A DNA stretch of 64,000 bases. Origin: Pseudonocardiales bacterium. Its GTDB lineage: Bacteria; Actinomycetota; Actinomycetes; Mycobacteriales; Pseudonocardiaceae. The notes beneath the pieces are model-generated. The model was given only the letters and a program-made list of their open reading frames with translations. It did no database searches and had not been told where the DNA came from. Position 1 is the stretch's first letter. Every line of letters begins with the position of its first letter. This document shows positions 1-64,000 of the stretch, piece after piece. The stretch spans positions 186,001-250,000 of the forward strand of contig JAFAPC010000134.1 of the NCBI GenBank assembly GCA_019247305.1, in the 5' to 3' direction. The translations under genes and the position numbers were made by a program.

Positions 1-1306
1 TCGGGCCCAGCCGGGTCAGCTCAGTGGCGTTGACCGAGTAGGTCAACGGCGGGCCAGCGCCGGAGAGCGCCACACCCACCACCGTGCGACCGTTGATCAC
101 AGTCCACGCTTCGGTACCGGAGGGCCGCCAGGTGGGCCGGGTCATCGTCACCGCGTCCACCGGCACCGCCGCCAGATCCCCGTCGAAGGGGCCCACCCGC
201 AGCTGTGGGTGGCTCTCCGGGCCAACGACGATGGCCGCCAGCAGCTCCCCGCCCGGATTGGAGCGAGCCGCGCTGAGCATGGTGAACTGGTCACTTCCGG
301 CGGGTCCTGGCACCGGGGTGCCATCCAGCCCACGCAGCCGACCCCCGACGACCACCTGTCCGGCCACGTCAGGCCGCGGCCCGGTCGGCGCGGCGTAGGA
401 AGCGATGTCCGCCGAGCGCCACTCAGGCTGGCCAGGCACCAGCGGTTCGCCGTCCGCGAGCAGCCGCAGCGGGGCGGGAACCAGACCGTCGAGGGAGCCG
501 ACGATCTGCGCCGCGACCAGCCGCCGTTGCTGCTCGGTCAGCGCGTCCACGCCACTCAGGTTGATCACGGTCCGTCCGGAGCGGCTGACCAGCACGTTCG
601 ATCGGGGCCGGACCCCTGCCGGGATCGCTGACCGGACGGCTCCGGCGAGCCGCGCCGACGGCCCAGCGAGCAGCATGTCCAACACTCGTCCCGGCAGACT
701 GGACACCGGTTGGGCGGGGACCCAGCGCAGATCAGGCACCAGGGTGCCGCGGTTGGGATCCACGAAGCAGACCCGAGCCTGACGATAGTTGCGCTGCATG
801 GCAGTGGCCTCCACCAACACTCCCGGCGGGGGGTTGGTGATCCGCCACTCGCCATGCTCGCTGACCACGTCCAGCGGGATGGCGAAGGTCCCCGCCGCCG
901 GCATGAAGCTGCCGTCCGCGGTGAGCACGCCCAGCCGCGAGCCGCTCACCCGGATGCGCCGGGCCCCGTCGGCGGGGCCGGCCTGCGGGGCGGCGCCGGG
1001 GGCGTCCTCGATCACGGTCAGGCTGGCGCGGTCGTCCCAACTCGCCGCAGCGCTGCGGGACAGAAAAGCACGGGCCGCAGCATGCCCGTTCGCCGGGTCA
1101 CCGGTGGCCCCGATGAACTCACGAACCAGCCGAAACGGGTCCACACCCCGTTCTGGGCCGGCCGGAGGAGCCAGTCGCGAGCCCACCGGCATGGAGCGCA
1201 CCACTTGCAGATCAGAACTCGCCGGGACAGCCGCGCATCCCGCGAGTGCCGCGAGCCCAACAGCAAGTACACTCACGCACGGGGCACGGAGCAGGCGCCT
1301 GCGCAT
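1..1306 (-). CDS. lpqB: Lipoprotein LpqB, partial (3' end outside window)
   Basis: This is the accessory lipoprotein of the MtrAB two-component system, which acts on the outer face of the membrane and influences MtrB signalling. The reading frame is open from the ATG at 1306 to the window edge, about 435 codons of a family that usually has near 590. The N-terminus has an arginine-rich start, a hydrophobic stretch and the lipobox LAALAGC. A GerMN-like region follows. The start codon overlaps the mtrB stop (TGATG), so translation is probably coupled. The call rests on the signal peptide, the gene order tmk-mtrA-mtrB-lpqB and the sequence style of the C-terminal half. Only the 3' end is missing, because of the window edge. 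Confidence 0.9.
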   Translation of the reverse strand, partial: MRRRLLRAPCVSVLAVGLAALAGCAAVPASSDLQVVRSMPVGSRLAPPAGPERGVDPFRLVREFIGATGDPANGHAAARAFLSRSAAASWDDRASLTVIEDAPGAAPQAGPADGARRIRVSGSRLGVLTADGSFMPAAGTFAIPLDVVSEHGEWRITNPPPGVLVEATAMQRNYRQARVCFVDPNRGTLVPDLRWVPAQPVSSLPGRVLDMLLAGPSARLAGAVRSAIPAGVRPRSNVLVSRSGRTVINLSGVDALTEQQRRLVAAQIVGSLDGLVPAPLRLLADGEPLVPGQPEWRSADIASYAAPTGPRPDVAGQVVVGGRLRGLDGTPVPGPAGSDQFTMLSAARSNPGGELLAAIVVGPESHPQLRVGPFDGDLAAVPVDAVTMTRPTWRPSGTEAWTVINGRTVVGVALSGAGPPLTYSVNATELTRLGP

Positions 1307-3042
1307 CACGGGCGCCCCGGCCCAGCCGGCACCGCGGTATCCGACGCAGGGGGTCCTTGCGCCGGGGGGAAGCCTTGCGCGGGGAAGGCTTCGCGGGCGT
1401 TGTTGGGGCCTAGCGGCAGTGGGCTGCCGGTGAGCTGGATGCCTCGGCTTCGCGGCAAGGTGAGCCGGAAGGCGCTGCCCTGTCCGGGTTCGCCCCAGGC
1501 CTGCAACCAGCCGCCATGCAGCCGGGCATCCTCCAGGCTAATCGACAGTCCGAGCCCGGTGCCCCCGGTGCGCCGGTCACGCGAGGGATCGCCGCGCCAG
1601 AATCGGGTGAACACCAGGTCCTGCTGGCCTGGTTGCAACCCGATGCCGTGGTCGCGCACCAGCACCGCGACCGCCTCGGAATCCGCGGCAACGGTCATCT
1701 GGACCGGGCGACCCTCTCCGTGGTCCAACGCGTTGGTCAGCAGGTTGCGCACGATCCGCTCGACCCGCCGCGGGTCGATCTCGGCGAACACCTCCGTTGC
1801 CGGCAGATCCAGCTCCAGCGGGGTGCCGGCGCGGTCAGCCACCGCGCGCACCGCAGCCGCCGCGTGCGCCACGGTGTCCCGCACGTCGACCGTCTCACCG
1901 TGCAGCTCGGCGACCCCGGCGTCCAACCGGGAGATCTCTAGCAGATCGGCGAGCAGCGCCTCGAACCGGTCCAGCTCGCCCACCAACAGCTCAGCCGGAC
2001 GGTGCAGCGCCGGGTGCAGCTGCTCCCGCGACTCGTAGATCAGATCGGCCGCCATCCGCACTGTGGTCAGTGGGGTGCGCAGCTCATGGGAGACGTCGGA
2101 GGTGAAACCACGCTGCAGCTCACCGAACTCCTCCAGCTGGCGGATCTGCCGCTGGATGCTGGCGGCCATCTCGTTGAACGAGGTGCCCAGCCGGGCCATG
2201 TCGTCCTCCCCGACGACCGGAATGCGCTCGGAGAGATGGCCGTGGGCGAAACGCTCGGCGACCTCGGCGGCTTGGCGGACCGGGACCACCACCTGGCGGG
2301 TCACCAAGCTAGCGATGCCCGCGATGAGCACCAGCAGCACCACCCCGCCGAGCACCAGGGTGGACTGCACCAAAGTCAGCGTGCGCTGCTCAGCGGTGAG
2401 CGGAAACAGCAGGTAGAGCTGCATGGTGCGGCCCGCGCTGGCGACGGGCATACCGACGATGAGCATGGTCACCGCACTGGAGCCCCGGGGCACCGTAGCA
2501 ATCTTGTAAGCGAGCGCGCCGCGTTCTACCGCGGAGCGTAGTACCGCGGGGACGTCCCCCAGAGGGCCGATCTTCTGCCCCGTGCCCGGCACCGATGGGC
2601 CGGTCACCCCCGGCGGCCCACCGCCGTCCACTAGGACCGGCTCGTAGGTGCCCGCGCCGACCGTCACGGGCGGCGTACCGGTCGGATCGGGGTTGGTCAG
2701 CCGATCGACGGCGGTGGTGAGCCGGCCGGCTAGCGAGGCCGAGGTGGGATCCACCGCGCCGAGCTCGGATTCCACTAGGACCTTGCTGTTCTCGGCCTGC
2801 AACAGCGCGGCCTGCGTCTTGTTTTCGATCAGCCGTTGAGCGAGCTGGGCCTGCAACACCATACCCAGCATCAGCACAACAGTGGACGACAGCGCGACGG
2901 TGCTGCTCACCACCCGGACCTTCAGGGAGCGGCGCCACACCGAGCCGGAGATCGCGGCCAGCTCACTCGCCGCCTCGGCGACCAGCCGCAGCCCATCAGC
3001 CGCCCGACCGGCGAGTGATCTCACCGCAGAGTGATCCGGCAA
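1306..3042 (-). CDS. mtrB: Sensor histidine kinase MtrB
   Basis: MtrB is the membrane sensor kinase that phosphorylates MtrA and links cell division and envelope state to transcription. The 578-residue protein shows a first membrane segment near residues 45-65, an extracytoplasmic domain, a second segment near 225-250 and a HAMP region. The H-box FTSDVSHELRTPLTT and the ATPase motifs N, DHGIGL and GGTGLGLSI follow. These match mycobacterial MtrB closely. The C-terminus is a Pro/Ala-rich tail. The start used is a TTG at 3042; a GTG at 3024 is an alternative, and neither has a strong ribosome site. The gene sits 25 bp after mtrA and overlaps lpqB by one base, so the three form an operon. Confidence 0.95.
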   Translation of the reverse strand: MPDHSAVRSLAGRAADGLRLVAEAASELAAISGSVWRRSLKVRVVSSTVALSSTVVLMLGMVLQAQLAQRLIENKTQAALLQAENSKVLVESELGAVDPTSASLAGRLTTAVDRLTNPDPTGTPPVTVGAGTYEPVLVDGGGPPGVTGPSVPGTGQKIGPLGDVPAVLRSAVERGALAYKIATVPRGSSAVTMLIVGMPVASAGRTMQLYLLFPLTAEQRTLTLVQSTLVLGGVVLLVLIAGIASLVTRQVVVPVRQAAEVAERFAHGHLSERIPVVGEDDMARLGTSFNEMAASIQRQIRQLEEFGELQRGFTSDVSHELRTPLTTVRMAADLIYESREQLHPALHRPAELLVGELDRFEALLADLLEISRLDAGVAELHGETVDVRDTVAHAAAAVRAVADRAGTPLELDLPATEVFAEIDPRRVERIVRNLLTNALDHGEGRPVQMTVAADSEAVAVLVRDHGIGLQPGQQDLVFTRFWRGDPSRDRRTGGTGLGLSISLEDARLHGGWLQAWGEPGQGSAFRLTLPRSRGIQLTGSPLPLGPNNAREAFPAQGFPPAQGPPASDTAVPAGPGRP

Positions 3043-3067
3043 CCGTGGCTCCGCAGCGCTGGTGTGC

Positions 3068-3754
3068 TCACGATGTGCCGGCCTTATAGCCGACCCCGCG
3101 CACGGTGAGCACCAACTCCGGACGCTCCGGGTCCCGCTCGATCTTGGAGCGAAGTCGCTGCACGTGCACGTTGACCAATCGGGTGTCCGCGGCGTGCTGA
3201 TAGCCCCATACCTGCTCCAGCAGCACCTCGCGGGTGAACACCTGGCGGGGCTTGCGGGCCAGCGCGAGCAGCAGATCGAACTCCAGCGGCGTCAGCGAGA
3301 TCGGCGTCCCGTCCCGGCTGACCTGGTGACCGGGCACGTCGATGGTCAGGTCACCGATGGTGAGTTGCTCGGCGGGTTCAGCGTCGATGCGGCGCAACCG
3401 GGCCCGCAGCCTTGCCACCAGCTCCTGAGTTTTGGGCGGTTTAACCATGTAGTCATCAGCGCCGGACTCCAAGCCCAGCACCACATCGACGGTGTCGCCC
3501 TTGGCGGTGAGCATCACGATCGGGATACCAGATTCGGCGCGGATTGCCTTGCACACGTCAATGCCGCTCATGCCGGGCAACATAAGGTCCAACAGCACCA
3601 GATCCGGCTTCAGTTCATGCAGCGCGGGCAGTGCCGCAGGGCCCTCGCCGACCACCGCGGTCTCGAACCCCGCCTGACGCAGCGCGATAGCCAACATCTC
3701 AGCCGATGCGGGGTCATCCTCCACGACAAGCACACGAGCTGCCATACGCACCAT
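3068..3754 (-). CDS. mtrA: Response regulator MtrA
   Basis: MtrA is an OmpR/PhoB-type DNA-binding response regulator, essential in mycobacteria and paired with MtrB. The receiver domain opens with ARVLVVEDD and holds the phospho-acceptor Asp in LVLLDLMLPGM and the conserved Thr and Lys. A winged-helix domain follows, with the hallmark FTREVLLEQVWGY and the DTRLVNVHVQRLR recognition region. I chose the ATG at 3754 because mycobacterial MtrA starts a few residues before the first strand; an in-frame upstream ATG at 3796 is less likely. The usual KPF motif after the conserved lysine reads KPPKTQE here, a change in a normally conserved loop. The gene lies between tmk and mtrB in the standard order. 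Confidence 0.95.
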   Translation of the reverse strand: MVRMAARVLVVEDDPASAEMLAIALRQAGFETAVVGEGPAALPALHELKPDLVLLDLMLPGMSGIDVCKAIRAESGIPIVMLTAKGDTVDVVLGLESGADDYMVKPPKTQELVARLRARLRRIDAEPAEQLTIGDLTIDVPGHQVSRDGTPISLTPLEFDLLLALARKPRQVFTREVLLEQVWGYQHAADTRLVNVHVQRLRSKIERDPERPELVLTVRGVGYKAGTS

Positions 3755-3802
3755 CGTGGCACTGCGCGCCACGACGGTGTCCCTCGGGCGCGCCATCCCG
3801 GC

Positions 3803-4450
3803 TTACCCGCCAAGCAGCCGCATCGTCACGTCGGTGAGCTGGCCCGCTCCGGCGGTGCCGTCAAGCACTGACCAGGGGGCAAGCCAGCCGCCAGCGGCAA
3901 GACCGTCATAGACGGCGGCGCACCGAGCCTGCAGACCGTGATCAGCCTCATACCGATCCTTCCGCCGCGCGCGCTCACCCTGCGCCCGGTGGTCCATCCG
4001 GGCAGCCGCGACGCTCATCGGCACCCGCAGCAACAACTGGATGTCGGGCACCGGGACACCAAATCGGTCCACCTCCAGCGCACGGACCCATTCGACGAAG
4101 GGCCCCTCGGCGTCCTCGTGCAGCCGCGCCGCACCATAGGCCGCATTGGACGCCACGTAGCGATCCAGCAGCACCACGTCGTAGCGGCGCCGCAGCGCAC
4201 GCAGCTGATCGGCGGCGTCGTACCGATCGAGGGCGAACAGCACCGCCATGCCCCGCACCGACTCGGCCAGGTCGCCCAGCCGCCCGTGGAGCGCGTCACG
4301 CACCAGATCGGCGTGTACGTTGGCGCCGTAACGCGGAAACGCCATCCGGGTCACCGACGCGTACCGCGCGGTGAGCGCGGCGACCAGCGCGTCGGCGAGG
4401 GTGCGCTTGCCAGCCCCGTCCAGCCCCTCAATGACCACTAGCCGTCCCAC
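3803..4450 (-). CDS. tmk: Thymidylate kinase
   Basis: The enzyme phosphorylates dTMP to dTDP in the cytoplasm for dTTP synthesis. The 215-residue length is normal. The P-loop GLDGAGKRT is at residues 9-17. LDRYVASNAAYGAAR, typical of the dTMP/DR(Y) motif, lies near residues 95-110. An arginine-rich lid region (RAQGERARRKDRYE) follows near 160. The ATG at 4450 gives the usual M-G-R-L-V-V-I-E-G start. The gene is upstream of mtrA on the same strand, as in mycobacteria and other actinomycetes, and may share its promoter. Confidence 0.94.
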   Translation of the reverse strand: MGRLVVIEGLDGAGKRTLADALVAALTARYASVTRMAFPRYGANVHADLVRDALHGRLGDLAESVRGMAVLFALDRYDAADQLRALRRRYDVVLLDRYVASNAAYGAARLHEDAEGPFVEWVRALEVDRFGVPVPDIQLLLRVPMSVAAARMDHRAQGERARRKDRYEADHGLQARCAAVYDGLAAGGWLAPWSVLDGTAGAGQLTDVTMRLLGG

Positions 4451-4504
4451 GGCAGGGCACCGTAGCGGTTCAGGGAGTTGCTGTGGTGCCCGACATGGGG
4501 ATTC

Positions 4505-5395
4505 ATGGGCCTCGCGCTACGCTCGCCAACCGTGGCCGTTCTGCCAGAGGTTGACTGCGTTGTGGTGTCCTACCACAGTGCCGCGGATCTTCCAACCTGC
4601 ATTGACTCGCTCACCAGCCAGGAAGGCATCTCCACACGTGTCGTCGTGGTGGACAACCTCTCATCCGATGACAGCGTGGAAACCGCCCGGCAGCGGGGCT
4701 GCGCGGTCATCGCGAACGACTCGAACCGCGGCTTCGCCGCAGCAGTCAACCAAGGACTACAACAGGGCTCCGCACCGTGGGTGCTCATCCTGAATCCGGA
4801 CGCACAGATGGCGCCCGGCGCACTGTGCGCTCTTCTCAAGAGAGCTCAGGCAGAAGCGACCGTGGGCTGCGTGGGGCCTCATACACTCAACGATGACGGC
4901 ACCGAGTATCCGAGCCGTCGATCGTTTCCCAACATAGTGACGGCCGCGGTCCACGGGCTTCTCGGTTCCGTGTGGTCAGCCAATCCCGCAACCCGTCGGT
5001 ACCACGCCGATGACACTCCTCGCGACCAGTCTTCCGTCGTGGATTGGGTGTCGGGATCCTGCATGTTGCTGCCGCGGCGTGCTTGGGAGAGCGTGGGAGG
5101 GTTCGATGAGCGGTATTTTATGTACGTCGAGGACATGGACTTGTGCCTCCGGCTGCGGCGCGCTGGGTGGAAAACCGTGTACGAGCCGACGGCGACGATC
5201 ATGCATTCTCGTGGGCAATCGTCGCGGCATCGTCCGCTCCGGTCGAGCCTGCACCACCACGTCGGGGCGGCCCGCTTCTATTGGCGGTCAGCTAGCCGGT
5301 GGCACCGGCCGATCACGTGGCCCCTTGCCGTTCTTGCTTTGACTATCAGGGGTGCCACGCAGGTGTCGGTGGGAGCACTGCGTGCTGGTCGCTGA
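4505..5395 (+). CDS. Family 2 glycosyltransferase (WbbL/rhamnosyltransferase-like)
   Basis: This is a GT-A fold sugar transferase that probably adds a sugar to a cell-envelope or exported glycan from an NDP-sugar. The N-terminus VDCVVVSYHSAADL starts the nucleotide-binding fold, ILNPDAQM holds the metal-binding acidic residue, and GSCMLLPRRAWESVGGFDERYFMYVEDMDLCLRL is the acceptor-site signature of WbbL-like enzymes. The length is about 296 residues. The start could be the ATG at 4505 or the GTG at 4532; an ATG at 4478 would add an unlikely tail. It is divergent from tmk. The sugar and acceptor cannot be told from sequence. Confidence 0.85.
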   Translation: MGLALRSPTVAVLPEVDCVVVSYHSAADLPTCIDSLTSQEGISTRVVVVDNLSSDDSVETARQRGCAVIANDSNRGFAAAVNQGLQQGSAPWVLILNPDAQMAPGALCALLKRAQAEATVGCVGPHTLNDDGTEYPSRRSFPNIVTAAVHGLLGSVWSANPATRRYHADDTPRDQSSVVDWVSGSCMLLPRRAWESVGGFDERYFMYVEDMDLCLRLRRAGWKTVYEPTATIMHSRGQSSRHRPLRSSLHHHVGAARFYWRSASRWHRPITWPLAVLALTIRGATQVSVGALRAGR

Positions 5396-5497
5396 GGTAG
5401 CGCGCAAGATGGTCGGTCGCTGACACATCATCAAACAAGCCCAGCACAGTGGAACTGACATAGACGGACCGCACCACTGTCTTAGCTGCTCCCCCCT

Positions 5498-7105
5498 TCA
5501 CACCAAGCCGTAAGCCGCTAAGCGATCGTTGAGGGTGCGGACGGCGGCGGTGTACTGCCAGGGTTGCAGACCAGCGCGGGCCTTCTGCAACCGCTCGATC
5601 AGCCGGGCGGAGCTGTTGCCTGCTGCGATGTCCCCGGCATCACCAAGCAGCCGCGCCGCTTCATCAATCTCCTTGCACTGCACATACGCCTCACCCAGAT
5701 CGACTATAGTCAAAGCCACCGTCCGGGCTAATGATCGGTCCAGGACCTTGAGTGACTGCTGGGCATAAGAAACAGTACGGTCAGGCTCACCTAGCTTGAG
5801 GTGGCACTCGCCGCGAATGGAGATGTGTACCGCTTCGTCATACGTGCTATAGCTCGGGGCTTGGCCATCGGCCGTCATGAGCACCGTGTGAGCCGTGTCG
5901 AGGGCACTCAGGCAGGCGTCTTTATGCCCGTCAGCGGCGTAAGCCCGGGCGGCCACATCAGCGGTAAAGGCCCGCAACCGCAGGTCCTCGGTGCGATCAG
6001 CCCACTGCCCAGCCGCGACCGCATGGTCAATGCCGAGGCGCGGCTTACCCTGCCACCTCGCCAGGAGACTCATGTAACACAGCACAAAGGCACCTAACCC
6101 AGTGTTCTCCGCCTCATGCGCCAGCGCGCGGGCATCCTCGTAGTAATATCCGGCGTGGTCGAACTGCTTCAGGTCAAACGACAACCACCCTGCCAGACGC
6201 GAGGCCTCACCCAGCACCGAGAGCAACCGCGGCCGCAAGTCGGCCGGGCAGTTGGGCACCAGCGCGCGAGCCAAATCCCGCTGAGCCAGCACAGTACTCA
6301 GGACGGCCTGCGGGCCCAGCACCATATCCTGCTGCCGCTCACAGTGCCACAGCACCGCCTCAACGTGCTCGATAGTCTGCGCATCGAGGCGGCTCGACGC
6401 GCTGAGCACCGAGGCCAACCGCTCCTGCTCGTCACCGTCGATGATGGCAGGCAGGCCCGCAGCATTCGCGGCCCAGCTCAGGAGCCAAATTATGTGGCGA
6501 CGGTCCATGGTGTGCGCCCAACTGCGGAGGAAGCCAACAAGTCGATGGTACGCGCGATCACGCTCACGCGGCGAGCTCAGCACCTCACACCCAGACGGTG
6601 CCAACGATCCGAGGTGCTGCATCAGCAAGGCAACAAAATTGTCGGGCAGCGCAAGACCGGTGACCATTGCCCACACCGCGGAATCGCTCGGCACGACAAG
6701 CCCGGCATCAGGCTTGCGCACCGCAGGCGCGGTTTCCTGGGAACTTACCGCAGGATCCAGGTGCCGAAAATTAGGCAAGTCAGTGAGCAAGTCACTGACC
6801 GCGCACTCATAGAGTTCCGCCAGCTTGGCGAGATTATCAAACGACGGGGCGTTCCCCGTCCGGCTCGGCCACTGCTCCCAACACGAGAACATCTTAAACG
6901 TCTTCAACTCATCGGGCCAGCGCTTATTCCACTCATCAGCGGCCTGGCGCTGGCTCCACCCCTGGGCATAACGCAACGCCACCCGGGCATTGACACGGAA
7001 ACGCTGCCGGAGCACCTCAGCCACCGCCACCCGTGACTTCCCCTCGGCCCGCAGCGAACGCACCAGTAGCTCACGCCGCTGCTTCTGACTGCGCGGCTCA
7101 CCCAT
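5498..7105 (-). CDS. HTH-TPR transcriptional regulator
   Basis: This 535-residue protein has an N-terminal helix-turn-helix-like region (VALRYAQGWSQRQAADEWNKRW at about 41-62). A large helical repeat region follows, with TPR-like spacing from about residue 260 to the end (for example GECHLKLGEPDRTVSYAQQSL). Such proteins are common in actinomycetes and often control neighbouring secondary-metabolite or small-protein genes. It lies downstream of the graspetide locus on the same strand, 394 bp after the methyltransferase, so control of that locus is possible but unproven. The start at 7105 follows AGGAAGTGCT. No enzymatic motif was seen. Confidence 0.75.
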   Translation of the reverse strand: MGEPRSQKQRRELLVRSLRAEGKSRVAVAEVLRQRFRVNARVALRYAQGWSQRQAADEWNKRWPDELKTFKMFSCWEQWPSRTGNAPSFDNLAKLAELYECAVSDLLTDLPNFRHLDPAVSSQETAPAVRKPDAGLVVPSDSAVWAMVTGLALPDNFVALLMQHLGSLAPSGCEVLSSPRERDRAYHRLVGFLRSWAHTMDRRHIIWLLSWAANAAGLPAIIDGDEQERLASVLSASSRLDAQTIEHVEAVLWHCERQQDMVLGPQAVLSTVLAQRDLARALVPNCPADLRPRLLSVLGEASRLAGWLSFDLKQFDHAGYYYEDARALAHEAENTGLGAFVLCYMSLLARWQGKPRLGIDHAVAAGQWADRTEDLRLRAFTADVAARAYAADGHKDACLSALDTAHTVLMTADGQAPSYSTYDEAVHISIRGECHLKLGEPDRTVSYAQQSLKVLDRSLARTVALTIVDLGEAYVQCKEIDEAARLLGDAGDIAAGNSSARLIERLQKARAGLQPWQYTAAVRTLNDRLAAYGLV

Positions 7106-7499
7106 AGCACTTCCTCACCATCGCAGCGCCGCACTCCCTAGCCGGCTTCCGAACCTGGCAAAGGAACGTTACCGGTTGGGTACTCGCCGGCCAAACTGGT
7201 ACGGAAAGTCCGCCCGCGGCCCGGATGCCGGTGACCAGAGATCGCGGCTGCCCCTGGTGGGCCACCACCGCACACCCGGGCACAGTGATGACCAGACCCA
7301 GGGTCGGGACGACGAGACACCCCAGCGCGGTTGGTGTCCTTGCCGGTTAGTCGTGCGCACTCCCCCCGCCAGCGCAGACCGAAGCACGGGCAAGAACCCC
7401 TTCCCCGAATCGCGGGCTGTTCGGAAGATGGACTCGCCACGGTCCTGGGTGCCACCCAGCGAAGCGAGGCGACCAAGCTCCTGCGCGGTCGTTGCGTGG
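7106..7499. other. Intergenic stretch, no supported gene
   Basis: This 394-bp gap lies between the graspetide methyltransferase stop and the start of the HTH-TPR regulator. Open frames here look like shadows, with arginine- and proline-rich translations and no domain. It must hold the promoter of the regulator. I saw no convincing hairpin or tRNA. Confidence 0.5.
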
Positions 7500-8708
7500 T
7501 CAGTCGTCCTCGTCTATCGCAGCAAGCGACCAGGAGCGAGAGGAGTGTGGGGCGTCGATCCAGATGTGGTGAGTACCATCGGGGGTCACCGTGAGGCCGA
7601 TCTGGTGCCGTTGCGGGGAACCGGCGGCTATCCATTCGTCGTGCGCGTATTCCATCTCGGTCCACAGACGCCGGCGACCTCCCTGCACGGATACCAGTCC
7701 GTCGTCGGTATAGGTCTGGTAGGCCCATGAGCCGTCGCGGCCGAGTAACCAAGTCTGCATAGCTGGGGCAGCTTCGGGCTGGAACCAGTGCAGCGCCGTG
7801 TCGGTGAGCCGTAGCGCGGCGAACAGGGGAAAATACTCCCCGGTAAGATCGTTAGCGGTCAGGCGGGTGGGGGTGGTATCGCCGTCGTCGGGGTCGCGCA
7901 AGGCTTGCCGCAGCAGTGCCAATGTGTCAGGGGCAACTGTGTCGAGGGCAACTGAACCGCGACACGGCATGAACGCTCCGTATTCGGGGAGAAACGGACC
8001 GCTGGCGCTGTGGTCGTCAGCCACCGTCAGCAGGACGAGCCCACCCGCGTCGAAATCGGTGTAGAGGTGGCAGAGGATCAACCCGCCAGGCGTGGTTTGC
8101 GTTAACCACGCAAGGGGTACGCGAGGGAATGAGCAGGTGGCGATGATCCGGTCATAGGGTGCGTTGGCCGGGAAACCGCGTGTTCCGTCGTGGGTGTGCA
8201 CCGACGGGTGATAGCCGGCGGCGTCCAGCGCGCACCGGGCGCGCTGAACCAAGCTCTCGTCGACGTCGACGGTGGTCACGTGGGCAGCACCGAAGCAGTG
8301 AGTCAGTAGCGCTGCGTTGTAGCCCGTGCCGGTGCCGATCTCCAAAACGCGATGAGACGGCTGGAAGTTCAAGGCTTCGAGCATCCATGCCATCAGCAAT
8401 GGTTGGGTGGACGAGCTGGTGGGTCGTCCCGCACCGGGTCCAGAGGCGCGTAGCTGCGCCCAGCGAGAATCGTCCCCATCGAGTTGGGTGATGAGGGTGA
8501 GATCCTGGTATGCGCTGTCCAGCCAGTCATCGTCGGGAGCGCCGACCGCGCGCATTCCACCACCAGCTGCGTGCAGAAAGAACTTTGGAACGAACAGATG
8601 CCGTGGGACGGCCTCAAACGCAGCACGCCATTCCGGAGAAGTGATGGCACCTTTATCGACGAGCTCGGTCGCCAGACGCCGTCGGAGCAGTTCTTCAGTC
8701 GCTACCAC
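7500..8708 (-). CDS. PIMT-like O-methyltransferase of a graspetide (ATP-grasp RiPP) locus
   Basis: The protein resembles protein-L-isoaspartate O-methyltransferase. The N-terminal half has EAVPRHLFVP at 32-41, the PIMT-type motif TSSSTQPLLMAWMLEAL at about 97-113 and the SAM-binding LEIGTGTGYNAALL at 122-135. A C-terminal extension brings it to 402 residues, far longer than housekeeping PIMT (about 220). In the fuscimiditide and amycolimiditide systems such enzymes methylate an Asp in the precursor, which then cyclises to an aspartimide. The GTG start at 8708 overlaps the restored end of the upstream ATP-grasp frame (stop at 8702-8704), a sign of translational coupling. Role and substrate are inferred from family and context. 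Confidence 0.85.
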   Translation of the reverse strand: MVATEELLRRRLATELVDKGAITSPEWRAAFEAVPRHLFVPKFFLHAAGGGMRAVGAPDDDWLDSAYQDLTLITQLDGDDSRWAQLRASGPGAGRPTSSSTQPLLMAWMLEALNFQPSHRVLEIGTGTGYNAALLTHCFGAAHVTTVDVDESLVQRARCALDAAGYHPSVHTHDGTRGFPANAPYDRIIATCSFPRVPLAWLTQTTPGGLILCHLYTDFDAGGLVLLTVADDHSASGPFLPEYGAFMPCRGSVALDTVAPDTLALLRQALRDPDDGDTTPTRLTANDLTGEYFPLFAALRLTDTALHWFQPEAAPAMQTWLLGRDGSWAYQTYTDDGLVSVQGGRRRLWTEMEYAHDEWIAAGSPQRHQIGLTVTPDGTHHIWIDAPHSSRSWSLAAIDEDD

Positions 8709-9662
8709 GGTGCCGCGGTTAGTCCTTCCAGCGCGTCGGCGATGGCGTTTGCGATCATCGGGGTGACATCGTCAACCCACGCCCATTGGCCATTCGGATT
8801 TATCTCCAAAAATACCCATTCCCCGGTCGGCGTCACGATGAAGTCTAAAGCACCGAACCCGCAGACCCAGGACGGAGGTAAGCTTGACGACCGCTATCCT
8901 GACATGGTCCGGCGTGGAGATTGCCGTGTAAGTCAAGGAGTCGTAGTCTGCCCGCCAGTCGAGGCGACCCCGCTCAGAGGAGGAGTCGATTCGGGCGGCG
9001 AAGCATCGGCCGTCAACTACTACCAAGCGAACTTCGTAATCTTTCTCTATCCATCGCTGGAAAAGACACGCCGTGATGCCGATCGATTCCGCGTCGAGGT
9101 TTTCGATGTCAACTCGTTGCGTATAGATGAAGTCGCGTCCTGTAGCGTGCTTGTACTGCACTCCAGACAGGGGCTTATAGACGATAGGGCCGACTTCCTT
9201 GGCGAACTTCCGCACCGCGTGAAAGTCATTCGTGACGAGCGTCGGTGGCAGAGTCAGCCCAGCTTCTCGTGCGGCGGCGAACTGGACCGGCTTGTATTCG
9301 GCTTGTGCTATGCAGGTGGGATGGTTCAGCCAGGCGGGCATGGCTGCCAATACACCACCCACTCCGAACCTGGCCTCACGTGTGGCCCATGCCGCGTCGT
9401 CAGCATTGAGCGTGGACGGAAGTTGGTAAATCGACGGTCGCCTCCAGTACACCGCACCCACATCATCGAAGCTGACCTCGCGAGCCGGAGTTCGCAGAAT
9501 TCCCGATTGATTCTGGTCTAGTCGCACACTCATCGTCAAGGCTTGTGGGAATTCTGCGGTGTCGAACCGAAATACAGGAACGCCCCGTTCTTCGAGGACG
9601 AGCACGACGTGATCTGCTGTGACATCGACCTGTTCGGTCACGACGACTACGACACGCGACAC
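8702..9662 (-). pseudogene. ATP-grasp peptide ligase (graspetide maturase), frameshifted near its 3' end
   Basis: ATP-grasp maturases join Ser/Thr or Lys side chains to Asp/Glu side chains of a precursor peptide, giving ester or amide macrocycles. The N-terminal part (MSRVVVVVTEQVDVTADHV, then VYWRRPS, IVYKPLSG and FQRWIEKDYEVRLVVVDG) is clear. After LGLR the frame leaves the family pattern and stops at 8772. Skipping one G in the GGG run at 8858-8860 restores FGALDFIV, then FLEINPNGQW, the metal/ATP-binding end of the fold, and a stop at 8702-8704. The restored protein has 319 residues, a normal length. Without the fix the enzyme lacks catalytic residues. A sequencing error is a real alternative to a true lesion. 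Confidence 0.85.
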
Positions 9663-9666
9663 GGCT

Positions 9667-9993
9667 TTAATCTTCTGTTACGTCGTGGTCGCGCTCGTAC
9701 CGGGTCCCGTCATGGGTGTTCGTTGGCGTTTGAGTCGGTCCCGTTGAGTGCTTGGCCGCTTCGATGACATGGTCACCATCGCGAACCATCGCAATCTGGC
9801 GAACAGAATCGTACTCCCACGTGAAGAAGTCAACTGCGGGACAGGACTGCATGGGAAGCGGAGGCTCGGCGAATCGCACCCCGAAGGGACGTGCCGCGCT
9901 GGGAGGCTGGTCCACGACCGGCGTATTACCCTTATACTCACCGTGCGGCAAGACTCCAAACGCGCCCATTGCCGGTTCTGCTGCCAGGCTCAT
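9667..9993 (-). CDS. Graspetide precursor peptide (TgmA-like)
   Basis: This 108-residue peptide has the leader signature RPFGVRFAEP at 35-44, matching the PFxLRxA-type recognition motif of ATP-grasp-modified precursors, and a WEYDSVRQIAMV segment at 59-70. The C-terminal core is rich in Thr, then Asp/Glu: Thr87, Thr89, Thr91 and Thr93, the Asp95-Gly96 pair in THDGTRYERD, then acidic residues at 100, 102, 104, 107 and 108. Thr to Asp/Glu side-chain esters would fit this pattern, and the D-G pair is the expected site for methylation and aspartimide formation. The start has the ribosome site GAGGGAAC. The stop lies 4 bp before the ligase start, so the three genes form one operon. Confidence 0.85.
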   Translation of the reverse strand: MSLAAEPAMGAFGVLPHGEYKGNTPVVDQPPSAARPFGVRFAEPPLPMQSCPAVDFFTWEYDSVRQIAMVRDGDHVIEAAKHSTGPTQTPTNTHDGTRYERDHDVTED

Positions 9994-10031
9994 GCTGTTC
10001 CCTCACTGGTGTCACGACGAGCAGTCTTTTG

Positions 10032-10060
10032 ACCCTACCGTCCGTCACATCCTTTAGCAA
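10032..10060 (-). promoter_or_regulatory. Candidate promoter of the graspetide operon
   Basis: Reading the minus strand, TTGCTA (10060-10055) and TAGGGT (10037-10032) are separated by 17 bp, a good sigma-70-type arrangement. Transcription would begin near 10025, about 30 nt before the precursor ATG at 9993. This is a pattern match by eye only. Confidence 0.4.
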
Positions 10061-10121
10061 CGACTACATCGGGATCAGCGCCTAGCGCGACGCACTCCCG
10101 CGCCCGGGTGCCCGGGAGGGA

Positions 10122-11459
10122 TCAGGGGCGCATGCGGGCGATCAGGCCGGTGTCGTAGTGCCCCGAGACGAATTCTGGGTGCTCCAGCAACTCGGCGTGG
10201 AAAGCCAGGTTGCACTTCGGCCCGGTGACGGTGAACCCGGCCACCGCGACCCGGGCCCGCGCCAATGCCTGCTGCCGATCGCAACCGTGCACCACCAGCT
10301 TGGCCAGCAGCGAGTCGTAGAAGGGCGTCACCGTGGTGCCTGCCGCGTAACCGGCGTCCACCCGCACCCCGTCTCCGGTGGGTTCCACCCAGTCGGTGAC
10401 CAGCCCGGGACCAGGCAGGAACCGCTGCGAGTCCTCCGCGTTGACCCGCAGCTCGATCGCGTGCCCGACCGGGGTGGCAGCGTCGAGGTCACAACCGGGT
10501 TCGGCGCCCGCCGCAATGCGCAGCTGGGCGGCCACCAGGTCCACGCCATAGCGCATCTCGGTGACCGGGTGCTCCACCTGCAGCCGGGTATTCATCTCCA
10601 GGAAGAAAAACTCGCCAGAGTCCTGATCCAGCAGAAACTCTACCGTTCCCGCATTGCGGTAATCCACCGCGGCGGCGGCCACCACCGCAGCGTGCTCCAT
10701 CCGGTGGCGCAAATCCGGCTCAAGCGCGGGCGAGGGGCTCTCCTCGGCAATTTTCTGGTGCCGCCGCTGCACCGAGCAGTCACGCTCCCCCAGCGTGACG
10801 ATTCGGCCATCGGCCAATCCGAGAACCTGCACCTCGACGTGGCGCACCCGCGGGAAGTACCGCTCGACGAACAGCCGCGAGTCACCGAAGAGCCGGTGCG
10901 CGAAGGCGCTGACCCTGGCGTACTCGGTGCGCGCCGCCGCAGCATCGGCCGCCACCGCCATACCCATCCCGCCACCCCCGACGGCAGCCTTGAGCATCAC
11001 CGGGAAGCCGACCTTTTCGGCGTCAGCAACCGCGGCGGCCTCGGTGGCCACCGCGTCCGTCGAACCGGGCGCCACCGGCACCCCGGCGGCTGCCACGGTC
11101 TCCCGGGCGGTCACCTTGTCACCCATCGCAGAGATCGCCTCGGCACGGGGACCGACCCACACCAGACCGGCATCGCACACCGCCTGGGCGAACCCGGGAT
11201 CCTCAGCCAAGAACCCGTAGCCGGGGTGCACCGCGGCCGCGCGGGTCCGCCGGGCGGCGTCCAGGAGCTGGTGAGTGTCCCGGTAGGCCTGTGCGGGTGG
11301 CCCGGTCAGCTCCACCACGTCGTCGGCCTCGGCGACGAACGGCAGGTCAGTGTCCACGGAGGAGCGCACGGCGACGGTCCGTAGTCCCAGGCTCCGTGCC
11401 GAGCGGATGATCCGCCGGGCGATCTCACCCCGGTTAGCGATCAGCACCGACTCAAACAC
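10122..11459 (-). CDS. accC: Biotin carboxylase (acetyl-CoA carboxylase subunit, AccC type)
   Basis: The enzyme carboxylates biotin on a carrier protein with ATP and bicarbonate, the first half-reaction of acyl-CoA carboxylases. The 445-residue protein starts FESVLIANRGEIARRI, has the ATP-grasp glycine loop KAAVGGGGMGM near 160, the VEVQVLGL segment and the signature EMNTRLQVEHPVTE near 290, and ends at the biotin carboxylase C-terminal domain. No biotinyl carrier domain is attached, so it is the bacterial AccC type rather than the fused actinobacterial AccA3 type. It has no carboxyltransferase neighbour here, so its acyl-CoA partner is unknown. Confidence 0.9.
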   Translation of the reverse strand: MFESVLIANRGEIARRIIRSARSLGLRTVAVRSSVDTDLPFVAEADDVVELTGPPAQAYRDTHQLLDAARRTRAAAVHPGYGFLAEDPGFAQAVCDAGLVWVGPRAEAISAMGDKVTARETVAAAGVPVAPGSTDAVATEAAAVADAEKVGFPVMLKAAVGGGGMGMAVAADAAAARTEYARVSAFAHRLFGDSRLFVERYFPRVRHVEVQVLGLADGRIVTLGERDCSVQRRHQKIAEESPSPALEPDLRHRMEHAAVVAAAAVDYRNAGTVEFLLDQDSGEFFFLEMNTRLQVEHPVTEMRYGVDLVAAQLRIAAGAEPGCDLDAATPVGHAIELRVNAEDSQRFLPGPGLVTDWVEPTGDGVRVDAGYAAGTTVTPFYDSLLAKLVVHGCDRQQALARARVAVAGFTVTGPKCNLAFHAELLEHPEFVSGHYDTGLIARMRP

Positions 11460-11504
11460 GGGCCCTCACCTTCCCCACCGCCAACGGTCATCGCAGGACC
11501 CTAC

Positions 11505-12005
11505 CTACATCTCTTCTCCGTGGTGTTCGGCGAGGCGCCGGCGGGACTCCTCGATCTCCGCCTCGGCGGTGGCCCGTCCGACCCAGGACGTGCCACCCTG
11601 CACGAACTTGCCCGGCTCGAGGTCCTTGTAGACCTCAAAGAAGTGCTGGATCTCCAACTTGTCGAATTCCGGGACGTGGTCGATGTCGCGGAGATGCTCT
11701 TGGCGGGTATCGGCCGCCGGGACACACAGCACCTTATCGTCCTGGCCGTGCTCGTCGCTCATCCGGAACATGCCGATCGGGCGGCACCGGATGACACAGC
11801 CGGGGAAGGTGGGCTCGCCAACGAGCACCATGGCGTCCAAGGGGTCGCCGTCCCGGCCGAGGGTGTCCTCGATAAAGCCGTAGTCAACCGGGTACGAGGT
11901 CGCCGTGAACAAGGTCCGATCCAGCCGGATACGGCCGGTCTTGTGGTCCAGTTCGTACTTGTTGCGGTGCCCCTTGGGGATCTCGACGACCACGTCGAAC
12001 TCCAT
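11505..12005 (-). CDS. ppa: Inorganic pyrophosphatase (family I)
   Basis: The enzyme hydrolyses pyrophosphate to phosphate in the cytoplasm. The 166-residue length is standard. The start [18 protein letters not shown] is classic, with [19 protein letters not shown] and the metal-binding [11 protein letters not shown] near 60-72 and KVLCVP near 100. A frame continuing upstream to 12113 is open, but the ATG at 12005 has the strong ribosome site GGAGGAG and the conserved N-terminus. It is followed by accC 45 bp downstream on the same strand. Confidence 0.96.
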
Positions 12006-12371
12006 CTCGACTCCTCCTCGTCTCCACCTCTCACGGCAGGGCACCCGCCCGGTTACTGGCGGGTCAGCTCCGGTGAGTGCCACGACGCGCGCGGTCTTGT
12101 GGTGCGCTCCCAAGCCACCTCACCGCGGTTTTACAGCAGCCCCCTCGGCCGTGAGGCCACTCTAGCGGCAGAACCGGTTCAGCCGGGAGGCGTACTTTGT
12201 CCCGTTCTCACGGTTTGTCCTGTTTCCTTGTTCTGCTTGCGGTCGATCAGCCTGCTGGAAGGGGCCTGGTGACGCGATTACCCGCGCTGTCGCGGGGGTA
12301 GTTGGTACAGGAGGTCAACGGGATGCGGCGAAGGCGGTGATCGTGGTGACTGGGCGCAGCGGGGGAAGCCG
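12006..12371. other. Divergent intergenic region
   Basis: This 366-bp stretch separates the start of ppa from the divergent membrane-protein gene. It should hold both promoters. GGGGGAAG just before 12372 serves as the ribosome site. I see no further gene or clear repeat. Confidence 0.4.
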
Positions 12372-12857
12372 ATGACGGGCCTGCTCCGGTGGACTGGGAT
12401 CGGAAAACTCATCTCCTTTTACCGGTACATTGCTTTCAACGGTCCACGGGTCACAACGGCGTTAGGTGTTGTGCTCCTGCTGGGCGTCGGTGCGATTCGG
12501 CTGTACTGGCTGGCCGGTGGCTTTCTCCTGCCACGCTACCCGACCTATCTGGCGGCGTTTTTCGTGCTGCTGGTCACGACGGTACTGCTGGCGTCGGTGA
12601 GCATGGTGATGGGCCGATGGCCAGGGTTGGTCATGACGGGGTGGGCATTGGGCAGCCTGGTGTCGATGGCATCGATTGCGATGTACTTCGTGAGCCGCAC
12701 CGCAGGCCTGCCTGACTTACCGCGCCTGGTGGGCCGGTGGGACTACCCACTGGGCACCTTCGCCATAGCGCTCGCAGCGCTGTTTGCGGTCTTGCACTTC
12801 TCGGTCCTCACCGGAATGAACGTGGCCTATCCCCAGCGGCGGTGCTGGCATGACTGA
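12372..12857 (+). CDS. Membrane protein of the cytochrome b-molybdopterin operon
   Basis: The 161-residue protein has about four hydrophobic segments (roughly residues 28-50, 58-80, 86-108 and 130-150) and no enzymatic motif. I do not recognise a named family. It sits 11 bp before the cytochrome b-molybdopterin gene with the same strand, so it is probably a membrane subunit or assembly partner of that enzyme. The start has the ribosome site GGGGGAAG. Confidence 0.7.
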   Translation: MTGLLRWTGIGKLISFYRYIAFNGPRVTTALGVVLLLGVGAIRLYWLAGGFLLPRYPTYLAAFFVLLVTTVLLASVSMVMGRWPGLVMTGWALGSLVSMASIAMYFVSRTAGLPDLPRLVGRWDYPLGTFAIALAALFAVLHFSVLTGMNVAYPQRRCWHD

Positions 12858-12868
12858 AGGAAATCGTC

Positions 12869-14359
12869 GTGACACAGCTTGACTATCCCGCCTGGCTGCG
12901 GATCGAGCACTGGGTGAACGTCCTCTTCGTGACCCTACTCATCCGCAGCGGGATCGAGATCCTCGGAACCCATCCCAAGCTGTACCGGGGCTATGACAGC
13001 AAACCCGGCAGCGAATGGGCCAGGTTCACCCGCAAGACCATGCCCACCGACAAGCTCTACGACACCCTGGACGAGGAAGAATCGTACTCCGCTATTATTT
13101 CTTTGCCCGGCCACAAGAATCTTGGGATGGGCCGGCATTGGCACTTCATCACCGTGATAGGTTGGATTCTCACCGGAATCTCCTACTATATTCTGCTGTT
13201 CGCGACCGGCCAGTGGCACCGCTACATCCCGTACTCGTGGTCGATCTTTTCCGACGCATGGAACGACATGCTGACCTACCTGAGCTTCAAGCTGCCGCCG
13301 CTGCTGCCCGGGCAGCCCTTGGATGCGATCCAGAAGCTCACCTACGCCGGCGTGATATTCATCCTGGCGCCTTTCCTGATCTTGACTGGCGCTGCGCAGT
13401 CGCCGGCGATCGAGGCGCGTTTCCCGTGGTATGTGCGGCTGTGGGGTGGTCGGCAGGGGGCGCGCAGCCTGCATTTCCTTGGTCTGCTCGCCTTCATCGC
13501 CTTCATCGCTGTGCATCTGATGATGGTCGGCCTGTGGGGGTGGATCCCACTCAACGCACTGATGATCTTCGGTCACGTACGTCATCTGAGTTGGGCGCTC
13601 CCAGCCTCGCTGACCCTCATCGCCGCGATCGTGATGGTCCACGTCGCGGCCACGATATGGAGCTTGCGCAGTCCCCGCACGGTGCAGCGGGCGCTCGGCT
13701 CGATCATTAGCTATGGCCGGCGGCAGTTACTGCGCCCGATGACCTCCCGGCAGAACTACGCACCCTCGCAGCTGTCCACCGAGCACAGGGTCAACGGCAA
13801 ACCTCCGGACACCGACGAGTACAAGGTCATGGCCGTGCACGACTTCCTCGACTGGAAGCTGGACGTCGGCGGCCTGGTGGAGAATCCTAGGACTTTCACC
13901 CTGGCGGAGCTGCGCGCGCTGGGCGGAAAGCAGACCCAGCGGGTGATGCACAACTGCATCCAAGGCTGGTCAAGCATCGGCGAATGGAGCGGCGTGCCGT
14001 TCCGTACTATGATCGATCTGGTCAAGCCGCTCCCGCAGGCTCGCCACGTCTGTTTCCTGACGATGCAGGACACCGGCCGGGACGAGCCCAGTGCGGAAGG
14101 CGCTGGACAGTTCTACGAGATTCTCGACCTCGACCTGGTGCGCCACCCGCAGTGCCTGCTGGCGTACGAGATGAACGGGCAGCCGCTGCCGATCAAGCAC
14201 GGTGCCCCGCTGCGCCTACGGATTGAGAACCAGGTCGGTTTCAAAATGGCTAAGTGGATCGAGCGCATCGAATTCATTTCCGGTTACCGCGGTATCGGTG
14301 AGGGCATGGGCGGTTGGCGTGAGGACAACGTGTTCTACGATAAGGACGTTGCAATCTGA
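12869..14359 (+). CDS. Fused cytochrome b561-like / sulfite-oxidase-family molybdopterin oxidoreductase
   Basis: The 496-residue protein joins a membrane part to a soluble redox part. Residues 1-280 hold several membrane segments with histidines suited to heme b (LRIEHWVNVLFVTLLIRSGIE, MGRHWHFITVIGWILTGISYY, LHFLGLLAFIAFIAVHLMMVG). From about 325 the sulfite-oxidase-type molybdopterin fold follows, with the cofactor ligand Cys363 in MHNCIQGWSSIGEWSGVPF and GHAPLR-like and KWIERIEF segments near the end. It should pass electrons between a molybdenum site and the membrane quinone pool or a carrier. The substrate is unknown. The start is a GTG. The next gene overlaps its stop (TGATG). Confidence 0.85.
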   Translation: MTQLDYPAWLRIEHWVNVLFVTLLIRSGIEILGTHPKLYRGYDSKPGSEWARFTRKTMPTDKLYDTLDEEESYSAIISLPGHKNLGMGRHWHFITVIGWILTGISYYILLFATGQWHRYIPYSWSIFSDAWNDMLTYLSFKLPPLLPGQPLDAIQKLTYAGVIFILAPFLILTGAAQSPAIEARFPWYVRLWGGRQGARSLHFLGLLAFIAFIAVHLMMVGLWGWIPLNALMIFGHVRHLSWALPASLTLIAAIVMVHVAATIWSLRSPRTVQRALGSIISYGRRQLLRPMTSRQNYAPSQLSTEHRVNGKPPDTDEYKVMAVHDFLDWKLDVGGLVENPRTFTLAELRALGGKQTQRVMHNCIQGWSSIGEWSGVPFRTMIDLVKPLPQARHVCFLTMQDTGRDEPSAEGAGQFYEILDLDLVRHPQCLLAYEMNGQPLPIKHGAPLRLRIENQVGFKMAKWIERIEFISGYRGIGEGMGGWREDNVFYDKDVAI

Positions 14360-14622
14360 TGGACGCTGCCGACACCATCCGCTCCGACATCACGGTGCTC
14401 ACCGACGAGCAGAAAGACCGGGTCCGCCAGCAGCTCCGCCGCAGGCTCGGGAGCTGCCAGCACTGCGGTGGCGAGGAGTTTCTCATCGGCGAAGCCCTGT
14501 TTCTGGGATTCCTGTTCGTCAGCGAGGACTCCGACGCCTTCATGGTGGCTCTCACCTGTCTCAACCCCGAGTGTCCCGCTCCCCATACCGGAATCAGGCT
14601 GGCTGGACCCCAGTTCCTCTAG
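14359..14622 (+). CDS. Small Cys-rich (zinc-ribbon-like) protein
   Basis: This 87-residue protein overlaps the stop of the molybdopterin gene by one base, so it belongs to that operon. It has a CQHCGGEEF pair near residue 33 and a second pair CLNPECPAP near 69, spaced as in a zinc ribbon. No family is recognised. A role in assembling or regulating the oxidoreductase is inference from position alone. Confidence 0.6.
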   Translation: MDAADTIRSDITVLTDEQKDRVRQQLRRRLGSCQHCGGEEFLIGEALFLGFLFVSEDSDAFMVALTCLNPECPAPHTGIRLAGPQFL

Positions 14623-14953
14623 CGTCCTCCAGCGCCACCCTCGGCCGCGCGAGACCGAGGCGTTCGACCAGCGGTAACACCTCACGCAACTCGCAGCGCA
14701 GCGATTCATAGCGCGCCCGCTCATCCGGCGCGAGCTCTCCCCGCCGGTGGTAGTACGCTAGTCGCTCTAGCCGGCCGTACAGCAGCGTTCCCCACCGAAT
14801 GCTGAAGTCGTAGACCCGCGCGCTGTTGTGTGACTGGTCCGGGTCGGACGCTAACTCCCGCAGGGCCTTCACATGGGCGAACAACAAATCAAGGTCAACG
14901 TGGATGCCCGCTACCCGACTGGTGCTTGACTCATCGCTCACATCGATCCTCAC
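14594..14953 (-). CDS. Hypothetical protein
   Basis: This 119-residue protein is rich in Arg, Leu and Glu, probably helical, with the segment VYDFSIRWGTLLYGRLERLAYYHRRGELAPDERARYESL in its middle. It has no membrane segment or known motif. Its 3' end overlaps the convergent zinc-ribbon gene by 29 bp. It lies just downstream of the lipoprotein gene on the same strand, so the two may be co-transcribed. Confidence 0.5.
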   Translation of the reverse strand: MRIDVSDESSTSRVAGIHVDLDLLFAHVKALRELASDPDQSHNSARVYDFSIRWGTLLYGRLERLAYYHRRGELAPDERARYESLRCELREVLPLVERLGLARPRVALEDARGTGVQPA

Positions 14954-14957
14954 GCGG

Positions 14958-16040
14958 TCAGAGACTCGGTTTGGCGACGCTTACCACATACGGCTGTCCC
15001 TGGAGGGCGAGATAGACCCGCTCAGGGCCGACTGCCAGGCCCGACAGTGGTGCCTGCTTGGCCTCGCCCTGCAGGGCGCTCCGGAAATCGATCGTGGTGA
15101 GGATCGGGAAGATCTGGTCGTGGTAGCCCTCGAAACTGTTCGTTGCCAGCACCACCAGCCTGTGCTCCGTCGCCGCGTAAACCCGGGTCTCATCCACACC
15201 CAGGTAGTGCACAGGCTCGCCCAGATGGGCCTGCGCGACCACCTCCAGACCCTCACCACTGCGCTGGGAATCCACCGCGAATATGCGGTCGGTGCCCTTT
15301 TCTGCGACGTAGAGGCGCGAGGACGTGACCACGTCGCCGACGGCCTTCTCGGCGCTGATGCCGATCGCACCCTCCCTCTGCACCGAACCCGGGCTGCCCT
15401 TGTAGTGGGTGATGCCGCCGGGGCCAGACAGGTGATAGTCGAGAAGCCGTCCCCGCGTGGCGCCCTCCACCCTCGCCCCCGGCCCCGCCGGTACCTGCTG
15501 GGAGGGCAAGACCATGTCGTTGTGCACATCCACCGGGGTCACCGTTGAGCGGTCCGCGGACAGGGCGAGTAGATGCGCGGAACCGGAATCCAGGGCAAGA
15601 AAAGACGGCGACGGCCCGGCCACCATGGCTTTCACCTCGCGCACGTCCCCGTCGCTGAGGACGGCGACTCGGCCCAGTTTCGGCTGTGGTAAGTACACCA
15701 CCGCGTGGGTGGCATCGGTGACAAGATCGTCCCCGCTATCCACAAACGGCTCGGACAGCGTGGTGCCCACCTTAGGCGCTGCGCTGGACTGCTCCGATAG
15801 ATCGATCTTCGCGATCCTGCGATCGTCAGTCAGCGCAAAAAGGGCGTGCGCATGGGCGGACCAGACCAGGTCGTGCACCGGCACGCCAACCCGCACAGCA
15901 CCAACGCGGGCCGCGGCGCCCACCGAACCGCCGGCCGCCGAGCACCCAGCCAGAAAAAACAGGACCGCCACCACAAACAGGATCCCGCCGCGCGCGTCCC
16001 CGCGCAGCCACGGGTTCCACATTACGGCGACCTTGACCAT
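14958..16040 (-). CDS. Predicted beta-propeller-like lipoprotein
   Basis: The protein has a hydrophobic N-terminus ending in a lipobox (FFLAGC), so it is exported and lipid-anchored. The mature part has repeated short segments of the kind HDLVWSAHAHALFALTDD, LVTDATHAVVYLPQ, FLALDSGSAHLLALSAD and HYLGVDETRVYAATEHRLVVLAT, each about 45 residues apart, as in six- or seven-bladed propellers. No enzymatic residues are evident. The start could be the ATG at 16040 or one at 16061. It resembles surface propeller lipoproteins of actinomycetes with unknown ligands. Confidence 0.65.
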   Translation of the reverse strand: MVKVAVMWNPWLRGDARGGILFVVAVLFFLAGCSAAGGSVGAAARVGAVRVGVPVHDLVWSAHAHALFALTDDRRIAKIDLSEQSSAAPKVGTTLSEPFVDSGDDLVTDATHAVVYLPQPKLGRVAVLSDGDVREVKAMVAGPSPSFLALDSGSAHLLALSADRSTVTPVDVHNDMVLPSQQVPAGPGARVEGATRGRLLDYHLSGPGGITHYKGSPGSVQREGAIGISAEKAVGDVVTSSRLYVAEKGTDRIFAVDSQRSGEGLEVVAQAHLGEPVHYLGVDETRVYAATEHRLVVLATNSFEGYHDQIFPILTTIDFRSALQGEAKQAPLSGLAVGPERVYLALQGQPYVVSVAKPSL

Positions 16041-16240
16041 GCACCGGACCTTCCAGAACACGTTCGTGGACTACCCCAAGCGGCTACCCCTTCCTGCGCA
16101 AACCAAACAGAGCAGTCGCGTGATGAGGAGACCAGCCCGGCGAAGCGGGCCTGCAGGAGATCGACCTAGAGTGCTCACAGCTACAGTGGGCACTCTGACG
16201 TTGGGTATGTGGGACATCGAGCATTGGGGGGTGATCTCCT

Positions 16241-16480
16241 GTGAGCACGCAGGCCCACGACCGCATCACGATCGAGCCTGACAAGATGGATGGCCAGCCC
16301 TGCATCCGGGACCTTCGCTTCCCCGTCGTCACCGTGCTGCGGATGCTCACCGGAGGAATGAGCGTCGACGACATCGTCGATGAGCATCCGGATTTCCAAC
16401 CTGAAGACATTCCTGCGGCGCTGAACTATGCTGCTGAGGCGCTCGCCGAGCACTACTACCCGCTGAGGCCGCCTGCGTGA
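16241..16480 (+). CDS. DUF433 protein (antitoxin-like)
   Basis: The 79-residue protein matches the DUF433 pattern: DRITIEPDKMDGQPCIRDLRFPVVTVLRML then GMSVDDIVDEHPDFQPEDIPAALNYAAE. DUF433 proteins are small winged-helix-like proteins often placed directly before a DUF5615 PIN-like protein and treated as its antitoxin. The GTG start at 16241 follows GGGGGTGATC. The next frame begins inside its stop codon and is the expected partner, but truncated. Confidence 0.85.
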   Translation: MSTQAHDRITIEPDKMDGQPCIRDLRFPVVTVLRMLTGGMSVDDIVDEHPDFQPEDIPAALNYAAEALAEHYYPLRPPA

Positions 16481-16611
16481 GGTTCCTGATCGATGAGAAC
16501 CTCTCGCCCCGAATCTGCGCACTGCTGAGTGCCGGTGGGCACCACGCCACCCACATTCGCGACCACGGCATGACCGGGGTTCCTGCCGATCGTGGTGCGC
16601 CGATGAGCTAG
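16477..16611 (+). pseudogene. Truncated DUF5615 PIN-like toxin remnant
   Basis: A GTG at 16477 overlaps the DUF433 stop and opens a frame of only 44 residues. It begins MRFLIDENLSPRICALLSAG and continues HATHIRDHGMTG, the N-terminal third of DUF5615 PIN-like proteins, including the first acidic site (DEN). It then runs into unrelated residues and a TAG at 16609. Full-length relatives have about 110-120 residues and need later acidic residues, so this copy is almost certainly inactive. Confidence 0.75.
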
Positions 16612-16705
16612 CGTGGTTGATCGAGTGCCGGACCACGAGGGAAAGCGCCGGGGAACTTCGAGGGGAAGACGGGATGAGATCATGATCGACGGAGGGATAT
16701 CTGTA

Positions 16706-18133
16706 GTGCCTAAACCGAACCGGCTGCTTCGCGCGGCCCGGGAACGCACCCCGTCCCGGCGTGTTCCCGGTGCGTACATGTCCCGTGAGGAAGTGGCCGA
16801 AGCCGTCGCGCTCTGGGCCGCCGAACACGACGACAAGCACCGCAGTGTCGCCTTCGACGCTAACCACCTCGGCAAGCTGGAACGCGGCACCGTCCGATGT
16901 CCCCAGCAGCGCTATGTCACCGCACTGTGCGCCGTGCTCGGCACGACACCGGCTGAACTCGGCTTCGACGCGGTGGCCACCGCCACCCGCCCACTGCGTG
17001 CCTTGCCAGATCCTAGTTCTAGTTCTGGTTCTAGTGAGCAGGGCGCACGGGAGGTTCCTACGGACGCGAGTGATCGGAAACGACTAATCTTCGCCTCGCA
17101 CGCCGGTATAACCTGTGAATTGCTCCGTCTGCTGAGCATGCTTAGCGTGCTCATGACGATACCTAGCGCTGACGAACAGCCAGACCAGTCGGATTACTCT
17201 TCTATCATCACTCCAGATCAATTCGATAACGTAGCTGTCGATGACTATACGGCACTGAACGAACATCTGTGGCGCGTGTTCGCGCTGTCTAAGTCTAAGG
17301 GAGCCGTACTTCCACTTGTGTGTGATCAGCTTGACGTGCTCATACATACTTGGCCTCAACCGATCGGGAGGAATGTCGACATACATCGACGGCTGTGCAT
17401 GCTAGCCAGCGAATTATTGCAACTGGCGGGCGAGATCTTCTTTGACGCTAATAAGTACAGTGACGCAGCGTACTGTTACACCCTGTCGGCCGCAGCCAGC
17501 AAGGAAGCCGACGCATTTGATTTATGGGCGTGCGCGATGACGCGTCACGCGTTTATCGAGATATATGAACGACGCTTTGACAAGGCGGCGCCGATGTTGG
17601 AGTTAGCCGCACGTCTCGCGCGAAGAGGAGACGGGACACTGTCAACGCGATATTGGGTTTCCTCCGTTCAAGCGCAGGCGTTTGCTGGCCTCGGGGACTT
17701 AGTAGCCTGCCAGCGCGCGCTGGACACCGCTGAGCAAGTATGTGAACTGTCGGGCGATGCGAGCAACGGCGGATGGCTTCGATTTGATGGTTCCCGGCTT
17801 GCCGAGGAACGAGGTGCCTGTTATGTCCAGCTTCGTCGTCCTGACCTGGCTGAAATTGCCCTTGGTGAGGCATTACGTCAGGGTCTGTCCGCACGTCGCC
17901 GTGCCAGTGTCTTGACTGATCTCGCCATGATTGGGCTACAACGCGGCGACGTGGATCAGCTTATCAGCTACACTGAAGCGACCTTGGAAATTGCTACACA
18001 TACCGGATCGGGTTTCATCAGTCGCAAGTTGCAAGAACTCCAAAGCCATCTCGCGCCATTACTTGAAAACAGTCGTGTTCGACAACTCGATCAGCAAATT
18101 ATAGTTATATCCAGGAATTTTGAACCTCGATGA
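16706..18133 (+). CDS. HTH-TPR transcriptional regulator
   Basis: About 475 residues. The N-terminal region has an HTH-like stretch (MSREEVAEAVALWAAEH, then FDANHLGKLERGTVRCPQQRY near residues 25-70) as in Streptomyces XRE-TPR regulators. The rest is helical repeats. I chose the GTG at 16706 with GGAGG upstream; an ATG at 16682 is also possible. From about 17050 codon use is visibly more AT-rich than in neighbouring housekeeping genes, which suggests transfer. The next gene starts inside the stop codon (ATGA), so this regulator and its partner form a fixed pair. Confidence 0.75.
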   Translation: MPKPNRLLRAARERTPSRRVPGAYMSREEVAEAVALWAAEHDDKHRSVAFDANHLGKLERGTVRCPQQRYVTALCAVLGTTPAELGFDAVATATRPLRALPDPSSSSGSSEQGAREVPTDASDRKRLIFASHAGITCELLRLLSMLSVLMTIPSADEQPDQSDYSSIITPDQFDNVAVDDYTALNEHLWRVFALSKSKGAVLPLVCDQLDVLIHTWPQPIGRNVDIHRRLCMLASELLQLAGEIFFDANKYSDAAYCYTLSAAASKEADAFDLWACAMTRHAFIEIYERRFDKAAPMLELAARLARRGDGTLSTRYWVSSVQAQAFAGLGDLVACQRALDTAEQVCELSGDASNGGWLRFDGSRLAEERGACYVQLRRPDLAEIALGEALRQGLSARRRASVLTDLAMIGLQRGDVDQLISYTEATLEIATHTGSGFISRKLQELQSHLAPLLENSRVRQLDQQIIVISRNFEPR

Positions 18134-18519
18134 TTGGCTCGTCTGCAAGGGGAGATAAATTGTCAGCCAGACAGGGACGCGTCTTCCGGGATGCGTGGGT
18201 TTCCGGTGTCATGCGACACCACCCAGGTGAGCCAAAGCCTAGCTACATCGCACCCTGGGACAAAACACCGGACTGGGAACGGGAGAGCGCTGCTGCCGTC
18301 TACGACCAGGTGCGCGCGTTCATCGACGCTACCGACGGCAATACGGCGAAGCTCACCCGTTCGCAGAAAGGACGCTTCGTAGCTCTCTGCTGGATCGGGC
18401 AAATCTTTAAACACTTCCCAGACCCAAAGCCAGCTTATGTGGCAGACTGGGACGACTTGCCGCCCTGGCAGCAGGAAACCGACGCGGACATTTTCGAACG
18501 CATCGAACAGGACACGTGA
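18130..18519 (+). CDS. Small protein with two W-D repeats, partner of the HTH-TPR regulator
   Basis: This 129-residue protein carries an internal duplication. HHPGEPKPSYIAPWDKTPDW near residue 32 and HFPDPKPAYVADWDDLPPW near residue 94 share the pattern P-K-P-x-Y-[IV]-A-x-W-D-x-x-P-x-W-[EQ]-x-E. The first copy is followed by ESAAAVYDQVRAFI and the second by ETDADIFERIEQ, again similar. The family has no function I know. The start at 18130 overlaps the regulator stop (ATGA); a TTG at 18160 with AGGGGAG before it is an alternative. The close coupling suggests that the two products act together. Confidence 0.65.
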   Translation: MIGSSARGDKLSARQGRVFRDAWVSGVMRHHPGEPKPSYIAPWDKTPDWERESAAAVYDQVRAFIDATDGNTAKLTRSQKGRFVALCWIGQIFKHFPDPKPAYVADWDDLPPWQQETDADIFERIEQDT

Positions 18520-18674
18520 CATCGGTAGCCTTCACCCATTCGGCCAGGCCAGTGCCTTGATTGGGAAGAGTCACTGCTGAGTAACGTTCCATTGCCACAG
18601 GCCAACACACGCACAATCACCTCACCCCTTGGGGCCTCAATCGTTGCTTCGGTTTCGCCCTGTAGTATTGCTGC

Positions 18675-19250
18675 ATGGATGACGACGAAGATGAGTCTTC
18701 CACCTGGGACCGTCTACCCGGTGACGTTGCCAACACACTTTCCGCCGTCCTGAACAGCGGTGATATACCACCACGCGCCCTCGCACTCTACGCCCGCTGG
18801 TGGCAACTTGAAACATGGCTCCGAACCTTGACGTACGTGGAGCTACGGTCACGAGACGGTCTCGACTGGGGTAGCAATCTCGACCCACAGGCGGAGAGTC
18901 GGCGACGGAAGGACAAGCAGTACGAATACATGGCATCGCCCGACTGGGATGATCCGCTGGCCTACCTAGATGCGAGCCGACTTCTTCAACTGATCGATGA
19001 CAACTGGAAACTGTTTGAGCCTGTGTTGCCAACGCGGGAGGTCTGGGCAGGCCGCAAGGCAGAGCTTCTGAGTATCCGTAATCGAATCGGCCATCGGCGC
19101 CGGCCACATCGAGACGACCTCAGAAAGCTAGAACAAACACTCCGGGATCTAGAACATGGCGCGTTCCAAGCAGTCACGGCGTATAATCGGTTGTGGGATA
19201 TTGATCGCCTGGATCAAGCTGACCCTATTGTCAGCTGGTCACATTCATGA
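18675..19250 (+). CDS. HEPN-domain protein (candidate RNase toxin)
   Basis: The 191-residue protein is mostly helical and ends with the HEPN ribonuclease signature R-x4-H: RNRIGH at 135-140, inside SIRNRIGHRRRPHRDDLRKLEQTL. Earlier helices include ALYARWWQLETWLRTLTYVELRS, typical of Swt1- or ApeA-like HEPN folds. HEPN proteins cleave RNA in toxin-antitoxin and abortive-infection systems. The next gene overlaps its stop (ATGA) and could be the antitoxin or sensor. Codon use is less GC-rich than average. The HEPN assignment rests on the motif and helix pattern, not on a profile search. Confidence 0.65.
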   Translation: MDDDEDESSTWDRLPGDVANTLSAVLNSGDIPPRALALYARWWQLETWLRTLTYVELRSRDGLDWGSNLDPQAESRRRKDKQYEYMASPDWDDPLAYLDASRLLQLIDDNWKLFEPVLPTREVWAGRKAELLSIRNRIGHRRRPHRDDLRKLEQTLRDLEHGAFQAVTAYNRLWDIDRLDQADPIVSWSHS

Positions 19251-19873
19251 CCAATACCCCGACGCCTGCGGGCTGCTTGAGCATGCTCAACGACGATACG
19301 AAATTTCCGTTAGTCTCAGTTATACAGTTCGTCCCTGGGCGGAGCATCCCGCGAGAGGGGCGCAGGTATCCGGACACCCACCAGGGGATCCTCTGGAACC
19401 TTAACTTTTATCCGAGATTGCAGTCTTTCGACATACCACGACTGTGGCGGGACCTCAGTCCCCTTACACGTCAGGTGCTCGTTCACTTGCTTTTACCTAA
19501 TATCGGAGAGGCGTCCGCGACGTTCCCAGCGATTGACAACACTGACATAGAGGCTTATTCAGGACAGTGTTATTGATCTTGTGAGACTCATCCTGAGCTG
19601 CAACGATCAGTCGTCGATCAAGATCGCTGAATAAGCCTCATAGTAGCCGTGGCGATCGGAGATATACTTCAGTCTGTAACGCGCTGTTCCCGAGCAAAGA
19701 GGCCGGAAGAAATTTTTACTTTCAATAACAATGACGACCCGATTCGTCGGCTGTCGACACTAGATTCTCGCATCCAGATTACCACAGTGTGGTCGTTCGC
19801 CGATGAAAACATGAGGCCGATTTCGTTCTTTGGAGCTGATGAACCTACGACGGGCCAACGCGTGCCGCGATAA
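19247..19873 (+). pseudogene. Partner gene of the HEPN protein, split by an 88-bp insertion
   Basis: The frame starts at the ATG overlapping the HEPN stop and runs 109 codons to a TGA at 19574-19576, which lies inside a short inverted-repeat insertion. Removing 19551-19643 (the element plus one CATAG copy, 93 bp) joins ...FPAIDNTDI to VAVAIGDILQSV in the same frame and restores one 177-residue protein ending at 19873. I do not recognise its family. It has segments SVIQFVPGRSIP and ILWNLNFYPRLQSFDIPRLW. Whether the split gene still works is unknown; as written only the first 60 percent is made. Confidence 0.75.
19551..19638. mobile_element. MITE-like 88-bp insertion with terminal inverted repeats
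   Basis: The element begins AGGCTTATTCAG (19551-19562) and ends CTGAATAAGCCT (19627-19638), a perfect 12-bp inverted repeat. CATAG flanks it on both sides (19546-19550 and 19639-19643) as a 5-bp target duplication. It can also be read as 13-bp repeats with a 3-bp ATA duplication. It has no room for a transposase, so it is a non-autonomous element moved by an unknown transposase elsewhere. Its removal repairs the host gene exactly. Confidence 0.85.
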
Positions 19874-19912
19874 GAACGTGTCAAAAATTGGCGAAGCCTC
19901 AGGAAGTTTTGA

Positions 19913-20212
19913 TCAATGGTCGTCAAAGGAGTCTTCCAGGATCAGGCGGGCACGCGGTGGCACTTCCTCGTCAGGGAACACCTCCGCGCACAGCGCCAGG
20001 GCGTCTTCGATAGTGGACAGTACGACACCATGCGGCTGAAAGACAGCATCGATATCGCGGGTCGCCCGACGGGCGTCGTAGGCAAGCGCCATCGCCGCGC
20101 CACCGAAAACATAAAGATCCGCGACAACGCCACGACGAGCCAACCGATCACCGAGGCGACAGAAGGCATGCTCGATGGCGGCCCGATCGAGCAGTGGATC
20201 ATCGGCGCTCAC
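19913..20212 (-). pseudogene. DUF6036-like nucleotidyltransferase with internal deletion
   Basis: The 99-residue product begins in the usual way, with VVADLYVFGGAAMALAYD and RRATRDIDAVF, the G-G...D-x-D core of minimal nucleotidyltransferases. Right after PHGVV it jumps to STIEDALALCAEVFPDEEVP and RARLILEDSF, which belong to the C-terminal end of the family. Relatives have about 75 more residues between these parts. The deletion is in frame. The GTG at 20212 overlaps the stop of the upstream gene. Such proteins pair with a small upstream partner in toxin-antitoxin-like modules. This one lacks the central domain and is probably inactive. Confidence 0.7.
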
Positions 20213-20607
20213 GCGACTCCCAACTCCTGGGCCGCCACGTACACACCTCGCCGCCGGAACGCGGCCGGCGCGTGGACCAACGCGTCCATCCGGGCGGCCG
20301 GGGTATTGAACGGGAACCACAACTGCCTTAGCGACCTCGACTCAGCCCACGAGGGCGCTCCCCGCCCATCGCGAGCCGCAAGATGCTCCGCCAGGGCGGC
20401 CAAGAACACATCCCAGTGTTCGTCGCCGGTGCCGGATGGCTCTGCCGCCAACAGACCCCACCGGGTGCCGAGCGGTTCCCAGCGATACTCCTCCAAGAAC
20501 TCCGCGATCAACCGCCATCGCCGCGACTCGTCAGCTCCGGTCAGCAGAGCACCGAGCTGCGTCAAGCTCAACGGCTGGTACTCCTGGCCACGACCGCGAT
20601 CATCCAC
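20209..20607 (-). CDS. Partner protein of the nucleotidyltransferase module
   Basis: The 132-residue protein (SLTQLGALLTGADESRRWRLIAEFLEEYRWE, then ALAEHLAARDG and LRQLWFPFNTPAARMDALVHAP) is the kind of helical protein that precedes DUF6036 nucleotidyltransferases in actinomycetes. Its stop overlaps the nucleotidyltransferase GTG start, so they are translated together. It is probably the antitoxin or regulatory half. I know no biochemical function for it. It appears intact although its partner has lost its centre. Confidence 0.6.
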   Translation of the reverse strand: MDDRGRGQEYQPLSLTQLGALLTGADESRRWRLIAEFLEEYRWEPLGTRWGLLAAEPSGTGDEHWDVFLAALAEHLAARDGRGAPSWAESRSLRQLWFPFNTPAARMDALVHAPAAFRRRGVYVAAQELGVA

Positions 20608-20809
20608 GTTAACGACAGTAGTACATCCACAAGCCTGTTCCGCCGTGCCAACTACCAGGAGTCGCCCGCGCGCCGGGGCTAGCCAACACGATCACAACCG
20701 ATTTCGTACCACGACGCTACGGCGGCACAAGCTGGCAGTTCCACCGCATGCTGCTGGTGTTGTCCGATGAGGCGGGCTCGCTTGCGCATCGCGTTCTACG
20801 GTGTGTGGG

Positions 20810-23245
20810 ATGGAGCACGATCTTCGGTCGGTGAGGGCGGCGGGGCTTGCGGAGGAAGTGGCGAGCCTTCGGACGCTGACCGCGCGCTTGCAGGCGGAGA
20901 ACGCACGCTTGTTGCGCCTGCTGGAGTTGACGCCACAGCAGGCGGCCCCGCCCGGCCCGGTGCAGATGGGTTTCTTCGACGCCCGGCCCGGTCCGGTCGA
21001 TCGGCGTTCGCCACCGGAGGTGAAGGTCGATTTCTTCGGACAGTTGTTCGCCGCCCGCAGGGACATCTATGCCCTCCGGTGGGAGAACGCGCGCACTGGC
21101 AAGGCCGGCTGGCTGCCGGCGGTGCGGAACGGGTGGCGTAAGGGCGTGCGACACGAGCAGCGGGATTATCTGCCGCTCACCCGGGAGGTGATTCGCGCGC
21201 ACCTGTCCGGTGAGACGCACATCGGGTTGTATCCACTGCTGGACGGTGATCTGTGCAACTGGCTGGCGGCCGACTTCGACGGGCAGGCGGCGATACTGGA
21301 CGCGCTGGCGTATCTGAAGGCTGCCCGGACGTGGTCGGTCCCAGCAGCGTTGGAGGTGTCGCGGTCGGGGGTAGGCGCGCACGCGTGGGTATTCTTCACC
21401 GCGCCCGTGCCGGCGGAGACCGCCCGACGGCTCGGGACCGCGTTGCTGCGGGAAGCGATGGCGCTGCGCGGGCACATGAACCTGGCCAGCTACGACCGGC
21501 TGTTTCCAGCACAGGACGTGCTGCCCAGCGGCGGGGTGGGGAATCTGATCGCCGCGCCGCTGCACGGCAAGGCCCGTCAGGACGGGGTGACGGTGTTCCT
21601 TGACCTGGCCACGATGGAACCCCGCGACGACCAGTGGGCGTTCCTGTCCTCGCTGGGCCGGATGAGCCCCGCCGAGGTCAGCCGGATCGCGCGCAAGGCC
21701 GGACGGGTCGTCGTGGGGGTACAGGTGGACCGGCTCGAAACGCCGGTCTCAACCCGGATCCGCGCCACACCGACCCCGATCCTGCACGCCCGGCTCGCTG
21801 CCGGGATCCAGCTGGAGTCAAGCAAGCTGACCCCAGCGCTGCACGCAACCTTGAAACACGCGGCGTCCATGCCGAACCCGATCTTCTACGAACGCCAGCG
21901 GTTACGCATGTCCACCTGGGACACGCCACGGTTTCTGCGCAGCTACGACGAAACCGTCGATGGCGGGCTCGTCCTGCCGCGCGGCCTGGCCGACACGGTC
22001 GCATCGCTGGCCGAGCAGGCCGGTAGCCGGCTGGAGATCACCGACGAACGGACACCTGGCAAGGCACAGGACTTCGTGTTCACTGCCACCCTGACCGGAC
22101 CACAGCGCGACGCGGTGCACGGCTTGCGCGATCACGACCTGGGTGTACTGGTCGCTCCGCCGGGAGCAGGCAAGACCGTGATCGCGTGTGCGTTGATCGC
22201 TGAGTATGCGACGTCGACGCTCGTGCTCGTCGACCGCAAAGCCCTCGCCGACCAATGGCGGGCACAAATCAGCGAGTTGCTGGGAGTCAAGGCTGGGCAA
22301 CTCGGTGGCGGTCGCACGAAAACCCGTGGCGTGGTCGATGTCGCGATGCTGCAGACCCTCGCCCGCAAGGACGACATCGCATCCCTCACCGGCGGCTACG
22401 GGCTGGTGATCGCGGATGAATGCCACCACATCCCCGCAGCAGCGTTCGAACACGCCGTCAAACAGATCCCGGCCCGCCGATGGCTTGGACTGACCGCCAC
22501 ACCCTACCGCCGTGACAAACTTGACGACCTGATCACGCTCCAGCTCGGCCCGATCCGGCATACCATCACTCGCTCCCCATCGGACATGGCCGCGGCCGAT
22601 GGCCAGTCGCCACAGCTGGAACTCGAGCAGCCAGGTCCCGCGCCACGGCCGCTGCCCGTGCTGCACGTGCGCGACACCGGATTCCGCTACACCGGCGAGG
22701 CCAACCCGTCAGCGCCCGGTGGGATGGCCGCCATCTACCGCGACCTCATCGCCGACGATGCCCGCACCACTCAGGTGGTCAATGACGTGACGGCAGCGCT
22801 GGACCGCGGCCGGCACTGCCTCGTACTCACCCAGTGGACCGCACACCTCGAACGACTCGCCGAGGGCCTCCAGCAACGCGGGCACGATCCGGTCATCCTG
22901 CGCGGAGGACTGAGCACCAACACCCGGCGCCTTGCCCTGGCCCGCCTACAACCACCCACGGGCAGCTCACCGCTGCTGGTCGTGGCCACGGGCCCGTTCA
23001 TCGGCGAGGGATTCGACTGCCCGATACTGGATGCCCTGTTCCTCGCGGCACCGATTGCCTTCAAAGGGCGCCTCGTGCAGTACGTAGGACGAGTCCTGCG
23101 CTCACATCCGGGAAAGACCACCGCAGAGGTCTACGACTATCACGACATCCACACTGGTGTCCTCGCCTCGTCCCTGGCCAAGCGCGCGCCGGGTTACCTC
23201 AGCCTCGGCTTCCCCGACCCCCGCCCAACGGCATCTCGACGGTAA
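20810..23245 (+). CDS. TOTE-type archaeo-eukaryotic primase fused to SF2 helicase
   Basis: About 811 residues in three parts. The N-terminus is a coiled coil ([29 protein letters not shown]). Residues about 70-330 form a primase-like domain with the metal site LAADFDG (Asp155, Asp157) and the [13 protein letters not shown] motif. From about 440 a DEAD/DEAH helicase follows, with Walker [15 protein letters not shown] (Asp536), LTATPYRRD and a C-terminal helicase domain ending QYVGRVLR. This layout matches proteins named TOTE conflict system, thought to be counter-invader defence, though the mechanism is not settled. A GTG at 20801 is an alternative start. It is convergent with the following unknown gene. 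Confidence 0.85.
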
Positions 23246-23254
23246 CCAGCCCGC

Positions 23255-23740
23255 TCAGGAAGTGGGCTGCCCCCGGGCGGCGGCGACCATCTGTCGGCGG
23301 GTCTTGGCCGAGGTAAGGACGTACTGGGCGCGCTGACCCTTGATCTCCTCGATCCGGCTGAACTCGTCGATCGGTGCGTGAGTGAGCCAGCGCTGCCACG
23401 GCTGACTGATCACCTCCGCCGCTGGTGTGCGCAGCGCGGTACGTCCCTTCGCAGTCAGTTGGAGCCGCCCACCTTCAATCTTGACGAGGCCACCGGCCTG
23501 GAGCAGCAGCCACGCGAATGACGCGATCGGCTCGTCACGGTAGAAGTCGCCGTGCGCGAGATGCGAACCCACGGTGTGAACGGTCGCCGCCGAGGGACGA
23601 TGGGTCTTCTCGCTGCACCGTAGTTCGCCCCCCGCGCATAGCTCCAGCACGGTACGCAGGTTGAGCTGGGCTTCGGATTCAGTAAGCCGTATCCGGTGCT
23701 CCCCGATCGCGTCCAACGAGCCAGTGTGGCTAGCGTTCAC
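23255..23740 (-). CDS. Protein of unknown function
   Basis: About 161 residues from the GTG at 23740, which has GGAGG eight bases upstream; longer frames reach 23794. The product shows NLRTVLELCAGGELRCSEKTHRPSAATVHTV then FAWLLLQAGGLVKIEGGRLQLTAKG, which looks like a winged-helix fold. The C-terminus is basic. I do not recognise the family. It lies 20 bp after the small acidic gene upstream on the same strand and is convergent with the TOTE gene. Confidence 0.6.
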   Translation of the reverse strand: MNASHTGSLDAIGEHRIRLTESEAQLNLRTVLELCAGGELRCSEKTHRPSAATVHTVGSHLAHGDFYRDEPIASFAWLLLQAGGLVKIEGGRLQLTAKGRTALRTPAAEVISQPWQRWLTHAPIDEFSRIEEIKGQRAQYVLTSAKTRRQMVAAARGQPTS

Positions 23741-23760
23741 GCCCATGACCTCCGCTACGT

Positions 23761-24072
23761 CTACGTCAGCCAGCGACGGTATGCCTCGATCCACTCCACT
23801 CCGCCTGGTGGCGGCGTCGGCAACGGCAGATCGAGGATCGGGATGCGCCCTCGCCCTCGGTCACGAGCGCAGATCGCCACGATCTGATCGTCTCCACCCA
23901 GGTCGACGCCCGTGACGGTGACATCGAGGCCCAGCACTTCGGTCTGGAACGGAACGTCGAGATGCTCGTCGATCATGGTGTAGAAGCCGGTGACACACTC
24001 GCTGTCGTTGTAGCAATCGACCGTCGCCTCCGCGATCATGGCGTCAAGTTCCGTGCGGCTCGGTGACTTCAC
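23761..24072 (-). CDS. Small acidic protein (type often annotated calcium-binding)
   Basis: About 103 residues: TELDAMIAEATVDCYNDSECVTGFYTMIDEHLDVPFQTEVLG, then VDLGGDDQIVAICARDRGRGRIPILDLPLPTPPPGGVEWIEAYRRWL. This is a small family widespread in bacteria near mobile genes. The calcium label is an annotation habit; I see acidic residues but no EF-hand. The GTG at 24072 was chosen because the frame upstream overlaps the divergent DUF4185 gene and has no conserved residues. Confidence 0.6.
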   Translation of the reverse strand: MKSPSRTELDAMIAEATVDCYNDSECVTGFYTMIDEHLDVPFQTEVLGLDVTVTGVDLGGDDQIVAICARDRGRGRIPILDLPLPTPPPGGVEWIEAYRRWLT

Positions 24073-24171
24073 GGCGCAGAGAATAGCGGGAAGCCAACCA
24101 CGCACCCCGTTGGCAACGCATCGACTCCTGCGACAGTCCCGAGACCGTGATGGTGCGCTGAAGGAGGCAAC

Positions 24172-25161
24172 GTGACAGTTACGAGCAAGATCAAAAATTT
24201 GACCGGGCCTGGCCACACTGACCGCTTTGGGATCGGGGGTACTGACCTCGGGGTGACCGTCGCGGCCCCTGCTGGGCGGCTGGTGTCGGTGTTCGGCGAC
24301 ACGTTCGACAAGCCAGGCGTCGGCGGTCCTGGTTGGCGCTCACCGGTGGTGCTGTTCGGTGACCCCGCGAGCGCCCGCAGTGGCATCGTGTGGACCGCAG
24401 CGGCCGGCTCCACCGACTACGCTCAGCAGGTGCTGGCCTACGAGCATGGCTCCGTGATCAATGGCTACACGGTCACGACTATTCTGCCCACCGACATCAT
24501 CACGATCGGCGAGGAAATGTACCTGCATGTGATGGTGTGCGAGGGCCTAGGCAACGTCCACTGGACCGAGCTGCACCACTCGAGCGACAACGGCCAGACC
24601 TGGAGGCCCACCGGCGCCACGTGGCCGGGCGACGACCACGACGGCCTATTCCAGATCATGACCTGCGAACGCGGCGAGGACGGCTATGTGTATGTGTTCT
24701 CCACCGGATTCCAGCGCGACAAGGGCCTGATGCTCCAGCGCGTCCCAGCCGAGCAGTTCGCCGAGCCGGCCGCCTGGCAAACCTGGGGATATCGTGACGG
24801 TGCGTGGGCGTGGGGCAATCCCCCCAGCGTTGTCCTCGCGGGCAAGTTCGGTGAACTGTGCCTGCGCCGCATCGAGGGACGCTGGCTGCTGGCGTTGTTC
24901 GACGCGGGCAACTACCGCATCGATGTCTTCAGTCTGGACTCACCCACGGCGAACTTCTCCGACGCACAGCGTCAGACCCTGATCCACGGCACCTCATGGG
25001 ACGACGAGGACCACACCCAGGGACGGGTGGCTCAACCCTACGGCGGCTACCTCGTGCCCGGCTCAACGCTCCAGGACCTGCACCTGATCGTCAGCCAGTG
25101 GAACACCACCACCAACTGGCCCTACCGGGCCATGCAATTCCACGCCAATATCACCACCTGA
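24172..25161 (+). CDS. DUF4185-domain protein
   Basis: The 329-residue protein has the repeating blocks of DUF4185 propeller-like proteins, distantly related to five-bladed glycoside hydrolases: GIGGTDLGVTVAAPAGRLVSVFGDTF, MYLHVMVCEGLGNVHWTELHHSSDNGQTW, YVYVFSTGFQRDKGLML and GRWLLALFDAGNYRIDVF. No signal peptide is visible, so it may stay in the cytoplasm or leave by another route. The GTG start follows AAGGAGG. The substrate is unknown; a sugar-binding or glycosidic role is inference from fold relatives. Confidence 0.75.
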   Translation: MTVTSKIKNLTGPGHTDRFGIGGTDLGVTVAAPAGRLVSVFGDTFDKPGVGGPGWRSPVVLFGDPASARSGIVWTAAAGSTDYAQQVLAYEHGSVINGYTVTTILPTDIITIGEEMYLHVMVCEGLGNVHWTELHHSSDNGQTWRPTGATWPGDDHDGLFQIMTCERGEDGYVYVFSTGFQRDKGLMLQRVPAEQFAEPAAWQTWGYRDGAWAWGNPPSVVLAGKFGELCLRRIEGRWLLALFDAGNYRIDVFSLDSPTANFSDAQRQTLIHGTSWDDEDHTQGRVAQPYGGYLVPGSTLQDLHLIVSQWNTTTNWPYRAMQFHANITT

Positions 25162-25237
25162 ACCGCCAGACATCACGCGGCACTCGTGCAGGAGATCCTC
25201 GCCTTATGCCGAACCCGGCACAACCGGCCGTAGTGGG

Positions 25238-25693
25238 TCAGCGCCCTGGAGATGCGGCGGTGATGGGTGCGCGGTGACGAGTCGCTGGTTGCACCGGTGG
25301 CAGCTCGCATAGTTTCTGGTCGGAGGTAAGGTCGTCCAGGACGTCGGTGAGTGCCTGGATCCGCTGGCGGACCTCGTCTTCTAGCCGGTGCCGCAGCCGG
25401 AACCAGTCGTTGATGGTGATCTCGCGGCGCTCGGGAAGCTCGGACATGAGCTGGCGGATCTCGGCCACCGAGAGGCCGACGCGTTGCGCCACCCGAATGA
25501 TCTTGATCAGGCATCCGTCGATCTCGGAGAAGCGCCGCTGGTTGCCGGCGGTGCGTTGGCTGGTGACCAGCCCGTGCTTCTCGTAGAACCGCACCGCCGA
25601 GGCCGTGACGCCGCTCGTCCGGGCTAGGTCGCTGACGCTCAGCGTCGGCTCCACGGTGGGCGGGGTGGGTCGGAGCGGGGTAAGAGCAGCCAT
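25238..25693 (-). CDS. MerR-family regulator
   Basis: The 151-residue protein has the MerR winged helix (LSVSDLARTSGVTASAVRFYEKHGLVTSQRTAGNQRRF) and a long dimerisation helix (INDWFRLRHRLEDEVRQRIQALTDVLDDL). The region resembles SoxR, but the four-cysteine iron-sulfur site is absent; only one Cys (KLCEL) remains near the C-terminus. The ATG at 25693 was chosen because the frame upstream overlaps the divergent reductase and has no conserved residues. It is divergent from an FMN reductase, and the shared 52-bp gap holds a MerR-type promoter, so it probably controls that gene. Confidence 0.85.
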   Translation of the reverse strand: MAALTPLRPTPPTVEPTLSVSDLARTSGVTASAVRFYEKHGLVTSQRTAGNQRRFSEIDGCLIKIIRVAQRVGLSVAEIRQLMSELPERREITINDWFRLRHRLEDEVRQRIQALTDVLDDLTSDQKLCELPPVQPATRHRAPITAASPGR

Positions 25694-25707
25694 CGAGCAC
25701 CGTTTCC

Positions 25708-25738
25708 TTGACTTCAACATTTGTTCAGCTTCTAGCGT
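25708..25738 (+). promoter_or_regulatory. MerR-type promoter with 19-bp spacer
   Basis: TTGACT (25708-25713) and TAGCGT (25733-25738) lie 19 bp apart, the stretched spacing that MerR proteins untwist. The dyad ACTTCAAC-ATTT-GTTCAGCT sits in the spacer (6 of 8 matches). The reductase ATG at 25746 is 7 bases past the -10 element, so the transcript may be leaderless. Confidence 0.7.
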
Positions 25739-25745
25739 AGGGCTC

Positions 25746-26237
25746 ATGAGCCACATGAGCACAGACCTGCGCGTCGCGGTCATCATCGCCAGCGTCCGCG
25801 ACGGGCGGTTCGGCCCACGGGTCGGCGCGTGGGTGCAGAAATGTCTGGCGGAGTCGGCCATGGACGCCGACGTCATCGACCTGACCGACCTGACCTTCCC
25901 ACTCACCATGGGCGAGCATCCCGACGTGGCATCCTTCGCCACCCGGATCAGCCGCGCCGACGCCATCGTCATCGTCACTCCGGAGTACAATCACAGCTAC
26001 CCAGGCCCGCTGAAAACGGCTATCGACGCGCTGCGTGAGCCATGGCGGGCCAAGCCGGTGGCCTTCGTGTCCTACGGCGGAATGGCCGGCGGGCTGCGCG
26101 CCGTCGAAGCGCTGCGGCTGGTCTTCGCCGAGCTGCACGCTGTGACAATCCGCGACACGGTGAGCCTGCACAACCCCTGGGCGCCCGCCGACGACCCGAC
26201 CATCGACTATCCGGACAGCACCCTGCCCAAGCGCTGA
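25746..26237 (+). CDS. NAD(P)H-dependent FMN reductase
   Basis: The 163-residue flavodoxin-fold protein has the phosphate-binding loop IIASVRDGRFGPRVG near the start and the signature TPEYNHSYPGPLKTAIDAL near 80-98, then PVAFVSYGGMAGGLRAVE. It reduces flavins, quinones or azo compounds with NAD(P)H. It is divergent from a MerR regulator and probably induced by it under electrophile or redox stress. A second ATG at 25755 is possible. Confidence 0.9.
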   Translation: MSHMSTDLRVAVIIASVRDGRFGPRVGAWVQKCLAESAMDADVIDLTDLTFPLTMGEHPDVASFATRISRADAIVIVTPEYNHSYPGPLKTAIDALREPWRAKPVAFVSYGGMAGGLRAVEALRLVFAELHAVTIRDTVSLHNPWAPADDPTIDYPDSTLPKR

Positions 26238-26518
26238 GGCACATGATGCGCCACCTGCTGTGGTGGGCCGACGCCCTACACACAGCACGGCAAAGCGTGC
26301 CCTATCCCGCCTGACCCGGAGCCCCTCGCCCGCCAGGAAGCTGTGCCGCAGCGCTAGCGACTCCGACATGGATAAGGCACTCATCACCGGTTGCCACCCC
26401 CTGATCCCACCGCGGGGTGTTCGTGCAATGCCACAGTTCCTACCACCCGACCTGAACCCCCTCCAAGCGGCAAACTCGCAGCCCAGCCTGTATGAAGGGG
26501 GTACCGATACTTCGAGAA

Positions 26519-26563
26519 AGTGGGGCGGGTGGGAGTCGAACCCACGACCTGACGGATTATGAG
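26519..26563. repeat. att site, left copy of a 45-bp tRNA-derived direct repeat
   Basis: All 45 bases match 38661-38705, which is the 3' part of the tRNA-Met gene (discriminator, acceptor strand, T arm, variable region and most of the anticodon arm) plus two flanking bases. This copy ends after ATGAG and has no tRNA 5' half, so it is the att copy left at the far end of an integrated element. Confidence 0.9.
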
Positions 26564-27031
26564 ACGGTCATAGCCAGCCGCACAGTGCAACTACTTGCAC
26601 AAATAGGCATCACAGGTCGTCGCGGATGGGCATGAGATGCCATGTTGCACTCCAGATCATGCCCAATCTCATGCCCGCCTGGATCCATAGTGGACGAACT
26701 CTAGGTTCAATTCGGTGATCACGAGGCCGAGGGTGGATTTGGACTCGATCCGACGTAAGACAGACGGTGAGGCACCACCCCTCCGCTAGGGCACATGCCT
26801 CACCCCCTCGCTGGACCACTGCCCTACCACTGACCTGCAGCAAGGCAGAGAACTCAGCGAGGCGGACCAGCATTCGCCACCCTCAAAACAGCCGCATTCA
26901 CCGGCCCAGGCGGGGTACCCGGTCCTGCCTCGGGTCGCCCCCGAACCGCGCGCCGTGAGCGACGGTCTGTCGTGATGGTGAGGGGCATGCCGCGTAGTCT
27001 GTCCGGGTACCCCTTCGCCAAGGTACACCCC

Positions 27032-27052
27032 CCCGGGGTCGCTCCCCGGGGC
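27032..27052. repeat. Perfect 8-bp inverted repeat before the island regulator
   Basis: CCCCGGGG-TCGCT-CCCCGGGG can form an 8-bp hairpin. It lies about 40 bp before the HTH-TPR start. It could be a terminator stem without a T tract or an operator for the regulator. Confidence 0.5.
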
Positions 27053-27093
27053 ATCGGCGGGGGCTTCCTACCTCGGCGATGGAGTGGTGCTTG

Positions 27094-28287
27094 GTGGATC
27101 TTGACGACGCGTGGACGATCGGTCAGCGGTTGCGGCGGATTCGCAAGGGTCGGCGTAAATCGCTGGTAGTGGTCGCTGGGCTGGCTGGGATGAGTAAGTC
27201 GAAGCTAGACCGGATCGAGCGGGGCGAGGTCGCGCTGGACAGCATCTCGGATATTGTCGCCCTGGCCAACGCGCTACAGATCGCACCGAGCGAGCTGATC
27301 AGGCTGCCATTCCCGGCACCCGCTAACGGACCGACGGACAGTGCCGTGAATGCGGTGCGTGGGGCGCTGATGGCGGTCAACCGCGGCCGTCCGGGCGGGC
27401 AGATCGTTCCGGTAGACGCTCTGCGGGGCAGGGTCACGGCGACGCTGGCCGCTCACTACAGCTGCAGGCAGGACAAGGAGGTCGGTGCCGCGTTGCCCGG
27501 CCTGATCCGCGACCTGCACACCAGCATCGCGGCTGGTCGGGATGTGGCCCAGCTGCTCGAACTGGTGGTGCTCCTGCATGCGGGAGCTACCCCCGGGTGG
27601 CTGCGGGTCGCGGGGGCTGAGATAGACCTGCGTGAGCAAGCCGTCCTGCTGGCCCATCAGGCAGCCCAGCACCGGGACTCACCGGCCGCGCTGGGACTTG
27701 CCGCGTGGGGTGGTCTACACGTGATGCTCGCAGCGGGCGAGTTCGATCTCGCGCAGGCCGAGCTGGACTTGGTGACAGTGCCGACGAACACCCCGGGGTC
27801 GATGCAACTCGCGGGCATGCTTGCGCTGTCTCGGTCGCTGGTGGCCGCGGCCGACTCCCGACCTGGTGACATCGCCGCGCCCCTGGAGATGGCAACGGAA
27901 CTAGCCGAGCGCACCGGGGAGGGCAACGCCTACTGGATGGGCTTTGGTCCAACCAACGTCGGGTTTTGGCGTATGAATGTGGCGTTGGAAGCCGGAGACC
28001 ACCACCGCGCGGTTACCATCGCCGAGGGGCTGCACCCGGATGCCCACCCGTTCCGGGGTTGTCGGGCCATGTACTGGGTGGACTACGGCCGTGCGCTGGC
28101 CCGGGTGCGGGGACGCCACGACGACGCCGTGAGGGCCTTCCGTAGGGCGGAGCAGATCTCACCGCGCCGCGTGCACCGCAACCCCTACGCCCGCGAGGTA
28201 CTAGCCAAGCTGGTGAGCCGTGCTCCTCACGACGCGGTAGGCGAGGAGCTGCGGGAGATGGCCCGCCGGGCCGGTTTGCCCGGATAG
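27094..28287 (+). CDS. XRE-type HTH-TPR regulator
   Basis: About 397 residues. The N-terminal helix-turn-helix is clear: TIGQRLRRIRKGRRKSLVVVAGLAGMSKSKLDRIERGE, then DIVALANALQIAPSELIRLPF. A helical repeat region follows (for example LLAHQAAQHRDSPAALGLAAWGGLHVMLAAGEFDLA). I chose the GTG at 27094 with GGAG upstream; an ATG at 27079 is possible. It begins a run of same-strand small genes inside the island and probably regulates them. Confidence 0.8.
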   Translation: MDLDDAWTIGQRLRRIRKGRRKSLVVVAGLAGMSKSKLDRIERGEVALDSISDIVALANALQIAPSELIRLPFPAPANGPTDSAVNAVRGALMAVNRGRPGGQIVPVDALRGRVTATLAAHYSCRQDKEVGAALPGLIRDLHTSIAAGRDVAQLLELVVLLHAGATPGWLRVAGAEIDLREQAVLLAHQAAQHRDSPAALGLAAWGGLHVMLAAGEFDLAQAELDLVTVPTNTPGSMQLAGMLALSRSLVAAADSRPGDIAAPLEMATELAERTGEGNAYWMGFGPTNVGFWRMNVALEAGDHHRAVTIAEGLHPDAHPFRGCRAMYWVDYGRALARVRGRHDDAVRAFRRAEQISPRRVHRNPYAREVLAKLVSRAPHDAVGEELREMARRAGLPG

Positions 28288-28353
28288 CCCGTCCGTGCGG
28301 CGCTCCCGTTAGCGGGAAAGCCCGCGACGGTAGATCGGCGATGGTCTCCGATC

Positions 28354-28734
28354 ATGCGTGAAATCACCACATGGTCGTGCGGCGTCGAACCCGGCTCAGG
28401 TGTGCACAGCGAGCTGACACGGATGCTCACGGCTCAGCTCGTCGAGGCTGACTCGATGAGCGACAGTGCCGCCCGCCGGCTTGACGGCTGGCGGGATAGC
28501 GTCGTGAGTCCGCAGCGAGCGCGACCAGCTCAACCTCATCTCCCGGCGTACTCCCGGCAACTGTGGGGGTGGAGCCGGGTGGATGCTCGCGAGCACGCCA
28601 TCGATCCGAACGCCGAGCATCCGGCGCTGGTGTATCTGGCGCGGTGCGGACACCGCGTGCTGCGCCAGACCACCGTGTCCGACGTCCCGCAGAATCAGCG
28701 CTGCCCGAGTTGCACTCGCGGGGCTGACCGATGA
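28354..28734 (+). CDS. Small island protein with a Cys/His site
   Basis: This 126-residue protein ends with CGHRVLRQTTVSDVPQNQRCPSCTRG, a Cys-His...Cys-x2-Cys arrangement suited to zinc. The middle part (LPAYSRQLWGWSRVDAREHAIDPNAEHPALVYLARCGH) looks globular. I do not recognise a named family, though similar short proteins follow HTH-TPR regulators in actinomycete islands. Its stop overlaps the next start (ATGA). Confidence 0.55.
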   Translation: MREITTWSCGVEPGSGVHSELTRMLTAQLVEADSMSDSAARRLDGWRDSVVSPQRARPAQPHLPAYSRQLWGWSRVDAREHAIDPNAEHPALVYLARCGHRVLRQTTVSDVPQNQRCPSCTRGADR

Positions 28735-28955
28735 GCGCCTCTCAGCCGTGGTCGGAACGGCGGGAGAACCGGGTCACGGTCCACGCCAGCTGCGAGACGT
28801 GCGGGGGACCCTGGGGCTTCACGAACCTGTTGGTGACCAAGCTGCCGGACGGTCGAATTCAGTTCGACCCGCACGCCACGGGGTGCTGCACGGTCACGAT
28901 CGAGGAAGACGCCGCCCGGACAGTGATGAACGCCCTCGCGAAGTGGCTGGGATGA
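28731..28955 (+). CDS. Small island protein, unknown
   Basis: A 74-residue protein, VTVHASCETCGGPWGFTNLLVTKLPDGRIQFDPHATGCCTVTI, with a Cys-x2-Cys near residue 21 and Cys-Cys near 51. That would suit a metal site. It starts and ends with 4-bp overlaps to its neighbours, so it is the middle gene of a translationally coupled trio. No function known. Confidence 0.55.
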   Translation: MSASQPWSERRENRVTVHASCETCGGPWGFTNLLVTKLPDGRIQFDPHATGCCTVTIEEDAARTVMNALAKWLG

Positions 28956-29224
28956 GCTGGTTTGTGCGGTCGCTGGCGCCGGGTGTTTTGGCCGGGCTGT
29001 TCTGGCCCCACCCGTCCGGCGAGTTTTGGCCCCACTTCTCCGACCGGCAACCGGGTGGGACAACCGGCCCGCTGTGCGGGGACTACCTCTTGCACGCCGA
29101 CCACGAACCCACTTCACCCCAGGAGTGGGAACAGTGGTTCCGCACCGTCCGCAAGGCAATCACCAAGCAGGCGCTTGAGATCGTCAAACCCGGCGGACAC
29201 GGCACGACGGACAGGAACCCAACC

Positions 29225-29233
<9 letters not shown>
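28952..29233 (+). CDS. Small island protein, last of a coupled trio
   Basis: A 93-residue protein starting at the ATG that overlaps the previous stop. It contains TTGPLCGDYLLHADHEPTSPQEWEQWFRTVRKAITKQALEIVK. The end of the gene abuts the 3' end of the transposase remnant near 29225, so its natural C-terminus may have been altered by the insertion. No family recognised. Confidence 0.5.
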
Positions 29234-30947
<1,714 letters not shown>

Positions 30948-32156
30948 TTAGGTGCGGTCGAGACAGGGGAAGAGCACTTCTCGGGTCAGCAAGAGCAGGG
31001 CTGCGGCGGCGGGGATGGCGACCAGGGCGCCCACGATGCCCAGCAGGGCGCCGCCCAGCAGGATTGCCACGACGGTTACTAGGGCCGGTACTTTCACCAC
31101 TCGACCAATAATTTTGGGGACCAGTAGGTAATCCTCGACCAATCGATAGATCAGGAAAAACCCGATGGTAATCAGGCAGACGGGCAGCGACACGCTTAAG
31201 GCGACTAGGCATACCACCACGCCCGCGATGGTTGAGCCTATCACCGGGATCAGATCCAGGACCGCCACGAGGATGCTCAGCAACAGCGGGTAGGGCACCC
31301 TAACGATTACCAGAAAGACAAAAGTGAGGACCCCGGTGATCAGTGAGATCAGCAGGTTTCCCAACACGTACCCACCGACCTTGGCGAAGATTTCATCACC
31401 GAGTAGGATCGCGCGGGGTCGGCGGGAATGCGGTATCAGCCGGTAGAGGGTCGCCCGGATGCGGGGCAGGTCGGCGACGAAGTACACCGTGAGTACGACC
31501 ACGATGAGGGTGCTAGTCAGGGCGTTGAACACAACCTGGCCAGCGCCGAGCAAGCCGTTGAACAAACCCCCGGCATCCCCGCTGAAGGTCTGCTGCATGC
31601 GTTGCTGTAAGTGGAAGTGGTCGTTGAGCCGAACCAGTATCGAATGGTGGTTCTGTAGCTGGAACACCATGGTCGGGGCGTGCGTGATGAACTGGGTAGC
31701 CTGTCGCGCCAACGGTGGGATCGTCGCGGCCAGGAACCCACCGACCACCGCCAGGCCCGCTATCAGCACGGTAATCACCGCCGCCCACCGCGGGAACTGG
31801 CGGCGAGCCAGCACCGACACCGCAGGCTCCAGGCCCATCGCGAGGAACAGCGCCAGCCCGATCAGGATCAGCATGTCGCGAACAGCGATGATCATTCCGA
31901 CCATGCCGACCATGACCGCGACTCCGGCGGCAGCGCTCATGCCGATGAAGAACGGGGATCGGCGGTTGAGCGGTTTGCCGGGTGGACCGAGGGCGTGTTG
32001 CGCTGTGCTGAGGTGGGCCGCGACCGCTTCAGCGGCTGCAACTGGGCCTTCGGCCTCAGTATGCGGCTGAGCAACCAGAGCGTGGTGTCCAGTCTCCACT
32101 TCTAAGCTGTGGTTGCAACTCCTGCGCTGCGCATTGTTCAGATCGTGCGCCCCCAC
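30948..32156 (-). CDS. AI-2E-family transporter (TqsA/PerM type)
   Basis: The 402-residue protein has about eight membrane segments in the arrangement of the AI-2E exporter family (PF01594). The first two segments surround residues 70-110. A long cytoplasmic/amphipathic part (IPPLARQATQFITHAPTMVFQL) follows, then LIVVVLTVYFVADLPRIRATLYRLIP, DLIPVIGSTIAGVVVCLVAL and YRLVEDYLLVPKIIGRVVKVPALV, with MGALVAIPAAA-like residues near the end. Members export signals, sodium or other solutes, and the substrate is not predictable. It is intact inside an otherwise decayed island. Confidence 0.85.
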   Translation of the reverse strand: MGAHDLNNAQRRSCNHSLEVETGHHALVAQPHTEAEGPVAAAEAVAAHLSTAQHALGPPGKPLNRRSPFFIGMSAAAGVAVMVGMVGMIIAVRDMLILIGLALFLAMGLEPAVSVLARRQFPRWAAVITVLIAGLAVVGGFLAATIPPLARQATQFITHAPTMVFQLQNHHSILVRLNDHFHLQQRMQQTFSGDAGGLFNGLLGAGQVVFNALTSTLIVVVLTVYFVADLPRIRATLYRLIPHSRRPRAILLGDEIFAKVGGYVLGNLLISLITGVLTFVFLVIVRVPYPLLLSILVAVLDLIPVIGSTIAGVVVCLVALSVSLPVCLITIGFFLIYRLVEDYLLVPKIIGRVVKVPALVTVVAILLGGALLGIVGALVAIPAAAALLLLTREVLFPCLDRT

Positions 32157-32385
32157 CGTTCCTCCTGATTTTCTCGCTCCGCGGCGGGGTTGCTCACTGC
32201 CCGACCCACGCTGTCCGCCGACGGATCAGCTTTTCTGGAAACCCCGACGCGGTTGCAGACAGTTACCCCAGCTCACCTCAGGGTAAACGGAACAGCTGCA
32301 GTCTGCGCATGAGCACGACCTAGCCGGCGAGGTGGATGCCTTGCCTCGTTAAGCCGAGTTGGCGCTGAGGTCCTAGCCTGCCCCG

Positions 32386-33640
32386 ATGGTGGATTCCGAG
32401 CCTCGCCGTGGCTTCAGGCCGGACATCGAGGGCCTTCGTGCGCTCGCCGTGTTGGCCGTTATCCTGTACCACGCTGCGGTTCCTGGCCTGCCCGGTGGTT
32501 TCGAGGGTGTCGACGTCTTCTTCGTGGTCTCGGGATTTCTCATCACCGGCCTGCTGTGACGGGAGGCGGTGACTACCGGCACGGTCCGATTAGCCCGCTT
32601 CTACGGTGCGCGGGCCCGGCGGCTGCTCCCGACCGGATTACGGTGCTGGTGGCCGTGGCGGTCACCGCAGCCTGGTGGTTGCCTGCGCTGCAGGCACGTA
32701 GCGTCCTAGGCGACGCGCTGGCCAGTGCGGTCTATGCGGGCAACTACCGTTTCGCGTTACGGGAACGGACTATCTGGCCGCGGACGCGCTTCCCTCCCCG
32801 TTCCAGCACTTCTGGTCGCTGGGCGTTGAGGAGCAATTTTACCTACTTCGGCCGGTGTTGCTGATCGCCACCGCCTGGATCGTCCGCTGCGCGACCGTTT
32901 CTCTGCCGCGCCGTGGTGCCCACCGAATGGCGTCCCCCCAACCAGCCGTGACGCCGGCCCTGTGGGCTCTCCTCGGCGTTGCGGTGGTGTCGTTTGTCGT
33001 CTCGCTGCACTGCACGCACACGGCACCGCCGTGGGCCTTCTTTCCCTACCCTCGCGGGACTGGGAGATGGCGGTGGGTGGCTTGATGGCGCTGAGCGTGC
33101 CGGTATGGCGCCGGCTGTCCTCGGTGCTGGCCGCCCTTGCCGGTTGGGCAGGTTGGGAGCTGATCCTCCTCGGCTGCCTGCGGCTCGGCTCCGCGACTGC
33201 CTATCCTGGGGTCGCCGCGCTGCTCCCGGTGCTCGGCACGGCGCTGGTCATCGCCACCGGATGTGCCCAGCCCCGTGGTGAAGTGGGCCCCGTCCTGGCC
33301 GTGCGGCCCCTGCGGCAGCTGGGCCGGTACTCCTGGTACCTCTGGCACTGGCCGGTGCTCGTGCTCGCCCCCGTCGCCGCTGGGCACGCGCTCAGCCTCG
33401 GGACCGGGCTCGCCGCCCTCGCCCTTAGTGCAGGCCTGACGGTGCTCACCACCTATGCCATCGAGGACACGCTCCGATTCGCCGCCGCCCTGCGGTGCTC
33501 TCCGCCGCACAGCCTGCTGGCCGGCGGCGTAATCACCGCAGTGGGCGTCACCGCGTCGCTGCTGGTCCTGCTCGCTGTCCCGGGTCCGGTCGGGTCCGGA
33601 GCCACCGGTCCGGACACCCCGGCTAAGCATCACCGTGGCA
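32386..33640 (+). pseudogene. OafA/YrhL-type membrane acyltransferase, broken
   Basis: The gene starts [24 protein letters not shown] and [21 protein letters not shown], a classic acyltransferase-3 N-terminus. A TGA at 32557-32559 stands where relatives have Trp. The protein continues out of frame with RARRLLP, VAVAVTAAWWLPALQARSVLGDALASAVYAGNYRF, then in another frame SPFQHFWSLGVEEQFYLL, then LGRYSWYLWHWPVLVLAP. At least one nonsense change and three frameshifts separate these parts. Such enzymes O-acylate sugars of surface glycans or antibiotics. Confidence 0.85.
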
Positions 33641-33709
33641 CCAACCGCCCCAGCATCGGGTGCGAACAGCCCTGTCACGCCCGACCCCAGGGCAGCCTAG
33701 TCCCCCGTC

Positions 33710-34123
33710 CAAGTCCTCACCGCGCAGGTCCAGGCCCTCGTCGCGGCATCGGCCGACACGTGGCCGACCGGCTGGCAGTGGGGGTGACTGGCTCGGCCGC
33801 CGAGTGGGAACTGGTGTACGCGGTAGCCGCCGGCGTGCCGGGCGCGCAGGTTTGTACTGAGCTTGACCCTGCCGGCGCTCATCGGCGTGCTCTCGCGGGC
33901 CCGCCTGGTGGTCGTCAACGACACTGGGCCGATGCATCTGACTGCGGCCCTGGGCACTCTGACGGTGGGGATCTATCGGGAGGCGGTCGTTGGCGGCTTC
34001 GGGCCACTCGCCGAGCACCATGAGGCATGCGTGGCCGACACCCCTGCCGCGGTGTCGTACTCGACTGTCCGCACGGTCGTCGAGCAGCTTCTGCACGACC
34101 GGGTGCCAGTTCCTCGACTGTGA
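33710..34123 (+). pseudogene. Family 9 glycosyltransferase fragment
   Basis: Two pieces of a heptosyltransferase-like (GT9) protein remain. TGSAAEWELVYAVAAGVPGAQVCTEL is in one frame, and TLPALIGVLSRARLVVVNDTGPMHLTAALGTLTVGIY, with the GT9 sugar-binding signature NDTGPMH, is in another. The N-terminal half of the enzyme is absent. It directly follows the broken acyltransferase, so the two were probably one surface-sugar unit. Confidence 0.8.
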
Positions 34124-34166
34124 CGGCGGCCGCATAGCCCCCGGTTTGTCCCGTTCTCCTTCCGGG

Positions 34167-34739
34167 TCAGATCACCTGGAGTAGGGTCTGCATCTCGCTG
34201 ATCTCGGCTTGCTGCGCACTGATGATCTGTTGGGCGAGGTTGTGCGTGGTAGGGTTACTGCCTTGGGCCAGCTCGGTCTGTGACATGTCCACCGCTCCCT
34301 GATGGTGAACGATCATCATCTGGAGAAACATCCGATCGAACCCGGCGCCGCTCACCATCCCGGGCATCTGAGCGTGCCCCATGGCGCTGGCGGTACTCGG
34401 GGCGGGGACCCCCCACTCGGTGAGCAGACCGCTCATCTGCTGAACCTGCGGGCTCTGCTCGGTCTCGATCCGGCCGGCGAGATCCTTCACCTGCGATGAG
34501 CTCGCCTGATTGCGGCCCATCTGGGACATCGTGAGGGCCTGAGTGTGGTGGGTGATCATGTTCTGGAGAAATACGACGTCGGCTTGATTGTGCTGCTGTT
34601 GCGGGTTAGGGGTCGGTGCGCTGCTCGCGCCCGGCAGGGGTGCCACGGGGAGGGTGGTGGCCTTGCTACCGCAGCCGGCGATCACCCCCCCGACAGCAGC
34701 CGCCGCGGCGAGCACGCCCACCACTCTAGAGATACGCAT
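34167..34739 (-). CDS. DUF305 lipoprotein
   Basis: The 190-residue protein has a lipoprotein signal (VLAAAAAVGGVIAGCGS) and two DUF305 halves, each with a His pair: FLQNMITHHTQALTMSQM and FLQMMIVHHQGAVDMSQTEL. The family is exported, ferritin-like in fold and linked to metal (often copper) handling, but its role is not proven. The ATG at 34739 follows GAAGGAGAC. It is intact within the island. Confidence 0.9.
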   Translation of the reverse strand: MRISRVVGVLAAAAAVGGVIAGCGSKATTLPVAPLPGASSAPTPNPQQQHNQADVVFLQNMITHHTQALTMSQMGRNQASSSQVKDLAGRIETEQSPQVQQMSGLLTEWGVPAPSTASAMGHAQMPGMVSGAGFDRMFLQMMIVHHQGAVDMSQTELAQGSNPTTHNLAQQIISAQQAEISEMQTLLQVI

Positions 34740-34972
34740 AGTTGATGTGGTCTCCTTCGTTGACTCCCGTGCTGAGGGCACGGACGAGAACCCTCTCATA
34801 AGCACAACGAGGTAATCGCGCCGGTGAGACGCCCAGCGTCTCGGGTTGTAGGGACGGGGCTCAGCCGGCGGCGGCCTTCTCGTTAACAGCTTGATGTACT
34901 GATCTACTGATCTCAGTACCGATGCGGTGTGGCTTCCCTGGGTCCCGAGTGACGAGAAGGCTGGGGCAATGA

Positions 34973-35131
34973 TCAAGACTTGGCCAGCGGGAGGAACTGG
35001 CCGGGGTTTTCCAGCCACGCGAGGCGGATCACCTCGCCGAAGTCGGCACGCCAGCTCCACCACAGGAAGGCCCGGCGCCACCAGGACGGAGCCCGGTGCC
35101 GGGGGCCCGCGTGGTCAGGGTTACTGCTCAT
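34973..35131 (-). CDS. 52-residue protein following the primase-like gene
   Basis: An ATG at 35131 lies within the last codons of the primase-like gene, whose frame ends at 35121, and opens a 52-residue frame. It is Trp- and Arg-rich: APSWWRRAFLWWSWRADF then GEVIRLAWLENPGQFLPLA. The 11-bp overlap implies coupled translation. It is too short for most gene callers. No family recognised; the composition fits a membrane-associated or nucleic-acid-associated small protein. Confidence 0.5.
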   Translation of the reverse strand: MSSNPDHAGPRHRAPSWWRRAFLWWSWRADFGEVIRLAWLENPGQFLPLAKS

Positions 35132-35729
35132 CGTCCTCACCCGGCCCCGTGCCGAGTCCCGATCTCAGCAGGGCGGTGAGCAGGGCGTGCTGCACCGTCT
35201 CGGTGTCGCGCAGCCCGTCGGTGCTGGGTTGGGGTGGGGTCAGCCACCGTTGCGGGGACAGGTATTCCACGGTGGTGGGGGGCAGCGCCACCCAGGACCC
35301 CGCGGTGTGCAGGTGCACTCCCGCTTGGGCCAGCGCACCGGAGAGAACACCGGAGCCGGTGGCGGTGAACAGCAGCCACCGCGGGATGGGTGGCCGCACC
35401 GCGACCGGGAGCTGCGCCAGCGCGGCGTCGGGCAGCAGGGCGCCCAATTCCTCCGGCAGCTCCAGCGCATCCACTCCCCGCCCGCACACCAGCAGCACCC
35501 CGTAGGGGTGCTCGCTCCACACCTCATACGCCTCAACGCGATCGGTGACCGGGGCCTGCGCCCAGGTGTCCTCAATCGGACAGAGCATCCGGGCGTCGTC
35601 CCGGCCGTACCAGCGCTGATTGGCGCCCAGGAATGTGCCCGGTATCACCGGCCAGCCCCAGCGGGTCGCGCGGACCGCGGCGTCCCGCAACGCTTTCCAC
35701 CCCAGCGTGATCTCCGTAGTCCTCATCAT
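35121..35729 (-). CDS. Primase/polymerase-like replication protein of the island
   Basis: About 202 residues: LGWKALRDAAVRATRWGWPVIPGTFL, CPIEDTWAQAPVTD, then PYGVLLVCGRGVDALELP and WLLFTATGSG. This fits the N-terminal domain of actinomycete bifunctional DNA primase/polymerase proteins that prime replication of integrative elements. The usual second acidic metal residue is not obvious, so activity is uncertain. Two adjacent ATGs (35729, 35726) overlap the upstream small gene's stop. It lies in a minus-strand operon of three overlapping genes. Confidence 0.6.
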   Translation of the reverse strand: MMRTTEITLGWKALRDAAVRATRWGWPVIPGTFLGANQRWYGRDDARMLCPIEDTWAQAPVTDRVEAYEVWSEHPYGVLLVCGRGVDALELPEELGALLPDAALAQLPVAVRPPIPRWLLFTATGSGVLSGALAQAGVHLHTAGSWVALPPTTVEYLSPQRWLTPPQPSTDGLRDTETVQHALLTALLRSGLGTGPGEDDEQ

Positions 35730-35860
35730 GGCTCCCACGGCGAAACAAACACGCCGACCAGTGGTCGGTCGTGATCCCGGCACACGTGCAGCCAGGTGGT
35801 GTCGTTCCCGCCGAGGGGCCAGGCCTTACTCAGCTCGCCGTCTGTTGGCGTGGAAGTCAT
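35726..35860 (-). CDS. 44-residue protein preceding the primase-like gene
   Basis: The frame ends in the stop that overlaps the primase-like start (ATGATGA). From the ATG at 35860 it encodes 44 residues: SKAWPLGGNDTTWLHVCRDH and PLVGVFVSPWEP. An open frame continues to 36007 but crosses the divergent promoter region. No strong ribosome site is seen. The overlap is the main support. Confidence 0.4.
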   Translation of the reverse strand: MTSTPTDGELSKAWPLGGNDTTWLHVCRDHDRPLVGVFVSPWEP

Positions 35861-36027
35861 AGCGCTAAGCCAAGCTGCTGCGGCGAGGAGCGCACCATGC
35901 CGCCAATGCCGCGCTGCTGTACGCCAATGCCTCACCGCTGATGCATAGCTGCTGGGGTGTTCTGACTGACCAGCGTTGTCGGTACACTCGGCCTCCTGTG
36001 TGACCACTGCCGTCGAGGGGGCTGTCC

Positions 36028-37275
36028 GTGGTGATACGCCGTAAGCGTGTGCTGTTGATCAGAGCCCGGAAAGCCGCCGGCTTCACCCAGGAGGAGGCGG
36101 CCTACCGGCTCGACGTGGACCGCTCCACCATCGCTCGCTGGGAAAGCGGCGAGACCGAACCACTGCCCTGTCTGCGGCCCAAACTGGCCAAACTGCTGGG
36201 CATCACGCTCGCGAAGCTGGAGGAGCTCCTGCTCGCAGTCGACACCGAGACAGATCCCTCCCCCGCCGAGGGAGATCCGCAATCCGCTGCTGCTTGGCGG
36301 GGCACGTCATTAGACGGTGGGGACGAACACGAAGCCTTGGAGCTTGCCCGGCGGGTAGCTGCGTCGGACGTGAGCACCGAGACACTAAGCCGACTCGAAG
36401 ACATCATCGACGAACTGGCAATCAACTACCATAATACCCCACCGCAGGAATTACTTGGTCCGGTTCGCCGACATGTGTCCTATGTCATGCGGCTACTCGA
36501 TGCGCGTATGACGCTCGACGAACACCGTCGGCTGCTTGTGGTGGGCGGGTGGCTCTCCCTTATCGCTGCCACACTACAGGTTGATCTTGAACAGCGAGCG
36601 GCAGCCAACGGCTGGCTCGCGACGGCTACCAGCCTGGCGCAGCAGACGGGCCAGTCCGAACTGTGCGCCTGGCGCTACGAGACCGAGGCGTGGAAAGCGC
36701 TGACCGAGGGCGACTACCCACGTGCGGTGGAGCTGTCGCAGGCCGCTCAGCGGCTCGCTCCCCACGGGAGCTCGGCAGCCATTCAAGCCACGGCGCAGGA
36801 AGGTCGCGCGTGGGCACGACTGGGCAAAGCCACGGAGACCTACGACGCGCTCAACCGGGTCGAGCGATTCGTTTCCCGGATGGCGAAGTCAGAGATACCC
36901 GAGCACCACTACCAGTATGACCCAGACAAGGCCGAAGCCTATATCGCCAGCACACTCGCCTGGCTCGGGGATGTGGCATCCGAGCACCATGCTCGGCGCG
37001 TTGTCACCAGGCTTACTCAGGAAGCCGAGGCCGGGCGCTGGCCACGCCGACTTGCCGCAGCCAAGATCGATCTAGCCCTTGCCCTGTTACTGACAGACCA
37101 CCCCGAGGAAGCCTGCGCCCTCGCCCAGGAATCCATGCTCTCCGGCCGCTTGGTGGCCTCAAACCACTGGCGGGCGCTTGAGATAGTCCAGAAGATCGAA
37201 ATCCGAAGTCTACCGGAAGCATCGGACCTACGGGAAGCATACGAGCTCATGCGACGCGGAAACGACTCCCGCTAA
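36028..37275 (+). CDS. XRE-type HTH-TPR regulator
   Basis: The 415-residue protein has a textbook XRE helix-turn-helix (LLIRARKAAGFTQEEAAYRLDVDRSTIARWESGE) then a helical repeat region (for example LATATSLAQQTGQSELCAWRYETEAWKALTEGDYPRAVELSQAAQRL). The GTG at 36028 is the start. It is divergent from the primase-like operon and convergent with the integrase, so it may control island replication or excision. In related islands such proteins act as repressors. Confidence 0.8.
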   Translation: MVIRRKRVLLIRARKAAGFTQEEAAYRLDVDRSTIARWESGETEPLPCLRPKLAKLLGITLAKLEELLLAVDTETDPSPAEGDPQSAAAWRGTSLDGGDEHEALELARRVAASDVSTETLSRLEDIIDELAINYHNTPPQELLGPVRRHVSYVMRLLDARMTLDEHRRLLVVGGWLSLIAATLQVDLEQRAAANGWLATATSLAQQTGQSELCAWRYETEAWKALTEGDYPRAVELSQAAQRLAPHGSSAAIQATAQEGRAWARLGKATETYDALNRVERFVSRMAKSEIPEHHYQYDPDKAEAYIASTLAWLGDVASEHHARRVVTRLTQEAEAGRWPRRLAAAKIDLALALLLTDHPEEACALAQESMLSGRLVASNHWRALEIVQKIEIRSLPEASDLREAYELMRRGNDSR

Positions 37276-37288
37276 GGCGCATGCGGAA

Positions 37289-38577
37289 CTACCCTTCCCA
37301 TGTGTCTTTCTTGCCGGTCCTGCGACGCTTGGGCATGCGGGAGCCGAGGAGCTCAGCTGCTTTGCGGTCCGATGCGGCGACCCAGGCGGCGTAGACGCGC
37401 AACGTGGTCGCCCCTCCCCCGCCATGCCCGAGACGGCCAGCGACGGTGCGCAGGTCGATTCCGGCGCTGAGCAATTCGGTGGCTGAGTAATGGCGCAGTG
37501 CGTGAATGTGGGTATCGATACCGAGCCTGGTCGCCATGTCTTTGTAGCGGCTGGACACACCGTGTGGCGAATAGGGCACCGTGGGCACCGGCTGGCGGCA
37601 ACCGGTGAAGACGTACATATCCTCGGTCAGCTCAAGCCCGAGATTATTCAGGCGCTTCCGCCATCGGTCCTTTAGCTCGCGAAGCAATCCGATCGTCTCT
37701 GTGTCGAGAGCGATGCGTCGCATCTGGTGAGTCTTGGTGTCCTTCTCCGTGCCGACGCCCTTGCGCAACCGGTAGCTGCTGCGGATGTCGATCTCACTCA
37801 CCTCCAGGTTCACCCGGGACCAGCGCAGGATGCATGCCTCGCCCCGGCGCAGCCCGGTGGTCATCACGAGCCAGACCAGCGTGCCCCAGTCCTCGTCCAT
37901 CCGGAAGGCCTCATCAACCAGCCTGGCAGCCTCCTCAGGCGAAGGGGGATCGGGCTCCGGGGCTTCTGCCTCGGCCGCTGGGCGGTGCGCGCAGGATTCG
38001 TCTCCAGTCAGTCCCACCGCACCGCCGCCGAGAGCGCACCACTGATGATCGAGTGGATCTGCCGGACCGTGGAGGCCGCCATCGGCTTACACACGTGCGG
38101 TCGGCACTTCACCACCACGCAGTCATGCTCGGCTTCGGCCTTGTGCTCGATGAAGGGCTTGCCATCACACCGAACCCGGCAGCGCCGTAGCTCCGCATAC
38201 AGGGTCTCCAGATGCCGCACCGACAGTTTGGCAATCGACATCGATCCTAGGGCAGGCTTGATGGTGCGCTCGATGTAGCCCACGTAGGTCTCTCGGGTGC
38301 TGTCCTCGTGCTCGGTCACCCGAAGCCATTCGTCGATTACGTGGCCCAGCGAGATCGTCGAGGACGGCTGACGCGCTTTCTCCGCTTCTGCGACGAGCCG
38401 GTTGAGCGCACGCCTAGCCGTGCGGTGAGCCGCTTCATTGGTGCCGCGCACTGTCTCCCGCAGGTAGATGGGCTTGCCGGTGACAGGATCCGGCCCGGCG
38501 TAGACCCGGATGCGCAGAGAGTCGCCCCGGGTCTCGATGTTGCCCCGGGGTCGGGCGTCGGCACGTGCCCTGGTCAT
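37289..38577 (-). pseudogene. Tyrosine integrase of the island, broken
   Basis: The N-terminal part (38577-38008) has the arm- and core-binding domains (ISLGHVIDEWLRVTEHEDST, YVGYIERTIKPALGSMSIAKL, and a Cys-rich insert). It stops at a TGA at 38008-38010 where relatives read Trp (AAVRWDW). The same frame continues LETNPARTAQRPRQK, then one missing base shifts it to APEPDPPSPEEAARLVDEAF. The catalytic part is then intact: TTGLRRGEACILRW (Arg), HALRHYSATEL, GRLGHGG and VYAAW (Tyr). Two lesions separate the DNA-binding and catalytic parts, so a full integrase is not made. Confidence 0.9.
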
Positions 38578-38660
38578 GCCCCAGAGGATAGCTCATGCCC
38601 AAATCCATGCCCAGAGATCAAATATCTAGATCTTGAGAGATGCTTCATACCTGCTAGATG

Positions 38661-38705
38661 AGTGGGGCGGGTGGGAGTCGAACCCACGACCTGACGGATT
38701 ATGAG
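38661..38705. repeat. att site, right copy of the 45-bp direct repeat (in tRNA-Met)
   Basis: This copy overlaps the 3' part of the tRNA-Met gene (38663-38737) and equals 26519-26563 base for base. The integrase gene ends 84 bp away. It marks the tRNA-proximal junction of the island. Confidence 0.9.
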
Positions 38706-38737
38706 TCCGCTGCTCTGACCTGCTGAGCTACCGCCCC
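38663..38737 (-). tRNA. tRNA-Met (anticodon CAT)
   Basis: Reading the minus strand gives a 75-nt cloverleaf: acceptor GGGGCGG with CCGCCCC, D arm GCTC...GAGC, anticodon arm GCGGA-CTCATAA-TCCGT with anticodon CAT, and T arm GTGGG-TTCGACT-CCCAC. CCA is not encoded. A normal first base pair rules against the initiator type, so elongator tRNA-Met (or the CAT-anticodon tRNA-Ile) is expected. The island is inserted at its 3' end without damaging it. Confidence 0.9.
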
Positions 38738-38817
38738 CGACGGGTGTCGAGGTTAGTCCACCGCAGTTGATCACCAACGGTCTGGTGCGGCGGCCCTTGC
38801 GAGCCGGGTCAGCCGGG

Positions 38818-39549
38818 TCAGACTGGGATGATGAGGTCCAGGGTGTGCTCGCCGGTGCGGTGCGCCTCCAGCCCGCCGAATCGGGCGATCCGGGCCACCC
38901 CATCGGCGTCAGAGACCGCACGCGGCGCGCTGGCCAGCAGCCGAGCCAGCCGACCCTTGTGTGACTTGTTGTGGTGGCTGGCCGGACGTCGTCGGCCGCG
39001 TCCGTCGTCGCTGAGGACCTGGACGGTGACCGCGCCCGGCAGCGGCCCCAGCGCGCCGTAGCCACCCGAGCGCAGGTCGACCACCAAGCCCGCGATCCCG
39101 GCCAGCAACGGGGTGAGCACCGGACGCCAGACCGACCGCAGCGGGCCGACCCCCGGCAGGGCGCAGGCGGCGGACACTCGGTAGGCCGGTATGGGGTCAT
39201 CCGCAGCGAGCAGCCCGAACAGGGCAGAGGCCACCGTCAGCCGGGCCCGCTGGGCCGGCCGCAGCGAGCCCGCGTCTAGCGCCGCGTAGAGCACACCGGT
39301 GTAGCGGTGCAGCGCGGGCAGCGTCGGCGCAGTCCACAACGCGGCGTTACGGTCCAACTCGCCGCGCTGGCGCTCGGACAGGCCCAGGGCGATCAGCCCC
39401 GCCGGGACATCCCCGGCCAGCGTGACCAGCTCGTCGATCAGTTTCCGGCGAACCGGGGTGAGCTCGGGATGTGACAGTGCGTCCAGCCGCAACGACGGGC
39501 CGTCACCACCGGACGCTTTGGTCTCCGAGGGAGGTAGTAGCACCAGCAC
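38818..39549 (-). CDS. yaaA: YaaA-family (DUF328) protein
   Basis: About 243 residues. The start LVLLPPSETKASGGDG and the segments FGLLAADDPIPAYRVSAAC, GLVVDLRSGGY, HHNKSHKGRLARLL and IARFGGLEAHR are typical of the YaaA family. In E. coli YaaA lowers intracellular iron during peroxide stress and binds DNA. The GTG at 39549 gives the canonical LVLLPP start; a GTG at 39570 is also open. It is next to a helicase gene on the same strand. Confidence 0.85.
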   Translation of the reverse strand: MLVLLPPSETKASGGDGPSLRLDALSHPELTPVRRKLIDELVTLAGDVPAGLIALGLSERQRGELDRNAALWTAPTLPALHRYTGVLYAALDAGSLRPAQRARLTVASALFGLLAADDPIPAYRVSAACALPGVGPLRSVWRPVLTPLLAGIAGLVVDLRSGGYGALGPLPGAVTVQVLSDDGRGRRRPASHHNKSHKGRLARLLASAPRAVSDADGVARIARFGGLEAHRTGEHTLDLIIPV

Positions 39550-39604
39550 AAGCAGTGAGCTTACGAGCACAACTCACCGCACAAAGAGAACACCGGGTGA
39601 TCAC

Positions 39605-41338
39605 CTAGCGGGAACGGAGGTAGGCAATGCGTTGTTCGAGCTCCTCGGCGGTGGCCATCGCCGTGGGCGGGCCGCCGCAGGCGGTGCGGACCTCCTGGTG
39701 AATCACTCCGTGCGGGCGGCCGGTGCGATGGTGGGCCAGCGCCACCAGGGTGTTGAGCTCCCGACGCAGCTCCGCGAGGCGCTCCCGGACCGTCGGGGCT
39801 CGAGGGGTCTCGGGCAGTCCCGTTACGGGCGCCGTGGCGCGCTCGCTCGCCCGGGCGAGCTGCTGCTCCTGGCGCCGCCGCAGCAGCGCCCGCATCTGCT
39901 CCGGTGCCAGCAGCCCCGGCAACCCGAGGTAGTCTTGCTCATCCTCGGTCGTGGCGAAGGCGGCCGTGCCGAAGGACGCACCGTCGTAGATCACCTGATC
40001 GAGCTCGGCGCTGGCGCCGAGCGCGGTGAACGCCCGCTCCTGCTCGCCGGGCTCGTCGCGCTGGGCGTTGGCCTGCGCGAGCGCAGCGTCGTCCCAGCCT
40101 TCGTCGGGCCGGTGCGGCGCGCCGAGCACGTGATCACGTTGTTTCTCTAGCTCGCTCGCCAACCCCAGCAGCACGGGCACGCTGGGCAGGAACACCGTGG
40201 CGGTCTCACCCGGGCGCCGGGACCGGACGAACCGGCCCACTGCTTGGGCGAAATACAGAGGGGTGGCCGCCGATGTCGCATACACCCCGACCGCCAACCG
40301 GGGCACGTCCACGCCCTCGGACACCATCCGGACCGCGACCAGCCAGCGTTCGTCGGAGTCGGCGAACGCGGCGATCCGGCTGGAGGCGGACGGGTCGTCC
40401 GAGAGCACCAGCACCGGTTCCCGACCGGTGATCTTCCGCAGGATCCCAGTGTAGGCTTTGGCGGCGGTGTGGTCGGTGGCGATCACCAGGCCCGCCGCGT
40501 CGGGCAGCGCGCCAGCGCGGAGCTGAGCTAGCCGGGTATCCGCGGCGGCGAACACCGCGGAGATCCACTCCCCTGCTGGATCCAACGCGGTGCGCCAGGC
40601 CCGGGCGGTGTGCTCGGCGGTGAGCGGCTCCCCCAGCCGCGCCGAGTACTCCTCCCCCGCGCTGGTCCGCCAGTGGGCCTCGCCAGAGTAGGCGAGAAAC
40701 ATCACCGGCCGCACCACCCCATCTGCCAGTGCCTCTGAGTAACCGTAGAAGTGGTCCGCGGCGGAGCGCAACGCACCGGCACCATCCGGTTCATAGCGGA
40801 TGAACGGGATTGGTGTGTCGTCACTGCGGAACGGCGTTCCGGTCAGGGCGAGTCGGCGCAGCGCCGGGGCAAAGGCCTCCCGCACTCCCTCACCCCAGCT
40901 CTTGGCGTCTCCGGCGTGGTGAATCTCGTCGAGCACCACCAGGGTGCGGCGTGTCTCGGTACGCACTCGGTGCAGGGTCGGGTGTGCGGCGACCTGGGCG
41001 TAGGTGACCACGATTCCGTGGTAATCGCGTGAGGTGGCGCCCACCGAGTTGCGGAAGTCGGGGTCCAGCGCCAGCCCTACCTCGGCGGCCGCGGCCGCCC
41101 ACTGGTGCTTGAGGTGCTCAGTGGGGGTGACCACGGTCACCGTGTGCACGGTCCGGTCGGACAGCAACTCAGCTGCCACCCGCAAGGCGAAGGTCGTCTT
41201 GCCGGCACCCGGCGTGGCGACCGCGAGGAAGTCCCGCGGCGCAGTGGCCAGGTACCGGGCCAGCGCTCTGCGCTGCCAGGCGCGCAGCGGCCGACGCGGG
41301 GACGCGACACTGGCGGCGGTCTCGGCGGTGCGGGACAC
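39605..41338 (-). CDS. SF2 DEAD/DEAH-box helicase
   Basis: The 577-residue protein has LRAWQRRALARYL (Q-motif-like), Walker A VATPGAGKTT, VTPTEHLKHQW, the DEIHH box (VLDEIHHAGD) and LTGTPFRSDDTPIPFI. A C-terminal helicase lobe has VRMVSEGVDVPRL and QAVGRFVRSRR. The C-terminal tail (ARASERATAP onward) is charged and helical. This resembles single-protein actinomycete helicases of the XPB/RAD25-like group that act on DNA, with role unproven. Its start at 41338 precedes a convergent-free gap that holds a 25-bp triple repeat. Confidence 0.9.
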   Translation of the reverse strand: MSRTAETAASVASPRRPLRAWQRRALARYLATAPRDFLAVATPGAGKTTFALRVAAELLSDRTVHTVTVVTPTEHLKHQWAAAAAEVGLALDPDFRNSVGATSRDYHGIVVTYAQVAAHPTLHRVRTETRRTLVVLDEIHHAGDAKSWGEGVREAFAPALRRLALTGTPFRSDDTPIPFIRYEPDGAGALRSAADHFYGYSEALADGVVRPVMFLAYSGEAHWRTSAGEEYSARLGEPLTAEHTARAWRTALDPAGEWISAVFAAADTRLAQLRAGALPDAAGLVIATDHTAAKAYTGILRKITGREPVLVLSDDPSASSRIAAFADSDERWLVAVRMVSEGVDVPRLAVGVYATSAATPLYFAQAVGRFVRSRRPGETATVFLPSVPVLLGLASELEKQRDHVLGAPHRPDEGWDDAALAQANAQRDEPGEQERAFTALGASAELDQVIYDGASFGTAAFATTEDEQDYLGLPGLLAPEQMRALLRRRQEQQLARASERATAPVTGLPETPRAPTVRERLAELRRELNTLVALAHHRTGRPHGVIHQEVRTACGGPPTAMATAEELEQRIAYLRSR

Positions 41339-41522
41339 AGCGGGCGAGGCACTCCTTCCTGTCCCGTGGTGGGTTTGTCTCCTTCGAGGGGCAGCCGCAC
41401 GCTACCTGCCCCGACGGGCCCTGCTGTGCGCACTCCGGCGCACTGGCCTTAAACCTCGCCCGGCCCTCAGAAGATCGTCTCCGCGTCAGCGAACCGCCTG
41501 ACCTAAGCGAGCGAACCCTCAC

Positions 41523-41597
41523 CTGCGGGACACCCGCACCCAGTGTCCTGCGGGACACCCGCACCCGATGTCCTGCGGGACACCCGCACCCGGGCAC
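41523..41597. repeat. Three tandem copies of a 25-bp unit
   Basis: CTGCGGGACACCCGCACCC is repeated at 41523, 41548 and 41573 with period 25 and small changes in the last six bases. GCGGG-ACA-CCCGC within each unit is palindromic, so each copy can form a hairpin. The array lies between the helicase start and the ferritin-like gene start at 41619. It may be a regulatory site. Confidence 0.85.
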
Positions 41598-41618
41598 AGC
41601 GACGGAGTGAGGAGTGCC

Positions 41619-42503
41619 ATGTCCTTCGACATCGTGAACTACAGCGCCACCGCCCGTCGCGTGGTGGACGACGACGTCGACTACTCCGCCTTTGCCCACA
41701 CACCGCTACCCGAGGCCGCCCTGCGGGCGTTGCAGTACATGTCCGACGTCGAGAGCCACACCATCTGCTACCTGCGGGATTTGCTGGTCACTCCGTCCCA
41801 TCAGGATCCGGAGATCACGACTTTCCTGACCATGTGGGCTTACGAGGAGTTCTGGCACGGCGAGGTGCTGGATAAGGTGCTGGCCGCGCACGGCCGGGTC
41901 GTAGGCCCTGATCGGATCCGCCGCGTCCGGCTTGCCCAGGGCCGCCGTGACCGGTTGTCTCCGATCTACCAGGCGCTGGCGGCCAATCTGGTCGGTGAAG
42001 ACTTCATCGCGGTACACATGGCCTTCGGCGTGATCAATGAATGGTCCACCTACGCCGGCTACGGCCGTCTGCTGGCCCAGACGAGCCATCCCGAGCTGGC
42101 CAAGGTGGTCGGGCGCATCCAGCGGCAGGAGACCCGGCACGTGGCCTTCTACGCCAGCCAGGCGCGGGAGCGGCTGGCGCGCTCCCGCGCCGCCCGGCTG
42201 CTGACTCGGCTTGTCCTCAAGCTGGGGTGGACCCCGGTAGGATCCGGAATCATGCCGGCGGCGGAGACAGCGTTTTTGTTGCGCTACCTGATGGGCGGCG
42301 CCGACGGCGCCAGAGTGATCCGCCAGATTGACGAGAAGATCGACCGGTTGCCCGGTTTGGCGGGCATGCATCTGGTCAGCCGCGCAGCCGCTCGCTACGG
42401 GGTGGGGCCCGGTACCGCTAGGCGTAGCCCAGGTCGGGGTCAGCGAGCCGGTTCCCTGCTGCGCTCGGGAGTCGCTCGGCCGCTGAGTGACCCCGAGTGG
42501 TAA
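41619..42503 (+). CDS. Ferritin-like diiron protein (acyl desaturase-like)
   Basis: About 294 residues. Two E-x2-H motifs are present: EEFWH at 76-80 and RQETRH with Glu171 and His174, plus further Glu residues (DVESH, INEWS) that could complete a diiron site. The spacing resembles soluble acyl-carrier-protein desaturases and ferritin-like oxygenases. A role in desaturating or hydroxylating an acyl chain would fit the lipid genes downstream. The ATG at 41619 was chosen; a GTG-free extension to 41568 would run through the tandem repeat. Its 3' end overlaps convergent larE by 64 bp. Confidence 0.8.
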   Translation: MSFDIVNYSATARRVVDDDVDYSAFAHTPLPEAALRALQYMSDVESHTICYLRDLLVTPSHQDPEITTFLTMWAYEEFWHGEVLDKVLAAHGRVVGPDRIRRVRLAQGRRDRLSPIYQALAANLVGEDFIAVHMAFGVINEWSTYAGYGRLLAQTSHPELAKVVGRIQRQETRHVAFYASQARERLARSRAARLLTRLVLKLGWTPVGSGIMPAAETAFLLRYLMGGADGARVIRQIDEKIDRLPGLAGMHLVSRAAARYGVGPGTARRSPGRGQRAGSLLRSGVARPLSDPEW

Positions 42504-43330
42504 CGCACCACCTCACCCTGGCCGTCCAGGCCGGCTTGCGCGACTCGGGTCAGCAGCCCTGCCCGGGCCTGCGGGGACACGCCGTCCAGCGCGGCTTGGT
42601 CGAGCTCGACCCGGAACCCTGCCGACCCCAGCAGCCGGACCCGCAGGTCGCGCACGGGAACCTGGTGGTCGGCGAGGTAGTGCCGGGCGGCCAGCTCGGC
42701 CCGCTCGACCAACGCCAGCGCCGGCACGCTCACCGGTATTCCGACCGCGATTCGGGAAGCCAGACACGGAGTACTCGGCTTGTCCCACACGCTCAGCTCC
42801 CACTGCACCGCCAGCAAACGGACAATCTCCTTGGTCGCGCCCACCTCGGCGAGTGGCTCCCGCACTCCCAGCTCCGCTGCCGCGCGCAGACCTGGGCGGT
42901 GCGCGGCCCGACGGTCATCAAGGTGGGTGCCGGTCGCGACGTGGGCAAACCCCCGCCGCTGCGCGAGATCGCGCACTGCGGCGAGCACGGTTCGCTTGCA
43001 GAAGTAGCACCGATTGCCGGCATTAGCCCGGTAGCCCGGGTCGGTGTGCTCATCGGTGTGCAGCACCACCAGCTCCGCCCCGATCTGCCCAGCGACACGC
43101 TGGGCCGTCTGGAGCTCGGCGCGGGCCAGGCTGGGCGAGTCAGCGATGGCGGCCAGCACGGCATCGGTGCCCAGCACCCGGATGGCCGCCGCCAGCACCA
43201 CGGCGGAGTCAACCCCACCCGAGAAGGCCACCACCACCGTACCCAACCGTCCCAGCGTCTCGCGCAGCGCCGCCGCGACAGAGCTCACGCTCAGGAGATC
43301 TGCAGTGTGCACGGTCAACCATCCTCGCAT
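42440..43330 (-). CDS. larE: LarE, ATP-dependent sulfur transferase for the nickel-pincer cofactor
   Basis: LarE adenylates and thiolates the carboxylates of the pyridinium mononucleotide made by LarB. The PP-loop SGGVDS is at about 37-42. Two Cys occur in NRCYFCK, a third in KPSTPCLASRI, and basic residues follow near GATKEIVRLLA. Sulfur donation uses a Cys in some LarE proteins and an iron-sulfur cluster bound by three Cys in others; three Cys here allow the latter. The ATG at 43330 was chosen because the frame upstream lacks conservation and overlaps larB. It is divergent from larB with a 39-bp gap. Confidence 0.92.
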   Translation of the reverse strand: MRGWLTVHTADLLSVSSVAAALRETLGRLGTVVVAFSGGVDSAVVLAAAIRVLGTDAVLAAIADSPSLARAELQTAQRVAGQIGAELVVLHTDEHTDPGYRANAGNRCYFCKRTVLAAVRDLAQRRGFAHVATGTHLDDRRAAHRPGLRAAAELGVREPLAEVGATKEIVRLLAVQWELSVWDKPSTPCLASRIAVGIPVSVPALALVERAELAARHYLADHQVPVRDLRVRLLGSAGFRVELDQAALDGVSPQARAGLLTRVAQAGLDGQGEVVRYHSGSLSGRATPERSREPAR

Positions 43331-43369
43331 CTCCGGTGCGCCACCGGCTCGCATGAGATAGTCGGCGCC

Positions 43370-44137
43370 GTGCTCGACTCCACACCGCAGCCATCGCAGC
43401 ACCCCGGGTCGCCTCCCGGGCAGGATCCCCCGGACAGCGCGGGGACCGCTCATCGGATCAGTGAGGTCGAGGTCGGCGGCATCGCCCGCCTGGATCTGGA
43501 CCGCGCCCGACGCACCGCGGTACCCGAGGTTGTTCTCGCCGAAGGCAAGACCGAGGACCAGACACTGGCCCTGCTGGCCGCCCAGCGGCGCAGCGAACCC
43601 GGGTTCCCCGCGCTGGCCACCCGCTGCCCTGAGGGCGTGCTGCAGCGGGCGCCGAGTGCCTTCCCGACCGAGCCGGTCCTGGCCGACCCCCTCGGGCGGA
43701 CCGTGATCGTCGGTGCGCTACCCCCGGCCCGCGGATGCGTCGCGGTGCTCACCGGAGGCACCTCGGACCTACCAGTGGCGCGCGAGGCGATCGCTACCCT
43801 CCAGGCACTCGGCGCCGGGCACCGGTTGATCGCCGATGTCGGGGTGGCAGGGCTGCACCGGTTGCTGGCGCACCTCGACGAGCTCTCCGCAGCCGACTGC
43901 GTGATCGCCATTGCCGGCATGGAGGGCACCCTGCCCGGAGTGGTGACCGGGCTGATCCGAACGCCCGTGGTCGGTGTGCCCACCAGCGTGGGCTACGGGG
44001 TGAGCGCGGGCGGGTACGTGGCCGCCGCGACGATGCTCGCCTCCTGCGCGCCCGGGCTGCCAGTGGTCAACATCGACAACGGGTTCGGCGCGGCAGCCCA
44101 TGCTGTCAAGATCATCGCTCGGGTGCACGGTGGCTGA
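43370..44137 (+). CDS. larB: LarB, pyridinium-3,5-bisdicarboxylate mononucleotide synthase
   Basis: LarB carboxylates and hydrolyses nicotinic acid adenine dinucleotide to the first pincer precursor. The protein is 255 residues. Its PurE-like domain is clear: VAVLTGGTSDLPVAREAIATLQALG, VIAIAGMEGTLPGVVTGLIRTPVVGVPTSVGYGVSAGG, and VVNIDNGFGAAAHAVKI. The N-terminal ARLDLDRARRTAVPEVVLAEGKT is also typical. The GTG at 43370 begins the protein. Its stop overlaps larC by 8 bp. Confidence 0.93.
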   Translation: MLDSTPQPSQHPGSPPGQDPPDSAGTAHRISEVEVGGIARLDLDRARRTAVPEVVLAEGKTEDQTLALLAAQRRSEPGFPALATRCPEGVLQRAPSAFPTEPVLADPLGRTVIVGALPPARGCVAVLTGGTSDLPVAREAIATLQALGAGHRLIADVGVAGLHRLLAHLDELSAADCVIAIAGMEGTLPGVVTGLIRTPVVGVPTSVGYGVSAGGYVAAATMLASCAPGLPVVNIDNGFGAAAHAVKIIARVHGG

Positions 44138-45359
44138 GCGCAGGGCAGCGTATCTGGACTGCACCGCCGGGGTATCCGGGGACATGCTGCTCGGGGCGTT
44201 CCTGGACGCCGGTGCGGACCTGGCCGCGGTGCGCGCCGCGGTCCGCTCGTTGGGCGTGCCCGGCCTGGACGTCGACGTCGAGCAGACCCGACGCGCCGGG
44301 CTGCGCTGTGCGCGAGCCGTGGTCGCCACCCCAGCCGCCGACCAACCCACCCGGGGGGTGGCCGAGGTGCTGGCCATCCTCCAGGCCGCCCGACTGGGCC
44401 CAGCAGCCGCCGACGTGGCCACCAGCACCTTCCAGCTCCTCGCGGAGGCGGAGGCCACGGTGCACGGCATCCCTATCGAGTTGGTGCATTTCCATGAGGT
44501 GGGAGCCGCCGACGCGCTGGCCGACGTGGTGGGCACCGCGGTCGCGGCCGAGCAACTCGGCTTACTCGCTGACGGCGCGCTGCTGAGGTGCTCAGCACTG
44601 GCGGCCGGCAGCGGCACCGCGCGCAGCGCGCACGGCACGATCCCGATCCCCGCACCGGCCGTCCTGCAGATCGTGGCCGACCGTGGTCTGTCGCTGACCG
44701 GCGGGAACCTGACTGGGGAACGCACCACGCCCACCGGGGCAGCCCTGGTCGCGACCCTGGCCAAGCCCGGTCCGCTGCCCCCGATGGCCCTCGACGCGGT
44801 GGGCAGCGGGGCGGGATGCCAGGACAGCCCGGAGCGACCCAACATCACCCGGCTGGTGATCGGCCGCCGGACCGAGCCCGAGCCAGGCCTGGGCATGACT
44901 GAGCTGGTCACCGTGGTGGAAACCACCGTTGATGATCTCGATCCTGAGCTTTGGCCGGGAGTGCTGCGCGCCGTGCGGGCCGCCGGAGCCTGGGACTGCT
45001 GGACCACCACCACCGTCGGCCGACACGGTAGGCCCGGGCAGGTGCTCACCGCGCTGTGCAGCGAGGAGGTTCGCCCGGCGGTCGTGGAGGCGGTGTTCCG
45101 GCACAGCACTACGCTCGGCGTGCGATGGGCGCGCTGGCAGCGCACGACGCTGCCCCGGATCACCGTGGGAGTGCCCGTGGGGCCGCCCGGAGCGGAGCAG
45201 AAGATCACCGTCAAGGTCGCCGCCGGACCGGGAGGGCAGCAGACCGCCAAACCTGAGCTTGCGGACACCGAGCGGGCCGCGCAGGCACTAGGGTGGCCGG
45301 TTCGTCGGGTGCGCGAGGCCGCGCTGTCGGCCTACCACCGCGACTACCCGGAGCCGTGA
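44130..45359 (+). CDS. larC: LarC, nickel insertase (cyclometallase)
   Basis: LarC inserts nickel into the pincer ligand in a CTP-dependent reaction. The 409-residue protein begins AYLDCTAGVSGDMLLGAFLDAG, carries FHEVGAADALADVVGTAVA near 120-140 and AHGTIPIPAPAVLQI, and ends in the LarC2-like domain (ETTVDDLDPELWPGVL). Both the LarC1 and LarC2 parts are fused in one frame, whereas Lactobacillus makes LarC by programmed frameshift. The GTG start overlaps larB. Confidence 0.93.
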   Translation: MAERRAAYLDCTAGVSGDMLLGAFLDAGADLAAVRAAVRSLGVPGLDVDVEQTRRAGLRCARAVVATPAADQPTRGVAEVLAILQAARLGPAAADVATSTFQLLAEAEATVHGIPIELVHFHEVGAADALADVVGTAVAAEQLGLLADGALLRCSALAAGSGTARSAHGTIPIPAPAVLQIVADRGLSLTGGNLTGERTTPTGAALVATLAKPGPLPPMALDAVGSGAGCQDSPERPNITRLVIGRRTEPEPGLGMTELVTVVETTVDDLDPELWPGVLRAVRAAGAWDCWTTTTVGRHGRPGQVLTALCSEEVRPAVVEAVFRHSTTLGVRWARWQRTTLPRITVGVPVGPPGAEQKITVKVAAGPGGQQTAKPELADTERAAQALGWPVRRVREAALSAYHRDYPEP

Positions 45360-45408
45360 GTGCGAAACAGTGTTATAGGACCGAATGCCACTCACGAGGA
45401 CGAAGCCC

Positions 45409-47736
45409 ATGAATAACCTTGCCGGATCCCACATCCTGCTCACCGGCGCCACGGGGTTTCTGGGCCAGGCCACGTTGGAGCGGCTGCTGGCCAGCTACCC
45501 GGACACCCACGTCTCGGTGCTGATCCGGCCCCGAGGTGAGCGCGGCGGCCCTGAGCGGCTGAGCGCCTTACTCCGCAAGAACGTGTTCCGTCCGCTGCGG
45601 GAGCGCCTTGGCGGGGACGAACTGGCGCGCATGGTGCGCCAGCGGGTCACCGTCATCGAAGGCGACCTCGGTTCGGTCGCCCTGCCCACCGACCTCGACG
45701 TCGTGATCCACGGTGCCTCGACAGTGTCCTTTGACCCCCCGGTGGATGAGGCGTTCCGCACCAACGTCTCGGGTGTCGCGACCCTGTATGCGGCACTCTC
45801 CGGCGCACCGCACGTGGTGCACGTGTCCACCGCCTACGTTGCGGGCACCCGCAAGGGTGTGGTCGCTGAGACAGCACTGGACCACAACGTGGACTGGCGG
45901 GTTGAGCTGGACATGGCGCTGGCGGCCCGGGCCGAGGCGGAGCGGGACTCTCGGCGCCCCGAGATCCTGCGCCGCGCGCTGGCGCAAGCGGAGGCGGCGC
46001 ACGCCAAAGCCGGACCGCAGTCCACCGCCGCTGACGCCGAACGGTTACGCACCGAGTGGGTCACCCGCCGGCTGGTGGACTATGGTCGCACCCGAGCCCA
46101 GAGCCTGGGCTGGCCGGACGTTTACACGCTGACCAAGGCGCTCGGTGAGCGGGTCGCCGAACAGTGCTGGGCGCACAGCGGCCGACCGCTGTCGGTCATC
46201 CGGCCCGCCATCGTGGAGAGCGCGCTGCGCCACCCCTACCCCGGGTGGATCGACGGTTTCAAGATGGCCGACCCATTGATCATCGCCTATGGCCGAGGGG
46301 TGCTGCGTGAATTCCCCGGATTGCCCGATTCGGTCCTGGACGTGATCCCGGTCGATCTGGTGATCAACGCTATCCTCGCCGCGGCGGCCCGGCCGCCCGG
46401 CACCGAGCCGGCGTACCTACACGTCAGCTCCGGGGCCAGCAACCCGTTGACCTTCCGAAACATGTACCTGCTGTGCCGGGAGTATTTCGAGCGCCACCCC
46501 ATGCCCGACGGTGAGCGCGGCCACATCACGCCACCGGTCTGGCGGTTCCCCGGCAGCCAGCAGGTGGAGCTGACGCTGCGCGCTGGGGAACAAGCCGCCG
46601 CGCTCGCGGAGCGGATCCTGCTGCGCTGGCCAGCCTCGAAGCGGTCCCAGGACTGGCTGACCAGCTTAAGCCGCCAGCAGCAGGACTTAGGGCAACTGCG
46701 GGAATACGCTGACCTCTACGGCGTCTACACCCGCGCCGAAGTGATCTACGATGACACTCGGCTGCGCGAGCTGCACGCCGCGTTGCCCGCCCAGCGAGCC
46801 ACCGAGCACGGCTTCGACCCCACCGTCATCGACTGGCGGGCCTACCTGCAGGACGTGCACTGCCCGTCGATCACGGCCACGGTCCGCCGAGCCGGGCAAC
46901 AGCGGGCACAGTCCACCGCTGGCCGTCGCGGATCTTCCTCGCCGTCTCCACCGATATCAGCACTGTCCCTGCCTGAGCGCACCGACGTGGTCGCCGTATT
47001 CGACCTGGAGGGCACCATCGTGCACTCCAACGTCGTCGAGTCCTACCTGTGGGCCCGGTTGGCGACGACGCCCCGCTCCGGCTGGCTCGGCGAGTTGGCC
47101 GACCTGGCCCGCTGCACCCCCCGGTACCTCTACGCCGAGCGCCGGGACCGCGGTGAACTGTTGCGCGCCTTCCTGCGCCGCTACGCCGGCGCGCGGGTCG
47201 AGGAGCTGCGGGCGCTGGTCACCGAGGTGCTCGGCGACGCGCTGCTGCACCGGGTGATGCCCGAAGCCACCCGGCAGATCCGTCGGCACCGCGCCGCCGG
47301 GCACCGAACCGTCCTCATCACCGGCGCCGTAGACCTGCATGTGGAGCCGTTGTCCGTGCTGTTCGACGAGGTGGTGGCCAGCCGGATGCACGAGAAAGAC
47401 GGCGTGCTGACTGGGTTTCTCGACGCCCCACCGCTGGTCGACGAGGCGCGCGCGGCGTGGCTGCGGCAGTACGCTCACGCCCACGGCCTGCGCCTGGATC
47501 GCTCCTACGCCTACGCGGACAGCTATTCCGACCGTCCGCTGTTGGAGGCCGTGGGGCACCCCCACGCGGTCAACCCGGACTCTGCGCTCTTCCGGCACGC
47601 CCAGCGCCACCGGTGGGTGGTGCACCGCTGGGGTGAGCACACCGGCGGGCTGCTCGAGGTGCTGTTTGACGTCACCCGAGCCGACGCCACGGTTGAGCTC
47701 CGGTCAGAAGCCCGTCGGCACGGAGGACTGCGATGA
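45409..47736 (+). CDS. Fatty acyl-CoA reductase (SDR) fused to a HAD-IB-like domain
   Basis: About 775 residues in two parts. The first is an extended SDR reductase: ILLTGATGFLGQATLERLL near 10-28, VIHGASTVSFDPP, HVSTAYVAG, DVYTLTKALGE (Tyr and Lys) and VIRPAIVESALRHP. This fits enzymes that reduce acyl-CoA to alcohol. After a linker near 500-520 a HAD domain starts with VFDLEGTIVHS; the nucleophile Asp532 is kept, but the second acid is Glu534 instead of Asp. VLITGAVDLHVEPL and YAYADSYSDRPLLEAVG follow. The ATG at 45409 is preferred over 45385. It overlaps the next gene (ATGA). Confidence 0.85.
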   Translation: MNNLAGSHILLTGATGFLGQATLERLLASYPDTHVSVLIRPRGERGGPERLSALLRKNVFRPLRERLGGDELARMVRQRVTVIEGDLGSVALPTDLDVVIHGASTVSFDPPVDEAFRTNVSGVATLYAALSGAPHVVHVSTAYVAGTRKGVVAETALDHNVDWRVELDMALAARAEAERDSRRPEILRRALAQAEAAHAKAGPQSTAADAERLRTEWVTRRLVDYGRTRAQSLGWPDVYTLTKALGERVAEQCWAHSGRPLSVIRPAIVESALRHPYPGWIDGFKMADPLIIAYGRGVLREFPGLPDSVLDVIPVDLVINAILAAAARPPGTEPAYLHVSSGASNPLTFRNMYLLCREYFERHPMPDGERGHITPPVWRFPGSQQVELTLRAGEQAAALAERILLRWPASKRSQDWLTSLSRQQQDLGQLREYADLYGVYTRAEVIYDDTRLRELHAALPAQRATEHGFDPTVIDWRAYLQDVHCPSITATVRRAGQQRAQSTAGRRGSSSPSPPISALSLPERTDVVAVFDLEGTIVHSNVVESYLWARLATTPRSGWLGELADLARCTPRYLYAERRDRGELLRAFLRRYAGARVEELRALVTEVLGDALLHRVMPEATRQIRRHRAAGHRTVLITGAVDLHVEPLSVLFDEVVASRMHEKDGVLTGFLDAPPLVDEARAAWLRQYAHAHGLRLDRSYAYADSYSDRPLLEAVGHPHAVNPDSALFRHAQRHRWVVHRWGEHTGGLLEVLFDVTRADATVELRSEARRHGGLR

Positions 47737-48974
47737 GCCTGGCGCTGCAGTATCACCGCTCCGCTGGGCGCTACTTCGCCGCCCGCGCGCTCAGCGGCAC
47801 CCGTGCTGGTGGACGGCTAGCGGGTGCGCTGGCCAGCAATGTGGCGCCACTGCGGCTGGTCGAGCAAACCGATCCCGTCCCGGCCGACGAGCGCTGGGTT
47901 CGGATCGAGCCGGTGCTGTCGGGGATCTGCGGCTCCGATCTCAGTCTGCTCACCGGCCGGTCCTCGCCCTACCTGGGGCCGTTGACCTCGATGCCCTTCG
48001 TTCCCGGCCACGAGGTGCTCGGGCGCACCCTCGATGAGCTGCCCGGGTTGCCGCAGGGCAGCCGGGTCGTGATCGACCCGGTACTGCGGTGCGCGGTGCG
48101 CGGCCTGCCGGCCTGCCCGGCGTGCCTCGCCGGGCACACCAGCCGCTGTGACCACATCACCGGCGGAGCGCTGGCTGCTGGCCTGCAGACCGGCTTCTGT
48201 GCCGACACCGGCGGCGGCTGGAGCCAGCGCATGATCGCGCATGCCAGCCAGCTGCATCTGGTGCCCGACTCGCTGCCCGACGAGATCGCGGTACTGGCGG
48301 AGCCGTTGGCCTGCGCGGTCCACGCGGCGCGCCGGGTACCGATCAGTCCAGGCGCGTCGGTGCTCGTGATCGGCGCGGGCACGGTAGGGCTGCTGACCCT
48401 GCTCGCGCTGCGCAAGCTCACCGCAGCCGGCGAAGTGTGCATGATCGCTAAACACGCCCACCAGGCCGAGCGGGCCCGCCAGTTAGGTGCCACCCAGGTC
48501 ATCAGCACCGAGGGCACCGCTAGAACGCTGCGCCGCAGCACCGGAGCGCTGCTGGTCGAGCCCGAGCTGGGCGAAGATTACCTGCTCGGGGGGATGGACC
48601 TGGCTTTCGAGTGCACCGGTGGGGCGGCGGGCCTGAACACCGCGCTGCGGTCGCTGCGGGCCGGCGGCACAGTGGTCGCCTCGGGGATGCCCTCAGGTGG
48701 GGTGGACCTCACTCCGCTGTGGTACCGCGAGCTGCTCCTGGTCGGGGCGTATGCCTCCGCGGTCGGCGCCTCAGCAATCGATACGTCGGCGATAGCCGAC
48801 GAGCCCGCTCAGGGTGATTTCCCCGAAGCCATCGCGCTGGCGAGCGCGGCGCCGCTGGATGGCTATGTTGATGCGACATACCCGCTGGAACGCTGGCGTG
48901 CCGCGCTTGATCACGCAGCTTCAGCCGGCCGGCTAGGCACCATCAAGGTCGTCTTCGCCCCCGGCCGGGGTTAA
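47733..48974 (+). CDS. Zinc-binding medium-chain alcohol dehydrogenase
   Basis: The 413-residue protein has the catalytic zinc site (GICGSDLS and PGHEVLG), the structural zinc loop (CPACLAGHTSRC) and the nucleotide-binding VLVIGAGTVGLLTLLAL near 210-226. It oxidises or reduces an alcohol/aldehyde pair with NAD(P). Placed right after the acyl reductase, it may convert fatty alcohol and aldehyde. It overlaps the reductase stop (ATGA) and is 45 bp from the LarA homologue. Confidence 0.88.
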   Translation: MSLALQYHRSAGRYFAARALSGTRAGGRLAGALASNVAPLRLVEQTDPVPADERWVRIEPVLSGICGSDLSLLTGRSSPYLGPLTSMPFVPGHEVLGRTLDELPGLPQGSRVVIDPVLRCAVRGLPACPACLAGHTSRCDHITGGALAAGLQTGFCADTGGGWSQRMIAHASQLHLVPDSLPDEIAVLAEPLACAVHAARRVPISPGASVLVIGAGTVGLLTLLALRKLTAAGEVCMIAKHAHQAERARQLGATQVISTEGTARTLRRSTGALLVEPELGEDYLLGGMDLAFECTGGAAGLNTALRSLRAGGTVVASGMPSGGVDLTPLWYRELLLVGAYASAVGASAIDTSAIADEPAQGDFPEAIALASAAPLDGYVDATYPLERWRAALDHAASAGRLGTIKVVFAPGRG

Positions 48975-49019
48975 GGGCGACCAGCAAGCGAACCGCCGAG
49001 AGTAGGGGCAGGAGAGAGC

Positions 49020-50594
49020 GTGGGCAGACCAGGTTTCGTGCTCGACGTTGACGAACGGACTCCCCCGCTGCTGATGCACGAGGGTGAGGGGTTCCGGTTG
49101 GAGCGTCTGCCGCTGGGCAGCCGGGTGATCTACCCGCCGGAATCGTTACCGGGCATCGTCGACCTTGAGGGCGCGATCCAGCACGCCCTGATGCATCCCC
49201 AGGGCAGCGACCCACTGCCACAGCTGCTCCGTCGCGGAATGCGGTTGACCATCGTGTTCGACGATCTGTCCTTGCCGCTGCCGCCGATGCGCACCCCGGA
49301 CGTCCGGCAGCGAGTGATCGAGCAGGTGCTGGAGCTGGCCGCCGCCGCTGGGGTAGACGACGTCGAGCTCATTGCGGCCAACTCACTGCACCGGCGGATG
49401 ACCCCGGCGGAGCTCAAACGCACGGTCGGCGAGCGGGTGTTCCGCGCCTTTCACCCCGACCACCTGCGCAACCACGATGCCGAGGACCCCACCAATCTCC
49501 TGCACCTGGGCACCACGGCGCACGGCGAGGACGTGGAGATCAACCGTCGAGCCGCGGAAAGTGACCTGATCGTCTACGTCAACATCACGCTCACCGCGAT
49601 GAACGGCGGCTCAAAGTCGGTATCCGTCGGGTTGGCCAGCTACGCCAGCCTGCGCCACCACCACAATGTGCATACGCTGCGGCATTCGCGCTCGTTCAAC
49701 GATCCCCCCCACTCAGCGATGCACCATTCCTACGACCGGATGGCCGACGTGATCGGCGGGCAGGTGCCGGTCTTCACCATCGAGACAACGCTGAACAACG
49801 CGCCGTTCCCGTCCGCACTACGCTTCCTCACCCGCCGCGAGTGGGAGTGGAACCTCACCGACCAAGCCAGCTACCTGGCCGTCAAGCGGAGCAACGACCT
49901 GGCCAGCGCCAAGCTGCGGCGGCAGATCTGGCAGGCCACCGAGGCGCCATATGGCGTCACCGGGGTGCACGCGGGCGCCCCGAGCCAGGTGCACCCGCAC
50001 ACCCTGGCCGCGCTGCACCGCCAGCAGCTCACCGAGGTGCACGGGCAGGCCGATGTGGCGATTTTCGGCTTGCCCTACATTTGCCCGTACAATGTGAACT
50101 CAATCATGAATCCGATCCTGGTGATGTCGCTGGGCCTGGGCTATTTCTTCAACCTGTACCGAGGTAAGCCGATCGTGCGCCAGGGCGGGGTGGCGATCTT
50201 CTACCATCCGATGCGGCCCGAGTTCCACCCGGTGCACCACCCGAGCTACATCGATTTCTACGAACTGCTGGCCGAGACCACCGACCCGGTGATGCTGGAG
50301 ACCAAGTACGAAAAGCAGTTCGCCACCGATCCCTGGTACATCCACCTGTACCGAACCAGCTACGCCTATCACGGTGTGCACCCGTTCTACATGTGGTACT
50401 GGGGTGCGCACGCGATGCAACACCTCAATGATGTGATCTTCGTCGGGGGGCACCGGCCGACCACCGCTCGGCTGGGCTTCCGGGCCGCATCCACCCTGGC
50501 CGACGCGTTGGAGCTGGCGTCGGACACCGTGGGTCGCGATCCGCAGATCAGCTACTTGCACGCCCCGCCGCTGGTGCTGGCGGACGTGCGATGA
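49020..50594 (+). CDS. LarA-family (DUF2088) nickel-pincer enzyme, substrate unknown
   Basis: The 524-residue protein belongs to the lactate racemase family. It has VFDDLSLPLPPMRTP near 79-93, NSLHRRMT with His124, and the pincer-binding lysine region GGSKSVSVGLASYASLRHHHN with Lys199 and His213-215. In LarA the matching Lys is joined to the cofactor and the His residues bind or help nickel catalysis. The protein is about 100 residues longer than LarA (about 425), with extra C-terminal sequence (YGVHP, HAMQHLNDVIFVGG). Because the genes around it act on lipids, a lactate substrate is unlikely. The GTG start follows AGGAGAGAG. It overlaps the next gene (ATGA). Confidence 0.88.
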   Translation: MGRPGFVLDVDERTPPLLMHEGEGFRLERLPLGSRVIYPPESLPGIVDLEGAIQHALMHPQGSDPLPQLLRRGMRLTIVFDDLSLPLPPMRTPDVRQRVIEQVLELAAAAGVDDVELIAANSLHRRMTPAELKRTVGERVFRAFHPDHLRNHDAEDPTNLLHLGTTAHGEDVEINRRAAESDLIVYVNITLTAMNGGSKSVSVGLASYASLRHHHNVHTLRHSRSFNDPPHSAMHHSYDRMADVIGGQVPVFTIETTLNNAPFPSALRFLTRREWEWNLTDQASYLAVKRSNDLASAKLRRQIWQATEAPYGVTGVHAGAPSQVHPHTLAALHRQQLTEVHGQADVAIFGLPYICPYNVNSIMNPILVMSLGLGYFFNLYRGKPIVRQGGVAIFYHPMRPEFHPVHHPSYIDFYELLAETTDPVMLETKYEKQFATDPWYIHLYRTSYAYHGVHPFYMWYWGAHAMQHLNDVIFVGGHRPTTARLGFRAASTLADALELASDTVGRDPQISYLHAPPLVLADVR

Positions 50595-51550
50595 GCAGTC
50601 TGCGCGCCGAGCTACGGCTGCTACGGCACGGCCGGGACTGGCGGGGCCGGGCCCGCGTGCCGCGCTCAGCGCAGCGCTGGGAACTGCCGGAGAACGGGGA
50701 CGATTTCCCCACCGCGTGGGCCCGAACCGCCCCCGCGCGGGCACTGCGCACGGCCCTGCAGCAGGGCGTGCTCAAGCCGGTGGTCTGGAGCCAGACCCGG
50801 CCGGTGGTGCACGGCCGGGAATACCTGGAGGGCGTCCGCGGTCCGGCGATTTTCATCGCCAATCACTCCAGCCACCTGGACACCCCGGTGCTCCTGGGTG
50901 CCCTCCCCCGACGGATCACCGAGAAGCTCGCGGTCGGGGCCGCCGCCGACTACTTCTTCGACTCCCGGGCCACCGCTGCGGCCACCACCCTGCTGTTCAA
51001 CGCGTTTCCGGTGGATCGGCGCGGATCGCGACGAGGCCGCAGCCTGGCCGCCGAGCTGGTCGAGGACGGCTGGAGCGTGCTGCTCTACCCCGAGGGCAGC
51101 CGCACCGTGGACGGCTGGCTCAGCGCGTTCAAGCTTGGTGCCGCGCAACTGTGCGCGATGAAGGGGGTGCCGGCGGTGCCGATCGCGCTGCGCGGCACGT
51201 TCGCCGCGATGCCACGTGGCCGGCGCTGGCCGTACCCTGGACGGCCCCGGGTCACCGTCCGGATTGGGCGACCGCTGCGGATCGAAGCGAACGAGACGGT
51301 GCCGGAGTTCCGCACTCGGCTGGTGCGCGCGGTAGCCACGCTCTGGGCCGAAGACGACCTGGGCTGGTATCGTGCCCTGCGGGCAGCAGCCGACGACACC
51401 CTGGCCCTACCCACCGGTTCGCGCCGAGCGCTACCCACCACCGCCTCCGGTCAGCCCGCGCACGACCACGACATGGCCCCGTGGCGCCGAGTCTGGGAGT
51501 CCACCCGCCCCCCCGCCAATGACGGCCCCCACCCAGTCTGGCCAGACTGA
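50591..51550 (+). CDS. PlsC-like 1-acylglycerol-phosphate acyltransferase
   Basis: The 319-residue protein has the acyltransferase motifs NHSSHLDTPVLLGALP (H-x4-D), YPEGSRTVDGW (E-G-x-R) and VPAVPIALRG. It should transfer an acyl chain to a glycerol or other alcohol acceptor at the membrane. Its position at the end of the operon with acyl reductase, dehydrogenase and LarA homologue points to one lipid pathway. The ATG overlaps the LarA-like stop. Confidence 0.88.
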   Translation: MSSLRAELRLLRHGRDWRGRARVPRSAQRWELPENGDDFPTAWARTAPARALRTALQQGVLKPVVWSQTRPVVHGREYLEGVRGPAIFIANHSSHLDTPVLLGALPRRITEKLAVGAAADYFFDSRATAAATTLLFNAFPVDRRGSRRGRSLAAELVEDGWSVLLYPEGSRTVDGWLSAFKLGAAQLCAMKGVPAVPIALRGTFAAMPRGRRWPYPGRPRVTVRIGRPLRIEANETVPEFRTRLVRAVATLWAEDDLGWYRALRAAADDTLALPTGSRRALPTTASGQPAHDHDMAPWRRVWESTRPPANDGPHPVWPD

Positions 51551-51576
51551 CCGCGGGGCGTGCTTGCCCGGAGGCC

Positions 51577-51610
51577 CCGAATCACAGATTCACCCGAATC
51601 ACAGATTCAC
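51577..51610. repeat. Two tandem copies of a 17-bp unit with a palindromic core
   Basis: CCGAATCACAGATTCAC occurs twice in a row. Each copy holds the palindrome GAATC-ACA-GATTC. It lies between plsC and the DoxX gene, so it may be an operator for DoxX and the multicopper oxidase. Confidence 0.85.
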
Positions 51611-51739
51611 GGGATGACTAGCTCCTCCGGCCTAGCACATCGTGACTAGTGAATGATGAGCGATCAGAACGACCGGCGAAGTGCCCGGCGAAGTGCTCTG
51701 TCAGATGGCCAAGCTACACACTTCTTGGAGGCGAGTGGC

Positions 51740-52155
51740 ATGATCGACGATCTCAAGGCGGACGAGTCGCCGTCCCGCAGCACGAGCCGTGGCCTCAACG
51801 TCACCCTCTGGGTGCTCCAGGGCGTCTTGGCCTTGGTCTTTGCCCTGAGCGCCGTGATGAAGTTCACTGCGGCACCTCAGGCTGTAGAGGTCTTCGAGGC
51901 GATGGGCACCGCTAGTTGGCTGCCGTACGTCATCGGCCTACTCGAGGTAGTCGGCGCGATCGCTCTGCTGATTCCCCGACTGTCCGGCCTGGCTGCGGTG
52001 CATTTGCCACTCTCATGATCGGTGCGGTGTTGACGCACCTCATCTGGGGCGGATCCGTGGTTCTCGAGATCGTGCTGCTCATCCTGTCTGCGGTCGTTGC
52101 CTACGGCCGGCGTGCAAGCATGTCAGATCTTCTCATCTACCGTGGCCAGCGTTGA
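51740..52155 (+). pseudogene. DoxX-family membrane protein, single frameshift
   Basis: The frame begins MIDDLKADESPS and has membrane segments VLQGVLALVFALSAVMKF and YVIGLLEVVGAIALLIPRLSGLAA. It then stops after HLPLS. The family pattern continues one frame away as AFATLMIGAVLTHLIWGGSVVLEIVLLILSAVVAYGRR to 52155. Adding one base near 51998 (in GCGGTGCA) repairs it. The start has GGAGG ten bases upstream. DoxX proteins are small quinone-interacting or redox membrane proteins. It may be a true mutation or a sequencing error. Confidence 0.8.
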
Positions 52156-52220
52156 CCTGCTGTATCGTGGTGCTGGCTCCCTAAGCCTGAAGAGACGTAA
52201 ACAAAAACAAAGGGACAGAG

Positions 52221-54119
52221 ATGACCGAAACTACTCGACTGACCGTACCGGCCCCGAGCCCACCGACCATCGGTCCACAGGCAGGAACCGGTTTGACTAA
52301 GTTCCTCGACCCTGTGCGTATACCGCCGGTGTTACGTCCAGGTCCTGGTCAGCATCCTCACCACATGACGATCGAGCTGCGGGCGACGAAGGTTTCACTG
52401 CACTCGGAACTGCCACCGACCACGTTGTGGACCTATGCCGGGCACTCCCCCGGACCCACCATTGAGGTTCGCCGGGGCCAGCCGGTGCACGTCACCTGGA
52501 GAAATGAGATCTCCGGCCGGTATCCGCTCGTCGCCGTCGAGGTGGAGGCTCCCGGACCTCCTGGCCCGGAGGGCCCTTTCCCGCAGGTGGGGAACACTCC
52601 TGGCCGTGACGGCGCGCAGCCGAACCAGGACATCGCGAATCTGCCCCCGTGGACGGTGGTGCACCTCCACGGCGCACGGACCGACGGGAGCAACGACGGG
52701 CTCCCGGAAAACGCTGTTCTCCCGGGTAGAGCGCAGGTTGCTGAGTACGCGAACGACCAGCAGGCGACGACGCTGTGGTATCACGACCACGCCATGGGCA
52801 TCACCCGCTTGAATGTCGTGAGCGGCCTGTTCGGGATGTACCTCATCCGCGATGAGGAGGAAGATAAACTTCATCTGCCCGGTGGCGAATACGAAATACC
52901 CCTGATCATCTGTGACCGTAATCTCGACACGGACCCTGCGGGCAGACTGACCGGCCAGCTGCTGTACAAGGTAGCCAACCTCAAGATCGATATACCCGGC
53001 CTGCCCGAAACCCGTTCATTGTTGCAGTTCTTCGGTCCGTATACGTCGGTGAATGGAGTCATTTGGCCGCACCTGGACGTGGCGGCCAGATGGTACCGGT
53101 TCCGGATCCTCAACGCCTCCAACGGCCGGTTCTACCGCTTGTTCCTGCTTGATGAGCACGATAACGTGCTGCCCGGCGCCATCAAGCAGATCGGTACCGA
53201 CCAGGGACTGCTTCCTGAGCCGGTATCGATCGAAGGAGAGCTGACCCTCGCTCCGGCCGAGCGCGCCGACGTCCTGATCGACTTTAGTGCTTTCCGCGGC
53301 CGGCACCTGCGTCTGGTCAATACCGGAGGCGGGGCTATCAACGTCAATCCCCCTATCGTGCCGGGTCAGACCGACCCCGGGGCAGGGCTTGTCGAGCCGG
53401 ACGTGATGCAGTTCCGGGTTAGCTCCGCGCCGGTTCACGACCGTTTCGAGCTTCCAAAGAAATTGTCCCGGTCCTTTGTCCGTCTCACGCACGACTCACT
53501 GCCACACGATCATGGCCATCGGTGGGTTGTGACTGCCCCAGGGAGCCCGGCTATCCCGCACCCTGAGCTGTGGGAGATGGCCGAGGTCGACCCAGCCACG
53601 GTGACCATCCCCAGCGATGGCATTATCCAGGTCCAGGGACCAGCGACAGGGAACAATGTGATCACCCTGCGGCGGGTGGCGAGAAGGTATGAGGATGCGT
53701 CCACCTTCTCCGTGGAACACGGCGCCTGGGAGATATGGAACTTCCTCAACATTCCCATCGGTCCCGCGCACCCGATGCACATCCATCTGGTGGGCTTCCA
53801 GGCGCTGAGCCGCCACATTTACCACACGGAGAGCTTCGATCCCCAGATCCACGGATCAAAGACGCCGATCGTCTTCGACCGCACGGGGACTCTCGATCCG
53901 AACGAGCAGGGCTGGAAAGACACGATCCGGGTCAACCCAGGTGAAATGGTCAGCGTGGCTGGCCAGTTCGTTGGCGGAACGGGCCGGTACGTCTACCACT
54001 GCCACCTCCTGGACCATGAGGACGAGGGAATGATGCGGTCCTTCGTTGTCATGCCGGGCGAGGTCATGAAGCTCACGGATGCCATGCCGCATATGACAAT
54101 GCCGGTCGCCGCGGTATAG
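52221..54119 (+). CDS. Multicopper oxidase, phenoxazinone synthase/CotA-like
   Basis: The 632-residue protein has all four copper motifs in order: HLHGAR near 150, WYHDHAMG near 190, HPMHIHLVGF near 515 and YHCHLLDHEDEGMM near 595. No signal peptide is visible, as in phenoxazinone synthase. PhsA of Streptomyces antibioticus, which couples o-aminophenols into phenoxazinone, has similar length and plan. The 3-amino-4-hydroxybenzoate genes that follow make an o-aminophenol, so this oxidase is a plausible tailoring enzyme. A bilirubin-oxidase- or CotA-like role is the alternative. Ribosome site AGGGACAGAG. Confidence 0.9.
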   Translation: MTETTRLTVPAPSPPTIGPQAGTGLTKFLDPVRIPPVLRPGPGQHPHHMTIELRATKVSLHSELPPTTLWTYAGHSPGPTIEVRRGQPVHVTWRNEISGRYPLVAVEVEAPGPPGPEGPFPQVGNTPGRDGAQPNQDIANLPPWTVVHLHGARTDGSNDGLPENAVLPGRAQVAEYANDQQATTLWYHDHAMGITRLNVVSGLFGMYLIRDEEEDKLHLPGGEYEIPLIICDRNLDTDPAGRLTGQLLYKVANLKIDIPGLPETRSLLQFFGPYTSVNGVIWPHLDVAARWYRFRILNASNGRFYRLFLLDEHDNVLPGAIKQIGTDQGLLPEPVSIEGELTLAPAERADVLIDFSAFRGRHLRLVNTGGGAINVNPPIVPGQTDPGAGLVEPDVMQFRVSSAPVHDRFELPKKLSRSFVRLTHDSLPHDHGHRWVVTAPGSPAIPHPELWEMAEVDPATVTIPSDGIIQVQGPATGNNVITLRRVARRYEDASTFSVEHGAWEIWNFLNIPIGPAHPMHIHLVGFQALSRHIYHTESFDPQIHGSKTPIVFDRTGTLDPNEQGWKDTIRVNPGEMVSVAGQFVGGTGRYVYHCHLLDHEDEGMMRSFVVMPGEVMKLTDAMPHMTMPVAAV

Positions 54120-54137
54120 GTGCCACGGAGGGTTCGC

Positions 54138-54179
54138 CGTCCCCGCACTGTCACCAATCAGGGTGACGGTGCGGGGACG
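54138..54179 (+). terminator. Strong hairpin after the multicopper oxidase
   Basis: CGTCCCCGCACTGTCACC, then AATCA, then GGGTGACGGTGCGGGGACG forms an 18-bp stem with one mismatch. It starts 19 bp after the oxidase stop. No T tract is present, which is common for actinomycete terminators. It can serve both directions. Confidence 0.8.
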
Positions 54180-54310
54180 ATCTCTGGCTCCCCGAGCAGC
54201 CGGCACGCATTGCGCCAGGTGATCTGGTGCCAGTCGGCAAAGTCACCTCGGGGAACGCCGCGGCGAGCGCGGCAAGGTCGGCGGGGCCGCATCCGGGCCG
54301 ATTGAGACAG
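54158..54310 (-). pseudogene. Remnant of an amidohydrolase C-terminus
   Basis: On the minus strand the pieces ADLAALAAAFPEV and, in another frame, ADWHQITWRNACRLLGEPEI resemble the C-terminal end of amidohydrolase-2 metal-dependent hydrolases (ITWGNACRL-type ending). A frameshift separates them, and nothing of the rest of the protein is present. The end overlaps the terminator stem. Recognition is weak. Confidence 0.35.
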
Positions 54311-54349
54311 ACTACATATCCGGGTGCCGCGTCTGCGCGGCGGCTGCGA

Positions 54350-54475
54350 TCAGGGCCAGAGTGTGCTCATCAGTAAATTGTCGGCGTCGCTGTCGGTGTG
54401 CTGGCCCGTCATGATGTGGATAGCGAGCCGCTCCAGCTCGATCACCGGCAGGCTCGCACCAGGATTGCTGAGCAT
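54350..54475 (-). CDS. 41-residue open frame downstream of the flavin monooxygenase
   Basis: An ATG at 54475 with AAGGAC upstream opens a 41-residue frame 11 bp after the monooxygenase stop, on the same strand. The product has SLPVIELERLAIHIMTG then HTDSDADNLLMSTLWP. Composition looks protein-like. No family recognised. It might be an accessory peptide or a fragment left from a larger gene. Confidence 0.35.
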   Translation of the reverse strand: MLSNPGASLPVIELERLAIHIMTGQHTDSDADNLLMSTLWP

Positions 54476-54485
54476 CAGCAGGTCC

Positions 54486-55688
54486 TTATCTGCCCGCGGT
54501 GGCGGCGGTGACTGCCGCCTCCGCGTCGTAGCCGTAGAGCCACTCCTGGTCACCCAGCGCTGCGTGCGTGGCCAGCGCGGTGTCCCGGTCCCGCTGCGCG
54601 GCACCGTCACGAAGGTGCAATGCAGTGGTGTTCGCGCGGGAGCGCCGGTGCACCTCACAGGTGCGTGGCCGGCGGACGTTCTCGTAACGCACAAGCCCGG
54701 CCGTGATTCCCTCCGGGCCCACATTGCGCAGGCACTCCGCAAGCACGATCGCATCCTCAACCGCCTGGTTGGCGCCCTGAGCGAAGAACGGCAGCATCGG
54801 GTGCGCGGCGTCGCCGATCACGGTGATCCGATTGGTGCTCCACCGGTGCAGACAGTCGCGGTCGTGCAGGGCCCACCGACTCACCACATCCGGAGCTGAG
54901 GTCAGCGCGCGCACCTCGGGAGTCCAGTCTGCGTAGGCTCTGGCCAGGTCCTCCGTCTTGCCTTGCGCCGACCAGGACTCCGCCCTCCAGCACGGATCGG
55001 GAACAGTGGCGGCGAGATTGATCTGGTTGCCGCCGGACACCGGGTAACTCACGCAGTGCCTTCCGGGACCCAGCCAGAGCACCACCTTCGGCTCCTCACG
55101 CAGGAACGGAACGCGCTCGGCGGGGATCAACGCCCGATAGATGCTGTGCCCTGAGTACCGCGGCTGGTCCCGGACCAGCACATCCCGTACCCGGGAATGG
55201 ATGCCGTCGGCTCCCACCACGAGGTCTGCGGTCGTGAGGGAGCCGTCGGCGAACTGCACCTGCACACCACGTCGGCTCTCCCGCAATTCGGTGCAGCGCA
55301 GACCCAGGTGCAAAGTTCCCGCGGCAAGCCGCTCTAGGAGTCCTTGGTACAGGTCGGCGCGATGCACCGTGTAGTAAGGAGCGCCGAAGTGCTGCTCGCA
55401 TGCTGCGCCAAGCGGGGTCCGGCGCAGCACCGAGTTGTCGTCCCAGCGGCGCATCTCGATCGCCTGCGGCTGGACTGCCACCCGCCGTAGCCGGTTTTCT
55501 AACCCGAGCTGATGCAACAGCCGCGTCGAGTTCGGCGACAGCTGTACCCCCGCTCCCACCTCGCTGAGCAGCCGAGCTTGCTCGAACACGTGGCAGCGTA
55601 GGCCGTGACGGGCCAACGCTAGCGCCGTGGCGAGGCCGGCGATCCCGGCTCCGACGATGACGATACGAATGCGCTCACTGTTCACCAC
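54486..55688 (-). CDS. FAD-dependent aromatic monooxygenase (salicylate hydroxylase-like)
   Basis: The 400-residue protein has the FAD-binding VIVGAGIAGLATALALARHG near 10-30, the DG motif LVVGADGIHSRVRD near 158-171 and GDAAHPMLPFFAQGANQAVEDA near 285-306. This is the class A flavoprotein hydroxylase plan. In the 3-amino-4-hydroxybenzoate context it could hydroxylate, or oxidatively decarboxylate, the ring; PtmB3 of platensimycin is a comparable step. The start at 55688 (GTG) is followed by canonical residues. It is the last large gene of a five-gene minus-strand operon. Confidence 0.88.
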   Translation of the reverse strand: MVNSERIRIVIVGAGIAGLATALALARHGLRCHVFEQARLLSEVGAGVQLSPNSTRLLHQLGLENRLRRVAVQPQAIEMRRWDDNSVLRRTPLGAACEQHFGAPYYTVHRADLYQGLLERLAAGTLHLGLRCTELRESRRGVQVQFADGSLTTADLVVGADGIHSRVRDVLVRDQPRYSGHSIYRALIPAERVPFLREEPKVVLWLGPGRHCVSYPVSGGNQINLAATVPDPCWRAESWSAQGKTEDLARAYADWTPEVRALTSAPDVVSRWALHDRDCLHRWSTNRITVIGDAAHPMLPFFAQGANQAVEDAIVLAECLRNVGPEGITAGLVRYENVRRPRTCEVHRRSRANTTALHLRDGAAQRDRDTALATHAALGDQEWLYGYDAEAAVTAATAGR

Positions 55689-55740
55689 ACACCTCGTTCA
55701 CTACGCGCACTGGAGGGGAAACGATCGACTACTGGAGTGC

Positions 55741-57063
55741 TCACAACTCGGGAATCGCCTGGCTCCAGTCCTCGTCTGCACCAAAGAGGCTTCTCGACTT
55801 CACTCCATCGGTGGTGCGGGTGAGCGCGTCAGTCGAGATGAGCGTTCCGCGGTCCAGGGGGAGGACCTCACAGCGCACACCGAGCTGCTGCTGCACCGCT
55901 GCGGTGAGCGTGGCGACCGCAGCGGCTCGGTGCGTCTGCGCGACCTCAATCTCCACCCGCAGCCGCTGTGCTTCGGCTCTGGCACGCCAGAACAGCACGT
56001 CGTACTCCTCGGGCAGACTGAAAACGATCTCTTCCAGTCGATGTTGGGTGACGGTGGTTCCAGCGACGGGGTAGCCGGCAGTGGAGCGGCCGAGTACCCG
56101 GACGGTGGGCAGTGCCCACCCGCAGTCACAGTCGCCGTAGCCCACGTCGACGGTGTCCTCGAGGTTGTAGCGGATCAACGGCATGGCCTGGCGATACAGG
56201 GTGGTGACGACCAGCTGCCCGCACCCATCCATGGTGATCTGACCGGTCTGCGGGTCGTAGACCTCGAACACCATGCGGTCGGCCCACAGGTGCATGCGCC
56301 CGACCGGGCACTCCCCAGCCAGTCCTCCGGTCTCGGTGGACCCGTAATCGTTAATCACTGATACGCCGCCCCACAGCCGGCTGATCCGCCGCCGCCGGGC
56401 TTCGCTCAGCGGCTCGCCACCAACGAACAGCCCGCGCAGCGCAGGGAAGTCGGTACCCGGGTCAAGCCCGGCTGCGCGGGCCGCCGCCGCCCAGACCAAG
56501 CACTCGGTGGGCACCGACCAGGTGAGCGAGACATCGAGGTCCCGCAGCACGCGGATGACCCGGGAGTAGGGCATCGCCACCGAGCGGCGGTCCGCCGGCA
56601 CCACAGTGGCCCCGAAATGCCGAGCAGCGGCGTGCGCCATGTGACCGGTGATCATCAGCGCGTAGGGTGTCCGGACCAGGAAGGTATCGGTCGGCAGGAT
56701 TCCGGTCGGCTTGCGGGCGAATCGCTCGGCGACATCCACCCAGTCCTCGGCGGTGTAGTAGGAGGCGGTGGGTGTCCCGGCCGTCCCGCTGGACTCGTGG
56801 TAGGTCGCCAGCCGTTCCTTCTCCACCGCGAGCAGCCCGTAGGGATAGGCGTCCCGCAGATCCTGCTTGCTGGTCAGCGGTAGGCCGGCCAGGTCGTCGA
56901 ACGTGCTAGGTGGGCTTGACGCGGCGGCGAACCGGCGGCGGTAAAACGGGGAACGCGCCGCCCAGGACAGCGAGCGGGCGAGTGGGTGGTGCTGCAGCTC
57001 CCGTAGCTGCTCGGGGCTGTCCCACTGACCGAGCTGGGGCAGCGCCTGCACGGTCTGGATCAT
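55741..57063 (-). CDS. PaaK-like adenylate-forming enzyme (aryl-CoA ligase or adenylase)
   Basis: The 440-residue protein resembles phenylacetate-CoA ligases. It has YHESSGTAGTPTASYYT near 90-106 (P-loop), NDYGSTETGGLAGECPVG near 240-257 (adenylate site) and a C-terminal domain with GRSTAGYPVAG and VKSRSLFG. It would activate an aromatic acid such as 3-amino-4-hydroxybenzoate to an adenylate or CoA ester. The neighbouring GriH- and GriI-like genes make that acid. The enzyme is intact. Whether the product is passed to CoA or to another acceptor is unknown. Confidence 0.85.
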   Translation of the reverse strand: MIQTVQALPQLGQWDSPEQLRELQHHPLARSLSWAARSPFYRRRFAAASSPPSTFDDLAGLPLTSKQDLRDAYPYGLLAVEKERLATYHESSGTAGTPTASYYTAEDWVDVAERFARKPTGILPTDTFLVRTPYALMITGHMAHAAARHFGATVVPADRRSVAMPYSRVIRVLRDLDVSLTWSVPTECLVWAAAARAAGLDPGTDFPALRGLFVGGEPLSEARRRRISRLWGGVSVINDYGSTETGGLAGECPVGRMHLWADRMVFEVYDPQTGQITMDGCGQLVVTTLYRQAMPLIRYNLEDTVDVGYGDCDCGWALPTVRVLGRSTAGYPVAGTTVTQHRLEEIVFSLPEEYDVLFWRARAEAQRLRVEIEVAQTHRAAAVATLTAAVQQQLGVRCEVLPLDRGTLISTDALTRTTDGVKSRSLFGADEDWSQAIPEL

Positions 57064-57097
57064 GTCGGGCTCCTCGTCGTCACGGATTCGGTGACGG

Positions 57098-58201
57098 TCA
57101 CTGCTCGATGCAGAACTCGTCGATTGGATAGCCGACGTGGCGCTGCTCAGTGGGCAGGTATCCCAGGACCCGGGTGCCTGCGGTCAGCTCGGTGACGTTG
57201 AGTACCACCCCGCCGGGACCGAGCACCCGCACGTGCCAGTCGTCCTGCACAATGAGGTTCACCCGCACCCCGGAGGGGGAAATGGCGTCAATTGCCAGCA
57301 GTGGCCTGGTTTCGATCTTCACGCGGCCCACGGTGACCATCCGGGTGCGCCCGGTCGTGTCCACTGCGAGGACCTTGCCGCCTGACCGCAGCTCGCTGAG
57401 ATAGCTGGTGCGTCCTGTCGCCCCTAGCGTGTAGGAGTGCAGTGCGCCGGCGTTGACCCGGAACGGGCGGGTAGGCATGTAGGGCAGCGGGTGAGTCTCG
57501 CTGCAACTCAACATCATCCCTTGGGAGTGCGAGCCAACCAGGATGCCTTCGTCCAGCCGGAAGTGCGTGCAGGTGTCCACACAGGCCCGCTCGCCCATCC
57601 CGGCCCGGCGGATGCCGAGGACCTCCAGCTCCACGAGTTCGAGGTCGGCTGGTCGGTCGTTGGCGGCGGCCTTGAGACTCGTGGCGTCGCCCACCGCGCG
57701 GGGCGCGAGCATCACACCGTCCGAGCCGTGTTCGAGCACACCGAACACGATTTCGGCCTCTTCGACGTCCGCGACGCCGGTGATGATGCTGCCCCTCGCC
57801 TTATCGGCGGCCGCGAGTACGATTTCCAGCGGGATCTTCGTGGGGTCGCGGAACAGCAGCACGGCCCACGAGTCGGTCTGGGCTACCTGGCAGGCGAGTT
57901 CGAGGCTGTCGGCGTCAATGATCTCGACGAACCGGCCGAACTCGATGGTCGGATGCGCTGCGGCCAACGCGGCGTGCCGCTGGTATGCCTCCGGGCCGAG
58001 AATCACGATATCCGCCGGGGTGAGGTCCTCGGGTATGTCGCCGGCCCGGGGAAAGAGCACCTTCTTGGTGGTCGGCGGCAGCATCGTGAGATCGGCGATA
58101 TCGGCAGAGACAATACCGTCGACCCGCTGGTGCACAGCCTCCTCGACAATGGCGTCTTTCACACCATTGGTGTCCCGGACGTCGAGCCAGCACAGTTTCA
58201 T
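57098..58201 (-). CDS. griH: GriH-like 3-amino-4-hydroxybenzoate synthase (DHQ synthase II type)
   Basis: The 367-residue protein belongs to the 3-dehydroquinate synthase II family. GriH of grixazone biosynthesis cyclises the C7 aldol product to 3-amino-4-hydroxybenzoate. Visible segments are MKLCWLDVRDTNGVKDAIVEEA at the start, DSWAVLLFRDPTKIPLEIVLAAA, VMLAPRAVGDATSLKAAA, ACVDTCTHFRLDEGILVGSHSQGMMLSCSETHPLPYMPTRPFRVNAGALHSY and GKVLAVDTTGRTRMVTVGRVKIETRPL. The ATG at 58201 has the ribosome site GAGGAGAAG. It lies between the GriI homologue and the adenylating enzyme. Confidence 0.92.
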   Translation of the reverse strand: MKLCWLDVRDTNGVKDAIVEEAVHQRVDGIVSADIADLTMLPPTTKKVLFPRAGDIPEDLTPADIVILGPEAYQRHAALAAAHPTIEFGRFVEIIDADSLELACQVAQTDSWAVLLFRDPTKIPLEIVLAAADKARGSIITGVADVEEAEIVFGVLEHGSDGVMLAPRAVGDATSLKAAANDRPADLELVELEVLGIRRAGMGERACVDTCTHFRLDEGILVGSHSQGMMLSCSETHPLPYMPTRPFRVNAGALHSYTLGATGRTSYLSELRSGGKVLAVDTTGRTRMVTVGRVKIETRPLLAIDAISPSGVRVNLIVQDDWHVRVLGPGGVVLNVTELTAGTRVLGYLPTEQRHVGYPIDEFCIEQ

Positions 58202-58254
58202 GTTCACGGTCTTCTCCTCTGACATCAGATGGTTGATGCTGGGTCTGGAGTGCG

Positions 58255-59073
58255 TCAGCTGGCCGCGATCGTCAGCTGCTCGGGGATACGAACCGGGGCC
58301 GGCTCGCCATGCACCAGGTCGGCGATCATTCGGGCGGTCGCGCCGGGATCCGCGGCCTGGAAGATATTGCGGCCCATCGCCACGCCCCTGGCTCCACCGC
58401 GCAGCGCGTCGAGGACGTATCTGCGCAGTTCGACTGGGTTGTTTAGCGGCGGACCACCAGCGACGATCACCGGGATCGGGCAGGCCCTGGTGATGTCGGC
58501 CATGGCAGCCACCGAACCGACGTGCACGGTCTTGACGATGTCCGCGCCGAGGTCGGCGGCCAGCGTCACGGCGTGCGCGACGAGGTCGGGGTCCTGTGGG
58601 TTGGCAATATGCGGACCGCGCGGGTACACCATCGCCAGCAGCGGCACGTTCCATTGCTCGCAGGCTTCGGACACCGCGGCAAAGTCGGAGATCTGGCGTG
58701 CCTCGTCCAGCGAGCCTAAGTTGACGTGCACGCTCACCGCGTCCGCGCCCAGTCGCAACGACTCCTCAACGTTAGCGACCAGGTACTTGGCGTGCGGGTC
58801 CGAGGCATGCACTGTGCTTGCAGACAGATGCACAATCAGCGAGGTCTCGGTGAACCAGGCGTGGTCCACGTATCGAAGACTGCCCTTGTGCAGCACGATG
58901 GCGTCCACCCCGTTGCGGGCGAGTTGGCCGACCAGCTGGTTGAGTGCTGCCCCTGCGGTGATCGGTCCTGTCGTGATCGAGTGATCCAGGGGCACCACGA
59001 GCATCCGCTGGCCGCCGTGCGGATACAGACGCCGCAGTCGAACCTGACGAGCGAACGAGTAGTTGATCAACAT
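58255..59073 (-). CDS. griI: GriI-like aldolase for 3-amino-4-hydroxybenzoate
   Basis: The 272-residue protein is a DhnA-type class I aldolase. GriI joins aspartate semialdehyde and dihydroxyacetone phosphate into the C7 precursor. The barrel shows MLVVPLDHSITTGP (Asp30), LLAMVYPRGPH with Tyr150, ADIVKTVHVG with the Schiff-base Lys181 and PVIVAGGPPLNNPVEL. Length and motifs match GriI. It is 54 bp after the aspartokinase and precedes griH. Confidence 0.92.
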   Translation of the reverse strand: MLINYSFARQVRLRRLYPHGGQRMLVVPLDHSITTGPITAGAALNQLVGQLARNGVDAIVLHKGSLRYVDHAWFTETSLIVHLSASTVHASDPHAKYLVANVEESLRLGADAVSVHVNLGSLDEARQISDFAAVSEACEQWNVPLLAMVYPRGPHIANPQDPDLVAHAVTLAADLGADIVKTVHVGSVAAMADITRACPIPVIVAGGPPLNNPVELRRYVLDALRGGARGVAMGRNIFQAADPGATARMIADLVHGEPAPVRIPEQLTIAAS

Positions 59074-59127
59074 CTCTCAGTCTTTCTGTGTCTCAGCTTT
59101 CCTGTGGTTTCGCGCTCGAACGCACCG

Positions 59128-60483
59128 TCATGCCGATGCTGCCGAGATCGGGTCAAGGTCGTCGAAGTTGAGCTCAAACTCGTTGTGCAGTAATTGCACG
59201 GCACTTGCGACGCGATCCAAAGGGATAACGACAGATGTGCGGATCTGCGAGGTCGACAACCAGCTGACTGGAATGCCAGCCCGGGCGAGCGCGGAAAGCA
59301 TCCTGACTGTGTACTCAGGGTGGTTGAGCAGGCCCATGCCGATCAAAGAGAGCTTTCCCACATTTTTGTATACGTGAATGGTTGCACCGAGGTCAGCCAG
59401 TGCTTCCCGAATCACAGAAGACACTTCTTCGCCGTCTTTTCTGGGCACCGTAAACCCTATCGTCAACTCATCGTCATGTAGGTCCGATCGGGCCATGAGA
59501 TCCACTGAAAATGCGTGCGCCGAGAGTATCCCAAGAATATCAACAGTGAGGTCGGTGCTGCACGGTTTGCACCGTATTAGTATGCGGGCGACATCGAAAT
59601 CATGCGCAATCGCCATCACTACGCCTTGGGTCTCGAAAGATACTCGATCGCTCACCGCAGGGATGATGGTTCTCGATCCGGTCGACGCACTTTCTTCCGA
59701 TTTTCGCACGTGCACCTCGATACGGTTTCTCGCGGCGAGCTCGACAGCCCTCGGATGCAGGACCTTGGCCCCGGCGAAGGACATCTCCGCCATCACGGCG
59801 ACGTCCACGGTGGAGAGAATTCGCGCATCCGCGACAACGCGAGGATCTGCGGTAGAGACGCCAGGGACGTCGGTGCAGATCTCACAGGAAGCGGTGCGCA
59901 GCGCAGCGGCGAGTGCCACCGCTGTGGTGTCCGAACCACCCCGCCCCAGGGTCACGACATCGCCCGTGTCGTCAATACCCTGGAAACCCGCCACCACGGC
60001 GACTTTGCCGTCGGCGAGGACCCGGCGCAGACGCCGCGTGTCGATGTCTGCGATCACTCCTGATCCGTGCCTACCAGCCGCCTGAATACCAGCTTGCGCC
60101 CCGGTGAGCGAGACCGCGGGAACACCGAGGTCTTGTAGGGCGATAGCGAGCAGTGCGGCCGATGCGCTTTCGCCTGTGGCGAGGAGTTGGTCGGTCTCTC
60201 GTCCGGTACGTTCCCGGCCGGCTACGTCGGCGAGCTGGAGAAGTTCGTCGGTCGTCCGGCCGCGCGCCGATACCACGACGACGGTGGACCTTCCAGATCT
60301 GTATGTTTGCGCCACCGCTCGGGCTACCTGGCGCATCTGATCAACGGTGGCGAGGGAACTGCCGCCGTATTTCTGCACCACGATCTCGGGTACGCCGTGA
60401 TTCGTGGCGGGAACCGAGCCGACCTTTGGGTTACTTCGGGACTCCTGCCGTCTGGCGACGACCCACCGGCTCGTTCGAGTCAC
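59128..60483 (-). CDS. Pathway aspartokinase
   Basis: The 451-residue protein has VVQKYGGSSLATVDQMR near 35-51, VVVSARGRTTDELL, LGRGGSDTTAVALAAAL and a C-terminal double ACT region (VMAIAHDFDVARI and KLSLIGMGLLNHPEYTVRML). It phosphorylates aspartate, the first step to the semialdehyde that GriI uses. A second, dedicated aspartokinase often sits in 3-amino-4-hydroxybenzoate clusters. No semialdehyde dehydrogenase is present here, so that step must come from elsewhere. The start at 60483 is a GTG and adds about 30 residues before the conserved core. Confidence 0.9.
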   Translation of the reverse strand: MTRTSRWVVARRQESRSNPKVGSVPATNHGVPEIVVQKYGGSSLATVDQMRQVARAVAQTYRSGRSTVVVVSARGRTTDELLQLADVAGRERTGRETDQLLATGESASAALLAIALQDLGVPAVSLTGAQAGIQAAGRHGSGVIADIDTRRLRRVLADGKVAVVAGFQGIDDTGDVVTLGRGGSDTTAVALAAALRTASCEICTDVPGVSTADPRVVADARILSTVDVAVMAEMSFAGAKVLHPRAVELAARNRIEVHVRKSEESASTGSRTIIPAVSDRVSFETQGVVMAIAHDFDVARILIRCKPCSTDLTVDILGILSAHAFSVDLMARSDLHDDELTIGFTVPRKDGEEVSSVIREALADLGATIHVYKNVGKLSLIGMGLLNHPEYTVRMLSALARAGIPVSWLSTSQIRTSVVIPLDRVASAVQLLHNEFELNFDDLDPISAASA

Positions 60484-60654
60484 GTCATTACCCCCTGTTC
60501 CTCATTACTTCGTGCCGTTGCCGTTGCTAGTGCGTGCCCCCAGGTTGTGCTGCCGCCAGGGAGGCGGGCATCACGGGTTCACGGGATCGTGGGTGTCGTC
60601 CTCACTCGGACCGACAGCACAGGGGGCAACCGACCACAAAAAGTACTATATACA

Positions 60655-60684
60655 ACGTACACTTCACCCGATCGAGGTGTACGT
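60655..60684. promoter_or_regulatory. Perfect 8-bp inverted repeat upstream of the LAL regulator
   Basis: ACGTACAC (60655-60662) and GTGTACGT (60677-60684) are exact inverses separated by 14 bp. The site lies 22 bp before the regulator ATG and in the divergent gap with the aspartokinase. It may be the operator of the regulator. The AT-rich TACTATA at 60644-60650 could be a -10 element. Confidence 0.55.
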
Positions 60685-60706
60685 CTTCGGGGAAGCAGTA
60701 CCTCTT

Positions 60707-63553
60707 ATGAGGGTGAGCTACCAAGTGGAGTCCAACGTGTCCACCGCTGTTGAACTACTGGTAGGGCGCGACGAGGTACTGAGTGATCTCCAGGTTGCGC
60801 TCGCCCGCACCGCCACTGGTGTCGGTGGCTGCATTGTTCTGGAAGGTCCGACCGGGATCGGCAAGAGCCGGCTGCTCGAGTCGGTGGCCGCCGAGGCGGG
60901 CTTGCGGGGCCTGTCGGTGGCTACCGGTCAGGCCGTCGAGCTCGATCTGGGCACGCCGTTGGCGAGCTTGCTACGCGTGCTACGCAGCCTCGGCCCAGAA
61001 CTAGCCGCTGACACCGCGGTGGACATCACGGCCAGCGGGCTGCGGCAGATGGATCAGCTGCGCGCGGCGTTGGAGGACTACGTCCGTCATCGTCAGCTTG
61101 TCGTCCTGGTCGATGACGCGCACTTGGCCGACGAGCTGACCGCGCTCGTCCTGCGGATTCTCGTCCCGGCGTTGTCTTCGCTGCCGGTGTTGTGGGTGCT
61201 AGCGCGCCGTCCCGGCCCGGTACGGGGGGCCGCGCAGACCATGCAGGAGACGATCGACTGGTTGCTTGGCGAGGGAGCGCGGCGGGTGCTTCTAGATCCC
61301 CTGAAGGACGAGGCCGTAGCCGTGCTCTGCGCGAATACGCTCGGCGTGGCGCCCGATCGGACAGTGCTATCGCTGGCCGCCCGCTGCGAGGGAAACCCGT
61401 TCCTGCTCCGGGAGCTGCTCACCGCGCTCCGCGAGACGGGTCAACTACGAGTTGATGGCGAACGCGCGACAGTGGTGGAAACAATAGGGGTGGAAGCCGA
61501 CCTGCCCTCGGACTTCCTGTCCGCAGTGCACCGGCAGCTCATCGGTCTGTCCGACCCGGTACGCCGACTGCTCGACGCCGGTGCAGTACTCGGCCGCCCG
61601 TTCACGTTGCACGAAGCTGCGGGGTTGCTCGGGTGCCGCGCGGTGGACCTGATTCTCCCCGCCACCGACGCAGTCGCATGCGAGCTACTAGTAGACCGAG
61701 AGAACGAACTGACGTTCCGGCACGAGCTTATCCGGGATGCCTGCTACGATGCGCTGCCTGCTCCAGTGCGTCTGGCCTTGCACCGGGAGGCGGCCACCGT
61801 AGTACAGCACGAAGGCCGATCCGCGATGGAGGTCGCCGAGCACCTCGTGCGGTGTGGGCAGCCGGGCAACGATCGGGCCAAAGACGTGCTGCAGCAGGCA
61901 GTGGCCGAGCTCGTACCCACCGCGCCAGGTACCGCAGCCGATCTCACGCTACGGATGCTGGCGCTGTTCGACGAGCACGACCCGAGCCGGCCCCAGCTCG
62001 TCGCTGACGCAGTGCGCTTGCTCGCCGCCGCAGGCCGGGTGGAACAAGCCAGGACGCTAGGTACCCAAGCGTTGCGCTCTGGGCTGGACGCACCGTCCGA
62101 GGCTGCCCTGATGCTCGGGCTCTCCGAGGCGTTAAAGCACGCCGGACACAACAGCTCCGTTATCGAGTACACGGGCCGAGCGTTGGCGAGAGAAGGAGTG
62201 CCGGACTCAGCTCGGGCGCAGCTGCTCGCCATTCGAGCACATGCGCTGTGGGCCTTGGCGGACTTCTCCGGCGCACAACGCTCCGGCACCGAGGCAGTCG
62301 AGGTGGGTGCCCACACCGGGCAGTGTGCTGCCGTCGTCTTCGGGACTGCTGCATGCAGCGCAGTCTGTTGGACGGCTGGTGCGCTGGACGACGCGGTCCG
62401 CCAGGCGCGGGACGCCGTGCGCACCGCCGACACCGCCGGCGGTGAGGCCGCCCAGCGCCACCCCCGGCTATGGCTTGGTCGGGCGCTGACCGCGACAGAC
62501 CAGTTCGCCGAGGCCGATGCAGTCTACGAGATGGGTCAGCGGGAAGCGGATCAGCTCGAGACCGCGTGGTCGTGGCCAATATGGCACTACTTCCGGGCCG
62601 AACTGCACCTGGCCGCAGGCCGTCTCGACGATGCGAACGCGGAGGCGGAGGCGGGTGTGCGGGTCTCGGAGCAGTTCGCGACGCGTGCCGTCATCGTCCC
62701 GCTGCTGGCCCTGCTCAGCCAGCTGGCGCTGCAGCGCGACGACGTACCCACAGCCCGCGAGCAGTTACGCAGGGCGCAAGCGCTGCGCTCTGCAGGGAGT
62801 GAGGGGGGAGATCTGGATCTAGCCTGGCGAATCGCGCTCCTAGCCGATGCCCAGGGCGAGCCCGCGGCCGCGGTGAACGCACTCACCGAGATCTACGACG
62901 GGTTTCCGCACCGGCTGCAGATCCTCGTGCAGGACCCGCTGGCCGGCGCTCAACTAGTCCGGATCGCTCGGCGTGCCGGAGCCGAAGCACAAGCCAAGGC
63001 TGCCGCGTCAGCGACGCGATTACTAGCGCAGCGCAATCCCTCGGTGGACTCGCTGGTTGGCGCTGCAGCGCATGCGGAGGGATTGCTGCGAGGCGATCTT
63101 GCGGCTCTGCGCCGCGCAGTGCATGCCTACCGTTTGAGTCCCCGGATGCTGGCCAAAGCCACCGTGCTCGAGGACACGGCGTGGGCCGAACACCACGCGG
63201 GCCATCACAGGGTCGCGGTCAAGCTGCTGCGAACAGCGCTCGGGCACTACCAATCCTGCGGGGCGCATCGAGACGTCAGCCGAGTGACCAGGCGGCTGCA
63301 CCGCCTCGGGGCGCGCCACGAGCCGGTCAAGGATGCCCCGGTGCAAAGCCCCTGGGACACGTTGACCAAATCGGAGCTACGGGTTGTGCGTCTGATAGCC
63401 CAAGGGTTGACCAATCGTGAAACCGCGTCCCGGCTATTTCTCTCCCCGCATACGGTGGACAGCCACCTCCGGCATAGCTTCACCAAGCTGGGGGTGAACA
63501 GTCGGGTGGAACTCACCAGGCACGTGCTGACCCATGATCGTGACGCGGACTGA
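60707..63553 (+). CDS. LAL-type LuxR-family regulator
   Basis: The 948-residue protein is a large ATP-binding LuxR regulator. Walker A LEGPTGIGKS is at about 45-54, Walker B LVVLVDDAHLADEL near 127-140, and a long helical repeat centre follows. A GerE-type HTH ends the protein (LTKSELRVVRLIAQGLTNRETASRLFLSPHTVDSHLRHSFTKLGVNSRVELTRHVL). I chose the ATG at 60707; the frame upstream to 60404 runs through the divergent promoter. It probably activates the 3-amino-4-hydroxybenzoate operon and the exporter that follows. Confidence 0.9.
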   Translation: MRVSYQVESNVSTAVELLVGRDEVLSDLQVALARTATGVGGCIVLEGPTGIGKSRLLESVAAEAGLRGLSVATGQAVELDLGTPLASLLRVLRSLGPELAADTAVDITASGLRQMDQLRAALEDYVRHRQLVVLVDDAHLADELTALVLRILVPALSSLPVLWVLARRPGPVRGAAQTMQETIDWLLGEGARRVLLDPLKDEAVAVLCANTLGVAPDRTVLSLAARCEGNPFLLRELLTALRETGQLRVDGERATVVETIGVEADLPSDFLSAVHRQLIGLSDPVRRLLDAGAVLGRPFTLHEAAGLLGCRAVDLILPATDAVACELLVDRENELTFRHELIRDACYDALPAPVRLALHREAATVVQHEGRSAMEVAEHLVRCGQPGNDRAKDVLQQAVAELVPTAPGTAADLTLRMLALFDEHDPSRPQLVADAVRLLAAAGRVEQARTLGTQALRSGLDAPSEAALMLGLSEALKHAGHNSSVIEYTGRALAREGVPDSARAQLLAIRAHALWALADFSGAQRSGTEAVEVGAHTGQCAAVVFGTAACSAVCWTAGALDDAVRQARDAVRTADTAGGEAAQRHPRLWLGRALTATDQFAEADAVYEMGQREADQLETAWSWPIWHYFRAELHLAAGRLDDANAEAEAGVRVSEQFATRAVIVPLLALLSQLALQRDDVPTAREQLRRAQALRSAGSEGGDLDLAWRIALLADAQGEPAAAVNALTEIYDGFPHRLQILVQDPLAGAQLVRIARRAGAEAQAKAAASATRLLAQRNPSVDSLVGAAAHAEGLLRGDLAALRRAVHAYRLSPRMLAKATVLEDTAWAEHHAGHHRVAVKLLRTALGHYQSCGAHRDVSRVTRRLHRLGARHEPVKDAPVQSPWDTLTKSELRVVRLIAQGLTNRETASRLFLSPHTVDSHLRHSFTKLGVNSRVELTRHVLTHDRDAD

Positions 63554-63591
63554 TCAGTGCAAATGGCTGCACGGCTAACCGGTAGGAAGAC

Positions 63592-64000
63592 ATGAATGCC
63601 ACCACCCAGGCGCACCTACCAATCCAGCGAGCTGGTATACCGCGTACGGTATGGGTTCTCGGCACCACTGTCTTCTGTATCGGCACCACCGAGGTCATGG
63701 TCGCGGGGCTGCTGCCCGCGTTGTCCCGCGAGTTCGAGGTGTCGATCTCCACAGCCGGGTTACTGATCTCTGGATTCGCGCTCGGGGTGACCATCGGAGG
63801 TCCGGTGCTCACGGCGGCGTTCTTGCGCGCCGTGCGGAAGATCGCTTTAGTTATCCTCCTCCTGGTGTTCATCACCGGACAAGTACTGAGCGCTCTCGCT
63901 CAGAGTTACTCAGTGCTGATGGGATCTCGGATCTTGTCCTCGCTCGCCATGGGTGCCTTCTTTGGGATCGGTGCTGCCCTCGCTGTCGAGGTTGCCGGGC
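63592..64000 (+). CDS. MFS transporter, partial (3' end outside window)
   Basis: The first 136 residues are visible. The protein begins TTQAHLPIQRAGIPRTVWVLGTTVFCIGTTEVMVAGLLPALSREF and has membrane segments near 20-40, 55-75, 85-105 and 110-136. A cytoplasmic loop of the MFS type (RAVRKIALVILLL) is also visible. This matches the DHA1 drug-efflux group. It follows the LAL regulator by 38 bp on the same strand. It probably exports the cluster product. The C-terminal half is cut by the window end. Confidence 0.9.
   Translation, partial: MNATTQAHLPIQRAGIPRTVWVLGTTVFCIGTTEVMVAGLLPALSREFEVSISTAGLLISGFALGVTIGGPVLTAAFLRAVRKIALVILLLVFITGQVLSALAQSYSVLMGSRILSSLAMGAFFGIGAALAVEVAG

Follow-up and report, generated by a model that had tools for sequence, protein, structure and literature searches.

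The nickel-pincer enzymes described so far racemize or epimerize small hydroxy acids and sugar acids, according to the accessible passages of PMC7583248 and PMC11770544. What, then, is a LarA-type enzyme doing among lipid genes? The window analysed here, a 64,000-nucleotide stretch of a Pseudonocardiales genome, raises this question by placing genes for synthesis of the nickel-pincer nucleotide (NPN) and a LarA homologue beside genes for acyl reduction and acyl transfer. A first-pass annotation had proposed a pathway in which a pincer enzyme acts on a lipid or hydroxyacyl substrate, an interpretation that our analysis partly supports. Comparing genomes across the phylum, we consider it somewhat probable that the locus represents a lipid operon conserved among actinobacteria, in which a nickel-pincer LarA-type enzyme and a zinc alcohol dehydrogenase (ADH) replace AGPS (alkyl-DHAP synthase). 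AGPS is the ether-bond enzyme of ether-lipid synthesis.

Results

Organization of the locus

All of the genes named in the first-pass annotation (larE, larB, larC, FAR-HAD, ADH, the LarA homologue, and PlsC) were confirmed by profile scores (Table 1), and the diiron ferritin-like gene was found upstream as described (open reading frame 41568–42503, likely start 41619). Because larE lies on the minus strand, it falls outside the operon to which it had been assigned. The start–stop overlaps attributed to most of these genes hold at three of the five plus-strand junctions (larB/larC, FAR-HAD/ADH, and larA/plsC) and not at larC/FAR-HAD or ADH/larA, which are separated by roughly 25 and 45 bases, respectively. 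The larB profile (NF033503) matches residues 332–540 of open frame 42497–44137 with no ordinary start codon near the start of the match, and the exact start given is approximate; larC probably begins at a GTG that overlaps the larB stop. The genome encodes a single Lar_N protein.

Table 1. Genes of the locus, with positions in the window and the evidence for each assignment
Feature	Positions	Strand	Evidence
Ferritin-like diiron protein, acyl-ACP-desaturase-like	41619..42503	+	PF03405 match below cut-off; model fold
larE, sulfur insertase of NPN synthesis	42440..43453	-	TIGR00268 239.5 bits, cut-off 150
larB, pyridinium carboxylase of NPN synthesis	43490..44137	+	NF033503 227 bits, cut-off 175
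larC, nickel insertase of NPN synthesis	44130..45359	+	PF01969 358 bits; TIGR00299, NF052512 over cut-off
FAR-HAD, fatty acyl-CoA reductase fused to HAD-IB phosphatase-like domain	45385..47736	+	PF07993, HAD
Zinc medium-chain ADH, polyol/ketose-reductase-like	47733..48974	+	PF08240, PF00107
LarA homologue, LarAH14 type, predicted single-histidine NPN enzyme	49020..50594	+	NF052592 893 bits, cut-off 740
PlsC-type acyltransferase	50591..51550	+	PF01553 64.6 bits

The three enzymes that flank the LarA homologue retain their expected motifs. FAR-HAD (PF07993 161 bits, HAD 118 bits, HAD-IB TIGR01490 115 bits) matches the fatty acyl-CoA reductase 7eoz over residues 12–518 (E 1.6e-43), and both its YxxxK motif and its HAD nucleophile, Asp540, are present in 131/131 sequences. 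The solved chains nearest to the ADH are 4ej6, ketose reductase 1e3j, and idonate and sorbitol dehydrogenases (E 1e-20 to 1e-16); its zinc-site residues C66 and H93 are kept in 134/135 and 133/135 non-Frankia rows, respectively. PlsC carries HX4D in 138/138 rows and EGxR in 137–138 of 138.

Conservation of the FAR-HAD, ADH, LarA, and PlsC genes

Of 108 fetched NPN-type loci large enough to hold all four genes, 104 contain FAR-HAD, ADH, LarA, and PlsC in the same order and on the same strand. Among loci long enough, the core was complete in 32/32 of the class sample, 60/61 named loci, and 12/15 of the phylum sample, sets that overlap, since 15 or more of the 80 named loci duplicate a class or phylum locus. 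It was also complete in five of five Frankia-type loci with a decayed LarA, and the order persists in other classes down to 51–60% LarA identity. The proposed tie between the LarA homologue and genes for acyl reduction and acyl transfer is thus strongly supported by its neighborhood. An arrangement of larBCE and a LarA homologue without lipid genes, which the first-pass annotation took as the mark of a chance link, is not the pattern of the LarAH14 subfamily; it occurs in other LarA subfamilies (loci L082, L085, L086, and L087). FAR is absent from all 29 loci of more distant LarA homologues, and the distant groups at about 40% identity (L234–L240) likewise lack it and give no clue to substrate. 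We conclude that, as judged by gene order, the genes for FAR-HAD, ADH, LarA, and PlsC belong together as a unit. Across the phylum, 86 of 396 sampled genomes encode a LarAH14-subfamily protein that scores above the cut-off.

The genes around this core are less constant. Adjacency of larB/larC, suggested by the window, does not hold as a general rule (2/40 class, 26/80 named, and 2/20 phylum loci), although LarC was found in 40 of 42 NPN-type LarA genomes, in 29 of which LarAH14 is the only Lar_N protein. Clustering of open frames over 40 class loci identified no further family present in most loci, and a wider operon was rejected. The ferritin-like protein scores under every Pfam cut-off (best FA_desaturase_2, PF03405, 19.5 versus 22.7 bits); its predicted model (pLDDT 82) has stearoyl-ACP desaturases as its top Foldseek matches, which are weak (E 3e-3, TM ~0.55). 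Relatives occur in 10/80 named and 1/40 class cassette loci and also in AGPS-type loci, and the protein is an occasional partner of the cassette, not part of its core.

Residues of the LarA homologue

The LarA homologue carries a Lar_N domain (PF09861, 134.5 bits; cut-off 23.3) and is by score a member of NCBIfam NF052592, LarAH14/15/16, for which neither the family name nor the accessible passages of the papers give a specific substrate. The NPN lysine and nickel histidine, K199 and H215 (K184 and H200 equivalents), are present in 43/43 NPN-type rows, and D82 and H124 in 42/43, the exception being the broken L081. The Arg75 equivalent is Leu85 in the window protein, Ile in others, and Arg in seven of eight outgroup rows. 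Of the catalytic histidines, H124 (H108 equivalent) is retained, and the alignment puts a four-residue gap opposite the H174 loop, near which N188 is invariant (43/43 rows). With the second catalytic histidine missing, a canonical hydroxyacid racemase is not supported. A Frankia LarAH14 has been purified and showed no activity in seven assays, hydroxyisovalerate and hydroxyisocaproate among them (Table 1 of PMC7583248, a paper accessible in part).

The nearest solved structures are the single-histidine LarAs of Streptococcus plurextorum and Blautia wexlerae (9q2u/9q3k, 9q3j; sequence E 1e-34, fold E 7e-29), with 9q3k the best fold match of the predicted model (pLDDT 81.7). These proteins share with the window LarA the catalytic His, NPN Lys, Ni His, and Asp; Y357 and H454 of the window protein are aligned to their Y307 and H401. 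Their invariant Asn185 aligns with the four-residue gap, and their H306 with P356. Their genes lie among sugar-metabolism genes, as far as the accessible text of PMC12611868 describes them, whereas the window gene lies among lipid genes.

AGPS as the alternative partner of FAR-HAD

We compared 76 FAR-HAD genomes, comprising 44 with an NPN-type LarA (three of them, G098, G130, and G170, counted on contig-split LarA pieces with residues unchecked, and a fourth, G300, with LarA split over two frames), 23 without LarAH14, and 9 of Frankia type. AGPS orthologues were defined by at least 51% identity and at least 628 bits, the next tier reaching at most 395 bits, and the best three first-look candidates were scored per genome. 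By this measure an orthologue was found in 0/44 genomes with NPN-type LarA, 23/23 without LarAH14, and 9/9 Frankia-type genomes, whose LarA has lost the NPN lysine; 80 further LarA genomes of the phylum also had none. The exclusion gives a Fisher p of 3.7e-22 with kinship ignored, and about three independent switches lie behind the counts. Most of 20 fetched stretches without LarAH14 place FAR-HAD with AGPS, SDR, and PlsC, and this AGPS matches Dictyostelium and mammalian-type AGPS structures (E 2e-128 and 2e-91). We conclude that, across the genomes compared, FAR-HAD is partnered by either AGPS or an NPN-type LarA and not by both.

A more divergent AGPS-like paralogue, scoring no higher than 388 bits, occurs in 35/44 LarA genomes and 8/80 phylum LarA genomes. 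It keeps the HHH active-site motif and could itself be an AGPS; it is also found in many genomes without FAR-HAD and lies further from eukaryotic AGPS (L290: E 8e-82 and 2e-57). No AGPS-like match at E 1e-60 was obtained in 9/44 LarA genomes, including that of the window (best 3 of 12 candidates scored), or in 72/80 phylum genomes. The exchange is not simply one of SDR and AGPS for ADH and LarA, because 13 Frankia-type genomes have no orthologue (at least 51% identity) of the SDR of AGPS operons and two LarA genomes (G257 and G158) do.

Decay of LarA and ADH in Frankia-type genomes

Frankia-type genomes combine AGPS with remnants of the LarA system. K199 is lost from LarA in 9/9 and the zinc ligands C66 and H93 from ADH in 7/7 rows, while losses elsewhere affect 1 of 96 near-invariant FAR-HAD positions and 0 of 32 PlsC positions. 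LarB over cut-off was found in 0/13 of these genomes and LarC in 0/9, apart from a 35-bit remnant in G308. The genes for LarA and ADH, although decayed, persist as long open frames. On the FAR-HAD tree, three LarA/AGPS switches are required, and a single AGPS clade is rejected (AU p 3.5e-10). Where AGPS is present, then, LarA is missing or, to judge from lost residues, LarA and ADH have decayed together.

Discussion

Because LarA has been lost or has decayed where AGPS turns up, our comparison suggests a previously unknown, nickel-based route to ether-type lipids. The LarAH14 step would be the one replaceable by AGPS, which points to ether-bond or alkyl-glycerol formation rather than hydroxyacyl chemistry. 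In the scheme we propose, FAR would convert acyl-CoA to a fatty alcohol (or aldehyde), and LarBCE would supply NPN, tethered to K199. LarA and ADH would then use hydride transfer to link the fatty alcohol with a three-carbon acceptor, dispensing with the flavin adduct of AGPS. The exact LarA reaction is a guess; C2 of a glycerol-phosphate or acyl-DHAP unit might, for example, be transiently oxidized, C1 undergo exchange or addition, and the hydride then be returned. Acylation would fall to PlsC and removal of a phosphate to the HAD domain, the predicted product being a 1-O-alkyl (ether) glycerolipid. To our knowledge, no LarA makes ethers. That the pincer enzyme and zinc dehydrogenase form a bacterial ether bond by hydride-borrowing, as a second AGPS-independent, apparently older Actinomycetota route repeatedly displaced by AGPS, is a proposal that we advance only tentatively.

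Several alternatives bear on this assignment. The most serious, which we nonetheless regard as unlikely, is that LarA and ADH build or invert a different polar acceptor, be it a head group of sugar acid, polyol, or glycerate, for later attachment to the fatty alcohol or an acyl chain; the lipid of AGPS lineages would then be different but physiologically equivalent. The similarity of the ADH to polyol and ketose dehydrogenases, the hydroxy-acid and sugar-acid substrates of known LarAs (PMC7583248 and PMC11770544, in the passages available), the link of the nearest single-histidine LarAs to sugar metabolism (PMC12611868, likewise), and the failure of Frankia to exchange the SDR would all fit, but this reading alone leaves unexplained why AGPS by itself should render both LarA and ADH dispensable yet leave FAR-HAD and PlsC under constraint. 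An improbable reading, which gives concrete form to the earlier hydroxyacyl idea, has LarA isomerizing a 2-hydroxyacyl unit; FAR would reduce this unit to a 1,2-diol for acylation by PlsC. Members of the LarA superfamily do act on 2-hydroxy acids (PMC11770544, as available in part), and FAR and PlsC always adjoin LarA; however, the second histidine needed for racemization is absent, the Frankia enzyme was inactive in the seven reactions tabulated in the accessible part of PMC7583248, and the AGPS exchange is given no reason.

It is more doubtful still that LarAH14 does without NPN and that larBCE serve something else. Related groups 12, 13, and 16 are perhaps not NPN users, according to the accessible text of PMC7583248, and the Arg75 position is Leu or Ile. 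Against this stand the invariant K199 and H215, the near-constant presence of LarC in genomes that mostly have no other Lar_N protein, and the joint loss of LarA residues and larB/larC in Frankia-type genomes. We reject chance, or inheritance without functional meaning, as the source of the neighborhood and give it hardly any credence: shared ancestry alone could keep genes together, but gene order is conserved in other classes, the alternative partners were switched three times independently, and LarA and ADH decay together.

The cassette can be set against established ether-lipid systems. The peroxisome-type set consists of FAR1, GNPAT, AGPS, and alkyl-DHAP reductase. FAR and an acyltransferase are common to that pathway and the cassette, and the FAR-HAD, SDR, PlsC, and AGPS of bacterial AGPS-type operons correspond to the whole set; unlike the peroxisome-type pathway, the LarA-type genomes examined have no AGPS orthologue, with LarA and ADH in its place. 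The myxobacterial ElbD and MXAN_1674–1676 resemble the cassette, by description, in their FAR-like and acyltransferase domains, the elb operon having a HAD gene and the second operon AGPS; their domains are fused differently, and the accessible passages of PMC9131029 describe no LarA or NPN genes. The lipid context of LarAH14 and its exchange with AGPS are absent from the main-text passages of PMC7583248 available to us, although Table S1 of that paper (COGs) may already list neighbors. Our search, with most subscription papers and preprints outside it, found no paper that connects NPN to ether lipids or AGPS to actinobacteria; PMC8305020 contains both terms, in unrelated passages of its accessible text.

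If the proposal is true, a pincer stand-in for alkyl-DHAP synthase would bring the nickel-pincer cofactor into lipid biosynthesis and assign a function to the LarAH14 subfamily. Ether-type lipids would be predicted in Nocardioides, Kribbella, Actinomadura, and Frankia relatives, and AGPS and LarA lineages side by side offer a ready natural experiment.

Gene layout and active-site residues of the LarA homologue

All genes named in the first-pass annotation are present in the window (contig C150 of a 5.2-Mb draft genome). On the plus strand, larB and larC are followed by a fatty acyl-CoA reductase-HAD fusion (FAR-HAD), a zinc alcohol dehydrogenase (ADH), larA and plsC; the start-stop overlaps noted previously hold at three junctions, and the other two are short gaps. 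larE, encoded between the diiron gene and larB, has the opposite (minus) orientation, and some relatives (L112, L127; Streptomycetaceae) carry the diiron gene, larE, larB, larC and the cassette on one strand. The diiron protein recurs beside FAR-HAD in settings with LarA and in those with alkyl-DHAP synthase (AGPS) alike (including loci L254, L256, L258, L263, L264, L266, L269 and L270), frequently as two copies in the latter, and could act in alkyl-chain desaturation or vinyl-ether formation.

Locations of flanking genes in the window and of lar gene remnants in Frankia-type genomes
Feature	Location	Observation
Helicase	window 39605-41338	distantly similar to a dnd restriction protein; L104 and L105 likewise have it ahead of their diiron gene
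Diiron protein	window 41619-42503	acyl-ACP-desaturase-like
Multicopper oxidase	window 52221-54119	PhsA o-aminophenol oxidase-like, 803 bits, below the cut-off of 950
larB remnant	G162:C25:74095-74561	partial, frame-split, 111 bits
larC scrap	G308:C389:3936-4073	46 positions

The window LarA reaches 893 bits with the NCBIfam model NF052592, named "NPN-dependent hydroxyacid isomerase, LarAH14/15/16" (NPN, nickel-pincer nucleotide), and the single-histidine LarAs 9q2u/9q3k and 9q3j are its closest solved structures by both sequence and fold. Relative to Lactiplantibacillus plantarum LarA, numbered as in PMC7583248, it retains D82, H124, K199 and H215 (equivalent to D72, H108, K184 and H200), lacks the H174 loop, and has Leu at the R75 position. 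Across 43 NPN-type rows, K199 and H215 are invariant, while D82 and H124 deviate only in L081, where the gene is split across two frames. PMC7583248 reports that the LarAH14 of a Frankia strain, once purified, had none of the seven activities assayed, and its authors suggest that LarA homologues without H174 or K298 may catalyse a different hydride-mediated reaction.

LarA is coupled to lipid genes

Among 394 class genomes, 42 match NF052592 over the cut-off, as do 86 of the 396 from the phylum. We retrieved the neighbourhoods of LarA loci, used the window proteins as queries against them, and restricted core counts (FAR-HAD, ADH, LarA and PlsC) to loci with sufficient flanking sequence in both directions. 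A complete core was present at 32/32 class, 60/61 named and 12/15 phylum loci (at least 15 named loci duplicate class or phylum loci), the exceptions being L134, L226, L230 and L233; this bears out the proposed coupling of LarA to lipid genes. The same search found no FAR at nine outgroup LarA loci (L082-L089, L091) or at 20 more distant phylum loci (L234-L253), the latter including a distant HAD match in L235 and a distant ADH match in L244. larB or larC fell within the fetched stretch at 2/40 class, 26/80 named and 2/20 phylum loci, on either flank and in either orientation.

At L229 and L230, in family group f58, intervening sequence of 2 to 6.5 kb separates LarA from FAR-HAD-ADH, and PlsC was undetected. 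L181 carries the cassette on a record titled as an Acidobacteria MAG, reflecting transfer or misbinning. In genus group g27, FAR-HAD is interrupted and LarA frame-split (L059 in G316; L081 in G300), as if the cassette were eroding; L139, titled Candidatus Frankia californiensis, is the same contig as L059.

For NPN supply, LarC is present in 40 of the 42 genomes with NPN-type LarAH14 (the exceptions are G370, 63% complete, and G152) compared to 4 of 27 AGPS genomes, and LarB exceeded the cut-off in 8/8 tested LarA genomes that have LarC. LarAH14 is the sole Lar_N match in 30/42 genomes, 29 of which have LarC.

AGPS as another partner of FAR-HAD

Of the 394 class genomes, 76 carry FAR-HAD (E up to 1e-80): 44 have NPN-type LarA (residues checked in 41; G098, G130 and G170 assigned from fragments), nine have decayed Frankia-type LarA, and 23 lack LarAH14. 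At most loci retrieved from the last group it occurs together with a reductase (SDR), PlsC and a protein that aligns full-length to AGPS structures (E 2e-128 and 2e-91). AGPS lay within the fetched stretch at 18 of the 20 loci retrieved from these 23 genomes; of the others, L254 is at a contig end, and G211 has AGPS, SDR and PlsC elsewhere (L287). Established ether-lipid synthesis uses FAR, DHAP acyltransferase, AGPS and a reductase (PMC9131029).

Scoring the best three candidates per genome, and defining orthologues by at least 51% identity and at least 628 bits (the next tier starts from 395 bits), we found AGPS in 36/394 genomes: all 23 without LarAH14, all nine Frankia-type and four more of the Frankia group g44, but 0/44 with NPN-type LarA. 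Nor was an orthologue found in 80 further phylum LarAH14 genomes (top score 366 bits). Against exclusion, lower-tier AGPS-like proteins occur in 35/44 NPN-type and 8/80 phylum genomes; they keep the HHH motif, yet are more distant from the eukaryotic enzymes. No AGPS-like match at E 1e-60 was found in the other 9/44, including the window genome, and 72/80. An AGPS-like paralogue is widespread in actinobacteria (for example L289-L297, L299 and L300, from many class genomes); it is 33-44% identical to the AGPS of the operons and has the HHH motif.

An 88-row FAR-HAD tree requires three partner changes between LarA and AGPS: in the Frankia type, in G211, which falls among relatives of Kribbella and Nocardioides, and in a clade of f22, f39, f46 and f48 adjoining LarA-bearing L071. 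A careful tree of 46 rows, chosen after the first was seen, also gave three, with a single change in 0% of 200 bootstrap trees; a single AGPS clade was rejected (AU p 3.5e-10). LarA looks like the ancestral partner because AGPS groups nest within LarA groups in these midpoint-rooted trees.

LarA and ADH decay together in Frankia

Group g44, which we equate with Frankia sensu stricto, offers a natural knock-out: ten of its 13 genomes have a divergent LarA. In all nine loci aligned, K199 is Gly or Ala; H124 is retained in four and H325 in none. LarB exceeded the cut-off in 0/13 genomes, and LarC was not found in nine, barring the scrap in G308, nor in the remaining four. The G162 and G308 scraps are leftovers of a lost NPN pathway. 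Frankia-type ADH has lost the catalytic-zinc residues C66 and H93 in 7/7 rows, together with nearly all structural-zinc cysteines. Near-invariant positions are altered at 20/76 sites in ADH (7 rows), 1/96 in FAR-HAD (8 rows) and 0/32 in PlsC (7 rows). Thus, judged from residue losses, LarA and ADH became non-functional together, whereas the other genes of the operon remained under constraint.

A proposed route to ether lipids

The LarA subfamily and the component genes are already known. Our literature search returned no paper linking NPN enzymes with ether lipids, although Table S1 of PMC7583248 may list neighbours. The genes, residues, mutual exclusion and joint decay form the established part of the picture. 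In Frankia, ADH decays with LarA even though the search detected no SDR orthologue there, and this argues that ADH works in the LarA step rather than as a plain alkyl-DHAP reductase. We propose that FAR would supply a fatty alcohol and that NPN on K199 of LarA would take and then return a hydride, with H124 as the single base. LarA and ADH together would thereby yield an alkylated three-carbon unit, as AGPS gives elsewhere, which PlsC may acylate and HAD dephosphorylate.
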